Made by a program: the position numbers and the translations under genes
The notes under the pieces: model-generated
Database searches by the model: none
What the model saw: the letters and a program-made list of their open reading frames with translations, nothing else
What the model was told of the DNA's origin: nothing
In this document: piece after piece, positions 1 to 61,606 of the stretch
Layout: each line of letters opens with the position of its first letter
Position numbering within the stretch: position 1 is the stretch's first letter
NCBI GenBank assembly: GCA_022801435.1
Contig: JAAWSG010000006.1
Span: 1 to 61,606, forward strand
Direction of reading: 5' to 3'
Source of the DNA: Lawsonibacter sp.
GTDB lineage: Bacteria; Bacillota; Clostridia; Oscillospirales; Oscillospiraceae
Length of the DNA stretch: 61,606 nucleotides

Positions 1-57
1 TTGGTAATCATCGGCATTATCAATCTGGTTCTCCAGATCATCAATAAAAGGAAGTAA
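1..57 (+). CDS. holin-like type I toxin, 3' end only (upstream tandem copy)
   Basis: The window opens inside this gene. The first 54 bases encode LVIIGIINLVLQIINKRK followed by a TAA stop, identical at DNA level to the end of the intact copy at 343-432. It is a hydrophobic membrane segment with a basic tail, as in the small putative holin-like toxins of Firmicutes. Start, ribosome site and promoter lie outside the window. Confidence 0.7.
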   Translation: MVIIGIINLVLQIINKRK

Positions 58-145
58 CCACCCCCCGGTCCCACACCATGGGTGGTTACTTCTCATAAAG
101 TAGTGGAGAGCGCACCGTTTGTTGGCGGTGTCTTCCTTCTGCCTG
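43..145 (-). ncRNA. antisense antitoxin RNA of the upstream toxin copy (predicted)
   Basis: A consensus promoter at 152-180 reads leftward. The predicted transcript starts near 145, crosses the 13-bp inverted repeat 51-63/80-92 and meets a T-rich stretch (CTTTTATT on the minus strand) at about 50-43. It would overlap the 3' end of the toxin mRNA, as in TxpA/RatA and BsrG/SR4 pairs. Ends are estimated from promoter and hairpin positions, not observed. Confidence 0.6.
51..92. terminator. inverted repeat at the end of toxin copy 1
   Basis: A perfect 13-bp stem (gaagtaaccaccc at 51-63 with gggtggttacttc at 80-92) includes the toxin stop codon. A U-rich run follows only on the minus strand, so it looks mainly like the terminator of the antisense RNA. 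Confidence 0.6.
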
Positions 146-151
146 TTTCTT

Positions 152-180
152 ATTATATCCGCTCCTGGCTGTTCTGTCAA
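152..180 (-). promoter_or_regulatory. antitoxin RNA promoter, copy 1
   Basis: The minus strand shows TTGACA (180-175), 17 bp, TATAAT (157-152). Both hexamers match the sigma-A consensus perfectly at ideal spacing. A very strong promoter suits an unstable antisense RNA kept in excess over its toxin mRNA. Confidence 0.85.
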
Positions 181-221
181 GGAGGGATTTCTGTAAAACT
201 ATCACATCAATGACAATTTAC

Positions 222-250
222 TTGTGCCACAAGGCAAACTATGGTATACT
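222..250 (+). promoter_or_regulatory. toxin mRNA promoter
   Basis: TTGTGC (222-227), 17 bp, TATACT (245-250). It is weaker than the opposing antisense promoters. Transcription would start near 257, leaving a leader of about 85 nt before the toxin ATG at 343. Confidence 0.75.
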
Positions 251-316
251 TTTAAAGAAGACACCGCCGTAAAGCAGGCGGGCGCGCTCTCCGGACTGGG
301 AGGGTGCTTCCAGGAG

Positions 317-334
317 CCTCTCCCACGGGAGGGG
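317..334 (+). promoter_or_regulatory. hairpin sequestering the toxin ribosome-binding site
   Basis: cctctccc (317-324) can pair with gggagggg (327-334), allowing one G-U pair and opening the innermost pair for the loop. The right arm is the Shine-Dalgarno sequence of the toxin, 8 bases before its ATG. Masked ribosome sites are typical of type I toxin mRNAs. This is prediction from sequence only. Confidence 0.5.
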
Positions 335-342
335 GTGATGTG

Positions 343-432
343 ATGCCTACTTACTCAGAGCTGTTTCAGTTCTGTTTGGTAATCATCGGCATTATCAATC
401 TGGTTCTCCAGATCATCAATAAAAGGAAGTAA
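343..432 (+). CDS. holin-like type I toxin peptide, 29 aa
   Basis: The peptide starts MPTYSELFQF, continues as a single hydrophobic segment (about residues 11-25) and ends NKRK. This is the usual plan of the short putative holin-like toxins of Firmicutes, which insert in the membrane and harm the cell when over-produced. The ATG at 343 has a strong ribosome site (GGGAGGGGG, 327-335); a GTG directly before it is in frame. Its promoter is at 222-250 and an antisense RNA converges on its 3' end. Type I function is inferred from peptide plan plus the convergent antisense promoter. Toxicity itself cannot be read from sequence. Confidence 0.75.
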   Translation: MPTYSELFQFCLVIIGIINLVLQIINKRK

Positions 433-514
433 CCACCCCAGGCCCCAAACCACGGGTGGTTACTTCTTGTAACTAACAGAGAGCGCACCGTTTGTTGGCG
501 GTGTCTTCCTTCTG
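418..514 (-). ncRNA. antisense antitoxin RNA of toxin copy 2 (predicted)
   Basis: Expected to start near 514 from the promoter at 521-549 and to end after the inverted repeat 426-466 in the run CTTTTATT (about 425-418, minus strand). The 5' part contains gaagacaccgcc and gcgctctc, the same words found in the toxin mRNA leader, so sense and antisense RNAs share their 5' sequence. The 3' part is complementary to the end of the toxin gene and its stem. Length about 95 nt, estimated. Confidence 0.65.
426..466. terminator. inverted repeat at the end of toxin copy 2
   Basis: Perfect 13-bp stem 426-438/454-466, same as in copy 1 but with a different loop. U-rich only on the minus strand. For the plus transcript a second small stem (486-490/499-503) followed by the pyrimidine-rich run tcttccttctgttcctt may act as the real end near 515. 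Confidence 0.6.
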
Positions 515-520
515 TTCCTT

Positions 521-549
521 ATTATATCCGCTCCTGACTGTTCTGTCAA
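521..549 (-). promoter_or_regulatory. antitoxin RNA promoter, copy 2
   Basis: On the minus strand TTGACA (549-544), 17 bp, TATAAT (526-521): perfect consensus, identical in plan to the promoter of copy 1. Confidence 0.85.
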
Positions 550-615
550 GGGCGGTTTTAGAAAACAAGCATGTCTTAAATTAATTGACCTGGCAGAGTC
601 GGAATTGCACAAAAA

Positions 616-757
616 GTAGGACAACCGGGCCTCCCTAGCAAGCAGACCCCGACAGGGGACGGAGGCGCGGGCAGTCACGTCCGCACAGGCGAGGGCATAG
701 GCTGGTCATGAGAGGGGACCCCGCCGCCCCTCCCGGCTATTTCGGAGGGGCGTGTTT
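616..757 (+). ncRNA. structured RNA or attenuator leader before DUF3343-desulfurase genes (unassigned)
   Basis: The 350 bases from 433 to 783 hold no gene. From about 620 they become GC-rich and can fold into successive hairpins: gcctcc/ggaggc (629-634/661-666) with an inner cccc/gggg stem (647-650/655-658), gcgggc/gtccgc (667-672/679-684), then a terminator-like stem at 725-752. I see no convincing promoter. It does not match the tRNA, tmRNA, RNase P or SRP signature sequences I know. A 6S RNA or a regulatory leader are the options I would test. Bases 550-615 show only AT-rich DNA. Confidence 0.35.
725..757 (+). terminator. terminator-like hairpin upstream of DUF3343 gene
   Basis: cgcccctcc (725-733) pairs perfectly with ggaggggcg (744-752), followed by tgttt. 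It ends 26 bases before the DUF3343 start. It could close an upstream RNA or attenuate the downstream operon. The U run is short, so strength is uncertain. Confidence 0.5.
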
Positions 758-783
758 GGTCGCTCCAGGAAAGGAACCTTGCC

Positions 784-1038
784 ATGCTCTATTATCTGAT
801 TGTATGCCGCTCCCTGACCTATGCCCAGCGCACCGCCGCCGCCCTGGAGCGGGTGGGCATTGCCGCCCGGGTGCTCCGCTCACCCCGGAGCATCTCCGGC
901 GAGGGATGCAGCCACTCGGTCAAAATATCCCAGCGCAGCCTCCCACAGGCCCTCCAGGTGCTCCAGCGGGCGGGGCTGTCTCCCAAGCGGGTCTATATCA
1001 CCGCCGGGGACGGGAGCTATGAGGAGGTGGCCCTGTGA
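784..1038 (+). CDS. DUF3343 protein (putative Se/S carrier-like), 84 aa
   Basis: Small protein beginning MLYYLIVCRSLTYAQRTA with a central GEGCSHSVKI segment. The lone conserved cysteine in that segment is the hallmark of DUF3343, a family found beside cysteine desulfurases and selenium genes and proposed, not proven, to carry persulfide or selenide. The start is ATG at 784, preceded by the ribosome site aggaaagg. Its TGA overlaps the GTG start of the desulfurase-like gene by four bases (GTGA), so the two are translationally coupled and probably act together on sulfur or selenium transfer. No selD, selA or yedF is visible here. Confidence 0.8.
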   Translation: MLYYLIVCRSLTYAQRTAAALERVGIAARVLRSPRSISGEGCSHSVKISQRSLPQALQVLQRAGLSPKRVYITAGDGSYEEVAL

Positions 1039-2159
1039 TCTATCTGGACAGCGCGGCCACCACGCTGCAAAAGCCCCCCTCTGTTGCCCGGGCCTGCGCT
1101 TGGGCGGTGGGGCATCTGGCCAGCCCGGGGCGGGGCGGCCACCGGCCCGCCATGGCTGCCGCCGACACCGCCTTCGCCTGCCGGGAGGAGGCCGCCGCCC
1201 TCTTCCACGTCCCGGAGCCCGAGCGGGTGGTCTTCACCTTCAACGCCACCCACGGGCTGAACATCGCCATCAAAACCCTGGTAAGGCCGGGGAACCGGGT
1301 GGTCATCTCGGGCTATGAGCACAACGCTGTCACCCGGCCCCTCCACGCCATCCCCAAGGTGGAGCTGGGGGTGGCCCGGGCCCCGCTGTTCGACCAGGGG
1401 GCCATGCTGGAGGCTTTCCGCAGCCAGCTGGACCAGGGGGCGGACGCGGCGGTGTGCACCCACGTGTCCAACGTCTTTGGCTTTGTCCTCCCCATTGAGG
1501 AGATCGCCGCCCTGTGCCGGCAGAGGGGGGTCCCGCTGGTGGTGGACGCCTCCCAGTCCGCTGGCTGTCTGCCTGTGGACTTCCAGGCTCTGGGGGCGGC
1601 CTTTCTCGCCATGCCGGGTCACAAGGGGCTGTACGGACCCCAGGGGACCGGCCTGCTCCTGTGCGGCATGGACCCGGACCCCCTGCTGGAGGGGGGGACG
1701 GGGAGCGAGTCGGTCCGCCAGACCATGCCCGACGTGCTGCCCGACCGGCTGGAGGCGGGGACCCACAACATCACCGGGGCCGCCGGTCTGCTGGAGGGCC
1801 TGCGCTGGGTCCGCCGGAGGGGTGTGGAGCGGATTGGAGCCCACGAGAGCCGGCTCATCCGCCAGGTGGGCGCGGGCCTGTCCGCCATCCCCGGGGTGGA
1901 GATCTTCCAGGCCCGGGACCCCGAGGCCCAGACCGGCGTGCTCTCCTTCCGGATGGCCGGCCTGGACTGCGAGGAGGTGGGGGAGCGCCTGGGCCGGCAG
2001 GGCATCGCTCTGCGGGCAGGGCTGCACTGCGCCCCCCTGGCCCATGAGACAGCGGGCACGCTGGACTCGGGCACAGTCCGGGCCAGTGTCTCCGCCTTCA
2101 ACACCCCCAGGGAGGGAGAGCTCTTTGTCCAGGCGGTCCGCCGGCTGCACAGAGGATAG
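1035..2159 (+). CDS. cysteine desulfurase-family aminotransferase class V enzyme
   Basis: The protein (374 aa) starts MIYLDSAATTLQKP, the usual opening of NifS/SufS-like enzymes. The PLP lysine is in MPGHKGLYG (about K197), the cofactor aspartate in VVDASQSAG, and a conserved cysteine in GLHCAPLAHET (about C332) would form the persulfide. The expected reaction is cysteine to alanine with sulfur passed to a carrier, here perhaps the overlapping DUF3343 protein. Start codon is GTG, overlapping the upstream stop. It could instead be a selenocysteine lyase-like member; sequence alone does not separate them. A strong terminator follows at 2166. Confidence 0.85.
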   Translation: MIYLDSAATTLQKPPSVARACAWAVGHLASPGRGGHRPAMAAADTAFACREEAAALFHVPEPERVVFTFNATHGLNIAIKTLVRPGNRVVISGYEHNAVTRPLHAIPKVELGVARAPLFDQGAMLEAFRSQLDQGADAAVCTHVSNVFGFVLPIEEIAALCRQRGVPLVVDASQSAGCLPVDFQALGAAFLAMPGHKGLYGPQGTGLLLCGMDPDPLLEGGTGSESVRQTMPDVLPDRLEAGTHNITGAAGLLEGLRWVRRRGVERIGAHESRLIRQVGAGLSAIPGVEIFQARDPEAQTGVLSFRMAGLDCEEVGERLGRQGIALRAGLHCAPLAHETAGTLDSGTVRASVSAFNTPREGELFVQAVRRLHRG

Positions 2160-2165
2160 TCCAGG

Positions 2166-2202
2166 TCCCGGAGCAGAGCCCGTCTCGCTCCGGGATCTTT
2201 TT
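2166..2202 (+). terminator. Rho-independent terminator after the desulfurase-like gene
   Basis: Perfect 9-bp stem tcccggagc (2166-2174) with gctccggga (2187-2195), then tcttttt. Ends the DUF3343-desulfurase transcript. Confidence 0.9.
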
Positions 2203-2318
2203 GGTCAAAGGCGGTCGAATCCCCCTGGAGTGTGGGGAGTCCGGGAGGGGCGGGGGCGAATTTTTAGAAAAATCTGGAAAAACAAAAGAAAAATTCCTCT
2301 GAGGTTTCACCTTTCCTG

Positions 2319-2347
2319 TTGCCAAGTTGGCCGGAATATCGTATAAT
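2319..2347 (+). promoter_or_regulatory. promoter of the cdaA operon
   Basis: TTGCCA (2319-2324), 17 bp, TATAAT (2342-2347). Transcription would start near 2354, about 46 nt before the cdaA ATG. Confidence 0.85.
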
Positions 2348-2399
2348 GACGTAATGAGAACTTATCGGCCCTGTGCCATTGAGGAAAGAGGATGGGGAT

Positions 2400-3290
2400 A
2401 TGAGCGCGCTGACAGAGATGCTCCAGAAGATTTTGGTGTCCCATTTCCCGGTGGTCCGCATCCAGCTCGTGGATGTGCTGGACATCGCCATTTTGTCCCT
2501 GCTGATCTATAAGCTGATGTGGATGCTGCGCAAGTCCAGCTCCGGGCGGCTGCTGCGGGGCATCGGCATTTTGCTGGCCGCCATGGTGCTCTCCTCCGCG
2601 ATCCAGCTCACCGCCGTCAGCTATCTGCTGGACCAGGTGGTGGAGCTGGGCATCCTGGCCCTGATTATCCTGTTCCAGCCTGAGATCCGCCGGATGCTGG
2701 AGCAGGTGGGCAACGGGCGGCTGGGGATGGTTTTCGCCTCCACCCGGGAGCCGGGACAGGAGCTGGAGACCGCCATCGCCCAGACCACCGAGGCATATGC
2801 GGACCTGTCCCGGGACAAGGTGGGGGCCCTGATGGTCTTTGAGCGGCAGAACCTGCTGGACGATATCATCAAAACGGGAACCGCCCTGGACTGCGCCATA
2901 TCCAGCGAGCTGCTGAAAAATATTTTTTGGAACAAGGCGCCCCTCCACGACGGGGCGGTCATCGTCCGGGACGGGCGGATTGTGGGGGCGGGCTGTATGC
3001 TCCCCCTGTCGGGCAACGTGAACCTGAGCCGGGACCTGGGGATGCGCCACCGGGCTGGCATCGGCATGAGCGAGCACTCGGACGCGGTGGTGGTCATCGT
3101 CTCGGAGGAGACAGGCTCCATCTCCGCCGCCATGGGCGGGACCCTGAAGCGCCACCTGGCCCCGGAGACCCTGGAGCGCCTTTTGCGCAATGAGCTGCTG
3201 GGCCAGGACCAGGGGGATAAAAAGAGCTCCCCCATTCCGCTGCTGGGCCAGTTCTTCGGCGGGGGCCGGAAGGAGGAAGAGGAAGGATGA
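2400..3290 (+). CDS. cdaA: diadenylate cyclase CdaA
   Basis: Makes cyclic di-AMP from two ATP at the membrane; this messenger controls potassium uptake, osmolyte balance and wall homeostasis in Firmicutes. The 296-residue protein has three N-terminal membrane helices (about residues 20-95) and a DisA_N catalytic domain with the LHDGAVIV motif (D184) and the MRHRAG motif (R216-R218). I chose the ATG at 2400, which follows the purine-rich ribosome site gaggaaagaggatgggg. A GTG 27 bases upstream is in frame but has no such site. cdaR overlaps by four bases. The usual third gene, glmM, is not in this window. Confidence 0.95.
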   Translation: MSALTEMLQKILVSHFPVVRIQLVDVLDIAILSLLIYKLMWMLRKSSSGRLLRGIGILLAAMVLSSAIQLTAVSYLLDQVVELGILALIILFQPEIRRMLEQVGNGRLGMVFASTREPGQELETAIAQTTEAYADLSRDKVGALMVFERQNLLDDIIKTGTALDCAISSELLKNIFWNKAPLHDGAVIVRDGRIVGAGCMLPLSGNVNLSRDLGMRHRAGIGMSEHSDAVVVIVSEETGSISAAMGGTLKRHLAPETLERLLRNELLGQDQGDKKSSPIPLLGQFFGGGRKEEEEG

Positions 3291-4519
3291 AGCATCTGAA
3301 GGAGAGCAGGTGGGTCTATATCCTCACCTCAGTGCTCATCGCGGCGGTTTTCTGGCTGTATGTCCGGGTGGCGGTGGACCCCACCCAGACGGATATCATC
3401 CACAACGTGCGGGTGGAGCTGTCCGGCGTCAACATCCTGACCGGCCAGAACCTGGCGGTGGCCGAGCTGTCCGACCGGACGGTGGACCTGCGGGTGCGGG
3501 CCCCCTCCAGCGTGCTGGACGACCTGGCCCGCTACCGGCAGAACCTGTACGTCAGCCTGGACGTCTCCCGGTGCGGCGCGGGGGAGAACCGGCTGTCCAT
3601 CCGGGAGGTCTGGCCCAATAATATCGTCAACATTGAGGACGCCACCGTGCTCAGCCGGGACCCGGACACCATCACGGTGACGGTGGAGCGGCTGTACGCC
3701 CGGAGCTTCCCATTAGAATTCCAGCTCAACGGCCGGGTGGCCCGGGGCTACCAGATGGGGACCCCGGTTCTGGAGCCCGAGACGGTGAACATCAGCGGCC
3801 CGGTGGAGCAGGTAAACCGGGTCCACAAGGTGGTGGCCGTGCTGGAGGACAGCAGCCTGAGCGAGCGGTACACCGGAGACCTGCCCCTGGTCATGCTGGA
3901 CCAGGACGGCAGAGCCCTCACCGACCTGGAGGTCACCCTCAGCGCCGAGACAGCCTACGCGGTGGTCCCGGTGGTGATGACCAAGGAGGTGGAGCTGAGC
4001 GTGACCATTGAGCCCGGGGGAGGGGCCGAGGCGGAGGACGCCGTGGTCCGGGTGGAGCCGGAGCGGATCGTGGTTTCCGGCGCGGAGATTGACCTGGATG
4101 CCCTGACCGAGGTCTCCCTGGGCCGGGTCAGCCTGTCCAACGTGGTGGGGACCAACACCTTTACCTTCCCTATTGACCTGGACCCCAGCCTGGAGAACGT
4201 GAGCGGCATTGCCAGCGCCCAGGTCACCGTGACGGTAGAGGGGCTGAGCACCCGGGTCTTTGAGGTGACCAACATCCGGACCACCACCCCGCCCAACGGC
4301 TATATCGCGGAGGTGGTCACCCAGAGCATCCCGGTGACAGTCCGGGGACGGGAGGAGGATCTGGCGAATCTTGACGTCAGCCAGCTCCGAGTGGTGGCCA
4401 ACCTGTCCGGGGTGACCACCCTGGGGGGCAGCCGGGTCCCCGCCCAGGTCTATCTGGACGGGACGAACACAATAGGCGTGATTGGAGAGTACACCGTGGC
4501 GGTGAATTTGAGTGATTAG
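3287..4519 (+). CDS. cdaR: CdaR, YbbR-domain regulator of CdaA
   Basis: The 410-residue protein has one N-terminal membrane anchor (about residues 11-29, YILTSVLIAAVFWLYV) followed by extracytoplasmic YbbR repeats rich in short beta segments. YbbR proteins bind CdaA and tune its cyclase activity. Its ATG overlaps the cdaA stop (ATGA). Family and pairing are well established; the direction of control here is not visible. Confidence 0.92.
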   Translation: MKHLKESRWVYILTSVLIAAVFWLYVRVAVDPTQTDIIHNVRVELSGVNILTGQNLAVAELSDRTVDLRVRAPSSVLDDLARYRQNLYVSLDVSRCGAGENRLSIREVWPNNIVNIEDATVLSRDPDTITVTVERLYARSFPLEFQLNGRVARGYQMGTPVLEPETVNISGPVEQVNRVHKVVAVLEDSSLSERYTGDLPLVMLDQDGRALTDLEVTLSAETAYAVVPVVMTKEVELSVTIEPGGGAEAEDAVVRVEPERIVVSGAEIDLDALTEVSLGRVSLSNVVGTNTFTFPIDLDPSLENVSGIASAQVTVTVEGLSTRVFEVTNIRTTTPPNGYIAEVVTQSIPVTVRGREEDLANLDVSQLRVVANLSGVTTLGGSRVPAQVYLDGTNTIGVIGEYTVAVNLSD

Positions 4520-4531
4520 GGAGGCGGCCAT

Positions 4532-4954
4532 ATGGTCCAGAATGCCATCGTGAAACAGCTGGTGGGGGAGGGGATGGCCCAGGTCTCGCTCCTGCGTCAG
4601 ATGGAGTGCGGCCTGCACTGCGACGGGGCCTGCGCCGGATGCAGCCAGAAGCCCCCCCAGGAGATCCTGGCCCTGGCCGCCAACCCCATCGGGGCCAAGC
4701 CTGGCGACTTTGTGGAGGTGGAGCCCTCAGTGGGACACGGCATCGGGCTCTCGGTGATCGTGTTCCTCCTGCCCTGCGTGGGGCTGGGGGCAGGCTACGC
4801 TCTGGGACAGGCTCTGCTGGAGCTGGGGGATGTGGCCGCCCTGGGCACGGGGGCGCTGGGGCTGGCGCTGGGTTTTCTGCCCGCCCTGTGGCTCAACCGG
4901 TCCATGACCCGCAGTCAGAAGCCGGAGTTCTCCATCCTGAGACAGCTGCGCTGA
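4532..4954 (+). CDS. RseC/MucC-family positive regulator-like membrane protein
   Basis: The 140-residue protein has an N-terminal cysteine cluster, CGLHCDGACAGC (about residues 26-37), and two membrane helices (about 70-90 and 95-115), the usual RseC plan. In Gammaproteobacteria RseC acts with Rsx/Rnf to keep SoxR reduced; in Clostridia its role is unclear. The gene follows cdaR after 12 bases with a good ribosome site (ggaggc). The Rnf operon lies 18 kb downstream, so any link to Rnf is speculative. Confidence 0.8.
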   Translation: MVQNAIVKQLVGEGMAQVSLLRQMECGLHCDGACAGCSQKPPQEILALAANPIGAKPGDFVEVEPSVGHGIGLSVIVFLLPCVGLGAGYALGQALLELGDVAALGTGALGLALGFLPALWLNRSMTRSQKPEFSILRQLR

Positions 4955-4964
4955 GGGGAGCGGA

Positions 4965-5828
4965 ATGTTTGGCTATGTGCGCCCCTTCCGCCCGGAGCTG
5001 AAATGCCGGGAGCTGGACCTGTACCAGGCCACCTACTGCGGGCTGTGCCGGTGTCTGCGTCAGAGGTACGGCCCCCTGGCCCCCATGACCCTGAGCTACG
5101 ACTTCACCTTTCTGGCCCTGCTGCTGTGGGAGCCGGAGGAGGAGTTTATTTCCTGCCGGGGGCGGTGCTGTACCCACCCCCTGCACCGGCGGGAGATGTG
5201 CCTTAACAGCCCCGCCCTGGAGCGGTCGGCGGACGAGAGTATGGTCCTCACCTGGTGGAAGCTGCGGGACTCGGTGCAGGACGACGGCTTCTGGGGCGGT
5301 CTGCCCGCCCGGGCGCTGTCCCTGGCGTTCCGGCCCGCCTGCCGGAGCGCGGCCCAGCGCTGTCCTGAGTTTGCCCAAACCGCCCAAAGCTGTCTGGAGG
5401 AACTGACCGCCCTGGAGAAGGAAAACTGTCCCTCCCTGGACAGGACGGCGGACGCCTTCGCCCGTCTGCTCCGGAGCGCCGCCCCAAAGGAGGGGGCGCA
5501 GGGGCGGGTGCTGGGCCAGCTGCTCTACCACCTGGGGCGGTGGATCTATTTGGCGGACGCCCGAGAGGATTTTGGGGAGGACCAGCGCCTGGGCCGGTAC
5601 AACCCGGTGGCCGCCCGGTACGGGCCGGAGGGGGACGATGGGGCGTTGGCCCTGACCATGGACCAGTCCCTGGCTCAGATGGGGGCCGCCCTCCAGCTGG
5701 GGGAGTTCGGCTGCCGCCGGGCAATTTTGGAAAATATCATTTACCTGGGCCTGCCCCTGGTGCAGCGGGCCGTCTTTGACGGGAGCTGGGCAGAGATAAA
5801 AAAACAAAAGATATGGAGTAACAAGTGA
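4965..5828 (+). CDS. DUF5685 family protein
   Basis: The 287-residue protein begins [20 protein letters not shown], then [13 protein letters not shown] and [12 protein letters not shown], the signature start of DUF5685. It has many cysteines in the first 90 residues ([18 protein letters not shown]), suggesting metal or redox chemistry, and a helical rest with no signal peptide. Function is unknown. Its TGA overlaps the ATG of the J-domain gene, so the two are coupled. The ribosome site is gaggggagc. Confidence 0.8.
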
Positions 5829-6433
5829 TGAGAGATCCCTACACGGTCCTTGGGGTGAGTCCCAGCGCCACCGACGAGGCGGTCAAAAAGGCCTACCGCG
5901 AGCTGGCCCGAAAGTATCACCCGGACAATTATCAGAATAACCCTCTGGCCGACCTGGCGGAGGAGAAGATGAAGGAGATTAACGAGGCCTACGATACCAT
6001 CACCAAGCAGCGCTCCAGCGGCTACAGCCAGGGAAGCGGAGGGCATGGGCAGGGCGGGCAAACCCCCTCCTACGGGCCCCAGAGCCGCTCCTCCAACCCC
6101 ACCTACGCCCGGGTACGTAATCTCATCAACGCCGGGGACCTGGGCGGGGCGGAGCGGCTGCTCTTCGAGGTGCAGCAGCGGGACGGGGAGTGGTACTTCC
6201 TCACCGGCAGCTTGGCCTGCCGCAGGGGCTGGCTGGATGAGGCCATGCAGAACTTCTCCCGGGCGGTCCAGATGGAGCCCAATAATATGGAGTACCGCCA
6301 GGCCCTGGCAATGATGCAGCGGGGGAACATGGGGGGCTACCGGCCCGCGGGGTACAGCGCCGCCCAGTGCGACCCCTGCTCGGCCTATCTGTGCATCAGC
6401 TGCCTGACCCCCTGGGGCGGGCCGTGCTGCTGA
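5828..6433 (+). CDS. J-domain protein with C-terminal TPR-like and Cys-rich tail
   Basis: A DnaJ J-domain fills residues 1-65 ([17 protein letters not shown], then the HPD tripeptide in KYHPDNYQ), so it should stimulate DnaK. A Gly/Ser/Gln linker follows, then a tetratricopeptide-like helical stretch (about 95-160). The last 20 residues hold five cysteines (CDPC, CISC, CC). It lacks the zinc-finger and C-terminal domains of true DnaJ, so it is a specialised co-chaperone. Start ATG 5828 shares its first base with the previous stop; a GTG just upstream is also possible. Confidence 0.85.
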
Positions 6434-6457
6434 GGGGAAATAGAGGAAGTGACTGAC

Positions 6458-7336
6458 ATGGTAAAAAGCATGACCGGCTACGGCCGGGCGGAGGAGACGG
6501 CTGCGGGCTGCGCCATCACGGTGGAGCTGCGGTCGGTGAACAACCGCTATCTGGACTGCGGCGTCCGCATCCCCCGGCTGTACCTCTTCGCGGAGGAGGG
6601 GGTGAAGGCCCGGGTGAAGGAGTCCATCTCCCGTGGGAAGGTGGACGTGTTCGTGACCCTGGACAGCGCCGGGGCGGACCGGGTGCGGGTGAGTGTGAAC
6701 AAGCCGGCGGCGGACGGGTACTATACAGCCCTGAAGCAGCTGGCGGAGGACTACGGGCTGGCGGAGGACATCTCGGTGTCGGTGCTCGCCCACTTCCCCG
6801 AGGTGCTGCTGGCCCAGCGGGAGGAGGAGGACGTGGAGCAGATGGCCCAAGCCATCTGCTCCGTGCTGGACCGGGCCCTGGCCGACTTTGACGCCATGCG
6901 CACCCGGGAGGGGGAGAAGCTCCAGGCGGATATCCTCAGCCGGGCCGCGGCCATCGAGGCGAAGGTTGCCCTGGTGGAGGCCCGCTCCCCCCAGACAGCG
7001 GCGGAGTACCGCGCCCGGCTGGAGGCCAGGATGAGCGAGGTGCTCTCCAACGTCCAGCTGGACCCCGCCCGCATCCTCACCGAGGCGGCCATCTTCGCCG
7101 ACAAGGTGGCGGTGGACGAGGAGACGGTGCGCCTGCGCAGCCACATCGGCCAGCTGCGGGAGCTGCTTGCGCAGGGAGGGGCCGTGGGGAGGAAGCTGGA
7201 CTTCCTCATCCAGGAGTTCAACCGGGAGGCCAACACCATCGGCTCCAAGTGCAGCGACCTGGAGATCTCCCGCCTGGTGGTGGACATGAAGGCGGAGATC
7301 GAGAAGATCCGCGAGCAGGTCCAGAACCTGGAGTAG
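6458..7336 (+). CDS. yicC: YicC family endoribonuclease
   Basis: 292 residues starting MVKSMTGYGRAEE, the family signature, and ending with the conserved segment NREANTIGSKCSD and a helical tail. E. coli YicC is an endoribonuclease acting on small RNA; B. subtilis YloC is the counterpart. I chose the ATG at 6458, ten bases after gagga, over a GTG at 6449 that sits on the ribosome site. It heads the conserved yicC-remA-gmk-rpoZ-priA block of Firmicutes. Confidence 0.92.
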   Translation: MVKSMTGYGRAEETAAGCAITVELRSVNNRYLDCGVRIPRLYLFAEEGVKARVKESISRGKVDVFVTLDSAGADRVRVSVNKPAADGYYTALKQLAEDYGLAEDISVSVLAHFPEVLLAQREEEDVEQMAQAICSVLDRALADFDAMRTREGEKLQADILSRAAAIEAKVALVEARSPQTAAEYRARLEARMSEVLSNVQLDPARILTEAAIFADKVAVDEETVRLRSHIGQLRELLAQGGAVGRKLDFLIQEFNREANTIGSKCSDLEISRLVVDMKAEIEKIREQVQNLE

Positions 7337-7345
7337 GGGTAGGCT

Positions 7346-7603
7346 ATGGAACTCATCAACATCGGCTTTGGCAGCCTGGTGTCCGCCCGGCGGCTGGTGG
7401 CGGCGGTCAGTCCCGACTCCGCCCCCATCAAGCGCATGGTGCAGGAGGCCCGGGATCGGGGCATCCTGATTGACGCCACCTACGGCCGCCGCACCCAGGC
7501 GGTCCTGATTATGGATAACGACCATTTGATTCTGTCCGCCCTGACCACCGGAGAGATCGCGCTCCGCCTGGAGGGGGGACGGGGAGAGGAGGAACAGCCT
7601 TGA
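7346..7603 (+). CDS. remA: RemA-family DNA-binding regulator (DUF370)
   Basis: 85-residue protein [20 protein letters not shown], matching RemA/YlzA. In B. subtilis RemA forms a ring that wraps DNA and activates matrix and osmoprotection genes. Position between yicC and gmk is conserved even in non-biofilm Clostridia. The conserved [17 protein letters not shown] segment with its arginines is intact. The tail after about residue 72 is acidic and specific to this lineage. The gmk start overlaps its stop. Confidence 0.93.
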
Positions 7604-8211
7604 TCCAGAGGAAACAACGGGGACAGCTTATTGTTCTGTCCGGGCCCTCGGGGGTGGGCAAGAGCACGGTCATCGCTGAGCTGCTCAGCCAGCGCAGGGA
7701 CATCTACTTCTCGGTCTCCTACACCACCCGGCAGCCCCGCGTGGGGGAGCAGGACGGGGTGAACTACAACTTCGTCAGCCGGGAGGCCTTTGAAGCCATG
7801 ATTGCCGGGGGGGAGCTGCTGGAGTTCGCCGAGTATGTGGGCAATTACTACGGGACCTCTCTGAAAGCGATCCAGGAGAAGCGGGACGCGGGGGTGGACG
7901 TGCTGCTGGACATCGAGGTCCAGGGGGCGGCCAAGGTGCGGGCCCGGTGTCCGGACGCCCTGTTCCTCTTCATCATCCCCCCTTCCTTTGAGGAGCTGTC
8001 CCGCCGCCTCCACCGGAGGAATACGGACAGCGAGGAGGTCATTGCGGGCCGGCTGGAGAAGGCCAAGGTGGAATTCCGGGAAATCCCCAACTACGACTAC
8101 CTGGTTATCAACGACAAGGTGTCGGAGGCGGTGGAGCGCATCCAGGCCATCCTCACCGCGGCCCAGTGCCAGGTGGACAGCTGGAAGGAATTTTTGGCCC
8201 AGTTCGACTGA
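7600..8211 (+). CDS. gmk: guanylate kinase
   Basis: Phosphorylates GMP to GDP. 203 residues with the P-loop GPSGVGKST (about 14-22), the GMP-binding segment [13 protein letters not shown], and the YVGNYYGT and DIEVQGA motifs. The start is a TTG at 7600 overlapping the remA stop, with the ribosome site ggagagga about 7 bases upstream; no ATG exists near the expected N-terminus. Length is normal for the family. Confidence 0.93.
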
Positions 8212-8243
8212 GCCGCCGGGGAACCCTTTTGGAGCCCGCGGCC

Positions 8244-8336
8244 TGTGGAAAAATACCGGGATTTGTGGAAAAGTCCCTGGATTTTGTGGATAACCCGCCC
8301 TGATCCGGTGGAAAAGCCCGTGATTTTTGTGGAAAA
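8244..8336 (+). repeat. phased array of five DnaA-box-like 9-mers between gmk and rpoZ
   Basis: TGTGGAAAA (8244), TGTGGAAAA (8264), TGTGGATAA (8285), GGTGGAAAA (8307) and TGTGGAAAA (8328) lie in one orientation at steps of 20, 21, 22 and 21 bp, about two helical turns. Read on the minus strand they are TTTTCCACA or TTATCCACA: four fit the DnaA-box consensus TTWTNCACA exactly and one has a single mismatch. A weaker TGTTGAAAA follows at 8340. DnaA binding is inferred; it could also be the operator of another protein or a decayed tandem repeat. Confidence 0.6.
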
Positions 8337-8379
8337 CCATGTTGAAAACTTGAAGTTTTGAGGTAAGGAGAGATTTGTT

Positions 8380-8586
8380 ATGATGCTCTATCCCGCTATG
8401 AAGGACCTGCTGGACAAGGTGCCCAGCCGCTATGAGCTGGTGAATGTGGTGGCCTGCCGGGCCCGCAGCATCGCCAGAGAGGCCGAGATTGAGGGGCAAC
8501 CCCTCCAGGAGAAGCCGGTCAGCATCGCCATCCAGGAGGTGGCTGAGGGACGGCTGGAACGGACGCAGACGGAGCAAGCGGAATAA
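8380..8586 (+). CDS. rpoZ: RNA polymerase omega subunit
   Basis: 68 residues, MMLYPAMKDLLDKVPSRYEL then NVVACRARSIAREAE and VSIAIQEVAEG, matching the short Firmicutes omega subunit that helps assemble RNA polymerase and bind its beta-prime tail. Start ATG 8380 has AGGAG nine bases upstream; the second ATG (8383) is less well placed. Unlike its neighbours it is separated from gmk by 168 bases that hold the 9-mer array, so it may have its own control. Confidence 0.9.
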   Translation: MMLYPAMKDLLDKVPSRYELVNVVACRARSIAREAEIEGQPLQEKPVSIAIQEVAEGRLERTQTEQAE

Positions 8587-8631
8587 GGACAGGGGGGCTC
8601 AGCTCCCTGCATTTTTATGGAGGGGACGGCC

Positions 8632-11100
8632 TTGGGACGGATCATTGCAAAGGTGGCGGTGGCCAGAGCGGTGTACACCATCGACCGGCCCTATGACTAT
8701 CTGGTGGGGGAGGAGCTGGCCCGGCGGCTCCGGCCCGGTATGCGGGTGCTGGTCCCCTTCGGGGCGGGCAATCGGGGCTCGGACGGCATGGTGCTCTCCA
8801 TCCGGGAGGAGGGGATGACTGGTCCCGTCCTGAAGGAGATCCTCGCCCCCCTGGATGAGGAGCCGGTGCTCTCCCCAAAGGCCATCCAGCTGGCCCTCTG
8901 GATGCGGGAGCGGTACTTCTGCACGGTCTACGACTGCGTGAAGGCCATGCTCCCCGCCGGACTGTACTTCTCTCTGCGGGACCGGGTGGTGCTGGAGCAG
9001 GGGCTGGACCGGGAGGACGCCCTCCGCTTGGCGGGGGACCTGCCCGCCGCCGGGGAACTGCTGGACATGCTGTGGAGCTGGGGCGGCGAGGGGGACATGG
9101 AGCAGATCCGCCTGGCCTTCGGGGGCCGGAACCCCAACCCCGCCATCCGCCGGCTGACCGAGTCGGGGGCGGCCCGGCTGGAGACCGACGCCCATCGGAA
9201 GGTGGGGAACAAGCGGGAGCGGCTGGCGGTGCTGGCCATCCCGGCGGAGGACGCCATGGCTCTGGTGACCCCCCGGAGGAAGTCCGCCCCCCTGCACTAC
9301 GCGGTGGTGGAGCTGCTGTGTACCCTGGGGGCGGCCTCCGCCAAGGAGCTGTGCTATTTCACCGGGGCCTCCTCCGCCACCCTGCGGGCCCTGGAAAAAA
9401 AGGGCATCCTGTCTATGGAGCAGCAGGAGGTTCTGCATCGGGTGAGCCTGGAGGAGGTGGAGCCCGCCCCCCCTCCGGTGCTCAACGGGGAGCAGGAGGA
9501 TGCGTTTCAGGGGCTGGACCAGCTGGCCCGGTCAGGAAAACCCGCCGCCGCCCTGCTGTACGGGGTGACGGGGAGCGGAAAGACCCAGGTCTACATCCGC
9601 CTGATCTGGTCGGCGCTGGAGCGGGGCAGGACCGCCCTGGTGCTGGTCCCAGAGATCGTCCTCACCCCCCAGCTGCTGCGGAGCTTCGCCGCCCAGTTCG
9701 GGAAGCAGGTGGCGGTGCTCCACAGCTCCCTCCGGGCGGGGGAGCGGTACAACGAGTGGAAGCGGGCCCTGCGGGGGGAAGCCAGAGTGGTCATCGGGAC
9801 CCGCTCCGCGGTATTCGCCCCCCTGGAGGACATCGGCCTCATCATCCTGGACGAGGAGCAGGAGGGGAGCTACAAGTCGGAAAATTCCCCCCGCTACCAT
9901 GCCCGGGAGGTGGCAAAATACCGCTGCGTGCAGCACAGCGCCCTCCTGGTGCTGGGCTCGGCCACCCCGTCTGTGGAGAGCATGTACCAGGCTCAGGAGG
10001 GACAGATCGGCCTGTTCCACCTTAAAAACCGCTACAACCAAAAAAACCTGCCCCAGGTGCTGACGGTGGACATGAAGCAGGAGCTGCGCCAGGGCAACGA
10101 CACCTCCATCAGCGGGGTGCTCCGCCAGGAGCTTGCGGAAAACATGGAGCGGGGGGAACAGGCAATCCTCTTCCTCAACCGCCGGGGGGCCAGCCGGATG
10201 GTGAGCTGCGGCGAGTGCGGCCAGGTTCCGGAGTGCCCCCGGTGCTCGGTAAAATTGACCTACCACTCGGCCAACGGGCGGCTGATGTGCCACTACTGCG
10301 GGCACTCCCAGCCCCTGCCCCCGGCCTGCCCCAGCTGCGGCGGGCTGCTGAACTTCATCGGCACGGGGACCCAGCGGGTGGAGGAGGAGCTGCGGGAGCT
10401 GTTCCCCTGGGCCCAGGTGCTGCGGATGGACACGGACACGGTCTCCGCCGCCCACCCCCACGAGGAGCTGCTGGACCGCTTCCGCCGGGAGCGCATCCCC
10501 ATCCTGCTGGGGACCCAGATGGTGGCCAAGGGGCTGGATTTTGAGAACGTGACCCTGGTGGGGGTGCTGGCTCCCGACCTGTCCCTCTACGCGGACGACT
10601 TCCGGGCGGGGGAGCGGACCTTCTCCCTGCTGACCCAGGTGGTGGGCCGGGCGGGGCGGGGGTCGAAGCAGGGCCGGGCGGTGATTCAGACCTATACCCC
10701 GGAAAACGATGTCATTACCTGCGCCGCCCGGCAGGACTACGACAGCTTCTACGCCCAGGAGCTGGAGCTGCGCCGCCTGCGCTGTCTGCTCCCCTTCGCG
10801 GACATGACGGTGCTCACCGCCTCCGGGCTGGAGGAGGGGGGCGTGCTGCGCTGCTGTCTCCGCCTGCGCCAGGCGCTGGAGGCCGCCCTGCCCTCTCTGG
10901 GGGGGGAGTGGCAGCTGCTGGGACCCGCTCCGGCGGCGGTGGCCAAGGTGAACAACCGCTACCGCTACCGGCTCACCCTCATCGGGAGGGGGGGCAGGGA
11001 GTTCCGGGCGCTGCTGGCCCACCTGCTGCGGTGCGCCCACCGGGACAAGGAGAACAAAGGGGTGTCGGTCTATGGGGATGTGAACCCCTACTACAGCTGA
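8632..11100 (+). CDS. priA: primosomal replication restart helicase PriA
   Basis: Superfamily 2 helicase that reloads the replisome at stalled forks. The N-terminal DNA-binding domain is followed by the Walker A motif GVTGSGKTQ (about residue 310), the Walker B motif DEEQEG, a zinc-binding domain with four CxxC pairs (CGECGQVPECPRC, CHYCG, CPSCG, about 524-572) and the C-terminal helicase lobe. I prefer the TTG at 8632 because ggagggg (8619-8625) is ideally placed for it. An in-frame ATG at 8617 overlaps that site and would add five residues. About 822 aa. Confidence 0.93.
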   Translation: MGRIIAKVAVARAVYTIDRPYDYLVGEELARRLRPGMRVLVPFGAGNRGSDGMVLSIREEGMTGPVLKEILAPLDEEPVLSPKAIQLALWMRERYFCTVYDCVKAMLPAGLYFSLRDRVVLEQGLDREDALRLAGDLPAAGELLDMLWSWGGEGDMEQIRLAFGGRNPNPAIRRLTESGAARLETDAHRKVGNKRERLAVLAIPAEDAMALVTPRRKSAPLHYAVVELLCTLGAASAKELCYFTGASSATLRALEKKGILSMEQQEVLHRVSLEEVEPAPPPVLNGEQEDAFQGLDQLARSGKPAAALLYGVTGSGKTQVYIRLIWSALERGRTALVLVPEIVLTPQLLRSFAAQFGKQVAVLHSSLRAGERYNEWKRALRGEARVVIGTRSAVFAPLEDIGLIILDEEQEGSYKSENSPRYHAREVAKYRCVQHSALLVLGSATPSVESMYQAQEGQIGLFHLKNRYNQKNLPQVLTVDMKQELRQGNDTSISGVLRQELAENMERGEQAILFLNRRGASRMVSCGECGQVPECPRCSVKLTYHSANGRLMCHYCGHSQPLPPACPSCGGLLNFIGTGTQRVEEELRELFPWAQVLRMDTDTVSAAHPHEELLDRFRRERIPILLGTQMVAKGLDFENVTLVGVLAPDLSLYADDFRAGERTFSLLTQVVGRAGRGSKQGRAVIQTYTPENDVITCAARQDYDSFYAQELELRRLRCLLPFADMTVLTASGLEEGGVLRCCLRLRQALEAALPSLGGEWQLLGPAPAAVAKVNNRYRYRLTLIGRGGREFRALLAHLLRCAHRDKENKGVSVYGDVNPYYS

Positions 11101-11163
11101 CCCCGGGACCCGAAGCACACAGAGCCCACGGTGTGGAACTCAGGCGTGAAACTGAATAAAACC

Positions 11164-11189
11164 GCTGCGGACCGGCCGGGTCCGGCAGC
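11164..11189 (+). other. GC-rich hairpin just before def
   Basis: gctgc and ggacc (11164-11173) pair with ggtcc and gcagc (11179-11183, 11185-11189), one base bulged. It lies about 12 bases before the ribosome site of def in a 110-base gap after priA and has no U run. It could be a processing site or a weak translational control element. Confidence 0.35.
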
Positions 11190-11210
11190 AATAAAGGAGA
11201 AGGAACATAC

Positions 11211-11756
11211 ATGGCAATCAGAACGATTTTGACCCAGGGGGACCCGGTACTGAACAAGGTGTGCCACCCGGTGACCCGGTTTGACCAGAAGCTGGCCGAC
11301 CTGCTGGACGATCTGAAGCAGACCCTGGAGGAGGCCAACGGCATGGGCCTGGCCGCGCCCCAGGTGGGCATTCTGCGGCGGGCGGTCATCGTGGTGGTAG
11401 GAGAGGACGAGATGCTGGAGCTGGTCAACCCGGAGATCCTGGCCCAGAGCGGGGAGGAGCTGGGCTGGGAGGGCTGTCTGTCCCTGCCCGGCATGTGGGG
11501 GAAGGTACAGCGGCCCTCCTGGGTGAAGCTCCGGGCCCAGGACCGGTTCGGGAACTGGTTCGAGACTGAGGGGACCGAGGTGACCGCCCGCTGCTTCTGC
11601 CACGAGCTGGAGCACCTGGACGGCCACATGTATGACGAGCACACTGACCGCCTGTACACCGCGGAGGAGCTGGATGAGATTCTGGCCCAGGAGGAGGACG
11701 GGGAGCAGACCCAGGCTCGGGCGAGAGGCCAGCGGCGGAGAAGGAGAAGAGCATGA
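11211..11756 (+). CDS. def: peptide deformylase
   Basis: Removes the formyl group from new proteins. 181 residues with all three family motifs: GMGLAAPQVG (about 44-53), EGCLSLPG (about 87-94, metal-binding Cys) and CHELEHLDG (about 129-137, metal-binding His pair and catalytic Glu). An Arg-rich tail (GQRRRRRR) extends past the usual end. Ribosome site aaggagaagg. The stop overlaps the fmt ATG (ATGA); the def-fmt pair is conserved. Confidence 0.95.
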   Translation: MAIRTILTQGDPVLNKVCHPVTRFDQKLADLLDDLKQTLEEANGMGLAAPQVGILRRAVIVVVGEDEMLELVNPEILAQSGEELGWEGCLSLPGMWGKVQRPSWVKLRAQDRFGNWFETEGTEVTARCFCHELEHLDGHMYDEHTDRLYTAEELDEILAQEEDGEQTQARARGQRRRRRRA

Positions 11757-12679
11757 GAGTTGTCTTTATGGGGACCCCGGAGTTTGCTGTCCCCTCCCTG
11801 AAGTCGCTGGTTCACGCGGGACACCAGGTGGCGGGGGTGTTCAGCCAGCCGGACAGGCCGGTGGGTCGGCATCAGAATAAACGCCAGCCCACCCCGGTGA
11901 AGGTGTGCGCCCAGGACCGGGGCATCCCCGTCTATCAGCCCGAGAAGCTGCGGGACGGGACCGCCCTGGCCCTCCTCCGGGAGCTGGACCCGGAGCTGAT
12001 TGTGGTGGCCGCCTACGGACGGCTGCTCCCGGACGATATTTTGGCCCTCCCGCCCAAGGGCTGCATCAATGTCCACTCCTCCCTCCTCCCCAAATACCGG
12101 GGAGCCGCCCCCATCAACTGGGCCATCCTCAACGGGGACTCGGAGACCGGCGTCACCATCATGCACATGGCCCACGATATGGACGCGGGGGATATCATCC
12201 TCCAGCGGGCCACCCCCATCGGCGAGACGGAGAACGCGGAGCAGCTCTATACCCGCCTGGCGGACCTGGGCGGGGCGCTGCTGGTGGAGGCGGTGGCCCA
12301 AATCGAGGCCGGGACCGCTCCCCGTACCCCCCAGGACCATGAGAAGGCCACTCCCGCCCCCATGCTGTCCAAGGAGCTATCCCCCATCGACTGGAGCCGC
12401 AGTTCCTGGGAAATCTACAACCAAATCCGCGGCCTGTACCCCTGGCCCACCGCCACCACCGACGTTATCACCGGCGAGCCGGTCAAGCTGTGGGGGGCCC
12501 AGGTAGTGGAGAAGCACACCGACGCCACCCCGGGCACGGTTATCGCCGCCGGGAAGCAGGGCATCGACGTGGCCTGCGGCGAGTTCGGCCATGTCCTGCG
12601 CATCCTGGAGCTCCAGGCTTCGGGGAAAAAGAGGATGACCGCCGCGGCCTACCTGGCAGGGAACCCCATCCAGAGATAG
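11753..12679 (+). CDS. fmt: methionyl-tRNA formyltransferase
   Basis: Formylates initiator Met-tRNA using 10-formyl-tetrahydrofolate. 308 residues starting MRVVFMGTPEFAVPSL, with the folate-binding and catalytic segment HSSLLPKYRGAAPINWAI (about 106-123) and the conserved GVTIMHM. A C-terminal beta-barrel tRNA-binding domain follows residue 205. Overlaps def by four bases, so formylation and deformylation enzymes are co-translated. Confidence 0.95.
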   Translation: MRVVFMGTPEFAVPSLKSLVHAGHQVAGVFSQPDRPVGRHQNKRQPTPVKVCAQDRGIPVYQPEKLRDGTALALLRELDPELIVVAAYGRLLPDDILALPPKGCINVHSSLLPKYRGAAPINWAILNGDSETGVTIMHMAHDMDAGDIILQRATPIGETENAEQLYTRLADLGGALLVEAVAQIEAGTAPRTPQDHEKATPAPMLSKELSPIDWSRSSWEIYNQIRGLYPWPTATTDVITGEPVKLWGAQVVEKHTDATPGTVIAAGKQGIDVACGEFGHVLRILELQASGKKRMTAAAYLAGNPIQR

Positions 12680-12684
12680 GAATC

Positions 12685-12761
12685 CTTCCCAATAAGGGAA
12701 GAAAAAACGAAGTTTTTTCGCAAAAGTTCTTTTTGCTTCTTTTTCTTACAAGAAAAAGAAG
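12685..12761. terminator. nested AT-rich hairpins between fmt and rsmB
   Basis: cttccc/gggaag (12685-12690/12696-12701) lies just after fmt. A long stem cttctttttctt/aagaaaaagaag (12736-12747/12750-12761) follows, with a T-rich run between them. The second stem is nearly perfect and offers U-rich tails on both strands. This probably ends part of the def-fmt transcript. It stands out as an AT-rich island in GC-rich surroundings. Confidence 0.45.
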
Positions 12762-12814
12762 GCCCGTCCGGCGAGGACAAACGATGAGGACAAAAGAAAG
12801 GCAGGTGGAGCGGT

Positions 12815-14140
12815 ATGGACGCACGGGAAGCGGCGCTGATGGCGTTGAGCGAGAGCCAGCGGCAGGGGGGATGGTCGGACGCCATCCTGAAAAAGCAGCT
12901 GGCGGGAGCCGCTCTGGACGCCCGGGACAGCGCGCTGGCCACCCGGCTGTGCTTTGGGGTGCTGCAAAACCGTCTGCTGCTGGATTTTTATCTGTCCCAC
13001 TTCTCCAACATGCCCTTGAAGCGGATGGAGAACCGAGTGGTGCAGGTCCTGCGGCTGGGGGCCTATCAGCTGCTCTTTCTGGACAAGGTCCCCCACAGCG
13101 CGGCGGTAAACAGCGCGGTGGAGCTGACCCGGAAGCACTGCAAGAACCCCCGGGCCGCCGGCATGGTCAACGGCATCCTGCGCAGTCTGGAGCGCAATCT
13201 GGACCATCTGCCCGCCATCCCCCAAGAGGACCCAGCGGCGGCGCTGTCCCTCCAGACCTCCCATCCGGAGTGGCTGGTGCGGAGCTTTTTGGAGCTGCTG
13301 GGGCCGGAGGAGGCCCCGCTGCTGCTGGAGGCCAACAACAGCCAGCCCCCCGCCTCCGCCATGGTGAACACACAAAAAACCACCGCACAGGAGCTGTCCG
13401 CTGTTCTGGAGGGGGAGGGCATCGAAACGAAGCTCCACCCCTGGCTGGCGGACTGTCTGGTGCTCTCCCGGACGGGCAATCTGGAAAAATCCTCCGCATT
13501 CCAGAGGGGACTGTTTTACATCCAGGACCCGGCCTCCCGGCTGGCGGCGGCGGCGCTGGCCCCCGAGCCGGGGATGCGGGTGTTGGACTGCTGCGCCGCC
13601 CCCGGTGGAAAGAGCTTTGCCGCCGCCATCGCCATGGAGAACCGGGGGGAGGTGGTCTCCTGTGACCTGCACCCCCATAAGAAAAAGCTGATCCAGGCCG
13701 GGGCGGACCGTCTGGGCCTGACCTGTGTCACCCCCATGACCGCCGACGGGCGGGTATTCCGGCCGGAGTGGGAGGGGGTATTTGATCGGGTGCTGGTGGA
13801 CGCCCCCTGCTCCGGCCTGGGCGTGATCCGAAAAAAACCGGACATCCGGGAGAAGGACCCCGAGGCGCTGACCCGTCTGCCCCAGGTCCAGCGGGCCATC
13901 CTGGACACCGCCGCCCGGTACGTCAAGCCCGGGGGAGTGCTGGTCTACTCCACCTGCACCCTCCTGCCTCGGGAGAATGAGGGGGTGGTCCGGGGCTTTT
14001 TGGAGGGGGAACCACATTACAAGCAAAATCCCTTTACACTCCCGGGCCCCATTGGGAGGGCAGAGGGCATGGTCACCCTCTGGCCCCACCGCCACGGGAC
14101 GGACGGGTTTTTCATCGCCAAGCTGCGCAGAGAGGGGTGA
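12815..14140 (+). CDS. rsmB: 16S rRNA (cytosine-C5)-methyltransferase RsmB
   Basis: Methylates C967 (E. coli numbering) of 16S rRNA. 441 residues: an N-terminal NusB-like RNA-binding domain (about 1-140) and a SAM-dependent Fmu domain with CAAPGGKS (about 262-269), DAPCSGLGVIRKKPDI with the motif IV cysteine, and YSTCTLLPRENE with the catalytic cysteine. The ribosome site ggtggag is 5 bases before the ATG. rlmN follows after 7 bases. Confidence 0.94.
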   Translation: MDAREAALMALSESQRQGGWSDAILKKQLAGAALDARDSALATRLCFGVLQNRLLLDFYLSHFSNMPLKRMENRVVQVLRLGAYQLLFLDKVPHSAAVNSAVELTRKHCKNPRAAGMVNGILRSLERNLDHLPAIPQEDPAAALSLQTSHPEWLVRSFLELLGPEEAPLLLEANNSQPPASAMVNTQKTTAQELSAVLEGEGIETKLHPWLADCLVLSRTGNLEKSSAFQRGLFYIQDPASRLAAAALAPEPGMRVLDCCAAPGGKSFAAAIAMENRGEVVSCDLHPHKKKLIQAGADRLGLTCVTPMTADGRVFRPEWEGVFDRVLVDAPCSGLGVIRKKPDIREKDPEALTRLPQVQRAILDTAARYVKPGGVLVYSTCTLLPRENEGVVRGFLEGEPHYKQNPFTLPGPIGRAEGMVTLWPHRHGTDGFFIAKLRREG

Positions 14141-14147
14141 AGTAGTT

Positions 14148-15173
14148 TTGCTTGACATCAAATCCATGACCCCGGAGGCGCTCGCCGCCTGGCTGAAGGA
14201 GCAGGGGGAGCCGGGCTTTCGGGGGAAGCAGGTATTCCAATGGCTGTACCGGGGGGCGTCCTCCTTTGAGGAGATGACCGACCTGCCCAAGTCCCTGCGG
14301 CAGAAGCTGGCGGAGTCCTGTGCCCTCACCCCGCCGCGGGCGGCGCGGAGGCAGGTCTCCCAGGAGGACGGCACGGTCAAATACCTGTGGGAGCTGTCCG
14401 ACAAGAATTGCGTGGAGTCGGTGCTCATGCGCTACCGGCACGGCAACACGGTGTGCATCTCCTGCCAGGTGGGCTGCCGGATGGGCTGTGCCTTCTGCGC
14501 CTCCACCCTGGCTGGAAAGGTGCGGGACCTGACACCTGGGGAGATGGCGGACCAGGTGCTCTTCACCCAGCTGGACAGCGGCGCGCCCGTCTCCAACATC
14601 GTCCTCATGGGCATCGGGGAGCCGCTGGACAATTTTGACACCGTTCTGCGGTTCCTGTCCCTGGTCAACCACCCGGACGGGCTGAACATCGGGATGCGCC
14701 ACATCTCCCTGTCCACCTGCGGTTTAGTGGAGCAAATTGACAAACTGGCCCAATATGAGTTACAATTGACCCTGTCGGTATCCCTCCACGCCCCGGATGA
14801 CGAGACCCGCTCCCGCCTGATGCCGGTGAACCGGGGGGTGGGAGTGGAGAGGTTAATCAAAACCTGCCGGCGGTATTTCGAGAAAACCGGGCGGCGCATC
14901 TCCTACGAGTACGCCATGATCGACGGGGTGAACGACAGGGATTGGCAGGCCGACCTGCTGTCCAAACGTCTGCGGGGGGCCCCTGCCCATGTGAACCTGA
15001 TTCCCCTGAACGAGGTGGAGGAGAGCCCCCTGAAGCCCAGTCCCCGGGTGGCCGCCTTTCAGCGCCGGCTGGAGGGGCAGGGGGTGACCGTGACGGTCCG
15101 GCGGAAGCTGGGGGGAGACATCGACGCCTCCTGCGGCCAGCTGCGCCGCAGGGCCATGCGAGAAGAGAGATGA
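14148..15173 (+). CDS. rlmN: 23S rRNA (adenine2503-C2)-methyltransferase RlmN
   Basis: Radical SAM enzyme that methylates A2503 of 23S rRNA and A37 of some tRNAs. The [4Fe-4S] motif is CRMGCAFC (CxxxCxxC), preceded by TVCISCQVG. GEPLDNF and the late conserved Cys in DIDASCGQLR (methyl-carrier partner) are present. I place the start at TTG 14148, giving MLDIKSMTPEALAAWL, the typical N-terminus. The frame is open upstream into rsmB but that part is out of register with the family. 341 aa. Confidence 0.92.
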   Translation: MLDIKSMTPEALAAWLKEQGEPGFRGKQVFQWLYRGASSFEEMTDLPKSLRQKLAESCALTPPRAARRQVSQEDGTVKYLWELSDKNCVESVLMRYRHGNTVCISCQVGCRMGCAFCASTLAGKVRDLTPGEMADQVLFTQLDSGAPVSNIVLMGIGEPLDNFDTVLRFLSLVNHPDGLNIGMRHISLSTCGLVEQIDKLAQYELQLTLSVSLHAPDDETRSRLMPVNRGVGVERLIKTCRRYFEKTGRRISYEYAMIDGVNDRDWQADLLSKRLRGAPAHVNLIPLNEVEESPLKPSPRVAAFQRRLEGQGVTVTVRRKLGGDIDASCGQLRRRAMREER

Positions 15174-15206
15174 GCCGGTTAACCGGCGGAAACGAGGTTG
15201 AGGTCT

Positions 15207-15926
15207 ATGCAGGTTTGGGGTATCACCCACCGGGGCGCGGTACGGCAGCAGAATCAGGACGCCTACGCCGCCAAAGTAATGGAGGATGGCCGGGTGATTG
15301 CGCTGGTCTGTGACGGCATGGGCGGCGCCCGGGCGGGGAACATCGCCAGCACCATGGCGGTGGAGGTGTTTATGGAGCGCTTCGACCAGGAGGACCGCGC
15401 CCTGCCCGAGGAGGAGCGGATGCTCCGGGCTGCCGCCCAGGCCAATCAGGAGGTATTTGGCCGCTCCATCCAGGACGAGGCCTGCACCGGCATGGGGACC
15501 ACCATCGTGGCCGCCCTGGCCGGCAGAGGGGAGGCGGTCATCCTCAACGAGGGGGACAGCCGGGCCTACCATGTGAACGCCGGGGGCATCGTGCTCATCA
15601 CTCGGGACCACTCCCTGGTGGAGGACCTGGTGGAGCGGGGGGAGCTGACCCGGGAGCAGGCCAGGAGCCACCCCAACAAAAACCTGATTACCCGGGCGCT
15701 GGGGGCGGACCCCGAGCTGATGGCGGACTGCTTCCGGCAGCCCATGGCCCACGGGGACTATCTGCTTCTGTGCAGCGACGGGCTGAGCAACGTCATCAAC
15801 GAGCAGGAGATGCTCTATGAGGTCATCCATGGCGGCGCGCCGGAACACTGCTGCCAGCGCCTGCTGGATATCGCCCTGGGCCGGGGCGCGCCGGACAACG
15901 TGACGGTAGTGCTGGTCCGCTATTAG
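15207..15926 (+). CDS. prpC: PP2C-type Ser/Thr protein phosphatase (PrpC/Stp)
   Basis: Dephosphorylates substrates of PrkC and the kinase itself. 239 residues starting MQVWGITHRGAVRQQNQDAY, with metal-binding aspartates in NQDA, CDGMGG, CSDGLSN and APDNVT. It lacks a membrane segment. ATG 15207 is favoured over TTG 15198 because gagg at 15194-15197 is nine bases away. Gene order prpC-prkC-rsgA is standard in Firmicutes. Confidence 0.93.
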   Translation: MQVWGITHRGAVRQQNQDAYAAKVMEDGRVIALVCDGMGGARAGNIASTMAVEVFMERFDQEDRALPEEERMLRAAAQANQEVFGRSIQDEACTGMGTTIVAALAGRGEAVILNEGDSRAYHVNAGGIVLITRDHSLVEDLVERGELTREQARSHPNKNLITRALGADPELMADCFRQPMAHGDYLLLCSDGLSNVINEQEMLYEVIHGGAPEHCCQRLLDIALGRGAPDNVTVVLVRY

Positions 15927-15986
15927 GACGCGCCGTCCCGGTCAGGCGCGCCGGATACTTTGCATGAAGGATAGGGGGTATTTGCC

Positions 15987-18008
15987 ATGGACCCTTACAT
16001 CGGTAAATTACTCGACAATCGATATGAGATACTGGAGGTTGTGGGCACCGGCGGCATGGCCCGGGTGTACAAGGCCCGATGCCACCGGCTCAACCGGCTG
16101 GTCGCCATCAAGATCCTGCGGGAGGACCTGTCCCAGGACGCGGAGTTCCGGAGACGGTTCCACGACGAGTCCCAGGCCGTCGCCATGCTCTCCCACCCCA
16201 ACATCGTGGCGGTGTATGACGTGAGCCGCTCCTCTGAACTGGAGTACATCGTGATGGAGCTCATTGACGGCATCACCCTGAAGCAGTATATGCAGAAAAA
16301 GGGGGACAAACTCAACTGGCGGGAGGCGCTGCACTTCATCACCCAGATCGTGAAGGCCCTGGGTCACGCCCACAGCCGGGGGATCATCCACCGGGACATC
16401 AAGCCCCACAACGTCATGGTCCTCCGGGACGGCAGCGTGAAGGTGGCCGACTTCGGCATCGCCCGGGTGGCCTCCGGAGGGCACAGCACCCTGACGCAGG
16501 AGGCCTTGGGTTCGGTTCACTACATCTCTCCAGAGCAGGCCCGAGGCAGCCGCATCGACGCCCGCTCCGACCTGTACTCCACCGGGGTGGTGCTCTACGA
16601 GATGATCACCGGCCGCCTGCCCTTCGAGGGGGACACCCCCGTCTCGGTGGCCATTCAGCACATCAACTCCATTCCGCTCTCCCCCCGGGAGCTGGACCCC
16701 GCCATTCCGGAGGCCCTGGAGGCCATCACCATGAAGGCCATGGCCCCCAATCCGGACAACCGCTACCTGTCCGCCGACGAGATGCTGGCGGATTTGGAGG
16801 AGTTCCGGAAAAATCCCAGCATCAACTTCGACTACAGCGCCGCGGAGTTCGCCCCGGAGGAGGAGCCCGAGCTGGAACAGACCCAGATCCGCCGCCCCAT
16901 CCGGGAGTACAGCGGCGGGAGCCGGGAGCGGGTCCCCAGCCGGCCCAAAAAGCGGGTCTATGAGGAGGACTACGATGAGGACGGCTATGATGAGGACGAC
17001 CCCCCGGTCCGCTCCTCCGTGTGGCCCATCGTGTTGGCGGCGGCGGCGGTGCTCCTCTTTGTGGGGATGAGCGTCAACTTTTTGTGGAAGAGCGTTTTTG
17101 CGGATATGTTTGAAAAGGCCCCCACCTACACGGTCCCCGACCTGGTGGGCCAGGACTATGAGGCGGTGTCCCAGAATACCGAGCTGCTGGGCCGGTTCAA
17201 GCTGGTCCTGGGGGAGACAGTAACCGATGATGCCGACCCGGGGACCATCCTGAAGCAGGACCCCGGGGAGGACAAGGAGGTAGGCGAGTCGGTGACCGAA
17301 ATCACCGTCACGGTGAGCGGCGGCCCCCAGATCATTGAGATGATAGACATCTACGACATGGAGTACTCCCGGGCCTACAGCCAACTGCGGGAGATGGGGC
17401 TGAAGCCGGCCACCCCCACCTATCAAAATCATGAGACGGTGGAGCAGGGGCGCATCATCTCCTTCACCCCTCTGGCGGGGACCCCCCTGTCCCCGGGGAC
17501 TGAGGTGCAGATGGTGGTCAGCAAGGGGCCCGAGGTGGTGACCTTCTCCATGCCCCTGCTGGAGAACATGACCGAGGAGAACGCGTTAAAAACCCTGGAC
17601 ACCTATAACCTGGTGAAGGGGAGGGTGGACCCCATCTCCAGCGACACGGTGGATGTGGGCAAGGTGGTGACCCAGTACCCCGCCTACAACACCCAGGTGT
17701 CTGAGGGGACCCAGGTCAACCTCCAGATCAGCACCGGGCCCGAGCCGGGGAGCCAGGAGCCCGAGCCCCCCGTCCCCGCCGTGGTGACCCGGACGGTGTC
17801 GGTGGCCCTGCCTCCTGACGCGGACGGGCTGGTGAACTTCAAGGTGCTGGACAACGGACAGGAGATTTTTAACCAGTCCATTGACGCCGCCATGCAGACC
17901 CACGTGCCGGTGGAGGTCACCGGCACAGGGACAAAGGTGCTGGCCATCTTTGTCAACGGCGTGGCCTGCGGGACCCAGGCCTTTGACCTGGACCAGCCGG
18001 AGGAGTAA
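15987..18008 (+). CDS. prkC: Ser/Thr protein kinase PrkC with PASTA repeats
   Basis: Membrane kinase that senses muropeptides or lipid II and controls wall growth and spore germination. 673 residues: Hanks kinase domain (about 10-270) with the glycine loop GTGGMARVYKA, VAIK lysine, HRDIKPHN (H135-R136-D137) and DFG; an acidic juxtamembrane segment; one membrane helix (about 346-366); and three PASTA repeats (about 383-590). A further C-terminal domain (about 605-673) looks like a beta-sandwich and is less usual. Start ATG has a weak purine-rich site. rsgA begins at the next base after its stop. Confidence 0.95.
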   Translation: MDPYIGKLLDNRYEILEVVGTGGMARVYKARCHRLNRLVAIKILREDLSQDAEFRRRFHDESQAVAMLSHPNIVAVYDVSRSSELEYIVMELIDGITLKQYMQKKGDKLNWREALHFITQIVKALGHAHSRGIIHRDIKPHNVMVLRDGSVKVADFGIARVASGGHSTLTQEALGSVHYISPEQARGSRIDARSDLYSTGVVLYEMITGRLPFEGDTPVSVAIQHINSIPLSPRELDPAIPEALEAITMKAMAPNPDNRYLSADEMLADLEEFRKNPSINFDYSAAEFAPEEEPELEQTQIRRPIREYSGGSRERVPSRPKKRVYEEDYDEDGYDEDDPPVRSSVWPIVLAAAAVLLFVGMSVNFLWKSVFADMFEKAPTYTVPDLVGQDYEAVSQNTELLGRFKLVLGETVTDDADPGTILKQDPGEDKEVGESVTEITVTVSGGPQIIEMIDIYDMEYSRAYSQLREMGLKPATPTYQNHETVEQGRIISFTPLAGTPLSPGTEVQMVVSKGPEVVTFSMPLLENMTEENALKTLDTYNLVKGRVDPISSDTVDVGKVVTQYPAYNTQVSEGTQVNLQISTGPEPGSQEPEPPVPAVVTRTVSVALPPDADGLVNFKVLDNGQEIFNQSIDAAMQTHVPVEVTGTGTKVLAIFVNGVACGTQAFDLDQPEE

Positions 18009-18911
18009 ATGGAGGGTATCATCCAAAAAGCCCTGAGCGGATTTTATTATGTGGACAGCGGGGAGGAGGGGATCATCGCCTGCCGGGCCAGGGGCAAGCA
18101 CCGCCACTCCGGCCTCACCCCTCTGGTGGGGGACCGGGTGACCTTTACCCCTCTGGGGGAGGGCAGCGGCGTCCTGGACCAAATCCTCCCCCGCCGGAAC
18201 CAGTTCTTCCGGCCGGCGGTGGCCAATATTGACCTGCTGGTGGTGGTGGCCTCCCAGGCGGTCCCCCAAACCGATCCCTTCCTCATCGACCGGGTGGTCT
18301 CCATCGCCGAGGGGAAGGGCTGCGGCAGCCTCATCTGCATCAACAAGTGGGACCTGGAGCCGGGTGAGGCTTTGGAAGACATCTACCGCCGGGCCGGTCT
18401 GCCCACCCTCCGCCTCAGCGCCCAGACGGGGGAGGGGCTGGAGGCGCTGCGGCGGGAGATTTCCGGCAAGGTCTGCGCCTTTACAGGGAACTCCGGCGTG
18501 GGGAAGTCCAGCCTCCTCAACGCCCTGGAGCCGGGGATGGACATCGCCACCGGCCAGGTGAGCGAGAAGCTGGGCCGGGGGCGGCACACCACCCGGCATG
18601 TGGAGCTGTTCAGGCTGTCCTGTGGGGCGCTGGCAGCGGACACGCCGGGGTTTTCCTCCTTTGACCTGGAGGGGGAGGAGGTGGCCCGGAAGGAGCGCCT
18701 GGCATACGCCTTCCGGGAGTTTGCCCCCTATCTGGGAAAATGCCGCTTTCCCGACTGCGCCCATGTAAAGGAGAAGGGCTGCGCTGTGCTGGAGGCGGTG
18801 GAGGCGGGCATCATCCCCAAGAGCCGCCACCGGAGCTATGTCCGTCTCTACGAACAGGCCAAGGCGGTCCCCGACTGGGAGAGGAGGCAGAGCGAACATG
18901 GAGGTCCTTGA
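18009..18911 (+). CDS. rsgA: ribosome small subunit-dependent GTPase RsgA
   Basis: Circularly permuted GTPase that checks 30S maturation. 300 residues: N-terminal OB fold; NKWD (G4, about 117-120) precedes the P-loop GNSGVGKSS (about 160-168) and DTPGF (G3), the permuted order diagnostic of the family. A zinc site CRFPDC-H-x-C lies near residues 244-257. It ends inside the next gene: the downstream ATG at 18898 overlaps its last 14 bases. Confidence 0.94.
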   Translation: MEGIIQKALSGFYYVDSGEEGIIACRARGKHRHSGLTPLVGDRVTFTPLGEGSGVLDQILPRRNQFFRPAVANIDLLVVVASQAVPQTDPFLIDRVVSIAEGKGCGSLICINKWDLEPGEALEDIYRRAGLPTLRLSAQTGEGLEALRREISGKVCAFTGNSGVGKSSLLNALEPGMDIATGQVSEKLGRGRHTTRHVELFRLSCGALAADTPGFSSFDLEGEEVARKERLAYAFREFAPYLGKCRFPDCAHVKEKGCAVLEAVEAGIIPKSRHRSYVRLYEQAKAVPDWERRQSEHGGP

Positions 18912-20016
18912 GGGTATGTTCGGGCTCGTGCTCCTGCTGTTTTTTCTGCTGCTGGTCCCCGCCCTGTCCGTCTGGAACCTCGCGGCCCTGGTCCGGTGTC
19001 TGTCCGGGCGGAAGGAGTGGCGGTGGGACCGGGTGCTTGAACTGGGGGCGCTGCTGGTGGGCTATGGCTATTTCCGTCTCTACCTGGAGCTGGCCGAGGT
19101 CCGGCGGGCGGACTGGTGGGAGGAGCTGGTCAACTACCAGCAGCACAGCATCCTGGCCCTGGACGCCATCCCCAGCGTGGCGGCTCTGGCAGGTCTGGCG
19201 TTTGCGGGATATCTGGTCCTGCGCTTCGTCCCCCCGGAGCGCCAGCCGCCCCTGGTCTGCGTGCTGGCCCTGGCGGCGGCGTACTGCGGCGTCGGGCTGT
19301 GCGTCCTCTGGTGCGTCCAGACCGCCTGGGACCCCTTTTTGATGCTCTATCCCGCCAACTGCGCCCTGGTTCTGCTCAAAGCGGTGTACCGGACGGTGCG
19401 GCGGAAGAGCGCCCTGTGGACCAGCGGGGAACAGCCGGTGCGATGTGAGCCGCTGGCCGCTCTGCTGGCCCGGGGGATGCGTCTGCCCTGGGTGGCCCTG
19501 CTGGCGGTCCTGCCCATGCTGGGGGTGCTGGCGGGGGTGCTGACCCTCTTCGGGCAGACCCCGGACGCCCTCATCCGGGCCTGGACCGAGACGGCGGACT
19601 GGACCTTTTCCCAAAAAACACCGCCCCCCAATGTGTTTATGGACACCCATTACCTGTGCACCGCGGCGGCCAGGGGACACCCCAAGCTGGTAAAACCCCT
19701 GCGGGTGGGGAGGCGGCACGGCCACACGGTCCTGGTCAACCGCCAGCTGTGCATCGCCAACGCCTTCGAGCAGCTGCTGGAGGAGCGCTGTCCCCGCCTC
19801 CACCGGGGGATACGGGAGTTTTATGACCGGACGGGACTCCCCATCGCCCGGTACATCCGCTCCCCCTACGCGTCCGACGTGACCTATATCTTGATGAAAC
19901 CCCTGGAGTGGCTGTTCCTGCTGGTCCTCTACGCCGCCGACCCCCGGCCGGAGGACCGCATCGCGGTGCAGTACCCCCATACGGCTCCGCCCGGGGCAGA
20001 GGGGAGGCGTGTATGA
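18898..20016 (+). CDS. DUF6688 family membrane protein
   Basis: 372 residues. N-terminal hydrophobic helix (about 8-28), several further membrane helices (about 45-65, 85-105, 112-130, 200-222), then a soluble stretch with NVFMDTHYLCTAAA, KLVKPLRVGRRHGH and LVNRQLCIANAFEQ, segments characteristic of this domain of unknown function. ATG 18898 has a perfect site (gaggaggc); the open frame upstream lies inside rsgA and is not used. Its TGA overlaps the rex ATG. Function unknown; coupling to rsgA and rex is by position only. Confidence 0.8.
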   Translation: MEVLEGMFGLVLLLFFLLLVPALSVWNLAALVRCLSGRKEWRWDRVLELGALLVGYGYFRLYLELAEVRRADWWEELVNYQQHSILALDAIPSVAALAGLAFAGYLVLRFVPPERQPPLVCVLALAAAYCGVGLCVLWCVQTAWDPFLMLYPANCALVLLKAVYRTVRRKSALWTSGEQPVRCEPLAALLARGMRLPWVALLAVLPMLGVLAGVLTLFGQTPDALIRAWTETADWTFSQKTPPPNVFMDTHYLCTAAARGHPKLVKPLRVGRRHGHTVLVNRQLCIANAFEQLLEERCPRLHRGIREFYDRTGLPIARYIRSPYASDVTYILMKPLEWLFLLVLYAADPRPEDRIAVQYPHTAPPGAEGRRV

Positions 20017-20669
20017 AAAAAAACACAAAGGTCTCCACTGCGGTTATCCGGCGGCTCCCCCGGTACTACCGGCAGCTGTGCGAGCTCCAGGAGGCCGGGG
20101 TGGAGCGCATCTCCTCCAGTGGTCTGGGCCGGTCCATCGGGCTGACCGCCTCCCAGATCCGGCAGGACCTGTTTTGCTTCGGCGGGTTCGGACAGCAGGG
20201 CTACGGCTATAAAGTGGACAGCCTGAAGGAGGAGATCGGGGAGATTTTGGGCATCAGCCGGGGCCACACCCTGGTGGTGCTGGGGACGGGCAATCTGGGC
20301 CGGGCCATCATCCAGAATTTCCGCTTCTCCAGCAACGGGTTCCATCTGCTGGCCGCCTTCGACATCAACCCGGCGGCGGTGGGCGGAGAGATCGCCGGCG
20401 TGCCCGTCTACCACCCGGACGGGCTGGAGGATTTTATTTTCGCCCACCCGGTGGACGTGGGGGTGCTCACCGTGCCCATATCCGCCGCCCAGCAGATGGG
20501 GGACCGTCTGGCCGGGGCGGGGGTGAAGGGGATCTGGAATTTCACCAATTATGAGATCTCCTGTTCCAGCCCCGAGGTGGTGGTGGAGTCGGTTCACTTC
20601 TCGGACAGTCTGCTCACCCTCAGCTATCTGATCTCACAGCGGGAGGAGCCCAGGGAGGAAGAGGAATGA
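20013..20669 (+). CDS. rex: redox-sensing transcriptional repressor Rex
   Basis: Winged-helix repressor that leaves DNA when NADH rises and controls fermentation and respiration genes. 218 residues: wing domain (about 1-75, with RRLPRYYRQL and TASQIRQDLFCFGGFG) and a Rossmann fold with GTGNLGRA (about 91-98). A C-terminal helix for domain-swapped dimers and a Glu-rich tail follow. ATG 20013 overlaps the upstream stop by four bases. The Rnf operon, a plausible NADH-linked target, starts 1.6 kb downstream, though I found no TTGTTAANNNNTTAACAA-like operator at its promoter. Confidence 0.94.
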   Translation: MKKNTKVSTAVIRRLPRYYRQLCELQEAGVERISSSGLGRSIGLTASQIRQDLFCFGGFGQQGYGYKVDSLKEEIGEILGISRGHTLVVLGTGNLGRAIIQNFRFSSNGFHLLAAFDINPAAVGGEIAGVPVYHPDGLEDFIFAHPVDVGVLTVPISAAQQMGDRLAGAGVKGIWNFTNYEISCSSPEVVVESVHFSDSLLTLSYLISQREEPREEEE

Positions 20670-21736
20670 AAAAATATCTGGCGGCAGCCTTTTTCCTGGC
20701 CGCGCTGGCGGTGACGGCCTCCGCCGCGGCCCCCGAGGACAGCCTGATCTCCCTGCGCTATTGGAAGGAGACCCTGTTTCCCCAGGCGGTCCAGGCGGGG
20801 GAGGAGGCGGCAGATCAGCTCCTCCAAAAAACCTATGACGCCGCCCTGGCGGAGCTGAACACCATCCCCGTCCAGCCGGCCCCGGAGGACACGGGCCTGT
20901 TCAGTGAGACCCTCCAGGCCAGGGCCTGCGCCGACGGACAGCGGATCACCCTGTCCCCCGGCGGCAGCTTTTTGATGCTCCTGGGGAGCGCCAGGGTGGA
21001 GCACAGCGGCGGGGTTGTCGATGTGACCGCCGGGGAGGAGGTCCCCTCCGGGGGACTGCTGTCCGCCGGCCACCGGTATCTGACCGAGACCGCCGCGTCG
21101 GTTACAATACTCTCCGGCTACGCCCATCTGGGGGTTCAGGGGCCCTACGCCGTTGCGGACGGGCGGGAGAACCCCACCCCCTTCTGCGATGTGAGCCAGA
21201 CCGACTGGTTCTACCCCCAGGTGGGCTACGCCTATGAGCGGGGGCTGTTCTCCGGCCTGGAGGAGCACCGCTTCGGCCCGGAGGCCCCCATGACCCGGGC
21301 CATGCTGATGACGGTGCTCTACCGGATAGCGGGGAGCCCGGAGCAGGAGCTGAACAGCACCCAGATCACCCTGTCCGATGTGCCCGCGGAGGAATGGTTC
21401 GCCCCCTACGTCCGGTGGGCGGTGGAACAAAAAATCGCCTCGGGCACAGGGGAGAACGCTTTCAGCCCCAACCGCTCCATCACCCGGGAGCAGCTGGTGG
21501 TGCTGCTCTACAGCTTTTCCCAAAACTACCTCAAGCGGCCCATGGAGGAGGGGGCGGACCTGAGCGGCTACCAGGACCTGTCCCAGCTCAGCCCCTGGGC
21601 GGCCCAGGCCATGGCGTGGGCGGTGGGGCAGGGGATTGTCACCAGCTCCTCGGACACCCAGCTGACCCTGAGTCCCCAGCGCAGCGCCAGCCGTGCGGAG
21701 GTATCCGCCATGCTCCGGGCGTTTTTGGAACGATAA
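20666..21736 (+). CDS. secreted S-layer homology (SLH) domain protein
   Basis: 356 residues. Signal peptide MKKYLAAAFFLAALAVTASAAA with an Ala-x-Ala cleavage site near 20-22. A linker and small beta-rich domain (about 75-165, with LSPGGSFLMLLGSARV) precede three SLH repeats (about 170-215, 230-285, 292-352), each with an FxDV/LSDV-like opening and TRAMLMTVL, TREQLVVLL or SRAEVSAML helices. SLH domains bind pyruvylated secondary wall polymers. It overlaps rex by four bases, an unusual partner for a regulator. Confidence 0.88.
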   Translation: MKKYLAAAFFLAALAVTASAAAPEDSLISLRYWKETLFPQAVQAGEEAADQLLQKTYDAALAELNTIPVQPAPEDTGLFSETLQARACADGQRITLSPGGSFLMLLGSARVEHSGGVVDVTAGEEVPSGGLLSAGHRYLTETAASVTILSGYAHLGVQGPYAVADGRENPTPFCDVSQTDWFYPQVGYAYERGLFSGLEEHRFGPEAPMTRAMLMTVLYRIAGSPEQELNSTQITLSDVPAEEWFAPYVRWAVEQKIASGTGENAFSPNRSITREQLVVLLYSFSQNYLKRPMEEGADLSGYQDLSQLSPWAAQAMAWAVGQGIVTSSSDTQLTLSPQRSASRAEVSAMLRAFLER

Positions 21737-21841
21737 AAAATCCCGGCAAAGGAGCACCGATTTTCCTCCTGGACCATATGATGGGTTTGAGAGCGGCAAT
21801 TCAGCCCTCTTAAAACTTTCATATATCAGGAGGTACTCATC

Positions 21842-21997
21842 ATGGGGTGCTGCAATAACAGCTGGGGCGGCGGGGGCTGCCTGTGGATCATCATCCTCAT
21901 CATCATCCTGTTCTGCTGCGGCGGCTGCGGCGGCAACAGCGGGTGCGGGTGTGGGTGCAACTGCAACAATGGCTGCAACAACGGCTGCGGCTGCTGA
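21842..21997 (+). CDS. cysteine- and glycine-rich microprotein, 51 aa
   Basis: ATG 21842 follows a perfect aggagg (eight bases). The product starts MGCCNNSWGGGGC, has a ten-residue hydrophobic core WIIILIIILF, then FCCGGCGGNSGCGCGCNC and NNGCNNGCGC. Thirteen of 51 residues are Cys. Its hydrophobic core is short for a full membrane span. A strong terminator follows. Its plan resembles small sporulation or coat-associated hydrophobic proteins and metal-binding peptides, but I do not recognise the family. A weak promoter TTGAGA-N17-TTAAAA lies at 21787-21815. Confidence 0.7.
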   Translation: MGCCNNSWGGGGCLWIIILIIILFCCGGCGGNSGCGCGCNCNNGCNNGCGC

Positions 21998-22006
21998 ACA
22001 CAGCTG

Positions 22007-22045
22007 GGGGCGCGGAGGATTTCCTCCGCGTCCCCAAATTTTTTT
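22007..22045 (+). terminator. terminator after the Cys-rich microprotein
   Basis: gggg-cgcggagg (22007-22018) pairs with cctccgcg-cccc (22023-22035, one bulge), then aaattttttt. Strong Rho-independent terminator separating this gene from the Rnf operon. Confidence 0.9.
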
Positions 22046-22078
22046 GTCGGTTTTTTAGGACATGCAGTTCAATTTTTC

Positions 22079-22107
22079 TTGCAATTCTCCGGGGATAGGT
22101 GTATGAT
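22079..22107 (+). promoter_or_regulatory. promoter of the rnf operon
   Basis: TTGCAA (22079-22084), 17 bp, TATGAT (22102-22107). Leaves a leader of about 165 nt before rnfC with a possible stem ggcgga/tccgcc near 22160-22190. No Rex-type palindrome or known riboswitch recognised in it. Confidence 0.8.
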
Positions 22108-22279
22108 ACGGTTGTATAAGAGAGACGGCGGCGCCCCGGCAGAGAGGAGCGGGACAGCCGGCGGATTTTGTTGTGTGTCCGGTCCGCCAGAGACACGCCG
22201 CGCAACCCGCCTGGAGAGGGGCATACGGGCTGGCGGGCGCATGTCATCTCAATGCAGAAACAGGGAGGTCGAAAACTGA

Positions 22280-23587
22280 ATGAGCAAATTCCTCAAAAGA
22301 GCCGCGCAGGGCGCACAGGTCCCCCATGAGAAGCGCACGTCCAACATGGAGACCGTAAAAATGCCCCTGCCCTCTAAAATCGTGCTGTCCATGAGCCAGC
22401 ACATCGGCGCCCCGGCCGCTCCGGCGGTGGCCAAGGGGGACCAGGTCTATGTGGGTACCGTGGTGGGCAAGTCGGGGGGCTTCGTCTCCTCGGACATCCA
22501 CTCGGGCGTATCGGGCAGGGTGGACGGCATTATCACCATCACCGCCCCGAACGGCGCGCCCCAGACCGCCGTGGTCATCATCCCGGACGGGGAACAGAAG
22601 GTGGACCCGGCCATCGCTCCCCCCACAGTCACCGATTTGAAGTCTTTCCAGGACGCGGTGCGGGCCAGCGGGCTGGTGGGTCTGGGGGGCGCAGGCTTCC
22701 CGGCGGCGGTGAAGCTGGCCCCCAAGAACATGGACGAGATCGACACTCTGATTATCAACGGCGCCGAGTGCGAGCCCTATATCACCTCGGACAACCGCTG
22801 CTTCCTGGAGGACACCCAGTTCATTCTGGACGGCATCCAGGCGGTGATGAAGTATTTGGAGATCCCCAAATGTATCATCGGCATCGAGGCCAACAAGCCA
22901 GAGGCCATCGCCAAGATGAAGTCCGCGGCCGCCCCCGGCATTGAGGTCAAGGAACTGCCCTGCCGCTACCCTCAGGGGGCAGAAAAGGTCCTGATTGAGA
23001 ACTGCACCGGGCGGGAGGTCCCCTTCCCCGGCCTGCCCTCCGACGTGGGGGTCATCGTGATGAACGTCACCTCGGTGGCCTTTGTGGGCAAGTACCTGGC
23101 CACCGGGATGCCCCTGACCACCAAGCGGCTCACCGTGGACGGGGACATCATCAAGGAGCCCAAAAACGTGGAGGTCATCATCGGGACCCCGGTCCAGGAG
23201 CTGATGGACTTCTGCGGCGGCTTTACGGAGGAGCCGGGCAAGGTGCTCTACGGCGGTCCCATGATGGGCAACTGCATCGCCAGCCTGGAGCAGCCCATTT
23301 TGAAGAACAACAACGCGGTGCTGGCCTTCTCCAAAAAAATGGCCCAGCTGCCCAAGGCCACCAACTGCATCCACTGCGGCCGGTGTACCAACGCCTGCCC
23401 CCTGGGCCTGTCCGCCAAGGAGATTGTCCAGGCCTATAACGCTGGCAACGTGGAACTGCTCATTGAGCTCAACGCCGACCTGTGCATGAGCTGCGGGACC
23501 TGCTCCTTCGTCTGTCCGGCCAAGCGGCCTCTGGCTCCCTCCATTGCCCTGGCCAAGATTATGATGAAGAATGGAGGTAAGAAGTAA
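22280..23587 (+). CDS. rnfC: Rnf complex subunit RnfC
   Basis: Peripheral NADH/FMN-binding subunit of the ion-pumping NADH:ferredoxin oxidoreductase. 435 residues: N-terminal barrel-sandwich domain, a Rossmann-like NADH/FMN region with GLGGAGFPAAVKL and NGAECEPYI (about 134-170), and two [4Fe-4S] motifs CIHCGRCTNACP and CMSCGTCSFVCP (about 357-420). It lacks the long Ala/Lys repeat tail of proteobacterial RnfC, as usual in Clostridia. Ribosome site gggagg. rnfD starts on the last base of its stop (TAATG). Confidence 0.96.
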   Translation: MSKFLKRAAQGAQVPHEKRTSNMETVKMPLPSKIVLSMSQHIGAPAAPAVAKGDQVYVGTVVGKSGGFVSSDIHSGVSGRVDGIITITAPNGAPQTAVVIIPDGEQKVDPAIAPPTVTDLKSFQDAVRASGLVGLGGAGFPAAVKLAPKNMDEIDTLIINGAECEPYITSDNRCFLEDTQFILDGIQAVMKYLEIPKCIIGIEANKPEAIAKMKSAAAPGIEVKELPCRYPQGAEKVLIENCTGREVPFPGLPSDVGVIVMNVTSVAFVGKYLATGMPLTTKRLTVDGDIIKEPKNVEVIIGTPVQELMDFCGGFTEEPGKVLYGGPMMGNCIASLEQPILKNNNAVLAFSKKMAQLPKATNCIHCGRCTNACPLGLSAKEIVQAYNAGNVELLIELNADLCMSCGTCSFVCPAKRPLAPSIALAKIMMKNGGKK

Positions 23588-24528
23588 TGGAAAACAAGCT
23601 GATCGTCACTGCCGCGCCCCATATCACCAGCGCGGACAGTACCCAGAGGATCATGGGCCGGGTGTGCGTCGCGCTGGTCCCCACCCTGATCGCCTCGGTC
23701 TTCATCTTCGGCATCAACTCCCTGATCCTCACCGCCGTCACGGTGGCCGCCTGCGTCTTCTTCGAGTGGGCCTACTGTAAGCTGATGGGCCGGGAGGTCC
23801 CCATCGACGACCTGTCCGCCGTAGTCACCGGGATGCTGCTGGCCTTCAACCTGCCCGCCACCATGCCCTGGTGGATGGCGGTGGTGGGGGCGTTCATCGC
23901 CATTGTCATTATCAAGCAGCTCTTTGGCGGTCTGGGCTACAACTTCGCCAACCCCGCCATTGTGGGCCGTATCGCCCTGGCCATGGGCTTCGCCAGCCGG
24001 ATGACCAACTTCCCCAAGCCGGACAACGGCATTGACGCCCTGGCCGCCGCCACCCCGCTGGCCGTCCCCGGCGAGCTGGGCGCGGGGGAGTACGTCACCC
24101 TGCTGCTGGGGACCCACGGCGGCGTGCTGGGGGAGACCTGCGCCATCACCATCCTGGTGGGCGGCTGCTACCTCATCGCCACCAAGGTCATCAGTCCGGT
24201 CATCCCGGTTACTTATCTGGCCTCTGCGGCCGTTCTGTCGGTGTGCTTCGGCCTGGACCCCATCGTTCAGCTGCTCTCCGGCGGTCTGATGCTGGGCGCT
24301 TTCTTCATGGCCACCGACTACGTCACCTCGCCCACCACCGACAAGGGCAAGCTGGTGTTCGGCATTGGCCTGGGACTTATCACCATGATGATCCGCAAGT
24401 TCGGCACGATGAACGAGGGCGTGTCCTTCGCCATTCTGCTGATGAACCTGATGGTCCCCTATATTGACGCGCTGACCCGGCAGGATAAGCTGGGCATCGC
24501 CAAGAAGAAGGAGGCGGCAGCGAAATGA
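23587..24528 (+). CDS. rnfD: Rnf complex subunit RnfD
   Basis: Integral membrane subunit, 313 residues, about 8-9 helices, NqrB/RnfD family. The segment DALAAATPLAVP (about 145-156) is where RnfD carries covalent FMN on a threonine. It shares single-base overlap with rnfC and a four-base overlap with rnfG, as expected for tightly coupled subunits. Confidence 0.95.
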   Translation: MENKLIVTAAPHITSADSTQRIMGRVCVALVPTLIASVFIFGINSLILTAVTVAACVFFEWAYCKLMGREVPIDDLSAVVTGMLLAFNLPATMPWWMAVVGAFIAIVIIKQLFGGLGYNFANPAIVGRIALAMGFASRMTNFPKPDNGIDALAAATPLAVPGELGAGEYVTLLLGTHGGVLGETCAITILVGGCYLIATKVISPVIPVTYLASAAVLSVCFGLDPIVQLLSGGLMLGAFFMATDYVTSPTTDKGKLVFGIGLGLITMMIRKFGTMNEGVSFAILLMNLMVPYIDALTRQDKLGIAKKKEAAAK

Positions 24529-25058
24529 GCAACTGGAATAAGGTATTCAAGCCCATTGTGGTGCTGTGCGTCATCTGCGTGGTCATCACCGGGGCGCTGG
24601 CCGCCACCAACAGCGTGACCGCCCCTATCATTATGGAGGCCACCCTGGAGGCCCAGCGGCTGGCCCGTATGGAGCTGCTCCCCGAGGCGGAGGACTTCAC
24701 CCGGGTGGACAGCGTGGAGGTGGAGAACGTCTCCGATGTCTACGCCGCCAGCAACGGGGTGGGCTACGTCATCACCAGCACCGCCAAGGGCTACGGCGGA
24801 ACCATGACCGTCATGACCTCCTTCACCCCCGAGGGGCAGATCAAGCAGGTCAAGGTCACTGAGGCCGCGGAGACCCAGGGCATCGGCAGCAACGTCTCGG
24901 ACAGCGCCGCCTACTGGGCCGCCTACGCCGGACTGGACGGGACCCGGAACCTGGTCCTGAACCAGGACGTGGACGCCTACACCGGGGCCACCATCTCCAG
25001 CCGGGCCCTGAACAGCGCGGTAAACGCCGCCATCAACGCGTATAACGCCATTCCTTGA
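24525..25058 (+). CDS. rnfG: Rnf complex subunit RnfG
   Basis: 177 residues with one N-terminal membrane helix (about 9-28) and an extracytoplasmic FMN-binding domain. The flavin threonine lies in AYTGATISSRALN (about 151-163), matching the D/S-GAT-x-S/T motif. Overlaps rnfD by four bases; rnfE starts 17 bases on. Confidence 0.95.
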   Translation: MSNWNKVFKPIVVLCVICVVITGALAATNSVTAPIIMEATLEAQRLARMELLPEAEDFTRVDSVEVENVSDVYAASNGVGYVITSTAKGYGGTMTVMTSFTPEGQIKQVKVTEAAETQGIGSNVSDSAAYWAAYAGLDGTRNLVLNQDVDAYTGATISSRALNSAVNAAINAYNAIP

Positions 25059-25075
25059 AAGGCAGGTGAGTCAAG

Positions 25076-25750
25076 ATGAGTGAGAAGAAAAGCAAAGCAA
25101 GTATCCTGACCAACGGCATTTTGAACGAAAACCCGGTGCTGCGGCTTGTCCTGGGCACCTGTCCCACCCTGGCCGTCACCACCATGGCTTCCAACGGCAT
25201 CGGTATGGGGCTGGCCGCCACCTTCGTGCTGCTGTGCTCCAACATTGTCATCTCCGCCCTGCGGAAGGTGATCCCCAATCAGGTCCGCATCCCCTGCTAC
25301 ATCACGGTCATCGCCGGCTTCGTGTCGGTGGTGCAGATGGTGGTCAAGGCCTATGTGCCCGACCTGGATAAGGCTCTGGGGGTGTATCTGCCCCTCATCG
25401 TGGTCAACTGCATCATTCTGGGCCGGGCCGAGATGTTCGCCTCCAAGAACGGGATTCTGGACTCCGCCCTGGACGGCATCGGAATGGGCATCGGCTTCAC
25501 CATCACCCTGACCATCATGGGTTCCATCCGGGAGATTATCGGCTCCGGGACCTGGATGGCCGGTCTGGGCAAATTGATCCCCTCCCTGGGTGCGGATTTC
25601 TCCATCCAGGTCATCCCTGAGTCCATCGACACCTTCTCCCTGATGACCAGCGCCCCCGGCGGATTCTTCGTCTTCGGCGTGCTGATGGCGGGAGCCGCCT
25701 GGCTGACCAACCGTCCCAAGAAGGAAGCTGCGGAAGGAGGTAACGCATAA
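25076..25750 (+). CDS. rnfE: Rnf complex subunit RnfE
   Basis: 224 residues, six predicted helices, homologous to RnfA/NqrD. Starts after a basic stretch (MSEKKSKASILTNGIL). Contains the conserved VNCIILGRAE half-site whose cysteine contributes to the membrane FeS cluster formed with RnfA. Overlaps rnfA by one base (TAATG). Confidence 0.95.
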   Translation: MSEKKSKASILTNGILNENPVLRLVLGTCPTLAVTTMASNGIGMGLAATFVLLCSNIVISALRKVIPNQVRIPCYITVIAGFVSVVQMVVKAYVPDLDKALGVYLPLIVVNCIILGRAEMFASKNGILDSALDGIGMGIGFTITLTIMGSIREIIGSGTWMAGLGKLIPSLGADFSIQVIPESIDTFSLMTSAPGGFFVFGVLMAGAAWLTNRPKKEAAEGGNA

Positions 25751-26364
25751 TGGTGAAGCTTGCAGTCATTTTCTTTACCATGATTTTGGTGGATAACTAC
25801 GTCCTGGCAAAGTTTTTGGGTATCTGCCCCTTCCTGGGGGTGTCCAAAAAGCTGGACAGCGCCGTGGGCATGTCCCTGGCAGTCACCTTTGTCATGGTCA
25901 TGGCCACCGCCGCCACCTGGCCCATCTATAAGCTGCTCCTGGTGCCCGAGGGGATGGAGAACACTACCCGGGACATGGGCTATCTCCAGACCATCGTGTT
26001 CATTCTGATCATCGCCATCCTGGTTCAGCTGCTGGAGAATTTCCTCAAAAAGTTCATCCCCGCCCTGTACAAGTCCCTGGGTGTGTACCTGCCCCTGATT
26101 ACCACCAACTGCACCATCCTGGGCGTGACCATCCTGAACCTGGACAACGGCTACAACTTTATTGAGTCTATTGTCTGTGCCGCCGGCGCGGGCATCGGCT
26201 TCCTGGTGGCTATGGTGCTCTTCTCCGGGGTGCGCCGCCGGGTGGAGCAGGCCGTCACCCCCAAGTGCTTCGAGGGCCTGCCCATCACGCTGGTGGCCGC
26301 CGCGGTGACCTCCCTGTCCTTTATGGGCTTCGGCGGCATCGTGGACGCCATCTTCAAGGTTTGA
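25750..26364 (+). CDS. rnfA: Rnf complex subunit RnfA
   Basis: 204 residues, six helices, with FLGICPFLGVSK and TTNCTILGV carrying the conserved cysteines that pair with those of RnfE. Part of the ion channel of the complex. Ribosome site aaggaggtaac is within the end of rnfE. Confidence 0.95.
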   Translation: MVKLAVIFFTMILVDNYVLAKFLGICPFLGVSKKLDSAVGMSLAVTFVMVMATAATWPIYKLLLVPEGMENTTRDMGYLQTIVFILIIAILVQLLENFLKKFIPALYKSLGVYLPLITTNCTILGVTILNLDNGYNFIESIVCAAGAGIGFLVAMVLFSGVRRRVEQAVTPKCFEGLPITLVAAAVTSLSFMGFGGIVDAIFKV

Positions 26365-26382
26365 TAGGAGGGGGAGAGGAGT

Positions 26383-27183
26383 ATGAATCCAATTTTAATG
26401 GCAATCATCCTGGTGACCGTGATCGGCCTGATTGGCGCGGTGATCCTGGTGGCCGCCTCCATCTTCATGTACGTACCGGTGGATGAGCGGGTGGAGCAGA
26501 TTACCGCCGTCCTGGCGGGAGCCAACTGCGGCGCCTGCGGGTGCGCGGGCTGCGCGGACTACGCCAAGAGCATCGTGGAGGACGGCAACGCGGTAAACAA
26601 GTGTACCCCCGGCGGAGCCGCCTGCGCTGCCAAGGTGGCGGAGATTATGGGGGTGGAGGCGGGTTCCACCACTCCCATGAAGGCGGTGGTGGCCTGTTCC
26701 GGGACCTGCGGCAAGACGGGGAAGAAGTACGAGTTCCAGGGGGTCCAGAGCTGCCAGGCGGTCAAGGGTCTGTACGGCGGCGACGGGCTGTGCCGGTTCG
26801 GCTGCCTGGGCTACGGCGACTGTACCCGGGCCTGCGGCTTTGACGCCATCCATATCGTGGACGGCATCGCTAAGGTGGACCGGGAGAAGTGTACCGGCTG
26901 CGGAGCCTGTGCCGCCGCGTGCCCCAACAGCATCATCTCCATCGTCCCCGAGCACAAGCGGAAGCCTGTGGTCCTCTGCCAGAACAAGGACAAGGGGGGC
27001 GACACCCGGAAGGCCTGCACCGCTGGCTGTATCGGCTGTATGAAGTGCGCCAAGGCGTGCCCCAAGGAGGCCATCACGGTGGAGAACTTCCTGGCCAAGA
27101 TCGACCAGGAGAAGTGCGTGGGCTGTCAGCTCTGCGTCAAGGAGTGCCCCATGGGGGTCATCCACGTGCCCGCCGCGGAATAA
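26383..27183 (+). CDS. rnfB: Rnf complex subunit RnfB
   Basis: 266 residues. An N-terminal membrane helix (about 4-27) anchors a ferredoxin-rich cytoplasmic part that exchanges electrons with soluble ferredoxin. Motifs: CGACGCAGCADYA (about 45-57), a cysteine-rich region CRFGCLGYGDCTRAC, then CTGCGACAAACP, CIGCMKCAKACP and CVGCQLCVKECP. The operon order CDGEAB is typical of Clostridia. A strong bidirectional terminator follows. Confidence 0.95.
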   Translation: MNPILMAIILVTVIGLIGAVILVAASIFMYVPVDERVEQITAVLAGANCGACGCAGCADYAKSIVEDGNAVNKCTPGGAACAAKVAEIMGVEAGSTTPMKAVVACSGTCGKTGKKYEFQGVQSCQAVKGLYGGDGLCRFGCLGYGDCTRACGFDAIHIVDGIAKVDREKCTGCGACAAACPNSIISIVPEHKRKPVVLCQNKDKGGDTRKACTAGCIGCMKCAKACPKEAITVENFLAKIDQEKCVGCQLCVKECPMGVIHVPAAE

Positions 27184-27191
27184 AAATTGCA

Positions 27192-27233
27192 AAAACCGGC
27201 AGTTCTCCTTCTGATAGGAGAACTGCCGGTTTT
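27192..27233. terminator. bidirectional terminator between rnfB and the aldo/keto reductase gene
   Basis: Perfect 18-bp stem (27192-27209 with 27216-27233) whose arms start aaaacc and end ggtttt, giving U-rich tails in both directions. It serves two convergent operons. Confidence 0.92.
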
Positions 27234-27289
27234 CATTTGCAGCAAACGCGTCTGATACTTGTGTCTCCACATGCCAGCGGGGATGGGGG

Positions 27290-28396
27290 TCAGTCCTCCA
27301 ACAGTTTAGCTGCCTGCTCCAGGTACTGGACGATGGGCAGGTTTTGGGGACAGTGGGACTCGCACTGCCGGCAGGCGATACAGTCTGAGGGCTTTCCGCC
27401 GAAGGTTTGGACCAGCTGATCGAAGCTTCCGGCGGGGGAGCGCTTGCCGAGCTTGGCGTTATTGTACAGCTGGAAGCAGTCGGGGATGGGGATATGCTGG
27501 GGACAGCCATCGGTACAGTAGCGGCAGGCGGTACAGGGGATGGCGATGGCCTGCCGGATGAGCTCCGCCGCCTGGGACAGCGCCTCCCGCTCCTGGGGGC
27601 TGAGGGGCTGGAGGGGGTCAAAGGTGCGCATATTTTCCTCCAGCTGCTCCAGGTTGGACATCCCGCTGAGCACCATATCCACCCCCTCCAGACCGCCGGC
27701 GAACCGGAGGGCCCAGGCGGCGGGGGAGAGGTCCGGGTCCAGCTCCTTCAGCAAAGCCTCCGCCTTGGGGGGCAGCTGGGCCAGCGCACCGCCCTTCACC
27801 GGTTCCATGACCATGACCCGCTTCCCGTGACGGCGGACGGTCTCATAGCACAGGCGGGACTGGACGGTCTCGGTCTCCCAGTCCAGATAGTTCAGCTGAA
27901 GCTGGACGTACTCCAGCTCCGGGTGGGCGGTCAGGATTTCGTCCAGCACCTGGGCGGAGTCGTGGAAGGAGAACCCGGTGTGCCGGACGCGGCCCTCCGC
28001 CTGCTTCCGGGCCAGGAACTCAAAGGCGCGCAGCTGCCGGCACTTCTCAACCCGCTGGGCGCTGAGGGCGTGGAGCCAGTAGTAGTCAAAATACTCCACT
28101 CCGCAGCGCTCCAGCTGCTGGTTAAAAATTTCCTCCAGCTGTTCCTCCCGCTCTATGGCCCAGACAGGCAGCTTGTCGGTGACGGCGAAGCTTTGCCGGG
28201 GGTGACGCCTGACCACCGCCTCCCGGAGAGCCTCCTCGCTCTTGCCGCCGTGGTATGGGTAGGCGGTGTCGAAATGGGTGAACCCGCCCTCCAGAAAGCG
28301 GTCCGCCATCCGGATTACCGCCGGGAGGTCGATGGAGCCGCTGTCGTTGGGGTCCAGCAGGGGAAGGCGCATCAGGCCAAAGCTCAAATGTTTCAC
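27290..28396 (-). CDS. aldo/keto reductase with C-terminal 4Fe-4S ferredoxin domain
   Basis: 368 residues. AKR barrel (about 1-270) starting MKHLSFGLMRLPLLDP, with the catalytic tetrad Asp and Tyr in HFDTAYPYHGG, Lys in AVTDKLPVW and His in YWLHAL. The C-terminal part has CTACRYCTDGCP and CIACRQCESHCP, two [4Fe-4S] motifs. Substrate unknown. The start is a GTG at 28396 with AGGAGG seven bases upstream; the open frame continues upstream into the RodA gene but is not coding. It probably shares the transcript of the upstream SEDS gene. Confidence 0.88.
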   Translation of the reverse strand: MKHLSFGLMRLPLLDPNDSGSIDLPAVIRMADRFLEGGFTHFDTAYPYHGGKSEEALREAVVRRHPRQSFAVTDKLPVWAIEREEQLEEIFNQQLERCGVEYFDYYWLHALSAQRVEKCRQLRAFEFLARKQAEGRVRHTGFSFHDSAQVLDEILTAHPELEYVQLQLNYLDWETETVQSRLCYETVRRHGKRVMVMEPVKGGALAQLPPKAEALLKELDPDLSPAAWALRFAGGLEGVDMVLSGMSNLEQLEENMRTFDPLQPLSPQEREALSQAAELIRQAIAIPCTACRYCTDGCPQHIPIPDCFQLYNNAKLGKRSPAGSFDQLVQTFGGKPSDCIACRQCESHCPQNLPIVQYLEQAAKLLED

Positions 28397-28410
28397 AAAA
28401 ATTCCTCCTG

Positions 28411-29619
28411 TTAAATTTTGCTCCGGTCCCGCAGCCAGCTGGGCAGGGTCCTGGCCTTGACGCTGGACACGATGCCCATGGCGGCGAAGAGGGTGATGAT
28501 GGACGAGCCGCCGTAGCTGATGAAGGGGAGGGTCAGCCCCATGACGGGCAGGATGAACAGACACATACCCACATTAAAGGTGATCTGGGCCAGCAGCATT
28601 CCAGCCATCCCCATACACACATAGGCGGAGAAGGGGGAGCTGGCGTGGCGGCCCACCCACACGCACCGCAGAACGATGCAGGACAGCAGGAACAGGAGGG
28701 CCATACAGCCTACCAGTCCCAGCTCCTCACCGCAGACGGCGTAGATGAAGTCGGTGTGCCGGGCCGGGAGGGCGGAGCTGTTGGCGGCATGGGTCTGGAT
28801 ACCCTTCAGGTAGCCCTGGCCGAACAGCTTGCCCGAGCCGATAGCCAGGACGGACCGGGACTGTTGAAAGCCGTAGTTGCTGGGGTCCAGGCTGTGGTCG
28901 AAGACTACCCGGAAGCGCATAATGCGGTAATCGTTCCACCAGCGGGTCTCAGGCAGGAAAAACAGCCATAGGATAACCGCTGCCAGGACGATTCCGCCGC
29001 CCACCAGCACAAACCACCGCAGCTTCACCCCGGAGGCCCAGGCCATGGAGACGAAAATCATCATGTAGATGACGCACATTCCGAAGTCGCCGCAGATGAC
29101 AGCGATGAGGCCCAGCATGAACACGGTGTGCCCGCCAATCTGGAGAATGGAGGGCACCGAGCTGATATCCAGCTCCCGGTCCTGTATTTTGACAATTTGG
29201 AGGGCCAGCAGCAGGATAAAGGAGATCTTGACAATCTCGTTGGGCTGCACATCCATGGGGAATTTTGGAATGATGCGGGAGAGGACCAGCCAATTCAGGT
29301 TGCCGGAGTTGTAGTCCTCCCCCAGGGGGGTGAGGAGGAGGAGGATAAAGCCTGTGTTAAAAACCAGCAGCGGCTTCCAACGCTTCTCCACAAAGAGCTG
29401 GAAGTCCACAAAGGTCAGCAGGATATAGGCCACCACCCCCAGCACGATGGCGATGAACTGGACGAGGATAAAGCGAATCCAGCGGGTCTCGCCCAGATAC
29501 TGGGTGGCGGAGTAGATGAGGGCCAGTCCGAAGGTGCTGGACGCCAGGCACAGGAAGAGCAGAATGAGGTCTCCCTTTTTGAAAAATTCCCGTATAGGGG
29601 AGAACAACAGGGACAACAT
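28411..29619 (-). CDS. rodA: SEDS-family peptidoglycan polymerase (RodA/FtsW type)
   Basis: 402 residues with about ten membrane helices. Diagnostic segments: GSGKLFGQGYLKGIQ, LPARHTDFIYAVCGEELG (with the catalytic-site D) and LPFISYGGSSIITLF near the C-terminus. Polymerises lipid II glycans with a class B PBP. Assignment to RodA over FtsW or SpoVE is tentative, since no mreBCD, pbp or murG is nearby. ATG 29619 has aaggagg four to five bases upstream; an in-frame GTG at 29640 lacks a site. Confidence 0.85.
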   Translation of the reverse strand: MLSLLFSPIREFFKKGDLILLFLCLASSTFGLALIYSATQYLGETRWIRFILVQFIAIVLGVVAYILLTFVDFQLFVEKRWKPLLVFNTGFILLLLTPLGEDYNSGNLNWLVLSRIIPKFPMDVQPNEIVKISFILLLALQIVKIQDRELDISSVPSILQIGGHTVFMLGLIAVICGDFGMCVIYMMIFVSMAWASGVKLRWFVLVGGGIVLAAVILWLFFLPETRWWNDYRIMRFRVVFDHSLDPSNYGFQQSRSVLAIGSGKLFGQGYLKGIQTHAANSSALPARHTDFIYAVCGEELGLVGCMALLFLLSCIVLRCVWVGRHASSPFSAYVCMGMAGMLLAQITFNVGMCLFILPVMGLTLPFISYGGSSIITLFAAMGIVSSVKARTLPSWLRDRSKI

Positions 29620-29646
29620 CCCACCTCCTTCAAAAATCACCCATAT

Positions 29647-29674
29647 ATTTTATCACATTTTGGTAGAAACGCAA
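29647..29674 (-). promoter_or_regulatory. promoter of the rodA-aldo/keto reductase transcript
   Basis: On the minus strand TTGCGT (29674-29669), 16 bp, TAAAAT (29652-29647). Reasonable sigma-A match in the divergent gap to tsaE. Confidence 0.55.
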
Positions 29675-29684
29675 ACCCTATCTG

Positions 29685-29693
29685 TGCTATAAT
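29685..29693 (+). promoter_or_regulatory. extended -10 promoter of the tsaE operon
   Basis: TGC-TATAAT (29685-29693) is an extended -10 element; no good -35 hexamer lies at the right distance. Start expected near 29700, about 35 nt before the tsaE GTG. Confidence 0.65.
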
Positions 29694-29734
29694 GTGAGAA
29701 AACCTGAAAATTTTCTGTGAACGGAGGGACCCAG

Positions 29735-30160
29735 GTGGAATATCTTACCAAGAGCGAGGCCGAGACCGAGGCGCTGGGGGCGCGTCTGGCCGAACAGCTG
29801 GAGCCCGGCGGGGTGGTGGCCTTCACTGGAGACCTGGGGGCGGGAAAGACCGCCTTCACCCGGGGGCTGGCCCGGGGGCTGGGAATCACGGAGCGGGTGA
29901 CCAGCCCCACCTTCACCGTGGTCAACGAGTATGAGGGGGGCAGGCTGCCCCTGTTCCACTTCGATATGTACCGCCTGGGCTCCTCAGAGGAGCTGTTCGG
30001 CATCGGCTGGGAGGACTACCTGGCCCGGGGCGGGGTGTGTGCCGTGGAGTGGAGCGAGAATGTGGAGGACGCCCTGGAGGAGGACGCCGTCCGGGTGGAC
30101 ATCCGCCGGGGGGACGGGGAGGACTGGCGGGTCATCGCCATCGAGGGGGTGGAGCTGTGA
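29735..30160 (+). CDS. tsaE: tRNA t6A biosynthesis ATPase TsaE
   Basis: 141 residues. P-loop [16 protein letters not shown] (about 29-44), then [13 protein letters not shown] and LFHFDMYRL, all family-specific. TsaE drives turnover of the TsaBD complex that makes N6-threonylcarbamoyl adenosine in tRNA. Start GTG 29735 lies six bases after ggaggg; a GTG 18 bases upstream overlaps no site. tsaB overlaps by four bases. Confidence 0.93.
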
Positions 30161-30870
30161 ATATTTTAGCCCTGGAGTCCTCCGCGGCCGCCTGCTCCGC
30201 CGCCCTGTGCCGGGACGGGGTGCTGGTGGCTCAGATCTGGCAGAACAGCGGCCTGACCCACAGCCGCACCCTGCTGCCCATGGTGAACGACCTGCTGAAA
30301 AACTGCGGGGAGAAGCTGGACCGGGTGGAGGTCATCGCTGTGGCCGCCGGTCCGGGCTCCTTCACCGGCCTGCGCATCGGGGTGTCCACCGCCAAGGGGT
30401 TATCTTGGGCGGGGGGACAGCGCTGCGCCCCCTGCTCCACCCTGGAGTCCATGGCCTGGCCCCTGGCCCATCTGGAGGGGCGGCTCATTGTCTGCGCCAT
30501 GGACGCCCGGCGGAAGCAGGTGTACAACGCCCTCTTCCTGGCCAGGGGGGAGGGGCTGGAGCGGCTGGCCCCCGACCGGGCCATCTCCCTGGAGGAGCTG
30601 GGAGAGGAGCTAAAAAAATTCCAAATTCCCAAAATAGTCGTTGGAGATGGGGCGGAGCTGTGTTATAATAGCCTGAGAGACCAAATCTCCGAACTGGAGC
30701 CCGCCCCCGTCCACCTGCGGATGCAGAGCGCCTGGGGGGTGGCCCGGGCAGCGGAGGAGCTGGCCCGAGCGGGGGGCCTGGTGTCCGGCGGAGAGCTGGC
30801 CCCGGTCTACCACCGCCTGTCCCAGGCGGAGCGGGAACGGCTGGAACGAGAAACGAAATCTACAAATTGA
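30157..30870 (+). CDS. tsaB: tRNA t6A biosynthesis protein TsaB
   Basis: 237 residues starting [17 protein letters not shown], with the ASKHA-fold segment [22 protein letters not shown] (about residues 66-87, split by a conserved GxFTGLR motif). Partner of TsaD, which is not in this window; rimI, often next, is also absent. GTG start overlaps the tsaE stop. The C-terminal part is less conserved. Confidence 0.92.
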
Positions 30871-30884
30871 AGGGGATCGGAAAC

Positions 30885-31520
30885 ATGTATAACGAAAAGG
30901 TACACATCCTGGACCATCCGCTGCTTCAGCACAAGCTGACCATCCTCCGGGACGAGCGCACCGGGGTGAAGGAATTCCGGGAGATCGTCTCTGAGATCGC
31001 CGCCCTGGAGTGCTACGAGGCCACCCGGGACCTGCCCCTGGCGGACATTGAGGTAAAAACTCCCGTGGCCACCGGGACCTTCAAGACCCTGGCGGGGAAG
31101 AAGCTGGCCATTGTCCCCATCCTCCGGGCGGGGCTGGGCATGGTGGACGGCATCATCAAGATGATCCCCTCCGCCAAGGTGGGGCACATCGGCCTGTACC
31201 GGGACCCGGAGACCCACCAGCCCGTGGAGTACTACTGCAAAATGCCCGCCGATATCGCCGAGCGGGATGTCATTATTTTGGACCCCATGCTGGCCACCGG
31301 CGGCTCCGCCTCCGCCGCCATCACCTTCATCAAGGGCTACGGCAGCAAACACATCAAGCTGATGAATATCCTGGCCGCCCCCACGGGTATCGCCTGTATC
31401 CAGAGGGATCACCCGGATGTGGACATCTACGTGGCCGCCGTGGACGAGAAGCTTGATGACCACGCCTATATTGTCCCCGGCCTGGGGGACGCGGGGGACC
31501 GCATTTTCGGGACCAAGTGA
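30885..31520 (+). CDS. upp: uracil phosphoribosyltransferase
   Basis: Salvages uracil to UMP using PRPP. 211 residues starting [18 protein letters not shown], with RAGLGM, the PRPP-binding loop [12 protein letters not shown] (about 129-140) and the C-terminal uracil-binding [18 protein letters not shown] 30885 is eight bases after aagggga; an in-frame TTG at 30867 overlapping the tsaB stop is less likely. Confidence 0.95.
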
Positions 31521-31566
31521 GCGCTTTGCGCCGCCATTTCATATAAGAGAAAGAGGTTGAACGCCC

Positions 31567-33003
31567 ATGTCCACTGACCGCTACGAAAGCCCTCTCTCCT
31601 CCCGCTACGCCAGCGATGAGATGCAGTATATCTTTTCTGCCGGCAAGAAGTTTTCCACCTGGCGCCGGCTGTGGGTGGCTCTGGCCCGGGCGGAGATGGA
31701 GCTGGGCCTGCCTGTGACCCGGGAGCAGGTGGAGGAGCTGGAGGCCCACATCACCGACATCGACTATGAGAAAGCCGCCCAGTGGGAGAAGAAGCTCCGC
31801 CACGATGTGATGGCCCACGTCCACACCTACGGCGAGCTGTGCCCCAAGGCCATGCCCATCATCCACCTGGGGGCCACCAGCTGCTACGTGGGGGACAACA
31901 CCGACATCATCCTCATGCGGGAGGGGCTGGAGCTGGTCCGGGATAAGCTGGTCCGGGTGCTGGCCCGGCTGGCGGAGTTTGCCGGCAAGTATAAGTCCTT
32001 GCCAACCCTTGGCTTCACCCACTTCCAGGCCGCCCAGCTGGTCACCGTGGGCAAGCGGGCCACCCTGTGGATGAATGAGCTGCTCATGGACCTGGAGGAG
32101 GTGGAGTACCGCATCTCCACCCTGAAGCTGCTGGGCTCCAAGGGGACCACCGGAACCCAGGCCTCCTTCCTGGAGCTCTTTGACGGGGACCACGAAAAGG
32201 TCAAGGCTTTGGAGGAAAAGATTGCAAAGGAGATGGGCTTTACAGCGACTGTCCCGGTCAGCGGCCAGACCTATTCCCGAAAACTGGACTACAGCGTGGT
32301 CTCTACCCTGTCCGGCATCGCCCAGAGCGCCAGCAAATTCGCCACCGACCTGCGGCTGCTGTGCCACCTGAAGGAGGTGGAGGAGCCCTTTGAGAAGAAC
32401 CAGATCGGTTCCTCCGCCATGCCCTACAAGCGCAACCCCATGCGGTGCGAGCGCATCTGCTCCCTGGCCCGGTACGTCATTGTGGACGTGGGCAACCCCG
32501 CCGTCACCGCCGCCACCCAGTGGTTTGAGCGCACACTGGACGACTCAGCCAACAAGCGGCTGTCCGTCCCCGAGGCCTTTTTGGCAGTGGACGCCATTCT
32601 CAATATCTGGGCCAACGTGGCGGGGGGACTGGTGGTCCACCCCAAGGTCATCGAGAAGCACGTTCTGGAGGAGCTGCCCTTCATGGCCAGCGAGAACATT
32701 ATGATGGACGCGGTGAAGCGGGGCGGGGACCGGCAGCAGCTCCACGAGCGCATCCGGGTGCTCTCCCAGGAGGCGGGCTACGCCGTGAAGGAGCTAGGCC
32801 AGCCCAACGACCTCATCGACCGCATTGCCGCCGACCCCGCCTTCGGTATGAGCCGGGAGGAGCTGTCCGCCCATCTGGACCCCTCCGCCTATATCGGCCG
32901 GTGTCCGGAGCAGGTGGAGGAGTTTCTGCAAACCGCCGTTCAGCCGGTGCTGGAGCGCTGTGCCGGCGCGCTGGAGCGGGGAGAGCCCGAGCTGAAGGTG
33001 TAG
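31567..33003 (+). CDS. purB: adenylosuccinate lyase
   Basis: Acts twice in purine synthesis, releasing fumarate from SAICAR and adenylosuccinate. 478 residues with the fumarase/aspartase signature GSSAMPYKRNPMRCE (about 282-296), the catalytic His regions DVMAHVHTY and TSCYVGDN, and LGFTHFQ. Longer than the short B. subtilis type, matching the Clostridia/animal-like form. Placed after upp, so two nucleotide genes sit together, but no other pur genes are near. Confidence 0.95.
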   Translation: MSTDRYESPLSSRYASDEMQYIFSAGKKFSTWRRLWVALARAEMELGLPVTREQVEELEAHITDIDYEKAAQWEKKLRHDVMAHVHTYGELCPKAMPIIHLGATSCYVGDNTDIILMREGLELVRDKLVRVLARLAEFAGKYKSLPTLGFTHFQAAQLVTVGKRATLWMNELLMDLEEVEYRISTLKLLGSKGTTGTQASFLELFDGDHEKVKALEEKIAKEMGFTATVPVSGQTYSRKLDYSVVSTLSGIAQSASKFATDLRLLCHLKEVEEPFEKNQIGSSAMPYKRNPMRCERICSLARYVIVDVGNPAVTAATQWFERTLDDSANKRLSVPEAFLAVDAILNIWANVAGGLVVHPKVIEKHVLEELPFMASENIMMDAVKRGGDRQQLHERIRVLSQEAGYAVKELGQPNDLIDRIAADPAFGMSREELSAHLDPSAYIGRCPEQVEEFLQTAVQPVLERCAGALERGEPELKV

Positions 33004-33030
33004 CCTGACACCCTGGGAGGAGACAGATCC

Positions 33031-34299
33031 ATGAACCACAACCGGAATGGCCGCTACCTGGCCGCGGGGCTGACCGCCTTCGCGGTGATTGCGGCGTCGC
33101 TGCTGCTTTTTTTCCTGCTGTTCCACGCCCAGGACGTGGGAATTTTTCTGACCGGGCTGGCCGTCATCCTGCGGCCCATCTTTATGGGGGCGGTGATCGC
33201 GTTTCTGCTGCTCCCCGTCTACCGAGCCATCCTGCGCGTTCTCACGGCCATGGCCCTGAACACCCGGATGCGGAGCCAGAGAGATACCGCCTTTCTCAAC
33301 ATCGTGGCCGTCATTCTCAGCCTGCTGCTGGCCTTTTTTCTGATTTACCTCCTGCTGGCGATGGTCATTCCCCAGGTGTACCAGAGCGTGGTGGGACTTG
33401 TCCAGGCGATTCCGGACTACATGGAGGTGGTCCAGCTCTGGCTCCAGACTTTTTTTGAGGACAATCCGGACATTCAGGAAGCCATTCTGCCGGTGTACAC
33501 CTCCGCCGCCGCCCCCCTGGAGCAGTGGCTGAACTCGGACATTCTGCCCAACCTGGAGTCCATCACCACCACGCTGGAATGGGTGCGGCAGGACATCCTG
33601 CCCAACCTCACCGGTGTGGTGGCGGGGGTGTCGGGGATGGTGGTGGGCCTGCTGGTGCTGGTGAAGGATATGCTCATCGCCATCATCGTCTCGGTCTATC
33701 TGCTGATGCGCAAGGACATCTTCGCCGCTCAGAGCAAAAAGATCGTGTACAGCCTCTTTCCCACCCGGGCCGCCGACCTGATCGTCCAGGAGGTCCGCAG
33801 CGCCTACCGGATCATGAGCGGCTTCATCACCGGGAAGCTGCTGGACTCCCTGATTATTGGGGTCATCTGCCTGGTGTGCTGCAACCTCCTGCAATTTCCA
33901 TACCCTGCCCTGATCTCGGTCATCATCGGAGTGACCAACATCATCCCCTTCTTTGGGCCGTTTATCGGAGCCATCCCCTGCGGCCTGCTGATTTTTCTGG
34001 TCAACCCCCTCCAGGCGGTCTACTTTGCCATCTTCATCCTGGTCCTCCAGCAGTTCGACGGAAACATCCTGGGGCCCAAGATTTTGGGGGACTCCACCGG
34101 ACTGGCCTCCTTCTGGGTGCTCTTCTCCATCCTGCTGTTTGGGGGCCTGTTCGGCTTTGCGGGGATGGTGCTGGGGGTGCCTGTGTTCGCCATGTTCTAC
34201 AGCATCGTCAGCCGGCTGGTGTCCTACGGCCTCCGCGCCCGGGGCCTGCCCGGGAAGACAGAGGAGTACATGGGCAGGACCGGACCCATGTCCCGGTAA
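33031..34299 (+). CDS. AI-2E family transporter (PerM-like)
   Basis: 422 residues with about eight membrane helices and a soluble loop between the second and third pairs (about 120-200). The conserved VTNIIPFFGPFIGAIP and DGNILGPKILGDSTGL motifs identify the family. Members have been linked to AI-2 export and Na+/H+ antiport; which applies here cannot be told. It follows purB by 27 bases and precedes addB by 51. Confidence 0.88.
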   Translation: MNHNRNGRYLAAGLTAFAVIAASLLLFFLLFHAQDVGIFLTGLAVILRPIFMGAVIAFLLLPVYRAILRVLTAMALNTRMRSQRDTAFLNIVAVILSLLLAFFLIYLLLAMVIPQVYQSVVGLVQAIPDYMEVVQLWLQTFFEDNPDIQEAILPVYTSAAAPLEQWLNSDILPNLESITTTLEWVRQDILPNLTGVVAGVSGMVVGLLVLVKDMLIAIIVSVYLLMRKDIFAAQSKKIVYSLFPTRAADLIVQEVRSAYRIMSGFITGKLLDSLIIGVICLVCCNLLQFPYPALISVIIGVTNIIPFFGPFIGAIPCGLLIFLVNPLQAVYFAIFILVLQQFDGNILGPKILGDSTGLASFWVLFSILLFGGLFGFAGMVLGVPVFAMFYSIVSRLVSYGLRARGLPGKTEEYMGRTGPMSR

Positions 34300-34350
34300 A
34301 TATGCAACTAAACAAAACCCTTCGCCGCACGATGAAAGGAGAGAGTTCTG

Positions 34351-37300
34351 ATGTTTAAGCTGCTGCTGGGCCGTGCCGGCTCGGGCAAGACCACCGCCGT
34401 GCTGGAGCGGCTGTGTACAGCGGGCCGGGAGCGCCCCCAGGTGCTGATGGTTCCCGAGCAGCTGTCCCACGAGACCGAGCGGGCGCTGTGCCAGACCGGA
34501 GGACCGGAGGCCTGCCTGTATGCGGAGGTGCTCTCCTTCAGCCGGCTGGCCAACCGTGTCTTCCAGGAGGCCGGCGGGCAGGGGGACCTGGAGCTGGAGG
34601 CGGGGGGACGGCTTCTGCTGATGTACCGGGCGGTGCAGCAGGCCGCCCCCCAGCTCACCGTATACAGCAAGCCCTCCCGGCGGCCCGCCTTTTTGCAGTC
34701 CCTGCTGGCCACGGTGGACGAGCTGAAGAGCTGCTGCGTCCCGCCGGAGGCCCTGGTGAAGGCGGGGGAGGGGGCAGGAGGGCCGGAGGGGGACAAGCTC
34801 CGGGACCTGGGCCTCATCTGCGGGCTGTACCAGGGGCTGTCCGCCCAGACCGCCCTGGACCCCCGGGACCGCCTCACCCGGGCGGCGGAGAAGCTGCTCT
34901 CCTGTCCCTGGGCGGCAGGTAAGGATGTATGGCTGGATGGCTTTACAGACTTTACCCCCCAGCAGATGGTAGTGCTGGAGCGGCTGCTTGTTCAGGCGGA
35001 AAGCCTTACAGTCTCCCTCACCTGCGGCCCCCTGGACGGGGAGGAGGAAATCTTTTTGCCCGCCCGCCGCACCGCGGAGGCCCTGCTGCGGATGGCGGCG
35101 AGGGCGGGAATTCCATGTGAAGCAGAAAACCTTGTCACAGATTCCCCGGGAAAAGCTCCCGCTCTCGTCCACCTGGAGCGCGCCCTCTTCGCCCCGCAGG
35201 AGCCCGAGCCGGTCCCGTGCGATGGGGCGGCGGCGCTCTTTGAAGCCAAGTCCCCCCGCTCCGAGGTGGAGTGGACCGCCGGACAGATCCTGCACCTGGT
35301 CCGGGAGGAGGGGTTCCGCTTCCGGGAGATCGGAGTCGCCGCCCGGAGCTACGGGGCCTACCGGGACCTGGTGGAGTCGGTCTTTGGGCGATACGATATT
35401 CCGGTGTTCTCCTCCGCCATGACGGATATTTTGGAAAAACCCATCCTGGCTCTGGTCACCGCCGCCCTGGACATCACGGCAAACGGATATCGGAGCGAGG
35501 ATATGTTCCGCTACCTGAAGACCGGGCTGACCGACCTGCCCCAGGAGGACCTGGACCTTTTGGAGAACTACGCGCTGAAGTGGGACATCAAGGGCAGCCG
35601 GTGGACCCAGGCCAAGGATTGGAGCTGGCATCCCAAGGGCTACGGTCTGCCCTGGACCCCGGAGGACCGGGAGCTGGCCGGGCAGATGGACCAGGTGCGC
35701 CGGCAGGCGGTCGCTCCTCTGGAGAAGCTGCGGAAGAACCCGGACCGGACGGGAAGGGGACAAGCAATCTCGCTTTACAGCTTTTTGGAGGAGATCGGCC
35801 TGCCCGGACGGCTGGAGGAGCGGGTGGCGGAGCTGGAGCGCCGGGGGGAGCCCGCCCTGGCGGAGGAGTACCGGCAGCTGTGGGACATCGTGTGCGCCGG
35901 ACTGGAGCAGTGCGCCCAGCTGCTGGACAAGGATTCTATGGAGCTGGAGGAGTTCGCCCCTCTGTTCCGGCTGGTGCTCTCCCAATACGACGTGGGGACC
36001 ATCCCCGTTTCTCTGGACCGGGTGACCGCGGGGGAGACCACCCGCCAGACCGGACACCGGGTGCGGGCTCTGTTCCTGCTGGGGGCGGACGACAGCTCCC
36101 TGCCCCAGGTGGAGAGCGCCCCCGGCCTGCTCTCCGACGACGACCGGGCCCTGCTGGCCCTCTACGGGCTGGAGCTGAACCAGTCCCAGCGGGAGCTGCT
36201 GGACCGGGAGATGACCACCATCTATCAGATCTGCGCCCGCCCCAGCGAGAAGCTGGCGGTGTCCTGGCCCGCCGCGGGTCCGGGCGGGGAGGAGCGGCGG
36301 CCCAGCTTTCTGGTCCGGCGTCTGGAGCGCATTTTTTCTGACCTGTCCCCGGTGCGGGAGGAGGCGCTGAACGGGTCCTTCCGGCTGGCCGCCCCCCTGC
36401 CTGCCTTGGAGCAGGCGGGCCGCAGGCCGGAGGTCCGGCGGGCGCTGTCCGGGATGCCCCGCTTCCAGGCCCACCTGGAGCGGCTGGAGCGGGCCTCCGC
36501 CTGGAGACGGGGAAACCTCTCCCGGCAGGCGGTGGACCGGCTGTACGGGCGCAAGGTCCCCATGTCCGCCTCCCGGATGGACAAATACAAATCCTGCCAC
36601 TTCTCCTACTTCATGTGCTACGGCCTGCGGGCGGAGCCAAGAAAACCCGCCGGCTTCACTGCGCCGGAGTACGGGACCTTTGTTCACTACGTGCTGGAGC
36701 AGGTTTTGCAGGACGGGATGTTCCAACAGACCGCCATCCCCGGCATGGAGGAGGAGACCGGACACCTGGACCGCCTGCGCCGGCTGACTCAGGAGGCAGT
36801 GGAGCGCTATATTCAGGAGGTGCTGGGCGGCCTGGAGAACCAGAGCGAGCGCTTCCAGTACCTGTTCCGCCGGCTGCTGCGCACCGTCCAGGCGGTGGTG
36901 GAGAATGTGGCCGGGGAGCTGGCCGTCTCCCGGTTCAAGCCCATCTCCTTCGAGCTGGGGTTCGGCGTCCAGGGGGACCTGCCCCCGGTAGAGTTCACCG
37001 TCCAGGGGGTGACCCTGAGCATCACCGGCTTTGTGGACCGGGTGGACGGCTGGGAGAAGGACGGGCGGCTCTACCTGCGGGTGGTGGACTATAAGACGGG
37101 GAGAAAAAGCTTCGACCTGACCGAGGTTTGGAACGGGCTTGGGCTGCAGATGCTGCTCTACCTGTTCACCCTGGAGGAGAAGGGCCAATCCCTCTACGGC
37201 CTGCCGGTGGAGGGGGCGGGGGTGCTCTACCTGCCCGCCCGGGAGGCGGTCATCCGGGGGAGCCGTTGGATGAGCGACCAGGAGCTGCGGAAAAAGGTGG

Positions 37301-37686
37301 ACAAGGAGCTGACCCGCAGCGGGCTGGTGCTCAGCGACCCCAAGGTGCTGGACGCCATGGAGGAGCGGGGGAGCGGCGGCTATCGCTTCCTGCCCCTGCG
37401 GGTGAGCCGGTCCACCGGCGCGATCACAGGGGAGGCGCTGGCCTCCGCCGAGCAGCTGGGCCGTCTGGGCAGGCACATCCAGCGCATTTTGGAAAACATC
37501 TGCCAGGAACTGGCGGCGGGGAATATCACCGCCGACCCCTTCTGGCGGGGGCCGGACAAGAACGCCTGCCGCTTCTGCGACTACGCCGCCGCCTGCCACT
37601 TTGAGGAGGGGAGCGGGGAGGACTGCCGGCGCTGGCTGCCCTCCATGGACGCCAAGACCTTTTGGGAGCAGATAAGAGAACCGTAA
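34351..37686 (+). CDS. addB: AddB, helicase-nuclease subunit B of AddAB
   Basis: Partner of AddA in double-strand break end resection and Chi recognition. 1111 residues: an N-terminal GRAGSGKTTA P-loop (about 7-16), an inactive helicase-like core, and a C-terminal PD-(D/E)XK nuclease with GFVDRVDGW and VVDYKTG (D913, K915). Four cysteines of the iron-sulfur pin are present: C749 (KYKSCHF) and C1073, C1076, C1082 (CRFCDYAAAC), spaced as in B. subtilis AddB. In most Firmicutes addA follows directly; here three other genes lie between. Confidence 0.95.
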   Translation: MFKLLLGRAGSGKTTAVLERLCTAGRERPQVLMVPEQLSHETERALCQTGGPEACLYAEVLSFSRLANRVFQEAGGQGDLELEAGGRLLLMYRAVQQAAPQLTVYSKPSRRPAFLQSLLATVDELKSCCVPPEALVKAGEGAGGPEGDKLRDLGLICGLYQGLSAQTALDPRDRLTRAAEKLLSCPWAAGKDVWLDGFTDFTPQQMVVLERLLVQAESLTVSLTCGPLDGEEEIFLPARRTAEALLRMAARAGIPCEAENLVTDSPGKAPALVHLERALFAPQEPEPVPCDGAAALFEAKSPRSEVEWTAGQILHLVREEGFRFREIGVAARSYGAYRDLVESVFGRYDIPVFSSAMTDILEKPILALVTAALDITANGYRSEDMFRYLKTGLTDLPQEDLDLLENYALKWDIKGSRWTQAKDWSWHPKGYGLPWTPEDRELAGQMDQVRRQAVAPLEKLRKNPDRTGRGQAISLYSFLEEIGLPGRLEERVAELERRGEPALAEEYRQLWDIVCAGLEQCAQLLDKDSMELEEFAPLFRLVLSQYDVGTIPVSLDRVTAGETTRQTGHRVRALFLLGADDSSLPQVESAPGLLSDDDRALLALYGLELNQSQRELLDREMTTIYQICARPSEKLAVSWPAAGPGGEERRPSFLVRRLERIFSDLSPVREEALNGSFRLAAPLPALEQAGRRPEVRRALSGMPRFQAHLERLERASAWRRGNLSRQAVDRLYGRKVPMSASRMDKYKSCHFSYFMCYGLRAEPRKPAGFTAPEYGTFVHYVLEQVLQDGMFQQTAIPGMEEETGHLDRLRRLTQEAVERYIQEVLGGLENQSERFQYLFRRLLRTVQAVVENVAGELAVSRFKPISFELGFGVQGDLPPVEFTVQGVTLSITGFVDRVDGWEKDGRLYLRVVDYKTGRKSFDLTEVWNGLGLQMLLYLFTLEEKGQSLYGLPVEGAGVLYLPAREAVIRGSRWMSDQELRKKVDKELTRSGLVLSDPKVLDAMEERGSGGYRFLPLRVSRSTGAITGEALASAEQLGRLGRHIQRILENICQELAAGNITADPFWRGPDKNACRFCDYAAACHFEEGSGEDCRRWLPSMDAKTFWEQIREP

Positions 37687-37700
37687 CAGGAGGAATTCAA

Positions 37701-38399
37701 GTGGATATTCAACTCAGCTATGTGGTGGCCGGGAGTGGGTTTCCTCTGGTGCTGCTCCACGGCAACGGGGAGGACCACAGCTACTTCAAGCGCCAGTTCG
37801 AGCCCTTCGCCCAGCACTACCGGGTCATCGCGCCGGACACCCGGGGCCACGGGCACACCCCCCGGGGGACCGCCCCCTTCACCCTGGACCAGTTCGCCGA
37901 GGACCTGAAGGGGTTTTTGGACGGGATGGACATCGGGCGCTGCCACCTGCTGGGGTTCTCCGACGGAGGCAACATCGCCCTGCTCTTCGCCCTGAAATAT
38001 CCGGAGTATGTGGAAAAGCTGGTGGTGAACGGCGCAAACCTCTTTCCCGCCGGACTCCTGCCCCGGGAGCGGCTCCATGACGCGGCGGTGTGGACCGCCC
38101 TCCAGCCCGCCCGGCTGCTCTGCCCAAGGGCCAGGAAAAAGTGGGAGCTGCTGGACCTGATGGTCACTCAGCCCCACATCCGCCCCAAAACCCTGTCCGC
38201 CCTCCCCATGCCCGCTCTGGTGGTGGCGGGCAGTGACGACCTGATTCTGGAGCGCCACACCCGGCTGATCGCGGAGGCCATCCCCAACAGCCGTCTGCTC
38301 ATCCTCCCCGGGGACCACTGCGTCGCCCGCCGGAACTGGCAGGCGTTCAACCCCGCGGTGCTGGACTTTTTGAGGGAGGAGAGGCCGGAATGGAGCTGA
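37701..38399 (+). CDS. alpha/beta hydrolase
   Basis: 232 residues. Oxyanion segment LLHGNGEDHSYF, nucleophile elbow GFSDGGN (Ser about 94), acid in VAGSDDLI and histidine in PGDHCVA complete a catalytic triad; APDTRGHG is typical. No signal peptide. Substrate unknown. The GTG at 37701 is seven bases after aggagg and gives the right N-terminus. It overlaps the next gene by ten bases and follows addB by 14 bases. Confidence 0.85.
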   Translation: MDIQLSYVVAGSGFPLVLLHGNGEDHSYFKRQFEPFAQHYRVIAPDTRGHGHTPRGTAPFTLDQFAEDLKGFLDGMDIGRCHLLGFSDGGNIALLFALKYPEYVEKLVVNGANLFPAGLLPRERLHDAAVWTALQPARLLCPRARKKWELLDLMVTQPHIRPKTLSALPMPALVVAGSDDLILERHTRLIAEAIPNSRLLILPGDHCVARRNWQAFNPAVLDFLREERPEWS

Positions 38400-38764
38400 C
38401 TGTGCTGCCCCAGCCCCTCACCGTGTGCCAGCTCGCCGGGCTGGAAGGGGTGGACTGGGAGGGAGAGCCCTGCTTTGTGTCGAAAACCGGCCAGGAGATA
38501 TCTCTGGTGTGCCCCACCGGCCGGGTCCCGGAGGAGACCCTGGCCCGGGAGGACGGCTGGCGGGGGTTCCGGATCGAGGGGGTCCTGAGCTTCGCCCTGG
38601 TGGGGATTTTGGCGGAAATCTCCTTCCTGCTGGCGGAGGAGGGGATCAGCATTTTCGCCCTGTCCACCTACAATACCGACTATATCCTCACCAAGTCCGA
38701 GCAGTTCCCCGCCGCCCTCCAGGCGCTGGGAGAGGCGGGCTACCAGATCCGGGAGGGAGTCTGA
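38390..38764 (+). CDS. ACT domain-containing protein
   Basis: 124 residues, two ACT-like halves of the ACT_7/CASTOR type: VEGV-like IEGVLSFALVGILAEISFLLAEEGISIFALSTYNTDYIL is split here by description as GILAEISFLLAE and STYNTDYILTK. Such small proteins bind amino acids, but ligand and partner are unknown. Overlaps the hydrolase gene; the kinase gene starts one base after its stop. Confidence 0.82.
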   Translation: MELTVLPQPLTVCQLAGLEGVDWEGEPCFVSKTGQEISLVCPTGRVPEETLAREDGWRGFRIEGVLSFALVGILAEISFLLAEEGISIFALSTYNTDYILTKSEQFPAALQALGEAGYQIREGV

Positions 38765-38765
38765 A

Positions 38766-39599
38766 ATGGAGCAAACCAAAAATATTTTAATCATCGGCGA
38801 CATGCCCGGCTATGGCAAGATGGGCCTGGCGGGGATGCTGCCCATTCTGTCCAATATGGGGCACAGCGTCTACAACCTGCCCACCGCTCTGGTCTCCAAC
38901 AACTTCGACTACGGGACCTTCTCCGTGCTGGATACCACCCAGTACATGGAGCAGACCATCCGGGTGTGGGGGGAGCTGGGTTTTCAGTTCGACTGCATCA
39001 CCACCGGCTTTCTCACCTCCGCGGCCCAGGTGGAGCTGCTGCGGGCCTTCATCGCCAGCCAGCGCCGGGAGGGCCTGCTGGTGGTCACCGATCCCATCAT
39101 GGGGGACGGAGGAAAACTCTACAACGGCTCCACCCAGGAGACGGTGGACAACATGCGCCGCTTTATCGGGGCGGCGGACGTGGTCGTCCCCAACCTGACC
39201 GAGGCTCAGTTCCTCACCGGGCGGTATCTGGGCCAGGAGCGGCTGGGGGAGGAGGAGGTCCGGACCCTGACCGACGCTCTGCTGGCCTGCGGGCCCCGGT
39301 CGGCGGTGATCACCAGCGGGCGTGAGGCGGAGGGCGGCCGCCACGTGGTCTGGGGCTTCGACGGGGCGCGGGGGGAGTATTTTACCGTCCCCTACCGCTT
39401 TATCAAGGCCCACTTCCCGGGGACGGGGGACATTTTCACCTCTCTGCTCACCGGCGAGCTGCTCAAGGGCCGCACCCTGGCTCAGGCGGTCCAGCGGGCG
39501 GTGGCGCTGCTGGAGCGGCTGATCTTCCTGGAGCAGGACATACCCCAGCGGGACAACGGCATCCGCATTGAAAAATATCTCAGCGTGCTCATTGAGTGA
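38766..39599 (+). CDS. pyridoxamine/pyridoxal kinase
   Basis: 277 residues of the PdxK/PdxY ribokinase-like family. Begins KNILIIGDMPGYGKMGLAG, has DPIMGDGGKLY and the catalytic loop HFPGTGDIFTSLLTGELL (Asp about 224). Phosphorylates B6 vitamers to feed PLP enzymes. The N-terminal motif GYGK is that of the clostridial pyridoxamine kinase group. Its stop overlaps nothing; addA starts 50 bases on. Confidence 0.88.
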   Translation: MEQTKNILIIGDMPGYGKMGLAGMLPILSNMGHSVYNLPTALVSNNFDYGTFSVLDTTQYMEQTIRVWGELGFQFDCITTGFLTSAAQVELLRAFIASQRREGLLVVTDPIMGDGGKLYNGSTQETVDNMRRFIGAADVVVPNLTEAQFLTGRYLGQERLGEEEVRTLTDALLACGPRSAVITSGREAEGGRHVVWGFDGARGEYFTVPYRFIKAHFPGTGDIFTSLLTGELLKGRTLAQAVQRAVALLERLIFLEQDIPQRDNGIRIEKYLSVLIE

Positions 39600-39649
39600 G
39601 GACGGCCCAAAAGGAAAGACAATCGCAGAGAGCGAGGAGGCGGCGTTTT

Positions 39650-42600
39650 ATGGCCTTTCCCCTGACAGAAGAACAAAAGAACATCGTGGACGACAAGGGC
39701 GGTGAGCTGCTGGTGTCGGCCGCGGCGGGCTCGGGCAAGACCCGGGTGCTGGTAGAGCGGCTGATGGACCGGGTGGAGGCCGGCGCGGATATTGACCGCT
39801 TTTTGGTCATCACCTTTACCAAGGCCGCCGCCGCCGAGCTCCGGGGGCGCATTGCCCTGGAGCTGTCCAGCCGTCTGGCGGAGCGGCCCGGGGACCGGCA
39901 TCTGCGGCGGCAGACCACCCTGGTCTACCGGGCGCAGATCTCCACCATCCACTCCTTCTGCACCGCCCTCCTGCGGGAGAACGGACACCTGCTGGACCTG
40001 GACCCGGACTTCCGCCTGTGTGACGAGGGGGAGAGCCGGGTGATGCAGTCCCAGGTGCTGGAGGAGGTGCTGGACAGGCGCTATGAGGGTCTCCGGGAGG
40101 AGGACCCCTTTGCCCGTCTGGCGGACACCATGGCGGCGGGGCGGGACGACAGCAAGCTGGCGGAGATTGCCCAGAGCATTTTTCGGGACATCCAGAGTCA
40201 CCCGGACCCCCGTCGGTGGCTGGAGGAGCAGCGGACGCTGTGGGAACTGGAGGGAGTCGCCGACCTGGCCCAGACCAGCTGGGGGGCTCTGCTGCTGGAG
40301 GACACCCTGCGGCAGGCGGAGTTTTGCCGGGAACAGCTGTGCCAGGCGCTGAAGCTGGCGGAGGGGGACGAGCTGCTGGCCATGAACTATGTCCCCAGCC
40401 TCCAGGCCACCCTGGACGTGCTGGAGAAGCTGTGCAAGGTCCGGAGCTGGGACCAGGCCGCCGCGCTGATGCCCGTGCCCTTCCCGGACGCAGGAAAAAA
40501 GCGGAAGCGGTCCGTCCCCATCAGCTCCTTGGAGGAGGCGCAGGCCGCCCTGGCCGGGGAGTGCATGAAAGCCCTCCGGGAGCAGTGCAAGGGACAGCTG
40601 AAAAAGCTGAACGAGTGGTTCGACGGGGACAGCGCCGCCCAGCTGGACGCCCTGGCCTCCTGCCGGCCCGCGGTCCAGGCGCTGATAGAGCTGGTGATGG
40701 ACTTCCAGGCGGCCTTCGGCAAGGAGAAGCGCCGGCGGGGAGTGCTGGACTTCTCCGACCTGGAGCACTTCGCCGCCAGGCTCCTCCAGGGGGAGGACGG
40801 CGCGCCCACCGCTCTGGCGGAGCAGTGGGGAGAGCGGTATGACGAGGTGCTGGTGGACGAGTATCAGGACACCAACCAGGTCCAGAACGCCATCTTCTGG
40901 GCCATCTCCCAAAAGGGACGGAAGCTGTTCCAGGTGGGGGACGTGAAGCAGTCCATCTACCGCTTCCGCCTGGCCGACCCCACCATTTTTCTGGAAAAAT
41001 ACCACCGCTTCCTCCCGGGGGACCAGGCGGCGGAGGGGGAGCCCCGGAAGCGGGTGCTCTCCCAGAACTTCCGCTCCCGGCCCCAGGTGCTGGAGGGCTG
41101 CAACGACCTGTTCCGGAGCCTCATGTCCCAGGAGTTCGGCGAGCTGGACTACACCGGCGACCAGGCTCTGGTCCCGGGAAAAACCTTCGATGGGGAGGGC
41201 CCCTACGCCCTGGAGCTGGACGCCCTGGACCTGTCCTTCCTCAGCGAGGCCGAGGGGGAGCGGGCGGGGAAGGACCTGCTGGAGGCCCGCTTTGCCGCCC
41301 GGCGGGTCCGGGAGCTGCTGGACCTGCCGCTGATGGTGGAGGGGGAGAACGGCGGGCAGCGGCCCGTGCTCCCCTCCGACTTCATGCTGCTGCTGCGCAG
41401 TCCGGGGCCAGTGCTCCACCACTACATCCGCGCCCTGGGGGAGCTGGATATTCCCTGGTCCGCCGAGGGAGCGGGGGACATCTTCGAGACCACCGAGGTC
41501 AATGTGGCCCTGGCCATTTTGCAGATCGTGGACAACCCCCGGCAGGACGTGCCCCTGCTGGCCGCTCTGCGCTCCCCGGTGTACGGCTTCTCGGGGGACA
41601 AGCTGGCCCTCCTCCGGGCGGACAGCGGGGGGGATTTCTATACCGCCCTCACCCACGCCGCCGGAGCGGGGGACGAGCAGTGCAAAAAGTTTCTGGAGGA
41701 GCTGGAAGCCCTGCGCTTTGGGGCGGGGGACCGGACCTGCCGGCAGCTCATCTGGTACATTTATGAAAAAACCAACCTGTTAGGGATCTTCGGGGCCATG
41801 GACCGGGGCGGGGAGCGGCAGGAGAACCTGCTGGCCCTCTACGCCCTGGCCGGGCAGCTGGAGGAGGGCGGCTGCCGCAGCTTGTATCAGTTCCTTTTGC
41901 GCCTGGAGCGTCTGCGGGGGACGGGGCAGTCCTTTGCCCCCTCCGCCGGACGGGAGGGGGACGGGGTCTCTCTGCTGTCCATCCATCGCTCCAAGGGGCT
42001 GGAGAAGCCGGTGGTGCTGGTGTGCGGGCTGTCCAGGCGGATCAACCGGGACAATCTGATGCGGCCCGTCCTGTTTCACCCGGAGCTGGGGGTGGGTCCC
42101 CGGGGCCTGGACCGGGAGCGGATGGTGGAGTACCCCACCGCGGCCCGGAGGGCGGTGGCACGGAAGCTGGAGCGGGAGATGATGGCGGAGGAGCTGCGGC
42201 TGCTCTACGTGGCCATGACCCGAGCCAGGGAGAAGCTGATCCTCACCCTGGCCCTGCCCGAGGGGGGGAGCAGTGTGGCCCGCCTGGCCGGGGAGTGCTC
42301 CGAGCCCCCCATTCCGCCCCTGGTGCTGGAGCGGCAGCAGAGTGTGGGGGCCTGGGTGATCCTCCACGCCCTGACCAGGCCGGAGGGGACCGCTCTTCAG
42401 GAGCAGGCCGGAGTGTCGCTGGAGGGGAGCGCTCCCTTGGGTCCCCCCTGGGACATCCGCTGGGTCAGGGATCCCTCTCTTCAGAAGCCGCCGGAGCCCG
42501 CAGGCATCCAGGAGGGGCAGCTCACCGAGCCGGAGGAGGGGGACTGGAAGGAGCTGTCCCGCCGGCTCTCCTGGACCTACCCCCATCTGGAGGGCATCAA

Positions 42601-43243
42601 CCTGCCCTCCAAGCTCACCGCCACCCAGATCAAGGGGCGGGTGCTGGACCAGGAGGCGGTAGAGGAGGCCCGCACCCCCAGCCGGGCGGGACAGCCCATC
42701 ACCCGGCCCAGCTTTATCGCCCAGGAGCGGGGCCTGACTCCGGCCCAGCAGGGGACCGCCATCCACCTGGCCATGCAGTACCTGCCCCTGGGCGGGGGTC
42801 GGGACGCTGCGGCGGTGGGGGAGGAGCTGGACCGGCTGGTGCAGAACGGCTTTTTGACCCAGCTCCAGCGGGAGGCGGTCCAGCCCCGTCAGCTGGCCGC
42901 GTTCCTCAACAGCGGGTTGGGCCAGGCTATGGCCGCCTCCCCGGTGTGCAGGAGGGAGTTCAAGTTCTCCATCCTGACCCCCGCCAGCGCCTACTTCTCC
43001 AACGGCGGGGAGGAGGAGCTCCTGCTTCAGGGGGTGGTGGACGTCTGGTTCGAGGAGGAGGACGGCGTTACCATTGTGGACTTTAAGAGCGACCGTGTCT
43101 CCCCCGGCGGAGAGCGGAGCCGGGCGGAGGAGTACCGGCCCCAGCTGGACGCCTACAGCAGCGCCCTGTCCACCATCCTGAACCGTCCGGTCAAGCGGCG
43201 GGTGCTGTGGTTTTTCGCCACCGACACCCCGGTGGAGCTGTGA
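39650..43243 (+). CDS. addA: AddA, helicase-nuclease subunit A of AddAB
   Basis: UvrD-type helicase fused to a RecB-like nuclease; resects double-strand breaks with AddB. 1197 residues: Walker A SAAAGSGKTRVL (about 24-35), VDEYQDTN (Walker B, about 402-409), QVGDVKQSIYRFR, and late motif LYVAMTRAREKL. The C-terminal nuclease has VVDVWFEEED and IVDFKSDRV (about 1141-1149). ATG 39650 has gaggagg nine bases upstream; the 18 extra in-frame residues upstream are basic and unlike the family. Confidence 0.95.
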   Translation: MAFPLTEEQKNIVDDKGGELLVSAAAGSGKTRVLVERLMDRVEAGADIDRFLVITFTKAAAAELRGRIALELSSRLAERPGDRHLRRQTTLVYRAQISTIHSFCTALLRENGHLLDLDPDFRLCDEGESRVMQSQVLEEVLDRRYEGLREEDPFARLADTMAAGRDDSKLAEIAQSIFRDIQSHPDPRRWLEEQRTLWELEGVADLAQTSWGALLLEDTLRQAEFCREQLCQALKLAEGDELLAMNYVPSLQATLDVLEKLCKVRSWDQAAALMPVPFPDAGKKRKRSVPISSLEEAQAALAGECMKALREQCKGQLKKLNEWFDGDSAAQLDALASCRPAVQALIELVMDFQAAFGKEKRRRGVLDFSDLEHFAARLLQGEDGAPTALAEQWGERYDEVLVDEYQDTNQVQNAIFWAISQKGRKLFQVGDVKQSIYRFRLADPTIFLEKYHRFLPGDQAAEGEPRKRVLSQNFRSRPQVLEGCNDLFRSLMSQEFGELDYTGDQALVPGKTFDGEGPYALELDALDLSFLSEAEGERAGKDLLEARFAARRVRELLDLPLMVEGENGGQRPVLPSDFMLLLRSPGPVLHHYIRALGELDIPWSAEGAGDIFETTEVNVALAILQIVDNPRQDVPLLAALRSPVYGFSGDKLALLRADSGGDFYTALTHAAGAGDEQCKKFLEELEALRFGAGDRTCRQLIWYIYEKTNLLGIFGAMDRGGERQENLLALYALAGQLEEGGCRSLYQFLLRLERLRGTGQSFAPSAGREGDGVSLLSIHRSKGLEKPVVLVCGLSRRINRDNLMRPVLFHPELGVGPRGLDRERMVEYPTAARRAVARKLEREMMAEELRLLYVAMTRAREKLILTLALPEGGSSVARLAGECSEPPIPPLVLERQQSVGAWVILHALTRPEGTALQEQAGVSLEGSAPLGPPWDIRWVRDPSLQKPPEPAGIQEGQLTEPEEGDWKELSRRLSWTYPHLEGINLPSKLTATQIKGRVLDQEAVEEARTPSRAGQPITRPSFIAQERGLTPAQQGTAIHLAMQYLPLGGGRDAAAVGEELDRLVQNGFLTQLQREAVQPRQLAAFLNSGLGQAMAASPVCRREFKFSILTPASAYFSNGGEEELLLQGVVDVWFEEEDGVTIVDFKSDRVSPGGERSRAEEYRPQLDAYSSALSTILNRPVKRRVLWFFATDTPVEL

Positions 43244-43265
43244 CCTTTGTCCCAAACGACAGAAA

Positions 43266-43300
43266 AAACGCACCGGCTGATTGATGCAGCCGGTGCGTTT
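43266..43300. terminator. bidirectional terminator between addA and the PPOX gene
   Basis: Perfect 14-bp stem aaacgcaccggctg/cagccggtgcgttt (43266-43279/43287-43300) with A-run before and T-run after, serving convergent genes. Confidence 0.9.
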
Positions 43301-43316
43301 GTGTTTGCGGGGCGGG

Positions 43317-43793
43317 CTATTTGCGGGGTTCCAGCTTGGCCTTGCCGGAGACCTCCTCCATCCGGATCTTCCACACAGAGGTAACAGACAAGCTCTTCTC
43401 CATCGCCGCGCTGAAGCCGTCCATGCAATCGGGGGTCAGCTTCTGGCACAGGGCGCGCAGGGCCTCACGCTTCTCTTCGGGGTCCAGGAGCTCGACGGCG
43501 GTTCCGGTGACCACGGCGGACTGGAAGTAGGTGGAGTACATAGCGGGAGGCTGGAAGTGGGGGCGGTCATCTCCCACAAAGGTGACGCATACGCTGGAAC
43601 AGCGGCGCAGCAGCTCCAGCTTCCGGCCCTGGGCGGCGCAGTGGAAGTACAGGTCGTCTCCCACCCGGACAAAGGAGAGGGGGAGGCAGTAGGGGGTATC
43701 CTCCCCGGTGGAGAGGGCCATCACCCCGTGGGTACAGCGGTCAATGAGGGAGAGGGCGAACTGACGGTCCTGTTCCCGGTCTAATCGTCTCAT
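43317..43793 (-). CDS. pyridoxamine 5'-phosphate oxidase-family flavoprotein
   Basis: 158 residues. MRRLDREQ start, then THGVMALSTGEDTPYCLPLSF and YFHCAAQGRKLELL, the split-barrel FMN-binding pattern of the NimA-like PPOX group found in anaerobes. Could be a nitroimidazole-type reductase, a heme-utilisation relative or another flavoprotein; true PdxH catalytic residues are not evident. Downstream of the DUF4364 gene by three bases, so co-transcribed. Confidence 0.82.
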   Translation of the reverse strand: MRRLDREQDRQFALSLIDRCTHGVMALSTGEDTPYCLPLSFVRVGDDLYFHCAAQGRKLELLRRCSSVCVTFVGDDRPHFQPPAMYSTYFQSAVVTGTAVELLDPEEKREALRALCQKLTPDCMDGFSAAMEKSLSVTSVWKIRMEEVSGKAKLEPRK

Positions 43794-43796
43794 CGG

Positions 43797-44333
43797 TTAT
43801 TCCTCCTGTTTTGGTTGGGCGGCGTCCAGCAGACGGGTCAGACCCAGATAGAGGCTGGATGGGTCCGCCCGGAAGCCCTCCGCCCACCGCTCCGCCTGCT
43901 CCCGGCTGGGGGCCAGAAGCTCCAGGCGGAACAGGTCGATATGCTCATCGTTCAGCGCCAGACGGAGGAAGACGGTTCCGTCCTCGTTGTCTGCAATCTC
44001 GGACCGGACCTGCGCCTCCAGCCGGAGGGCCTGGTTGAGGGGGGAGAGGTTCTCATCGCAGTGCATCCGCACGGAGAAGGGCAGGCTCCGCTCACAGATC
44101 TGGCTGTTGCGGCGGCCCTTTTCGGTGATGGTGTAGCGCTCCCCCTCCTTGAGCAGCTGGCCGGTGGCCACCATGTGCTCAGTGACCTGGGACAGGGAGA
44201 AGTAGTCCACCCCCGCATCACACCGGGCCAGCTCCCACAGCTGAAGGAAGCTGATGGGTCCGGCTGCCCGGGACATGATGTACAAAACCAGCAGCTTCAG
44301 GTCCAGCTCATTTTGAATGAATCCGACCGGCAT
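43797..44333 (-). CDS. DUF4364 family protein (winged-helix-like)
   Basis: 178 residues starting MPVGFIQNELDLKLLVLYIM, a small conserved Clostridia protein. The N-terminal 70 residues resemble a winged helix (LQLWELARCDAGVDYFSLSQ, then YTITEKGRR), so DNA binding is plausible but unproven. Start ATG 44333 has an acceptable aggtgatc upstream. A consensus promoter drives it. Confidence 0.83.
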   Translation of the reverse strand: MPVGFIQNELDLKLLVLYIMSRAAGPISFLQLWELARCDAGVDYFSLSQVTEHMVATGQLLKEGERYTITEKGRRNSQICERSLPFSVRMHCDENLSPLNQALRLEAQVRSEIADNEDGTVFLRLALNDEHIDLFRLELLAPSREQAERWAEGFRADPSSLYLGLTRLLDAAQPKQEE

Positions 44334-44381
44334 GGGATCACCTCTGCATTCTCCCGGCGGCAAACCGGGCTTGATAGGGAT

Positions 44382-44410
44382 ATTATAGCGGAAAATCGGG
44401 ACAAGAGCAA
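44382..44410 (-). promoter_or_regulatory. promoter of the DUF4364-PPOX operon
   Basis: On the minus strand TTGCTC (44410-44405), 17 bp, TATAAT (44387-44382). Good match. About 40 nt leader. The rest of the divergent gap (44411-44557) shows a gggcgg/ccgccc hairpin near 44513-44528 but no clear plus-strand promoter. Confidence 0.75.
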
Positions 44411-44557
44411 GGGGGAAACGCACCAAACTCCCGCAGGCACATAAGATGGGGTGTAGAAACCTGTATCCCGCCCCGCCCGGGCAGGGGAGACGGGCTTTCC
44501 ACGAACCCTGAAGGGCGGTCCGCCGCCCGTGACCATACAAATCTAGGAGGGAACTAT

Positions 44558-45406
44558 ATGCCAGAAAAGGTCGTACCCGGCCCCGTCAGCGAGGACCGCA
44601 GCATCCGGGAGGCCGTGTGCATACACACGAAAAAGATTTTTGATTCCTGCCGGGATAAGGACTGCCTGGAGGATTTGAGGGTCTATCTCACCCGGAGCTC
44701 CCAGGAGATCCTGGACCGGGCCCAGTCAGTGAAGGCGGGGAACGCCGAGCTGATTTACACGTACATCGACGTGGAGCCGGTCAGCTTCAACCGGGGATTT
44801 TATACAGTAGACGTGCGGTACTTTTACCGCATCACCGCCGACGCCTTTGTAGGGGCGGCCCGCCCCCTGGAGATCACCGGTCTCGCGGTGGCTGACAAGC
44901 GGGTCATCCTCTTCGGGAGCGAGGGAGGCGCCAAGATTTTCTCCTCCACCGTGACCGAGGAGGGCCTGGACCCCCAGAGCCTGCCGGTGAGCAACGTCCC
45001 CACCGCGGTGGTGGAGGCGGTGGACCCGCTGATTTTGAGTCTGCGCCTCATCGATGTGTGCGACTGCCGTCCCTGCGACTGCTGCTGCGTGGATGTCCCC
45101 GCGGCGTTGGCGGCGCTCTTCTGCGAGGAGCTGGTGATGTGCAACGACCAGCACCGCCTCTTCGTCACCCTGGGTCAGTTCTCCATCATCCGGCTGGAGC
45201 GGGACACCCAGCTGCTCATCCCCGCCTACGACTACTGCATCCCCAACAAGGATTGCAGCTGCGAGAGCGGCGAGTGCCAGGAGGACCCCTGCGAGCTGTT
45301 CCGTCAGGTGCAGTTCCCGGTCAGCGAGTTCTTCCCGCCCAACACCGGAAGCACCTCCAATACCTCCAGCGCCTCCTGCTGCTGCACCCAGAGCTGCCGG
45401 AGCTAA
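44558..45406 (+). CDS. conserved Cys-rich hypothetical protein (coat-like?)
   Basis: 282 residues. Conserved opening REAVCIHTKKIFDSCRDKDC and DLRVYLTRSSQEIL; middle segment with PVSFNRGFYTVDVRYFYRIT; then CDCRPCDCCCVD (about 167-178), DCSCESGECQEDPC and a tail ending SCCCTQSCRS. Twenty or so cysteines, no signal peptide. I have seen the opening in uncharacterised Clostridia proteins; a spore-layer role is a guess from composition. ATG has taggaggg upstream. No sporulation promoter could be assigned. Confidence 0.7.
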   Translation: MPEKVVPGPVSEDRSIREAVCIHTKKIFDSCRDKDCLEDLRVYLTRSSQEILDRAQSVKAGNAELIYTYIDVEPVSFNRGFYTVDVRYFYRITADAFVGAARPLEITGLAVADKRVILFGSEGGAKIFSSTVTEEGLDPQSLPVSNVPTAVVEAVDPLILSLRLIDVCDCRPCDCCCVDVPAALAALFCEELVMCNDQHRLFVTLGQFSIIRLERDTQLLIPAYDYCIPNKDCSCESGECQEDPCELFRQVQFPVSEFFPPNTGSTSNTSSASCCCTQSCRS

Positions 45407-45415
45407 TGATCTCTT

Positions 45416-45444
45416 GGAGCCGTCCCCCCAGCGGGGACGGCTCC
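45416..45444. terminator. hairpin between the Cys-rich gene and cls
   Basis: Perfect 12-bp stem ggagccgtcccc/ggggacggctcc (45416-45427/45433-45444). No long U run on either side, so an imperfect but likely terminator between convergent genes. Confidence 0.6.
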
Positions 45445-45483
45445 CTGTCCTGTCTGCTGCGTCAGCCAAATCAGCCTCCTCTG

Positions 45484-47010
45484 CTACATCAGCGGCGCGA
45501 ACACCCGCAGGATGCTGCGGTAGAGCTGTAAAATGATGTTCAGGTGCTTGAACCGCCGCAGGGAGATGGCCTCGCTTTTGGCCTGGGTCTCCTCAAAATC
45601 CCGGCGGATATCCCGGATGCAGGGGGCCTCACACAGCCAGATGCCGTCCTCGAAGTGGAGAAACAGGCTGCGGTAGTCCAGATTCACCGTGCCCACCGTG
45701 GCAAAGCGGTCGTCCACCACAAAATTTTTGGCGTGGATGAAGCCGGGGGTGTACTCATAGATCTGGACTCCCGCCTCCAGCAGGGGAGGGTAGTGGGCCC
45801 GGGTGACCTCGAATACATAGCGCTTGTCCGGGATGTGGGGGGTGATGATGCGCACGTCCACCCCGGACTTGGCGGCGTTGCACAGGGCGGTGTTGGTGGC
45901 CACATCGATGATGAGGTAGGGGGTGGTGATATAGATATAGTTTTTGGCCTTGGCGATCATGTTGAGATAGACCGCCTGGCCCACCGTCTCCCGGTTCAGG
46001 GGGGTGTCGGTGTAGGGCTGGACGTAGCCGGTCCAGGGGCGCACCGGGGCGGCGGGGGGGCGGAAGCGGTCAAAGTTCTCGTCCCAGCCAGAGATGTGGT
46101 CCCACATGGAGAGGAACATCACTGTCATGGACCACACCGCGTCCCCCTCCAGCAGGATGGCGCTGTCCTTCCAGTGTCCGAAGCGTTTTTTGACGTTGAT
46201 ATACTCGTCCGCCAGGTTAATCCCCCCAGTGAAGCCGGTCCTTCCGTCAATCATGAGCAGCTTCCGGTGGTCCCGGTTGTTCAGCCGGAGGGACATCACC
46301 GGGGTCAGGCGGTTGAATACCCGGCACTGGATACCCTTTTGGCGCAGAATTTGGTCGTAGTCCCGGGGCAGGGTGAACATACAGCCGAAGTCGTCGTACA
46401 TCACCCGGACCTCCACCCCCTGGGCGGCTTTCTCCTCCAGGACGGCCAGGATGCTGTCCCAAAAGACCCCCGGCTCCAGGATGAAGTATTCCAGAAAAAT
46501 ATACCGCTGTGCCTTTTTCAGCTCCTCCAGCATCCGGGGGAAGGCGTCGTCCCCCAGGGGGAAGTACTCGGTCTCGGTGTTGGTGTAGGCTGGACAGGCG
46601 GCCCGTCGCTCCAGATAGCTGGCCTGTCCGGCGGCGTCCCCGCCCAGAGGGAGCAGGTCGTCCGACTTGAAGTCCTCCCGCAGGGCCTGGGCGGACTTCT
46701 CCAGCAGGCCCTGCATCCGCCTCTGGGTGCGCTTGGGGATGGCTCCGCCTCCCACCAGCAGGTAGAAGATGCCGCCGAAGACGGGGAAGGGCAGCACCAG
46801 CACCAGCCAAGCGATTTTATAGCCCGGCTCCATCTGGCTGCCGATGATGGCCAGGGCGGCCAGGAAGCTGAGCAGGATACAGCACCAGTAAAAGGTCTGG
46901 GTGTAGGCGGAAAAGACCTTAATCATCACCGCCAGGGTGGCAATCTGCGCCACCAGAGCCACACTGACGAAGACTGAGCGGTGGAAGAGGATATAGAGCA
47001 GCTTTTTCAC
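45484..47010 (-). CDS. cls: cardiolipin synthase
   Basis: 508 residues. Two N-terminal membrane helices (about 12-32, 38-58) plus a third hydrophobic stretch (about 65-87), then two phospholipase D domains with HKD motifs: DHRKLLMIDG (about 238-247) and IHAKNFVVDD (about 417-426). Joins two phosphatidylglycerols to cardiolipin. Length and plan fit bacterial ClsA. Downstream of the phosphodiesterase gene by 22 bases. Confidence 0.94.
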   Translation of the reverse strand: MKKLLYILFHRSVFVSVALVAQIATLAVMIKVFSAYTQTFYWCCILLSFLAALAIIGSQMEPGYKIAWLVLVLPFPVFGGIFYLLVGGGAIPKRTQRRMQGLLEKSAQALREDFKSDDLLPLGGDAAGQASYLERRAACPAYTNTETEYFPLGDDAFPRMLEELKKAQRYIFLEYFILEPGVFWDSILAVLEEKAAQGVEVRVMYDDFGCMFTLPRDYDQILRQKGIQCRVFNRLTPVMSLRLNNRDHRKLLMIDGRTGFTGGINLADEYINVKKRFGHWKDSAILLEGDAVWSMTVMFLSMWDHISGWDENFDRFRPPAAPVRPWTGYVQPYTDTPLNRETVGQAVYLNMIAKAKNYIYITTPYLIIDVATNTALCNAAKSGVDVRIITPHIPDKRYVFEVTRAHYPPLLEAGVQIYEYTPGFIHAKNFVVDDRFATVGTVNLDYRSLFLHFEDGIWLCEAPCIRDIRRDFEETQAKSEAISLRRFKHLNIILQLYRSILRVFAPLM

Positions 47011-47032
47011 AAAAACCTACCTGTTCCGGCGT

Positions 47033-47491
47033 TTATTCCTGGGGGTGGATGGAGCAGTCGAGGGCTCCGTTCTCCGCCAGGACCAGCCCGTAGCTGGAGC
47101 GGCTGGCTCCCGGGTTCATCATCCACAGGCCGTCCTCCAGCTGCTGGCACAGGGCCTTATGGGTGTGGCCGAAGAGCAGAAGGTCCGCGTGGACCGCCCG
47201 GGCGTCGGCGATGGCCCGGTCATAGCTCTGCTTGACCCCCCACTGATGTCCGTGGGCCAGCAGGATGGAGGCCCCGCCCAGAACGATCTGCTTCTTGGGG
47301 ACGGCGGTAGTCCAGCCGTCACAGTTGCCGGGCACACGGCAGACGGGCAGCTTGGGGTAGGCGCGGGCGATCTTCTCCGCGTCATCCATAATGTCCCCCA
47401 GGTGAATGATCTGGTCCGGGCAGTGGAGGTCGATGGCCCGGTACATCCCGGTCAGGGAGCGATGGGAGTCGGAAAAAACTAAAATTTTCAA
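47033..47491 (-). CDS. yfcE: YfcE/MJ0936-type metallophosphoesterase
   Basis: 152 residues. Metal ligands are in LVFSDSHRS, HLGDIMDD, VPGNCDGW, LAHGHQWG and FGHTHKAL, the full two-metal phosphodiesterase set. The start is a TTG at 47491 (MKILVFSDSH) seven bases after gaggtga. The frame is open further upstream but crosses the divergent control region. Physiological substrate unknown. Confidence 0.88.
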   Translation of the reverse strand: MKILVFSDSHRSLTGMYRAIDLHCPDQIIHLGDIMDDAEKIARAYPKLPVCRVPGNCDGWTTAVPKKQIVLGGASILLAHGHQWGVKQSYDRAIADARAVHADLLLFGHTHKALCQQLEDGLWMMNPGASRSSYGLVLAENGALDCSIHPQE

Positions 47492-47554
47492 CAGTGTCAC
47501 CTCACCATTTCGCGCGCATATAATAGAGTGATATCCAATAGGGAGTTGATGGAC

Positions 47555-47824
47555 ATGGAAAGCAAACACAGCGGGGGTCTCACGGCGGCGGACCTGGTAA
47601 AAAACCGGGACGCCATTGCGCAGCTGGCCCAGTCGGGGGACGCCAAGAAACTGATGACCCTGCTCAAGCAGCAGAGCACCGGCGTTCAGGAGGCGGCCCA
47701 GGCGGCGGCGGCGGGAGACCCCAGCCAGCTGATGGCCATGATGAACCAGCTGATGCACTCCAAGGAGGGGGCGCAGCTGGTGGAGCGTATCGAGAACCAG
47801 GCCAGACAGGCGGGGCTGGAGTAG
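47555..47824 (+). CDS. conserved small protein of unknown function (cassette gene 1)
   Basis: 89 residues, MESKHSGGLTAADLVKNRDA then QLAQSGDAKKLMTLLKQQ and many Ala/Gln/Met residues; predicted wholly helical, no membrane span. ATG 47555 lies nine bases after gggag. A TATAAT (47519-47524) sits upstream without a clear -35. First of three small genes in a row. I do not recognise it. Confidence 0.7.
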   Translation: MESKHSGGLTAADLVKNRDAIAQLAQSGDAKKLMTLLKQQSTGVQEAAQAAAAGDPSQLMAMMNQLMHSKEGAQLVERIENQARQAGLE

Positions 47825-47853
47825 TGTGACAGACAAGGGAGGGGGTGCGGGCC

Positions 47854-48276
47854 ATGGCGGAGTTTGAGGATCAATTAAACGCCATTCTGGGCAATCAGGA
47901 GGCCATGGGACAGATCATGGCGCTGGCCCGCTCCCTGTCCGGCGGGCCGCAGGAGCGGGGGGAGGAGCCGGCGGAAGGCGTCCCGGAGGGGGGAGAGGCC
48001 GGCGCTGTCCCCGCTCTCCCCGGCGGTCCGACCCCCGATCTGTCCGCCCTGCTGGGGGAACTGGACCCCCGGATGCTTCAGATCGGGATGCAGGTCCTGC
48101 GGGAGGTCCAAAACACCCAGGACCGCAGCACTGCCCTGCTCAACGCCCTGCGCCCCTTCCTCCGGGAGGAGCGCAGGGCCCGGCTGGACAAGGCCATTCA
48201 GATCGCCCGCGTGAGCCGGATGATCCGGGCGGCGTTGGAGGCTTTGGGGAAAAAGGAGGGGGAGGGGAATGTATAA
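47854..48276 (+). CDS. conserved helical protein of unknown function (cassette gene 2)
   Basis: 140 residues: MAEFEDQLNAILGNQEAMGQ, an acidic Pro/Gly linker (about 32-60), and a basic helical C-terminal half (LRPFLREERRARLDK, ARVSRMIRAALEAL). ATG 47854 has aagggaggggg upstream. Its end overlaps cassette gene 3 by eight bases, so they are coupled. Similar start segments occur in unknown Clostridia proteins; no function recognised. Confidence 0.7.
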   Translation: MAEFEDQLNAILGNQEAMGQIMALARSLSGGPQERGEEPAEGVPEGGEAGAVPALPGGPTPDLSALLGELDPRMLQIGMQVLREVQNTQDRSTALLNALRPFLREERRARLDKAIQIARVSRMIRAALEALGKKEGEGNV

Positions 48277-48580
48277 TCGTTATATCCCGGAGGACGGTAC
48301 ATATACCTGGACCCCGTCCGGCTCCCCTCCGCCCCCGGACCCCGAGCAGGGGAGCGGGCCGAAGTTTTCCGATTTTTGGAAGGGAAAGGACGGCCTGCCC
48401 CTCCTCAGTCTGGGGAAGGACGGGCTGTCCGGTCTTCTCAAGGCGCTCCATCTGGAGAAGCTGGACAGCGGGGACATTTTATTGATGCTCATTGTGCTCT
48501 ACCTGCTGGTGGAGGGGGACGACATGGAGCTGGTCATCGCCCTGGGCCTGGTGCTGCTCATGGGCTTTGGGGAGTCCTAG
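48269..48580 (+). CDS. small membrane protein of unknown function (cassette gene 3)
   Basis: 103 residues: MYNRYIPEDGTYTWTPSGSP, a Pro-rich linker, LGKDGLSGLLKALHLEKLDSGDI, then a C-terminal hydrophobic part (ILLMLIVLYLL, VIALGLVLLMG) that can cross the membrane once or twice. Its TAG and the TAG of the convergent gene share the palindrome CTAG at 48577-48580. Function unknown; likely anchors the other cassette products, by inference only. Confidence 0.7.
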   Translation: MYNRYIPEDGTYTWTPSGSPPPPDPEQGSGPKFSDFWKGKDGLPLLSLGKDGLSGLLKALHLEKLDSGDILLMLIVLYLLVEGDDMELVIALGLVLLMGFGES

Positions 48581-49332
48581 CCGCTGGGGGTGTGGAGCAC
48601 CTCCCCGTCGGGCAGGGCGAAGGAGGCGGCGGGGCAGGGGCTCTGGACCGGGGTGTAGGCGGTCATGCGGTAGACCAGCTGGCCCTCCTCCTCCATCTCG
48701 GCGGATACCAGAAGCCCGCTGTCCACGCTGACCCAGAACCGGGTGGAGACCGAACTGCCCTCCGGCTGAACCGCGGCGCAGATACAGGACAGCTCTCCCC
48801 GGGGCTCATAGCCGGCGTCGGTAATCTCCTCCTCGTCCAGGGCGAGCACGGTCTCATAGGTGGGGATCTGCTGGGCCAGGTCGGGGGAGCGGGGGTCCGC
48901 CGGGGTGCTCTGGTAGTGCTGGCTGCCCTCGTACCAGTAGTACAGGGTCTCCTCTCCCACCAGGTCGTGGCGCACCACGCCGGAGGGCAGGGCCTGGCGG
49001 ATGTGGGACCAGCCGCCGTCCACCCAGACCTCCACGTGGGAGGAGGAGGACCCGCCCTCCCAGAAGCGCTCCACCGTCAGCTCCCGGTAGTAGCTGGAGG
49101 GCCGGGAGAGGGTGGCCACCACGCTGGTAACTGTGTGAGGGGTGACCTCCACCGGCTGGTACAGGGCGGGGTCGGGGGAGGCGGAGCTGTCCGCTCCGGA
49201 GGGCCCGGCGCTGGGCAGGACCACCTTGGGGGTATTCAGAGCGAACATACTGCGCCCGAAGCTGATAAACATGGCGAACAGGATCAGGGATGTGACGGCG
49301 GCAACGATAATCAGCCGGTTTTTTTGTTCCAT
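48577..49332 (-). CDS. membrane-anchored extracytoplasmic protein of unknown function
   Basis: 251 residues starting MEQKNRLIIVAAVTSLILFA, a single N-terminal helix (about 7-28), then a secreted domain rich in Tyr, Trp and Ser (SYYRELTVERFWEGG, YYWYEGSQHYQS). The fold may resemble outer-membrane-lipoprotein carrier-like sensors, but I cannot confirm this. ATG 49332 has ggaggaggg upstream. Last gene after wecB in the minus-strand block. Confidence 0.65.
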   Translation of the reverse strand: MEQKNRLIIVAAVTSLILFAMFISFGRSMFALNTPKVVLPSAGPSGADSSASPDPALYQPVEVTPHTVTSVVATLSRPSSYYRELTVERFWEGGSSSSHVEVWVDGGWSHIRQALPSGVVRHDLVGEETLYYWYEGSQHYQSTPADPRSPDLAQQIPTYETVLALDEEEITDAGYEPRGELSCICAAVQPEGSSVSTRFWVSVDSGLLVSAEMEEEGQLVYRMTAYTPVQSPCPAASFALPDGEVLHTPSG

Positions 49333-49399
49333 GACACATCCCTCCTCCAAACAAAGGGTCAAAATGCGGGAGGCGGCCGCTATGACCGCCTCACCGGGT

Positions 49400-50563
49400 T
49401 TACAGTGCGCGGACCTCTCCGCCGAACTCCTCGGGCGGAGTTTTTTGGACGCCGAAGTGCCAGGCGATGGCGTCCGCGATGCGCCGGCAGGCCCGTCCGT
49501 CCCCGTAGGGGTTGGCGGCGTGGGCCATGGCGCGGTAGGCTTGGGGGTCGGACAGCAGGCGGGCGGCGGACTGGAACACCGCCTCCTCCTCCACCCCCGC
49601 CATGCGGACTGTGCCCGCGGCCACCGCCTCGGGCCGCTCGGTCTCCCGGCGGAGGACGAGCACCGGCTTCCCCAGGGAGGGGGCCTCCTCCTGAAGGCCG
49701 CCCGAGTCGGTCATCACCAGACAGCACCGGGCCATCAGGTTGTGCATTTCGTCCACCGGCAGGGGGGCAATCAGATGGATGCGGGGGTGGCCGTCCAGAT
49801 ACCGGTGGGCCGCCTCCTGTACCGCGGGGGAGAGGTGGACGGGGTAGACCAGCTCGGTGTCGGGAAAGGCGTCCGCGACCCGGCGCAGAGCGGTCATGAT
49901 ACCGGCCATGGGGGCTCCATAGTTCTCCCGCCGGTGGCAGGTGATGAGAAGGACCCTGGAGTTGACATAATCCAGCTGGTTGAGGATTTCTTCTGAAAAG
50001 GCAAAATTCTTTACAACCGTTGTCTGGAGAGCGTCGATTACGGTATTGCCCGTGAGGAACACGCCGGAGGTGATATTTTCCCGGGCCAGATTCTCCCGGT
50101 TGGCGGCGGTGGGGCAGAAGTGGAGGTCGGCGATGGCCCCCACCATTTTCCGGTTCATCTCCTCAGGGTAGGGGGACCACTTGTCATAGGTGCGCAGTCC
50201 GGCCTCCACATGGCCCACCGGGATTTTTTGATAAAACGCAGCCAGCGCCCCGGCGAAGGTGGTGGAGGTGTCCCCGTGGACCAGAACCAGGTCGGGGCAG
50301 GCCTCCTTCAGCGCCCCCTCAATGCCGGTCAGGCAGCGGGAGGTGATGGCGGACAGGGTCTGACTGGGCTGCATGATATTCAGGTCAAAGTCGGGTTTCA
50401 GTCCAAAAATGCGCAGCACGGAATCCAGCATCTCCCGGTGCTGGGCGGTGACGCAGCACAGGGCCTCAAATTCAGGCCGGCGCTCCAGCTCCAGCGCCAG
50501 GGGAGCCATTTTGATGGCCTCCGGCCGGGTCCCAAAGATGGTCATAACACGGATGGGTTTCAT
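49400..50563 (-). CDS. wecB: UDP-N-acetylglucosamine 2-epimerase (non-hydrolysing)
   Basis: 387 residues starting MKPIRVMTIFGTRPEAIKMA. Has TAQHREMLD, VHGDTSTTFAGAL, HVEAGLRTYDKWSPYPEE and TDSGGLQEEAPSLGKPVLVLR, all family signatures. Makes UDP-ManNAc from UDP-GlcNAc for teichoic acid or capsule linkage units. ATG 50563 overlaps the upstream TagO/WecA stop by four bases. Also called mnaA in Gram-positives. Confidence 0.95.
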   Translation of the reverse strand: MKPIRVMTIFGTRPEAIKMAPLALELERRPEFEALCCVTAQHREMLDSVLRIFGLKPDFDLNIMQPSQTLSAITSRCLTGIEGALKEACPDLVLVHGDTSTTFAGALAAFYQKIPVGHVEAGLRTYDKWSPYPEEMNRKMVGAIADLHFCPTAANRENLARENITSGVFLTGNTVIDALQTTVVKNFAFSEEILNQLDYVNSRVLLITCHRRENYGAPMAGIMTALRRVADAFPDTELVYPVHLSPAVQEAAHRYLDGHPRIHLIAPLPVDEMHNLMARCCLVMTDSGGLQEEAPSLGKPVLVLRRETERPEAVAAGTVRMAGVEEEAVFQSAARLLSDPQAYRAMAHAANPYGDGRACRRIADAIAWHFGVQKTPPEEFGGEVRAL

Positions 50564-51693
50564 TTGTCTGACTGGTCCTCCTCGCCAAAAAAGTTTTCGC
50601 TTCCGGAGATCTGGCTCCGCCCGGTCCCTCTCCTGACCTGTTCCGGGTCCCGCGGGCCGTTGTGGCTGATGAAGATGCCCGCCGCCACCGCCCCCGTGAT
50701 GCACAGGGCCATCAGAAAGAGCATGGCCCGCAGCACCCCGATGGTGGTCAGCACCACGGCGGACAGGCCCAGGATGGCGCTGATGACATAGAGGGTGGCC
50801 ACCGCCTGTTTTTGGGAAAAGCCCATGTCGATGAGCCGGTGGTGGATGTGTCCCCGGTCGGGCTTCATGGGGGACTGTCCCCGGGAGAGCCGGCGCAGGA
50901 TGGCGAAGCAGGTGTCGAAGATGGGCAGTCCCAGCATGAGGAAGGGGACGGCGAAGGAGATGATGGTGGCGTATTTGAACAGCCCCTGGATGGATACCAC
51001 CGCTAAGATAAAGCCCAGAAAGGTGGAGCCGGTATCTCCCATAAAGATCTTGGCGGGGTTCAGGTTGTAGGGCAGAAAGCCGATGCAGGCCCCGGACAGG
51101 GCGGCCATGAGGACAGCCACATCGGGTTCGGCCACACTGAGGGCGATCACCAGCATGGTCATGGAGCTGATGGTGGACACCCCGCAGGCCAGCCCGTCCA
51201 GCCCGTCGATGAGGTTGACCGCGTTGGTGATGCCCACGATCCAGAGCACCGTGATGGGGACAGCCAGCCAGCCCAGCTCCCAGAAGGGGTCGGCGCTGAA
51301 GATGTTGGGGTTGGACAGGAAGGTGATGCGGTTGCCCTCCATCACGGCGATGAGGGCGGCTCCGATCTGGATAAAGAACTTGGGCAGGGCGGGCAGGGAC
51401 CGGATGTCGTCAAAAATGCCCAGGATGACGATGACCACACTGCCCAGCAGCATCCCCCGCAGATCGGCGGTGAGGGGGAGGAAGACCAGCACGCTGAGGA
51501 TGAATCCGAAGAAGATCGCCAGCCCGCCCATGCGGGGGATGGGGTGGTCGTGCATCCGGCGTCCGTCCCGGGGAACATCCACCGCCCCCATGCGGAAGGC
51601 CAGGGAGCGGACCACGGGGGTGGAGACCAGAGACACCAGAAAGGCGGTGAACAGAGCGGCCGCCGCCATTCCCACCACAGGAAGTTGTATCAT
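50560..51693 (-). CDS. tagO: undecaprenyl-phosphate GlcNAc-1-phosphate transferase (TagO/WecA)
   Basis: 377 residues, about eleven membrane helices. Motifs MGGLAIFFGF, GIFDDIRSLPALPKF (DD catalytic pair), GITNAVNLIDGLDGLA and FMGDTGSTFLGF, plus RGHIHHRL near the C-terminus, identify the polyprenyl-phosphate glycosyl-1-phosphate transferase family. It starts teichoic acid or other cell-wall polymers; the linked wecB supplies the next sugar donor. Confidence 0.92.
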   Translation of the reverse strand: MIQLPVVGMAAAALFTAFLVSLVSTPVVRSLAFRMGAVDVPRDGRRMHDHPIPRMGGLAIFFGFILSVLVFLPLTADLRGMLLGSVVIVILGIFDDIRSLPALPKFFIQIGAALIAVMEGNRITFLSNPNIFSADPFWELGWLAVPITVLWIVGITNAVNLIDGLDGLACGVSTISSMTMLVIALSVAEPDVAVLMAALSGACIGFLPYNLNPAKIFMGDTGSTFLGFILAVVSIQGLFKYATIISFAVPFLMLGLPIFDTCFAILRRLSRGQSPMKPDRGHIHHRLIDMGFSQKQAVATLYVISAILGLSAVVLTTIGVLRAMLFLMALCITGAVAAGIFISHNGPRDPEQVRRGTGRSQISGSENFFGEEDQSDK

Positions 51694-51710
51694 AGCAGTT
51701 CCTCTCTTGT

Positions 51711-52709
51711 TTACCGGGCCACGAAGCCCACTTTCTTATACACCTTGCGCAGCGTTTTGTTGGCCACATAGCCCGCCTTCTCCGCGCCGGCCCGGTAGAC
51801 GCTCTCCAGGTAGGACTTGTCTGCCAGGATGCGGGACGCCTCCTCCTGGATGGGGCGGAGGGTCTCCACCACGGCCTCTCCCACGGCGGGCTTGAATTTG
51901 CCATAGCCCTGTCCGGAAAACTCCGCCTCGATCTCCTCAAACGTCTTTCCGGTGATAGCGGCGTAGATGTTCATCAAATTGGACACCCCGGGCTTGTTCG
52001 CCGGGTCGTAGCGGACGGGGTTCTCGGTGTCGCTGTCGGTGACCGCCCGCTTGAATTTCCGCAAAATGTCCTCCGGCTTTTCCATAAGGAAGACACAGCC
52101 CTCGGGGATGGACTTGCTCATCTTGCTCTCCGGGGCGGTCAGGCCCATGACCCTTGCCCCCGTCTTGGGGATGTAGGGCTCGGGCATTTTGAACACCTCG
52201 CCGTAGATGCCGTTGAACCGCTGGACGATGTTCCGGGTGAGCTCCACGTGCTGCTTCTGGTCCTCTCCCACGGGGACGAAGTCGGGCTGATAGAGGAGGA
52301 TGTCCGCCGCCATGAGGGAGGGGTAGGTGAACAGGCCGCCGTTGATGTTGTCCTTATGCTTGGCGGACTTGTCCTTGAACTGGGTCATCCGGGACAGCTC
52401 GCCGAACATGGTGTAGCAGTTGAGCACCCAGCCCAGCTCGGCGTGCTGGGGAACGTGGGACTGGATAAACAGGGTGTTTTTTTCCGGGTCCAGCCCGCAG
52501 GCGATGTACTGGGCCAGCTGCTCCAGGGTGCGGCGGCGCAGGTCGGCGGGGTTCTGGCGGACGGTGATGGTGTGCATATCCGCCATAAAATAGTAGCAGT
52601 CAAACTCCTCCGCCCGGGCCGCCCAGTTCTTGATGGCGCCCAGGTAGTTGCCCAGGTGCAGGTCTCCGCTGGGCTGGATGCCGGAGAGCATTACTTTCTT
52701 TTCGTCCAT
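51711..52709 (-). CDS. trpS: tryptophanyl-tRNA synthetase
   Basis: 332 residues. HIGH-like motif SGDLHLGNYLGA (about 14-25) and KMSKS in ESKMSKSIPEG (about 195), with GEDQKQHVELTRNI. Standard length. Heads the minus-strand trpS-tagO-wecB-48577 block, 17 bases before tagO. Its 5' gap (about 140 bases) is too short and lacks the parts of a T-box. Confidence 0.95.
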   Translation of the reverse strand: MDEKKVMLSGIQPSGDLHLGNYLGAIKNWAARAEEFDCYYFMADMHTITVRQNPADLRRRTLEQLAQYIACGLDPEKNTLFIQSHVPQHAELGWVLNCYTMFGELSRMTQFKDKSAKHKDNINGGLFTYPSLMAADILLYQPDFVPVGEDQKQHVELTRNIVQRFNGIYGEVFKMPEPYIPKTGARVMGLTAPESKMSKSIPEGCVFLMEKPEDILRKFKRAVTDSDTENPVRYDPANKPGVSNLMNIYAAITGKTFEEIEAEFSGQGYGKFKPAVGEAVVETLRPIQEEASRILADKSYLESVYRAGAEKAGYVANKTLRKVYKKVGFVAR

Positions 52710-52761
52710 GTGTGTCGCTCCTTTGCTCAGACGCTGTCACACGTCTGCATGATATCAATAT

Positions 52762-52790
52762 ATTGTACCACTGTTGGGAGAGAAAGGCAA
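52762..52790 (-). promoter_or_regulatory. promoter of the trpS operon
   Basis: Minus strand TTGCCT (52790-52785), 17 bp, TACAAT (52767-52762). Leader about 45 nt. Confidence 0.8.
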
Positions 52791-52852
52791 CCGTTTGACT
52801 TCAAAATTTGCGGAAGCTGTGGTAGGATTGGGGAGAGGGGAGGGATGTCCGG

Positions 52853-53095
52853 ATGTGGTATGTGTATATCCTCCGGTGTGGGGACGGGACGTTCTATACC
52901 GGCTCCACCGACGATGTGGAGAGGAGACTGGCCGTCCACCGGTCGGGGAAGGGGGCCAAATACACCCGGGGGAGGGGTCCGCTGGAGCTGGTGTACCAGG
53001 AGGCGCTCCCTGACCGCTCCTCCGCCCTCCGGCGGGAGGCGGCCATCAAGAAACTGACCCGGGCGCAGAAGGAGCGGCTGATTTCCGGCGTCTAA
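52853..53095 (+). CDS. GIY-YIG nuclease family protein
   Basis: 80 residues, MWYVYILRCGDGTFYTGSTDDVERR, the UvrC/YhbQ-like GIY-YIG fold with YVY and YTG in place of the name motif, an Arg (about 26) and the late Glu in a REAAIKKL segment. Such small proteins are widespread and mostly of unknown use. ATG 52853 follows ggaggg. Preceded by TTGACT at 52795 but no clear -10. Confidence 0.85.
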   Translation: MWYVYILRCGDGTFYTGSTDDVERRLAVHRSGKGAKYTRGRGPLELVYQEALPDRSSALRREAAIKKLTRAQKERLISGV

Positions 53096-53101
53096 AAAAC
53101 A

Positions 53102-53130
53102 CGGCCCGTCCGCAGAATACGGACGGGCCG
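53102..53130 (-). terminator. terminator of the 53139-54851 gene
   Basis: Perfect 11-bp stem cggcccgtccg/cggacgggccg (53102-53112/53120-53130). On the minus strand it is followed by gttttttag, a good U run; on the plus strand there is none. Confidence 0.85.
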
Positions 53131-53138
53131 GAAGCTTG

Positions 53139-54851
53139 TCAGGGCGCGGGCACATAGGGGGCCGGCGCACGGCGGGTAATGGTCAGACTGTACCCCTCCA
53201 GGAATGTGGTAAGCTCCCCCTCGGAGAGAACGGCGTGCTCAATGGTGACGGTGTCCCCCACGTTGAGGGTGACCGCCTCCCGGTTCTGAGCAGCGGAGAT
53301 GGAGTAGAAGACCTCCTCCCCCTCCAGGCGGATGAAATAGTAAGTGTTGCCCTCCAGGACGGCGGTGCGGATCTCTGCCACCTTGCCTGCGGCCTCCGTC
53401 TGGGGCAGCTGCTCGGTCTTGGTGATGCCCTTCTCGGCCAGCTGGCGGATATACTCCTGTTCGCACTGGGAGACGGTGGGACCCACAGTGACCACCTGAT
53501 ACTGGGCCACGTTGACCATGGCGTAGCTCTTGACCAGGTTGGTGGCGTCCTTCAGGGGGATGAAGTAGGTGGGCTCGCCGGAGATGTTCAGCAGCAGGGG
53601 GAAGGTGGCCCGGTAGCCCAGGTCCTGGACCACACCCTCGGCGGACAGCTGTGCGGCGGCCTCGGTAGCGCCGGGGGCGGAGTAGAAGTGGGTCTCCTTG
53701 GTCCGCATATTGCACAGCAGGAAGCCCAAGTTGGATTGGTCGGCGTTGGCGGAGGTGACCCCGGTGTAGACATATACATCGTCATTCATGGCGATATAGT
53801 TGTAACCTCTGGTGGTCTGGGTCACGTCCCGCTGGCCCAGAACGGAGTTGATGAAGCCGTTGACCAGGGTTCCGTGGTAGTCGTACTGCTGCATAATGAG
53901 CTCGGGGACGTAGAGGGTGTCCACCCAGTTGGGGACCTCCTCGTAGTATTGGCTCTCCCCGGTGATGGCGTCCACCAGCACCGCACCCTGGATGTCCACT
54001 CCGCCGAACAGGCCGATGCGCTTGACCACCCGGGGCGCGATCCACCAGGGATGGCCCTCCTCATCGATCTCAAACTCGGGGGTGGAGAACATCATGGTAG
54101 GGTACTGGAACCGCAGGTGGCGCATAATGTTCCGGTTCAGCGGCTCGGAGAAGGAGTACTTGATCCCCTCGCTCAGCCGGGTGACGGTGGCCTCCTGGGT
54201 GACCATGTCCACCACCACATAGGCGGGCAGACCCTCCCCCCGGTTGGTGAACCACTTAATCAGGTCGGCGTAGGCGATGGGGGCTACCCGGACGGGCCGG
54301 CCCTGGTAGTTGATCTGGGTGGAGTCGTTGGAGTATTCAAACTGGCTGACCATGTCGCTCAAGGTCCCCATCTGCCGGTCCCCCAGGTAGTTGGCCGAGT
54401 CCCGGTCCAGGGTGGGGATTTCATTGAAGGATATCTGCGCGACATCGGTGCTGAAATCCCCGACTTGAACGGTGAGCAGGTCCCGGTAGGCCGCCGCCCG
54501 GAAGATGGGCAGGGAGATGAGCTGGCCAATGACCGCCACGACCAGGATGGCGGAAAAGAGAATCAGCACCGGCAGACAGCTTTTTTTGACGAACAGGAGC
54601 CAGTCGATCAGCCGCTCCCTGGGGGCGCGCACCACGTTGTCCGAGGGGCGGGCGGACAGCAGGAAGACGGAAATCGAGTAGACGATGCACAGCAGGCCGA
54701 GAAAACTGTAAAAATCACTGGACTGGGGGTTGATGGCGGGCAGGGTCACATAAAAATAGACAAACCCCACCAGAGCGGTGACCAGAAGACTGACCAGCAG
54801 CCGCCCCACCCGTCCCATAGGCTTTCGGACGCCGTTTTTTTCTTTTTTCAA
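53139..54851 (-). CDS. large membrane protein of unknown function, 570 aa
   Basis: Three N-terminal membrane helices (about 15-37, 46-66, 90-113) are followed by a 450-residue extracytoplasmic part with repeats of YVVVDMVTQEATVTRL- and VLVDAITGESQYYEEV-like segments, where Asp-Met/Ala-x-Thr-Gly/Gln marks beta-hairpins as in PepSY-like folds. The end contains a small OB-like piece (about 480-560). I have no family name. It has its own promoter and terminator, so it is a single-gene unit. Confidence 0.7.
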   Translation of the reverse strand: MKKEKNGVRKPMGRVGRLLVSLLVTALVGFVYFYVTLPAINPQSSDFYSFLGLLCIVYSISVFLLSARPSDNVVRAPRERLIDWLLFVKKSCLPVLILFSAILVVAVIGQLISLPIFRAAAYRDLLTVQVGDFSTDVAQISFNEIPTLDRDSANYLGDRQMGTLSDMVSQFEYSNDSTQINYQGRPVRVAPIAYADLIKWFTNRGEGLPAYVVVDMVTQEATVTRLSEGIKYSFSEPLNRNIMRHLRFQYPTMMFSTPEFEIDEEGHPWWIAPRVVKRIGLFGGVDIQGAVLVDAITGESQYYEEVPNWVDTLYVPELIMQQYDYHGTLVNGFINSVLGQRDVTQTTRGYNYIAMNDDVYVYTGVTSANADQSNLGFLLCNMRTKETHFYSAPGATEAAAQLSAEGVVQDLGYRATFPLLLNISGEPTYFIPLKDATNLVKSYAMVNVAQYQVVTVGPTVSQCEQEYIRQLAEKGITKTEQLPQTEAAGKVAEIRTAVLEGNTYYFIRLEGEEVFYSISAAQNREAVTLNVGDTVTIEHAVLSEGELTTFLEGYSLTITRRAPAPYVPAP

Positions 54852-54916
54852 TTTGGAGACTCCTCTCTTTCATTAGCGGGCCCAAAAACCGTTCAGAGCG
54901 GCCCGCTGTCCCTTAT

Positions 54917-54945
54917 AGGATATACGCTTCCGCGGGAAAAAGCAA
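54917..54945 (-). promoter_or_regulatory. promoter of the 570-aa membrane protein gene
   Basis: Minus strand TTGCTT (54945-54940), 17 bp, TATCCT (54922-54917). A palindrome agcgggcc/ggcccgct lies in the leader (54873-54906 region) and may be regulatory. Confidence 0.65.
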
Positions 54946-55003
54946 TGAACAGACCATGAATTTTTTCCAGATGTGGAAGGAACTGGAATTTTCTGCAAAA
55001 CGG

Positions 55004-55678
55004 CTAATACAGCACCGCCATCTGCTGATAGCAAAGATCCGGTTCCTTCAAGATCAGGATGTCCGGCTCTGGAGGCTGGTCCGCGGTGTGGTACAGGAGA
55101 TTGTAGATGTGCAGCTGGTAGTACCAGGTCCGGTCATCATCGCCAGTCTTCCGCTCGTTCCAGAGGATGCGCCCGTATTGGCCGGGGGAGAGGACAAAGG
55201 CGGTCTCATTCAGGCAGTCCTTGCCGCACAGGGGGGAGGCCGGATCATGAAAATCCTGGTTGTGCCCCCGGCGGAAGGGCGCTCCGCAGCGATGCCCGTC
55301 GTAGAAAAAGGAGACGGCGATCCCCTCCGGGGCGGGGCGGAAGAGGAGGTTGGTCAGGCTCAGCTCCTCCACCCCGGAGAAGGTCTGGAGCTGGCTGCGC
55401 TCCATGAGGCGCAGGCGGTCCGCGAGGGTGTTTTGGACCTGTCCCGGGGAGAAGCCAAGCCGGGGCAGGGAGCGCTCCAGCCCCTGGCGCAGCATCTGGG
55501 CCGCGTCCAAAAAGCGCTCCCCCTGCTGGTAAAACCCGATCCGGTGGACGGCGGCGGCGCACTGGGGCGGGATATCCTGGAGCGGATAGGCCATGGGGAA
55601 CTGCCGCCGGACCTGGGCGCACCGCCCGCCCCGCTCCTGCTTGTCCCAGGTGAGGTCGATCCTCTGGATTACCAGCAT
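55004..55678 (-). CDS. conserved hypothetical protein, divergent from gltX
   Basis: 224 residues beginning MLVIQRIDLTWDKQERGGRC, with FPMAYPLQDIPPQCAAAVHR, LRQGLERSLPRLGFSPGQ, NLLFRPAPEGIAVSFFYDGH and DRTWYYQLHIYNLLYHTADQ. Coding is supported by codon bias, a good promoter and correct spacing, unlike the open frame that extends it antisense to gltX. No signal peptide. No family recognised; a few Cys and His suggest but do not prove metal binding. Confidence 0.65.
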   Translation of the reverse strand: MLVIQRIDLTWDKQERGGRCAQVRRQFPMAYPLQDIPPQCAAAVHRIGFYQQGERFLDAAQMLRQGLERSLPRLGFSPGQVQNTLADRLRLMERSQLQTFSGVEELSLTNLLFRPAPEGIAVSFFYDGHRCGAPFRRGHNQDFHDPASPLCGKDCLNETAFVLSPGQYGRILWNERKTGDDDRTWYYQLHIYNLLYHTADQPPEPDILILKEPDLCYQQMAVLY

Positions 55679-55711
55679 TCCGATCCCTGCTTTCCTGCTG
55701 TTATTGGGAAA

Positions 55712-55740
55712 AGGATACCACATCTCCGGAAATTTCTCAA
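55712..55740 (-). promoter_or_regulatory. promoter of the 224-aa hypothetical gene
   Basis: Minus strand TTGAGA (55740-55735), 17 bp, TATCCT (55717-55712). Its -35 lies only eight bases from the -35 of the gltX promoter, so the two are back to back. Confidence 0.7.
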
Positions 55741-55747
55741 GCAGCAC

Positions 55748-55776
55748 TTGCCAAACGGCGGGAGATTCCATATAAT
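55748..55776 (+). promoter_or_regulatory. promoter of gltX
   Basis: TTGCCA (55748-55753), 17 bp, TATAAT (55771-55776). Start near 55783, about 25 nt before the ATG, leaving no room for a T-box or other leader control. Confidence 0.85.
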
Positions 55777-55807
55777 AGGGGAAAGCTTTGTACGGGAGGA
55801 GAACAGC

Positions 55808-57292
55808 ATGACACTTGACAGGACGTATTTTGAGGAGATGGAGGCCAAAATCCCCAGAGGGAGGGTGCGCACCCGGTTTGCCCCCTCGCCCACGGGGTAC
55901 ATGCACGTGGGCAACCTGCGCACCGCCCTGTATACCTGGCTCATCGCACGGAACGCAGGGGGGACTTTTATCCTGCGCATCGAGGACACCGACCAGGGCC
56001 GGAAGGTGGAGGGGGCCACTGAGGTCATCTACCGCACCCTGGCGGAGTGCCGGCTGGACCACGATGAGGGACCCGATGTGGGCGGACCGGTGGCCCCCTA
56101 CATCCAGTCCGAGCGGCGGGACACCTATGGGAAGTACGCCCGCCTGCTGGTGGAGCGGGGACACGCCTACTACTGCTTCTGCGAAAAGACGGAGGAGGGG
56201 GAGGAGGGCGGCTTTGAGCGGGGAGAGGACCCCTGCCGCGCCCTGCCCCTGGAGGAGGCCCAGGCCCGGGTGGAGGCCGGGGAGCCCTATGTCATCCGCC
56301 AAAAAATTCCCCGGGAGGGGAACACCACCTTCCACGATGCCATTTTTGGGGACATCACAGTGGAGAACAAGACCCTGGATGACCAGGTGCTCATCAAGCG
56401 GGACGGAATGCCCACCTACAACTTCGCCAACGTCATTGACGACCACCTGATGGGCATCACCCATGTGGTCCGGGGGAGCGAGTACCTGTCCTCCGCACCC
56501 AAGTACAACCTGCTCTATGAGGGCTTCGGCTGGGAGGTCCCCACCTATGTCCACTGTTCCCCCGTCATGCGGGACGCCCAGAACAAGATGTCCAAGCGCC
56601 ACGGGGACCCCTCCTATGAGGATTTGAAGGACCAGGGCTTTTTGACGGAGGCCATTTTGAACTATGTGGCCCTGCTGGGCTGGTCCCCCCGGGGGGAGAT
56701 CGCGGAGCAGGAGGTCTTCTCCCTGGAGGAGCTGGCAAAGGTTTTCGACCTGGCGGGTATGTCCAAGTCCCCCGCCATCTTTGACCTGGAGAAGCTGACC
56801 CACTTCAACGCCCTCTACCTCCGGGCCATGTCCCCCGAGGCGTTCGCCAAGGCGGCGGAGCCTTATATCAGAAGCGCTGTAAAGGATGAAAACCTGTCAG
56901 CTTCCGAGATCGCCGCCCTCCTCCAGGCCCGGTGCGAGCGGCTCACAGATATCCCGGAGAAGGTGGAGTTTTTCCAAAATCTTCCCGAGTACAGCCCCGA
57001 GCTGTTTACCAACAAAAAGTCCAAGACCAACCCGGAGGTGTCCAAAGCCATGCTGGAGGCGGCCGTCCCCATGCTGGAGGGGCTGGACACCTGGAGCCAG
57101 GACGCCATTCACGACGGGCTGGTGGCGCTGGCGGAGCGGCTGGAGGTCAAAAACGCCACCCTCATGTGGCCGGTGCGCATCGCCGCCGCGGGCCAGGCGG
57201 TCACCCCCGGGGGCGCGGTGGAGATCTGCCGCATTTTGGGGAAAGAGGAGACCCTGCGCCGCCTCAAGCTGGGGCTGGAAAAATTGAAATAG
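55808..57292 (+). CDS. gltX: glutamyl-tRNA synthetase
   Basis: 494 residues. HIGH-type motif APSPTGYMHVGNLRTAL (about 24-40), FILRIEDTDQGR, and KMSKR in NKMSKRHGDP (about 258-267). It has the short insertion FERGEDPCR typical of Clostridia. In anaerobes lacking glutaminyl-tRNA synthetase such enzymes may also load tRNA-Gln, which is not decidable here. ATG 55808 follows gggaggag; the longer frame upstream is antisense to the hypothetical gene. A strong terminator follows. Confidence 0.95.
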   Translation: MTLDRTYFEEMEAKIPRGRVRTRFAPSPTGYMHVGNLRTALYTWLIARNAGGTFILRIEDTDQGRKVEGATEVIYRTLAECRLDHDEGPDVGGPVAPYIQSERRDTYGKYARLLVERGHAYYCFCEKTEEGEEGGFERGEDPCRALPLEEAQARVEAGEPYVIRQKIPREGNTTFHDAIFGDITVENKTLDDQVLIKRDGMPTYNFANVIDDHLMGITHVVRGSEYLSSAPKYNLLYEGFGWEVPTYVHCSPVMRDAQNKMSKRHGDPSYEDLKDQGFLTEAILNYVALLGWSPRGEIAEQEVFSLEELAKVFDLAGMSKSPAIFDLEKLTHFNALYLRAMSPEAFAKAAEPYIRSAVKDENLSASEIAALLQARCERLTDIPEKVEFFQNLPEYSPELFTNKKSKTNPEVSKAMLEAAVPMLEGLDTWSQDAIHDGLVALAERLEVKNATLMWPVRIAAAGQAVTPGGAVEICRILGKEETLRRLKLGLEKLK

Positions 57293-57308
57293 TCTGAAAA
57301 GAATACGA

Positions 57309-57345
57309 AAAGTGGGTGCAGCGGACTGCACCCACTTTCTTTATT
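57309..57345 (+). terminator. terminator of gltX
   Basis: Perfect 12-bp stem aaagtgggtgca/tgcacccacttt (57309-57320/57327-57338) then ctttatt. The following 57346-57461 contains nothing I recognise. Confidence 0.9.
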
Positions 57346-57461
57346 CGCGCAAACCTGCGTGCATACGCTCCACAAGCGCCGTCTGGAGCACTGCGGAGAA
57401 GGTGAGCTGCTGTGCTATGCGCTGGCAAGCTTGCGGCATCCCGGTCAAATCAGGGGGCCGC

Positions 57462-58571
57462 TTACCGCTCTCCCCACAGGTTCAGCTTGGTCCCCAGGCC
57501 CATACGTTGGGCATTCTGATAGACCTCAAACCCCCAGGCCACGTCCTCCACCGGCATACCGTCCATGATAAAGATGATTTTTTCCTGCTGGCTCCGGCGG
57601 CCCGGGACCTTTCCAGCGGCGATGTCTCCCAGCTCCAGGATATTCTCCCGGCGCACGGTCCCCGCCCGTTCCAGGTCCATCAGGTAGCCGCAGATGCCGC
57701 TGAGGTTGGCCGCAAAGCCGCCGGGCTCGTCCCGCAGCTCCTGGGCGTAGGCCTCGTACATCTTCCAGTTGTCCACCACGATGGAGGACTCCGACATCAG
57801 CCGCTCGCTCACGTCGGCGCTGGCGGGGAGGGTCAGCAGCACCCCGTCCTCCAGCCACGCGTCCTCGATTACGGGGGAGACCGCCCCGGAGGTGGCCACG
57901 TTGATGACATGGCTTCCCCGCACGGCCTGTTCCACGCTGTCCACGGCGCGGGCTTTTATGGAGTATGTACCCTCCAGCTCCTGGCAGTATGTTTGAGCGG
58001 ACTCCCGGTCCAGGTCGTAGACGCGGACCTCCCGGACCCCCTTCAGCACCGCCAGCAGAGCGGTCAGACAGGAGCGTCCAATGACCCCCGCGCCGATGAT
58101 GCCCAGCACGCTGGCGTCCTCCCGGGCGAGGTAGCGGGCTCCCACGGCGGGGATAGCCCCGGTGCGGGTGGCGCTGAGGGTGTTGGCCGACAGGAAGGCC
58201 AGGGGCGCGCCGGTATCCGCGTCATTGAGCACGGTGGTGAGGATGGAGCGGGGAAGACCCTTCTCCCGGTTGGCTAGGTTGGAGCCGTACCACTTCTCGC
58301 CGCACACGTTGAAACGGCCCCCCAGGTAGGCCACCAGCGCCATGAACCGGCGGTCGGGCCCCTTCTTGGGCATATTGGGGAAGGGGCTCTCCTTGGGGAA
58401 GTAAATTTTGATGCCGTGGGAGTTGTGGTTGGGGCTGCCCATCAGGTAGTCCCCCTGGCCCAGGAGGGAGAACACCTCGTCCATCACCTCGATGCAGCGC
58501 TCCATGTCTCCGGCCCCCGCCTTGACGGCCTCGGCCTCATTGAGAAAGAGAAAATCCAGACGTTCATCCAT
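57462..58571 (-). CDS. ornithine cyclodeaminase/mu-crystallin family protein (tyramine oxidase subunit B-like)
   Basis: 369 residues starting MDERLDFLFLNEAEAVKAGA. NAD-binding Rossmann motif GIIGAGVIGRSC (about 157-168) and the family segments FVALVAYLGG-like MALVAYLGGRF, VCGEKWYGSN and SATRTGAIPAVGA. Close relatives are annotated tyramine oxidase subunit B; the oxidase partner is not in this window. Substrate may be an amino acid or imine. ATG 58571 follows agggtg; a GTG nine bases earlier is possible. Confidence 0.8.
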   Translation of the reverse strand: MDERLDFLFLNEAEAVKAGAGDMERCIEVMDEVFSLLGQGDYLMGSPNHNSHGIKIYFPKESPFPNMPKKGPDRRFMALVAYLGGRFNVCGEKWYGSNLANREKGLPRSILTTVLNDADTGAPLAFLSANTLSATRTGAIPAVGARYLAREDASVLGIIGAGVIGRSCLTALLAVLKGVREVRVYDLDRESAQTYCQELEGTYSIKARAVDSVEQAVRGSHVINVATSGAVSPVIEDAWLEDGVLLTLPASADVSERLMSESSIVVDNWKMYEAYAQELRDEPGGFAANLSGICGYLMDLERAGTVRRENILELGDIAAGKVPGRRSQQEKIIFIMDGMPVEDVAWGFEVYQNAQRMGLGTKLNLWGER

Positions 58572-58646
58572 TTTTATCACCCTTAGATCATATTATTCAG
58601 GCTGTTATTCCTGTGCCGCTATCTTAGCCTTGGAATGCGGTCCCTG

Positions 58647-59495
58647 TCAACCCTCTTTTTCCCGCTGGTAGAGGTGCAGGTCGAAGCCCACCTGACACTC
58701 CAGCCGGTCCAGCTGCTCCAGCCGCGCCACGCCCTCCCTGGGGGTCTTCCAGGCGTAGGGAGTCATGCGAAAGAGGGCCATAATGTCCTCACCGCGCTCC
58801 AGATCAACTGTATAGCGAATCTCCCTTACAGTCCGCCAAATGAAGCCGCTGTAGTCCTCCCGCTTCACCGGATTCTCATAGGGCTGGGGGTAGAGGACCT
58901 GTTTCATCTCCCACAGGTGCCGGGCGGAGGGGACCGCGTAGCAGAACAGCCCGCCGGGGCGGAGGATGCGGGCAAACTCCTCTGCGGCCAGGGGGGAGAA
59001 GATGTTCACCAGCACGTCGGCCTGGGCGTCGGCGATGGGCAGGTGGTAGACCGACGCCGCGGCGAACTCCCCCTGGGGCAGGCGCTTCGCGGCCCGGCGG
59101 AGGGCGGCCCGGGACAGGTCCACTCCGGCGGCCTGGGGGGCAAGCTCCTCGGCGGTCAGGGCCTGAAAGAGCGCGGCGGTGTAGTACCCCTCCCCGCAGC
59201 CGCTGTCCACCAGGACGGGGTCGGGGAAGTTGACCGCGTACTCCGCCACCGCCTGGCACAGGGTGTCCCGTAGGGGAGCGTAATAGCCCCGGTCCAGAAA
59301 GGCGGCCCGGGCGGCCACCATCTTCCGGTCGTCCCCGGGGTCTCTGGAGTGCTTTTTGTTGGCGGGGAGCAGGTTGACATATCCGGCGGCGGCCCGGTCG
59401 AAGCTGTGGCGGTTGGGACAGACCCAGCGCGTCTCCTCCCGCTCCAGGGAGGCGGCGCACAGGGGACAGCAAAATAAGCTTTTCAATGAACTCAC
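58647..59495 (-). CDS. RlmA-like 23S rRNA (guanine-N1)-methyltransferase
   Basis: 282 residues. N-terminal zinc site CPLCAASLE and CPNRHSFD (about 10-32), then VNLLPANKKHSRDPGDD, the RlmA signature, and a Rossmann SAM site VDSGCGEGYYTAAL (about 95-108). RlmA(I)/(II) methylate G745 or G748 of 23S rRNA; which target applies is not clear. The GTG start at 59495 is seven bases after ggagg. Confidence 0.85.
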   Translation of the reverse strand: MSSLKSLFCCPLCAASLEREETRWVCPNRHSFDRAAAGYVNLLPANKKHSRDPGDDRKMVAARAAFLDRGYYAPLRDTLCQAVAEYAVNFPDPVLVDSGCGEGYYTAALFQALTAEELAPQAAGVDLSRAALRRAAKRLPQGEFAAASVYHLPIADAQADVLVNIFSPLAAEEFARILRPGGLFCYAVPSARHLWEMKQVLYPQPYENPVKREDYSGFIWRTVREIRYTVDLERGEDIMALFRMTPYAWKTPREGVARLEQLDRLECQVGFDLHLYQREKEG

Positions 59496-59507
59496 CTCAT
59501 GTCCTCC

Positions 59508-59536
59508 ATCATATCGGGGGACGGGAAAAAAGGCAA
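59508..59536 (-). promoter_or_regulatory. promoter of the RlmA-like gene
   Basis: Minus strand TTGCCT (59536-59531), 17 bp, TATGAT (59513-59508). Divergent to the nth promoter. Confidence 0.75.
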
Positions 59537-59556
59537 GGGGATTTTGTCAAAAACAC

Positions 59557-59585
59557 TCGAAATCTCCGCCGGGTTGTGGTAGAAT
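59557..59585 (+). promoter_or_regulatory. promoter of nth
   Basis: TCGAAA (59557-59562), 17 bp, TAGAAT (59580-59585). Moderate match, about 25 nt before the ATG. Confidence 0.5.
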
Positions 59586-59615
59586 GGAGAAAATACGTCC
59601 GTGAGGTGACCGAAC

Positions 59616-60263
59616 ATGAACAAGACCCCAGAGGATATCCGCGCCATTGTAGAGGAGCTGAAGGCGCTCTACCCGGAGGGCATCTGCTCCCTGGAGTACC
59701 AGAAGGACTATGAGCTGCTCTTCTCGGTCCGGCTGGCCGCCCAGTGTACCGACGAGCGGGTGAACAAGGTAACGCCCGCCCTATACAAGCGCTTTCCTAC
59801 CCTGGAGTCCCTGGCGGAGGCGGAAATTTCCGAGGTGGAGGAGTACATCCACTCCACCGGCTTTTTCCGGGCCAAGGCCAAGGACATCGTGCTGGCCTCC
59901 CAGATGCTGCTGCGGGACTACGGCGGGAAGGTCCCCAACACCATGGAGGATTTGTTAAAACTCCCCGGCGTGGGGAGGAAGACCGCCAACCTCATCCTGG
60001 GGGACGTGTACCACACCCCCGGCGTGGTGGTGGCGGACACCCACTGCATCCGCATCACCGGCCTGCTGGGGCTCACCGATGGGAGTAAGGACCCGGTCAA
60101 GGTGGAGCAGCAGCTTCGAAGGGTCCTGCCCCCGGAGGAGTCCAACGACTTCTGCCACCGGATGGTCCTCCACGGACGGGCGGTGTGTATCGCCCGGCGG
60201 CCCCAGTGTCAGAGCTGTACCCTGCGGCCCTGGTGCGATTATTTTGCGAAGAGCAGCGGCTGA
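59616..60263 (+). CDS. nth: endonuclease III
   Basis: Bifunctional DNA glycosylase/AP lyase for oxidised pyrimidines. 215 residues with the helix-hairpin-helix LPGVGRKTANLIL (Lys about 121), catalytic Asp in VVADTHCIR (about 139), and the [4Fe-4S] cysteines CIARRPQCQSCTLRPWC near the C-terminus, spaced C-x6-C-x2-C-x5-C. Normal length. Ribosome site gaggtgacc. Confidence 0.95.
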   Translation: MNKTPEDIRAIVEELKALYPEGICSLEYQKDYELLFSVRLAAQCTDERVNKVTPALYKRFPTLESLAEAEISEVEEYIHSTGFFRAKAKDIVLASQMLLRDYGGKVPNTMEDLLKLPGVGRKTANLILGDVYHTPGVVVADTHCIRITGLLGLTDGSKDPVKVEQQLRRVLPPEESNDFCHRMVLHGRAVCIARRPQCQSCTLRPWCDYFAKSSG

Positions 60264-60315
60264 CGGTCTCCTCTGGAAGGAGCGGTTATTTGAACATCCC
60301 CGGCATGGGAAAAAG

Positions 60316-60355
60316 AAGCCGCCCCTTCCGGTGACAAACCCGGGCGGGGCGGTTT
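60316..60355. terminator. hairpin downstream of nth
   Basis: aagccgcccc (60316-60325) pairs with ggggcggttt (60346-60355) with one G-U pair. A U run (cttcttttt) lies only on the minus-strand side, so it could end a leftward transcript; for nth it is a weak terminator. Confidence 0.45.
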
Positions 60356-60382
60356 ACGGCTATAAAGTTTTCCAAATAGCCC

Positions 60383-60411
60383 TTGCAATTTCTCCCGCTA
60401 TCGGTTAGAAT
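60383..60411 (+). promoter_or_regulatory. promoter of the edge HExxH-LRR protein
   Basis: TTGCAA (60383-60388), 17 bp, TAGAAT (60406-60411). Start near 60418, which leaves a leader of about 290 nt. Confidence 0.7.
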
Positions 60412-60417
60412 TACGGA

Positions 60418-60707
60418 TGGAAACATAGATGCGGCAGGCCGCAAGGCGCTGACAACACCCTGCGGCCCTGTACGAGTGACGCACCACTCAGCACAGCGAT
60501 TATATCGCACCATAGGCATTATAACCGGTTCGGCTCTGGATTTCAAGGCCGAACACGGATTTTGCTGTGCGTGCAGTTGAGAGCGGTGTTGAGTCATCAA
60601 AACTCGACACCGCTGTATGTTTCCAGCAAAATCCCCGGCCGGGGGACTGTCCCCCCGGCCGCCCTTCGGGGTTTTGTTGGAAATTTAACTTGAAAGGACA
60701 GAAACAG
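60418..60707 (+). other. long structured 5' leader of the edge gene (444-bp gene-free region 60264-60707)
   Basis: Strong stems: ttcggc/gccgaa (60529-60534/60548-60553), agcggtgttgagt/actcgacaccgct (about 60582-60594/60602-60614, one G-U) and a GC arm ccggccggggg/ccccccggccg near 60637-60662 enclosed by caaaatcccc/ggggttttg. These end 15 bases before the ribosome site. No riboswitch class that I know fits; open frames inside it on either strand lack ribosome sites. Confidence 0.45.
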
Positions 60708-61606
60708 ATGAAAAAAAGAATCTTTTCCCTCGCGCTGGCCCTGGTGATGTGCCTGGGCCTTCTGCCCACAACGGCCCTGGCGGCAGAGACAAGCCTCCCC
60801 GACTGGTATTTCCTGTTCGTCATTTGTAAAAATGTGGATGCTGACTGCGATAACGGGAAGGGTGTGGTAACCCATACAACCTATTCCATGACCCAGGAGG
60901 AAATCGACACCTACCGGGACAACGCCAAATCGTTTGAAGCATTTATGACGGGGACCGGGGTGATGCGCGCCCATGTAGATGTTGTGGAAATTGACACGGT
61001 TGTCACAGAATTAGAAGACAGCAGCTCCGGGTCATGCCTTTCGGACGCACAGGTAGCCTCTCTTCTGGATGGCCGGGTTGATCTGGACCGGTATGACCAT
61101 GTAACCAGCATTATCAGTTTGAATGTCGGCACAAGCTATGTGGGACTGGGCGGTTCCTACGATAAGAATGGTACTGGCTATTCAAGAATCAACGCCATAA
61201 ACTGGGAGTATTGTCAAAAGCATTTTGTTCCTGGAAGTACTCCTTGGACAATGCAGGTATATGTCCATGAGTTTCTGCATTTTATGGAGCACATGACCAA
61301 GAAATGGGGCGGAGGATTCAATCTGCATGACATCAGAAGCAACCACTACACCCCCGATACGGACAACGGAAAAGAATGTTACACGGCCATTATGCAAGAC
61401 CGAGCCATAGGTGATGCCGGAACCGGTGTTCTCTCCGTCACCTGGCAGTATCCGCCCCATGTGCTGCGGACCATGACGGAGCTGACGGTTCCCTCCAGCG
61501 TGACCAGCATTATGGATCAAGCCCTTTGGGGTCGAAAGAAGTTGACCAGAGTGACCATCCCTGTCAGTTTGACCAGCATCGGATACGCCGCCTTTTGGGA
61601 TACCGG
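60708..61606 (+). CDS. secreted HExxH putative metalloprotease with BspA-type LRR, 3' cut by window
   Basis: 299 residues are visible; the frame runs off the end. Signal peptide MKKRIFSLALALVMCLGLL then PTTALAAE with cleavage near Ala-Leu-Ala-Ala. The zinc motif is HEFLH (H187, E188, H191) in QVYVHEFLHFMEHM, preceded by ITVINWEY-like AINWEYCQKH. From about residue 258 come LRR_5 repeats: ELTVPSSVTSIMDQALWG and LTRVTIPVSLTSIGYAAF. Base use is more AT-rich than neighbours, suggesting transfer or loose selection. The ribosome site is aaagga. Proteolytic activity is inferred from the motif alone. Confidence 0.75.
   Translation, partial: MKKRIFSLALALVMCLGLLPTTALAAETSLPDWYFLFVICKNVDADCDNGKGVVTHTTYSMTQEEIDTYRDNAKSFEAFMTGTGVMRAHVDVVEIDTVVTELEDSSSGSCLSDAQVASLLDGRVDLDRYDHVTSIISLNVGTSYVGLGGSYDKNGTGYSRINAINWEYCQKHFVPGSTPWTMQVYVHEFLHFMEHMTKKWGGGFNLHDIRSNHYTPDTDNGKECYTAIMQDRAIGDAGTGVLSVTWQYPPHVLRTMTELTVPSSVTSIMDQALWGRKKLTRVTIPVSLTSIGYAAFWDT

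Follow-up and report, generated by a model that had tools for sequence, protein, structure and literature searches.

The gap between gmk and rpoZ holds an array of DnaA-box-like sites that is, in our assessment, probably a genuine DnaA-binding cluster outside oriC, which is specific to its lineage, arose by tandem amplification and likely titrates DnaA while hindering read-through into rpoZ. Clusters of DnaA boxes outside oriC are a known kind of element, and the best reading of the gmk-rpoZ array is as a young, lineage-specific and new instance of this kind. No DnaA-box array between gmk and rpoZ was reported among the literature matches listed.

Six predicted DnaA boxes precede rpoZ

In the window (the whole stretch of DNA analysed, 61.6 kb), the array consists of TTWTCCACA-like 9-mers that all lie on the minus strand and are of the TGTGGAWAA type on the forward strand. 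The region comprises the following features:

7600..8211, plus strand: gmk, guanylate kinase, the upstream gene (PF00625)
8212..8379, plus strand: gmk-rpoZ gap with the array, 168 bp, the longest among the 62 same-genus gaps read
8244..8252, minus strand: predicted DnaA box 1, TTTTCCACA (forward-strand TGTGGAAAA)
8264..8272, minus strand: predicted DnaA box 2, TTTTCCACA (forward-strand TGTGGAAAA), 20 bp from box 1
8285..8293, minus strand: predicted DnaA box 3, TTATCCACA (forward-strand TGTGGATAA), 21 bp from box 2
8307..8315, minus strand: predicted DnaA box 4, TTTTCCACC (forward-strand GGTGGAAAA), one mismatch, 22 bp from box 3
8328..8336, minus strand: predicted DnaA box 5, TTTTCCACA (forward-strand TGTGGAAAA), 21 bp from box 4
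8340..8348, minus strand: predicted DnaA box 6, TTTTCAACA (forward-strand TGTTGAAAA), one mismatch, +12 bp from box 5
8380..8586, plus strand: rpoZ, RNA polymerase omega, the downstream gene (PF01192)
8590..8609, plus strand: terminator-like hairpin in the rpoZ/priA interval, from a consensus scan only
8617..11100, plus strand: priA, primosomal helicase, the next gene (PF17764, PF18074, PF18319)

The preliminary description had listed five 9-mers in one orientation, spaced 20, 21, 22 and 21 bp, with four of them matching TTWTNCACA. All five were found at their positions, and the scan confirmed the four matches and the mismatch in the fourth site; it also revealed box 6 at 8340, which had been missed. 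When up to two mismatches were allowed, the whole gap yielded six sites on a single strand and zero outside the array. The array lies 32-136 bp before the start of rpoZ, and priA is the next gene downstream.

The array is the largest exact cluster of the draft genome

TTWTNCACA was observed six times in the 61.6-kb window, whereas 0.80 were expected, and none of 100 shuffles reached six. Of 20,000 dinucleotide shuffles of the 168-bp gap, none contained three or more exact TGTGGAWAA sites on the array strand and one contained two, which excludes chance as the source of the sites; the units are not independent (see below), and therefore these shuffle odds overstate the surprise.

In the draft genome (2.45 Mb, 81% complete), exact TGTGGAWAA occurs 60 times compared to 25 for the reversed control, and the TGTTGAAAA 9-mer of box 6 occurs 15 times compared to six. 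A scan for equally dense clusters, whose abundance would by the preliminary description have spoken against the idea, returned few rather than many. Read from the match list, three places have at least two exact TGTGGAWAA sites inside 200 bp, and the array, with four in 93 bp, is the largest exact cluster of the draft genome. The second place (C49:14653-14683, in the mnmE cluster at C49:14645-14683) has three exact sites in 31 bp, tighter than the array but smaller; the third (C16:22493-22514) has two and belongs to a further cluster (C16:22493-22535) adjoining a peptidase U32 gene. The array holds three or more boxes per ~100 bp above chance, which is what marks a DnaA-box cluster.

The motif and part of the spacing agree with DnaA-box clusters of the genus

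That the sites resemble DnaA boxes, as first proposed, and that they are to be taken as DnaA boxes is well supported by sequence comparison. The DnaA of this genome has an ATPase, an N-terminal and a helix-turn-helix (Bac_DnaA_C) domain and matches PDB DnaA chains including 1j1v, and the motif and the 21-bp spacing recur at the dnaA and mnmE loci of the genus. The TTWTNCACA motif is also thought to be valid in C. difficile because the DnaA contact residues are kept (PMC7561715).

Across 64 same-genus genomes, we counted 136 same-strand pairs of exact boxes with 0-30 bp between them (three in the own genome), and the reversed control gave 0. Spacings of 9 bp (15 pairs), 12 bp (52) and 21 bp (49) make up 116/136 neighbouring same-strand pairs, again with 0 in the reversed control, and all others amount to 20; in the pair list each site seems to be matched with its closest partner, and 12+9 sets would therefore enter as their parts. 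Within the array, the 21-bp (twice) and 12-bp spacings are common in the genus and those of 20 and 22 bp are not, the 20-bp spacing being present once among the 136 pairs, namely in the array itself. Given the genus spacing, the mnmE, dnaA and tsaD loci and the DnaA of the own genome, the motif and geometry at gmk-rpoZ appear to be those of the DnaA clusters of the group, and the array is most likely bound by DnaA.

Pairs separated by N10-13 (19-22 bp) number 64 across the genus, of which two belong to the window and the other 62 to relatives or other loci. Among the 58 non-window pairs examined (L170-L227), 33 lie at mnmE (one labelled solely via its FAD-gene neighbour), 10 at dnaA (labelled by dnaA alone, with dnaN beside L207 judged by eye) and 15 elsewhere; the remaining four of the 62 are within dnaA loci. 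By coordinate, four of the 15 pairs elsewhere are at tsaD. One pair (L176) is near typA, L198 and L223 being similar in appearance, and the protein neighbouring L211 had no Pfam match at 1e-10. We also observed phased DnaA-box pairs inside mutL frames, between the two recognised domains of mutL, in two genomes (L195 and L202) and, by likeness, in a third (L205).

At tsaD, a pair is present up to 700 bp downstream in 14 of the 61 genomes with a tsaD match over the cut-off. A frame test identified tsaD in 25/30 loci, and 12 of these 25 have at least one exact box in the downstream bases read (up to 500, fewer in two loci). In the own genome, the 500 bp that follow tsaD are free of boxes.

A co-motif, ACATAAC or TTACATAA on either strand, occurs within 150 bp of 29/58 genus pairs and was noticed on visual inspection at mnmE, tsaD and elsewhere. 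Relative to a background of 0.005 per locus this is an about 100-fold enrichment, with a count inflated by the many orthologous loci. The co-motif is absent within about 200 bp of the gmk-rpoZ array and from the own mnmE cluster; the own U32 cluster (C16 near 22500, L088) has two.

A likely tandem repeat, confined to its lineage

The array has the look of a diverged tandem repeat, with a DnaA box as the basis of its ~21-bp unit. Its first four spacers are more alike than composition-shuffled spacers (2/3,000 shuffles were as good), and tandem repeat finder (TRF) reports 2.3 copies of 20 bp across 8244-8290. As the likeness of the units extends past the boxes into the spacers, the boxes do not count as independent of one another. 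A dispersed repeat was ruled out, as a 201-bp stretch searched against the own genome at E<=0.001 returned the self-match only.

Conservation between gmk and rpoZ in relatives, set by the preliminary description as a check, was not found: at genus level the array has no counterpart, with TTWTNCACA present in 0/61 gmk-rpoZ gaps. These gaps come from the 63 other genomes of the genus, 61 of which gave a readable gap (in G460 the gmk match extends to the end of the contig, and G476 is without a gmk match). The only one-mismatch site among the 61 gaps is a single one in L013. The gaps range from -4 to 162 bp, and in 16/61 the value is -4, with gmk and rpoZ overlapping. In a set of 80 named genomes that overlaps the genus set (Lawsonibacter, Pseudoflavonifractor, Flavonifractor and others), the array was not found in 79 gaps, and the 80th was unreadable.

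A genus-wide search with the gap gave, besides the window, short partial matches (best E 3.3e-4; at E<=1 in 58/64 genomes, the own one among them); several of these, to query positions 53-85, are mnmE clusters. Three phased boxes were found in 5/400 genomes of the family, own included; judged from ORFs, none of the other four has them at gmk-rpoZ. The best gmk identity among relatives is 85%, and with the nearest relative compared at this distance the array is possibly a recent gain.

By eye, the gaps of several relatives (L003, L005, L009, L010 and L019) hold other inverted repeats, of the CTGTAGGGGCGG type among others. The gmk-rpoZ gap therefore seems to tolerate insertions.

These observations bear on the main rival explanation, a neutral minisatellite, in which slippage within a permissive gap tandemly duplicated a stretch that happened to contain a DnaA box, so that DnaA may bind and nothing depends on the binding. 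We regard this as possible, if somewhat improbable. It would account for the lineage specificity, for the relatedness of the spacers with the TRF repeat at 8244-8290, and for the other inverted repeats in the gaps of relatives (L003, L009, L010, L019). However, the boxes have stayed at 9/9 or 8/9 while the spacers drifted, and box 6 stands at the genus spacing of 12 bp with a variant, TGTTGAAAA, that is present twice in the own dnaA-dnaN gap; at the distance of the relatives compared, both points are only suggestive.

Plasmid origins typically carry direct repeats about two turns apart, and the helically phased repeats of the array could in principle be iterons or a remnant left by a phage or mobile replicon. 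This origin is highly improbable and was rejected, as none of 72,556 plasmid or 50,697 phage records matched at E<=1. Furthermore, housekeeping genes flank the array on both sides, the window is collinear with the genome of a relative (G012) from about 2.3 to 18.9 kb, and a Pfam scan of six flanking proteins of the window gave no plasmid initiator. The likeness to plasmid iterons thus ends at the spacing of the direct repeats; unlike them, the array matches no plasmid record, and the flanking proteins scanned lack a replication-initiator domain. The remainder of the window showed no match to 80 kb of G012 except for one ORF at 59.6 kb.

The array probably lies on the terminus side

Contig C52 (118.7 kb) carries the own dnaA and contig C7 the array, so that the array is not beside dnaA/oriC. 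Because the own genome is a draft, the position of the array was inferred from three single-contig relatives, in which gmk is separated from dnaA by 43.3% (G011), 46.7% (G007) and 42.6% (G012) of the chromosome. The separate contig and these distances agree with the initial remark that the array is far from dnaA, and the array is probably terminus-side in the own genome as well. In the same relatives, tsaD is found at 15.5-19.3% of the chromosome from dnaA, and the mnmE cluster at 3.3% (G011) and 5.9% (G012). In G012, the GC skew sampled in 20 stretches reverses its sign within 1.47-1.615 Mb, close to gmk at 1.676 Mb; two samples (0.6 and 2.485 Mb, one on each side) run slightly against the trend.

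Transcription context and possible function

A search of 8100-8700 gave no promoter of the sigma-70 type, which is weak evidence because 0.2 are expected by chance. Terminator-like matches in this region number three compared to 0.5 expected; two are the hairpin at 8590-8609, and the third is a weak match at 8258-8277.

The weak match at 8258-8277 is the single point in favour of an RNA element (leader, riboswitch or attenuator) before rpoZ, an explanation to which we give next to no credence. It was rejected, given that Rfam has no match at E<=1 in 8100-8700 and that the folding of the gap is ordinary (z-score -0.83).

The array could alternatively be a transcription-control element, at which DnaA chiefly sets the expression of rpoZ, perhaps of priA, with little titration. 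This reading is compatible with that of a titrating cluster, and as the chief function we consider it unlikely. Its place 32-136 bp before rpoZ, with priA next, would suit such a role, and a terminus-side site (42.6-46.7% from dnaA in three relatives) is replicated late and ill-placed for titration after initiation. DnaA is moreover known to activate, and appears to repress, certain named genes of B. subtilis (PMC4447404). Against this stand the missing promoter-like site in 8100-8700 and the terminator-like hairpin at 8590-8609, which speaks against rpoZ and priA being controlled together in a simple way and makes an effect on priA doubtful. In addition, the 4-bp overlap of gmk and rpoZ in 16/61 relatives implies that rpoZ is expressed there without an intervening element. 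With no promoter found and the hairpin present, hindrance of read-through into rpoZ appears likelier than promoter control.

For the titrating, lineage-specific DnaA-binding cluster that we favour, the following course may be proposed. A ~21-bp unit of box plus spacer would have been tandemly amplified in this lineage within the gmk-rpoZ gap, which in relatives is often absent or occupied by other sequence. DnaA would load on boxes about two helical turns apart and, owing to this distance, would sit on a single face of the DNA. The array may then hold a few DnaA molecules, which amounts to titration, and abundant DnaA would hinder transcription from gmk into rpoZ. Judging from known DnaA biology, titration by the array would be a likely effect, and so would an action on local transcription. 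As a late-replicated site, the array would be a poor sink for DnaA after initiation. The lineage specificity, the related spacers, the unique 20-bp spacing and the missing co-motif all speak against a functional reading.

A wider proposal, which we hold to be distinctly doubtful, is that clusters outside oriC come and go between species while the strict 9/12/21-bp spacing code of the genus is kept. Here, the tsaD-side cluster would be missing, and a larger new one at gmk/rpoZ-priA near the terminus would tie late-replicated DNA and genes to the level of DnaA.

Relation to known DnaA-box clusters

With several DnaA boxes away from dnaA, the array resembles the B. subtilis clusters outside oriC (trmE, gcp/ydiF, ywlC, yydA, ywcI, yqeG/sda). 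The trmE (mnmE) and gcp (tsaD) regions are among the strongest DnaA-binding regions of B. subtilis in vitro (PMC4447404), and the trmE and gcp clusters have equivalents in the genus of the window at mnmE and, in part, at tsaD. Unlike the B. subtilis clusters, the window array is lineage-specific and probably terminus-side; neither rpoZ nor gmk is named in the main text of PMC4447404. Removal of six DnaA-box clusters from B. subtilis led to early initiation, for which DnaA holding was suggested (PMC5295017). The same review states that no clusters of significance for initiation control have been identified in B. subtilis, so that even the model clusters seem to have modest known roles.

The array is also comparable to E. 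coli datA, DARS1 and DARS2 as a chromosomal DnaA-box cluster outside oriC; these, however, act on the nucleotide state of DnaA with involvement of IHF and Fis. With the dnaA-dnaN gap of its own genus it shares the same 9-mer, the TGTTGAAAA variant (own genome) and 21-bp pairs (relatives), but it does not lie beside dnaA.

If DnaA binds, the array would offer a naturally occurring example of a recently formed DnaA-box cluster, from which it could be learned how clusters arise. It would then also raise the questions of whether a cluster on the terminus side acts unlike those on the origin side and whether the influence of DnaA extends to rpoZ or to priA, a gene of the primosome. The 9, 12 and 21 bp code together with the mnmE and tsaD clusters could serve as a simple set of DnaA-binding predictions for gut Oscillospiraceae.

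Peptidase U32 genes adjoin DnaA-box clusters in two genera (L052 in G339, and the own C16:22493-22535). In another genus (G301), independent phased exact boxes occur in or near a coding frame at L054 1477-1605, at 0, 12, 33, 54 and 78 bp.
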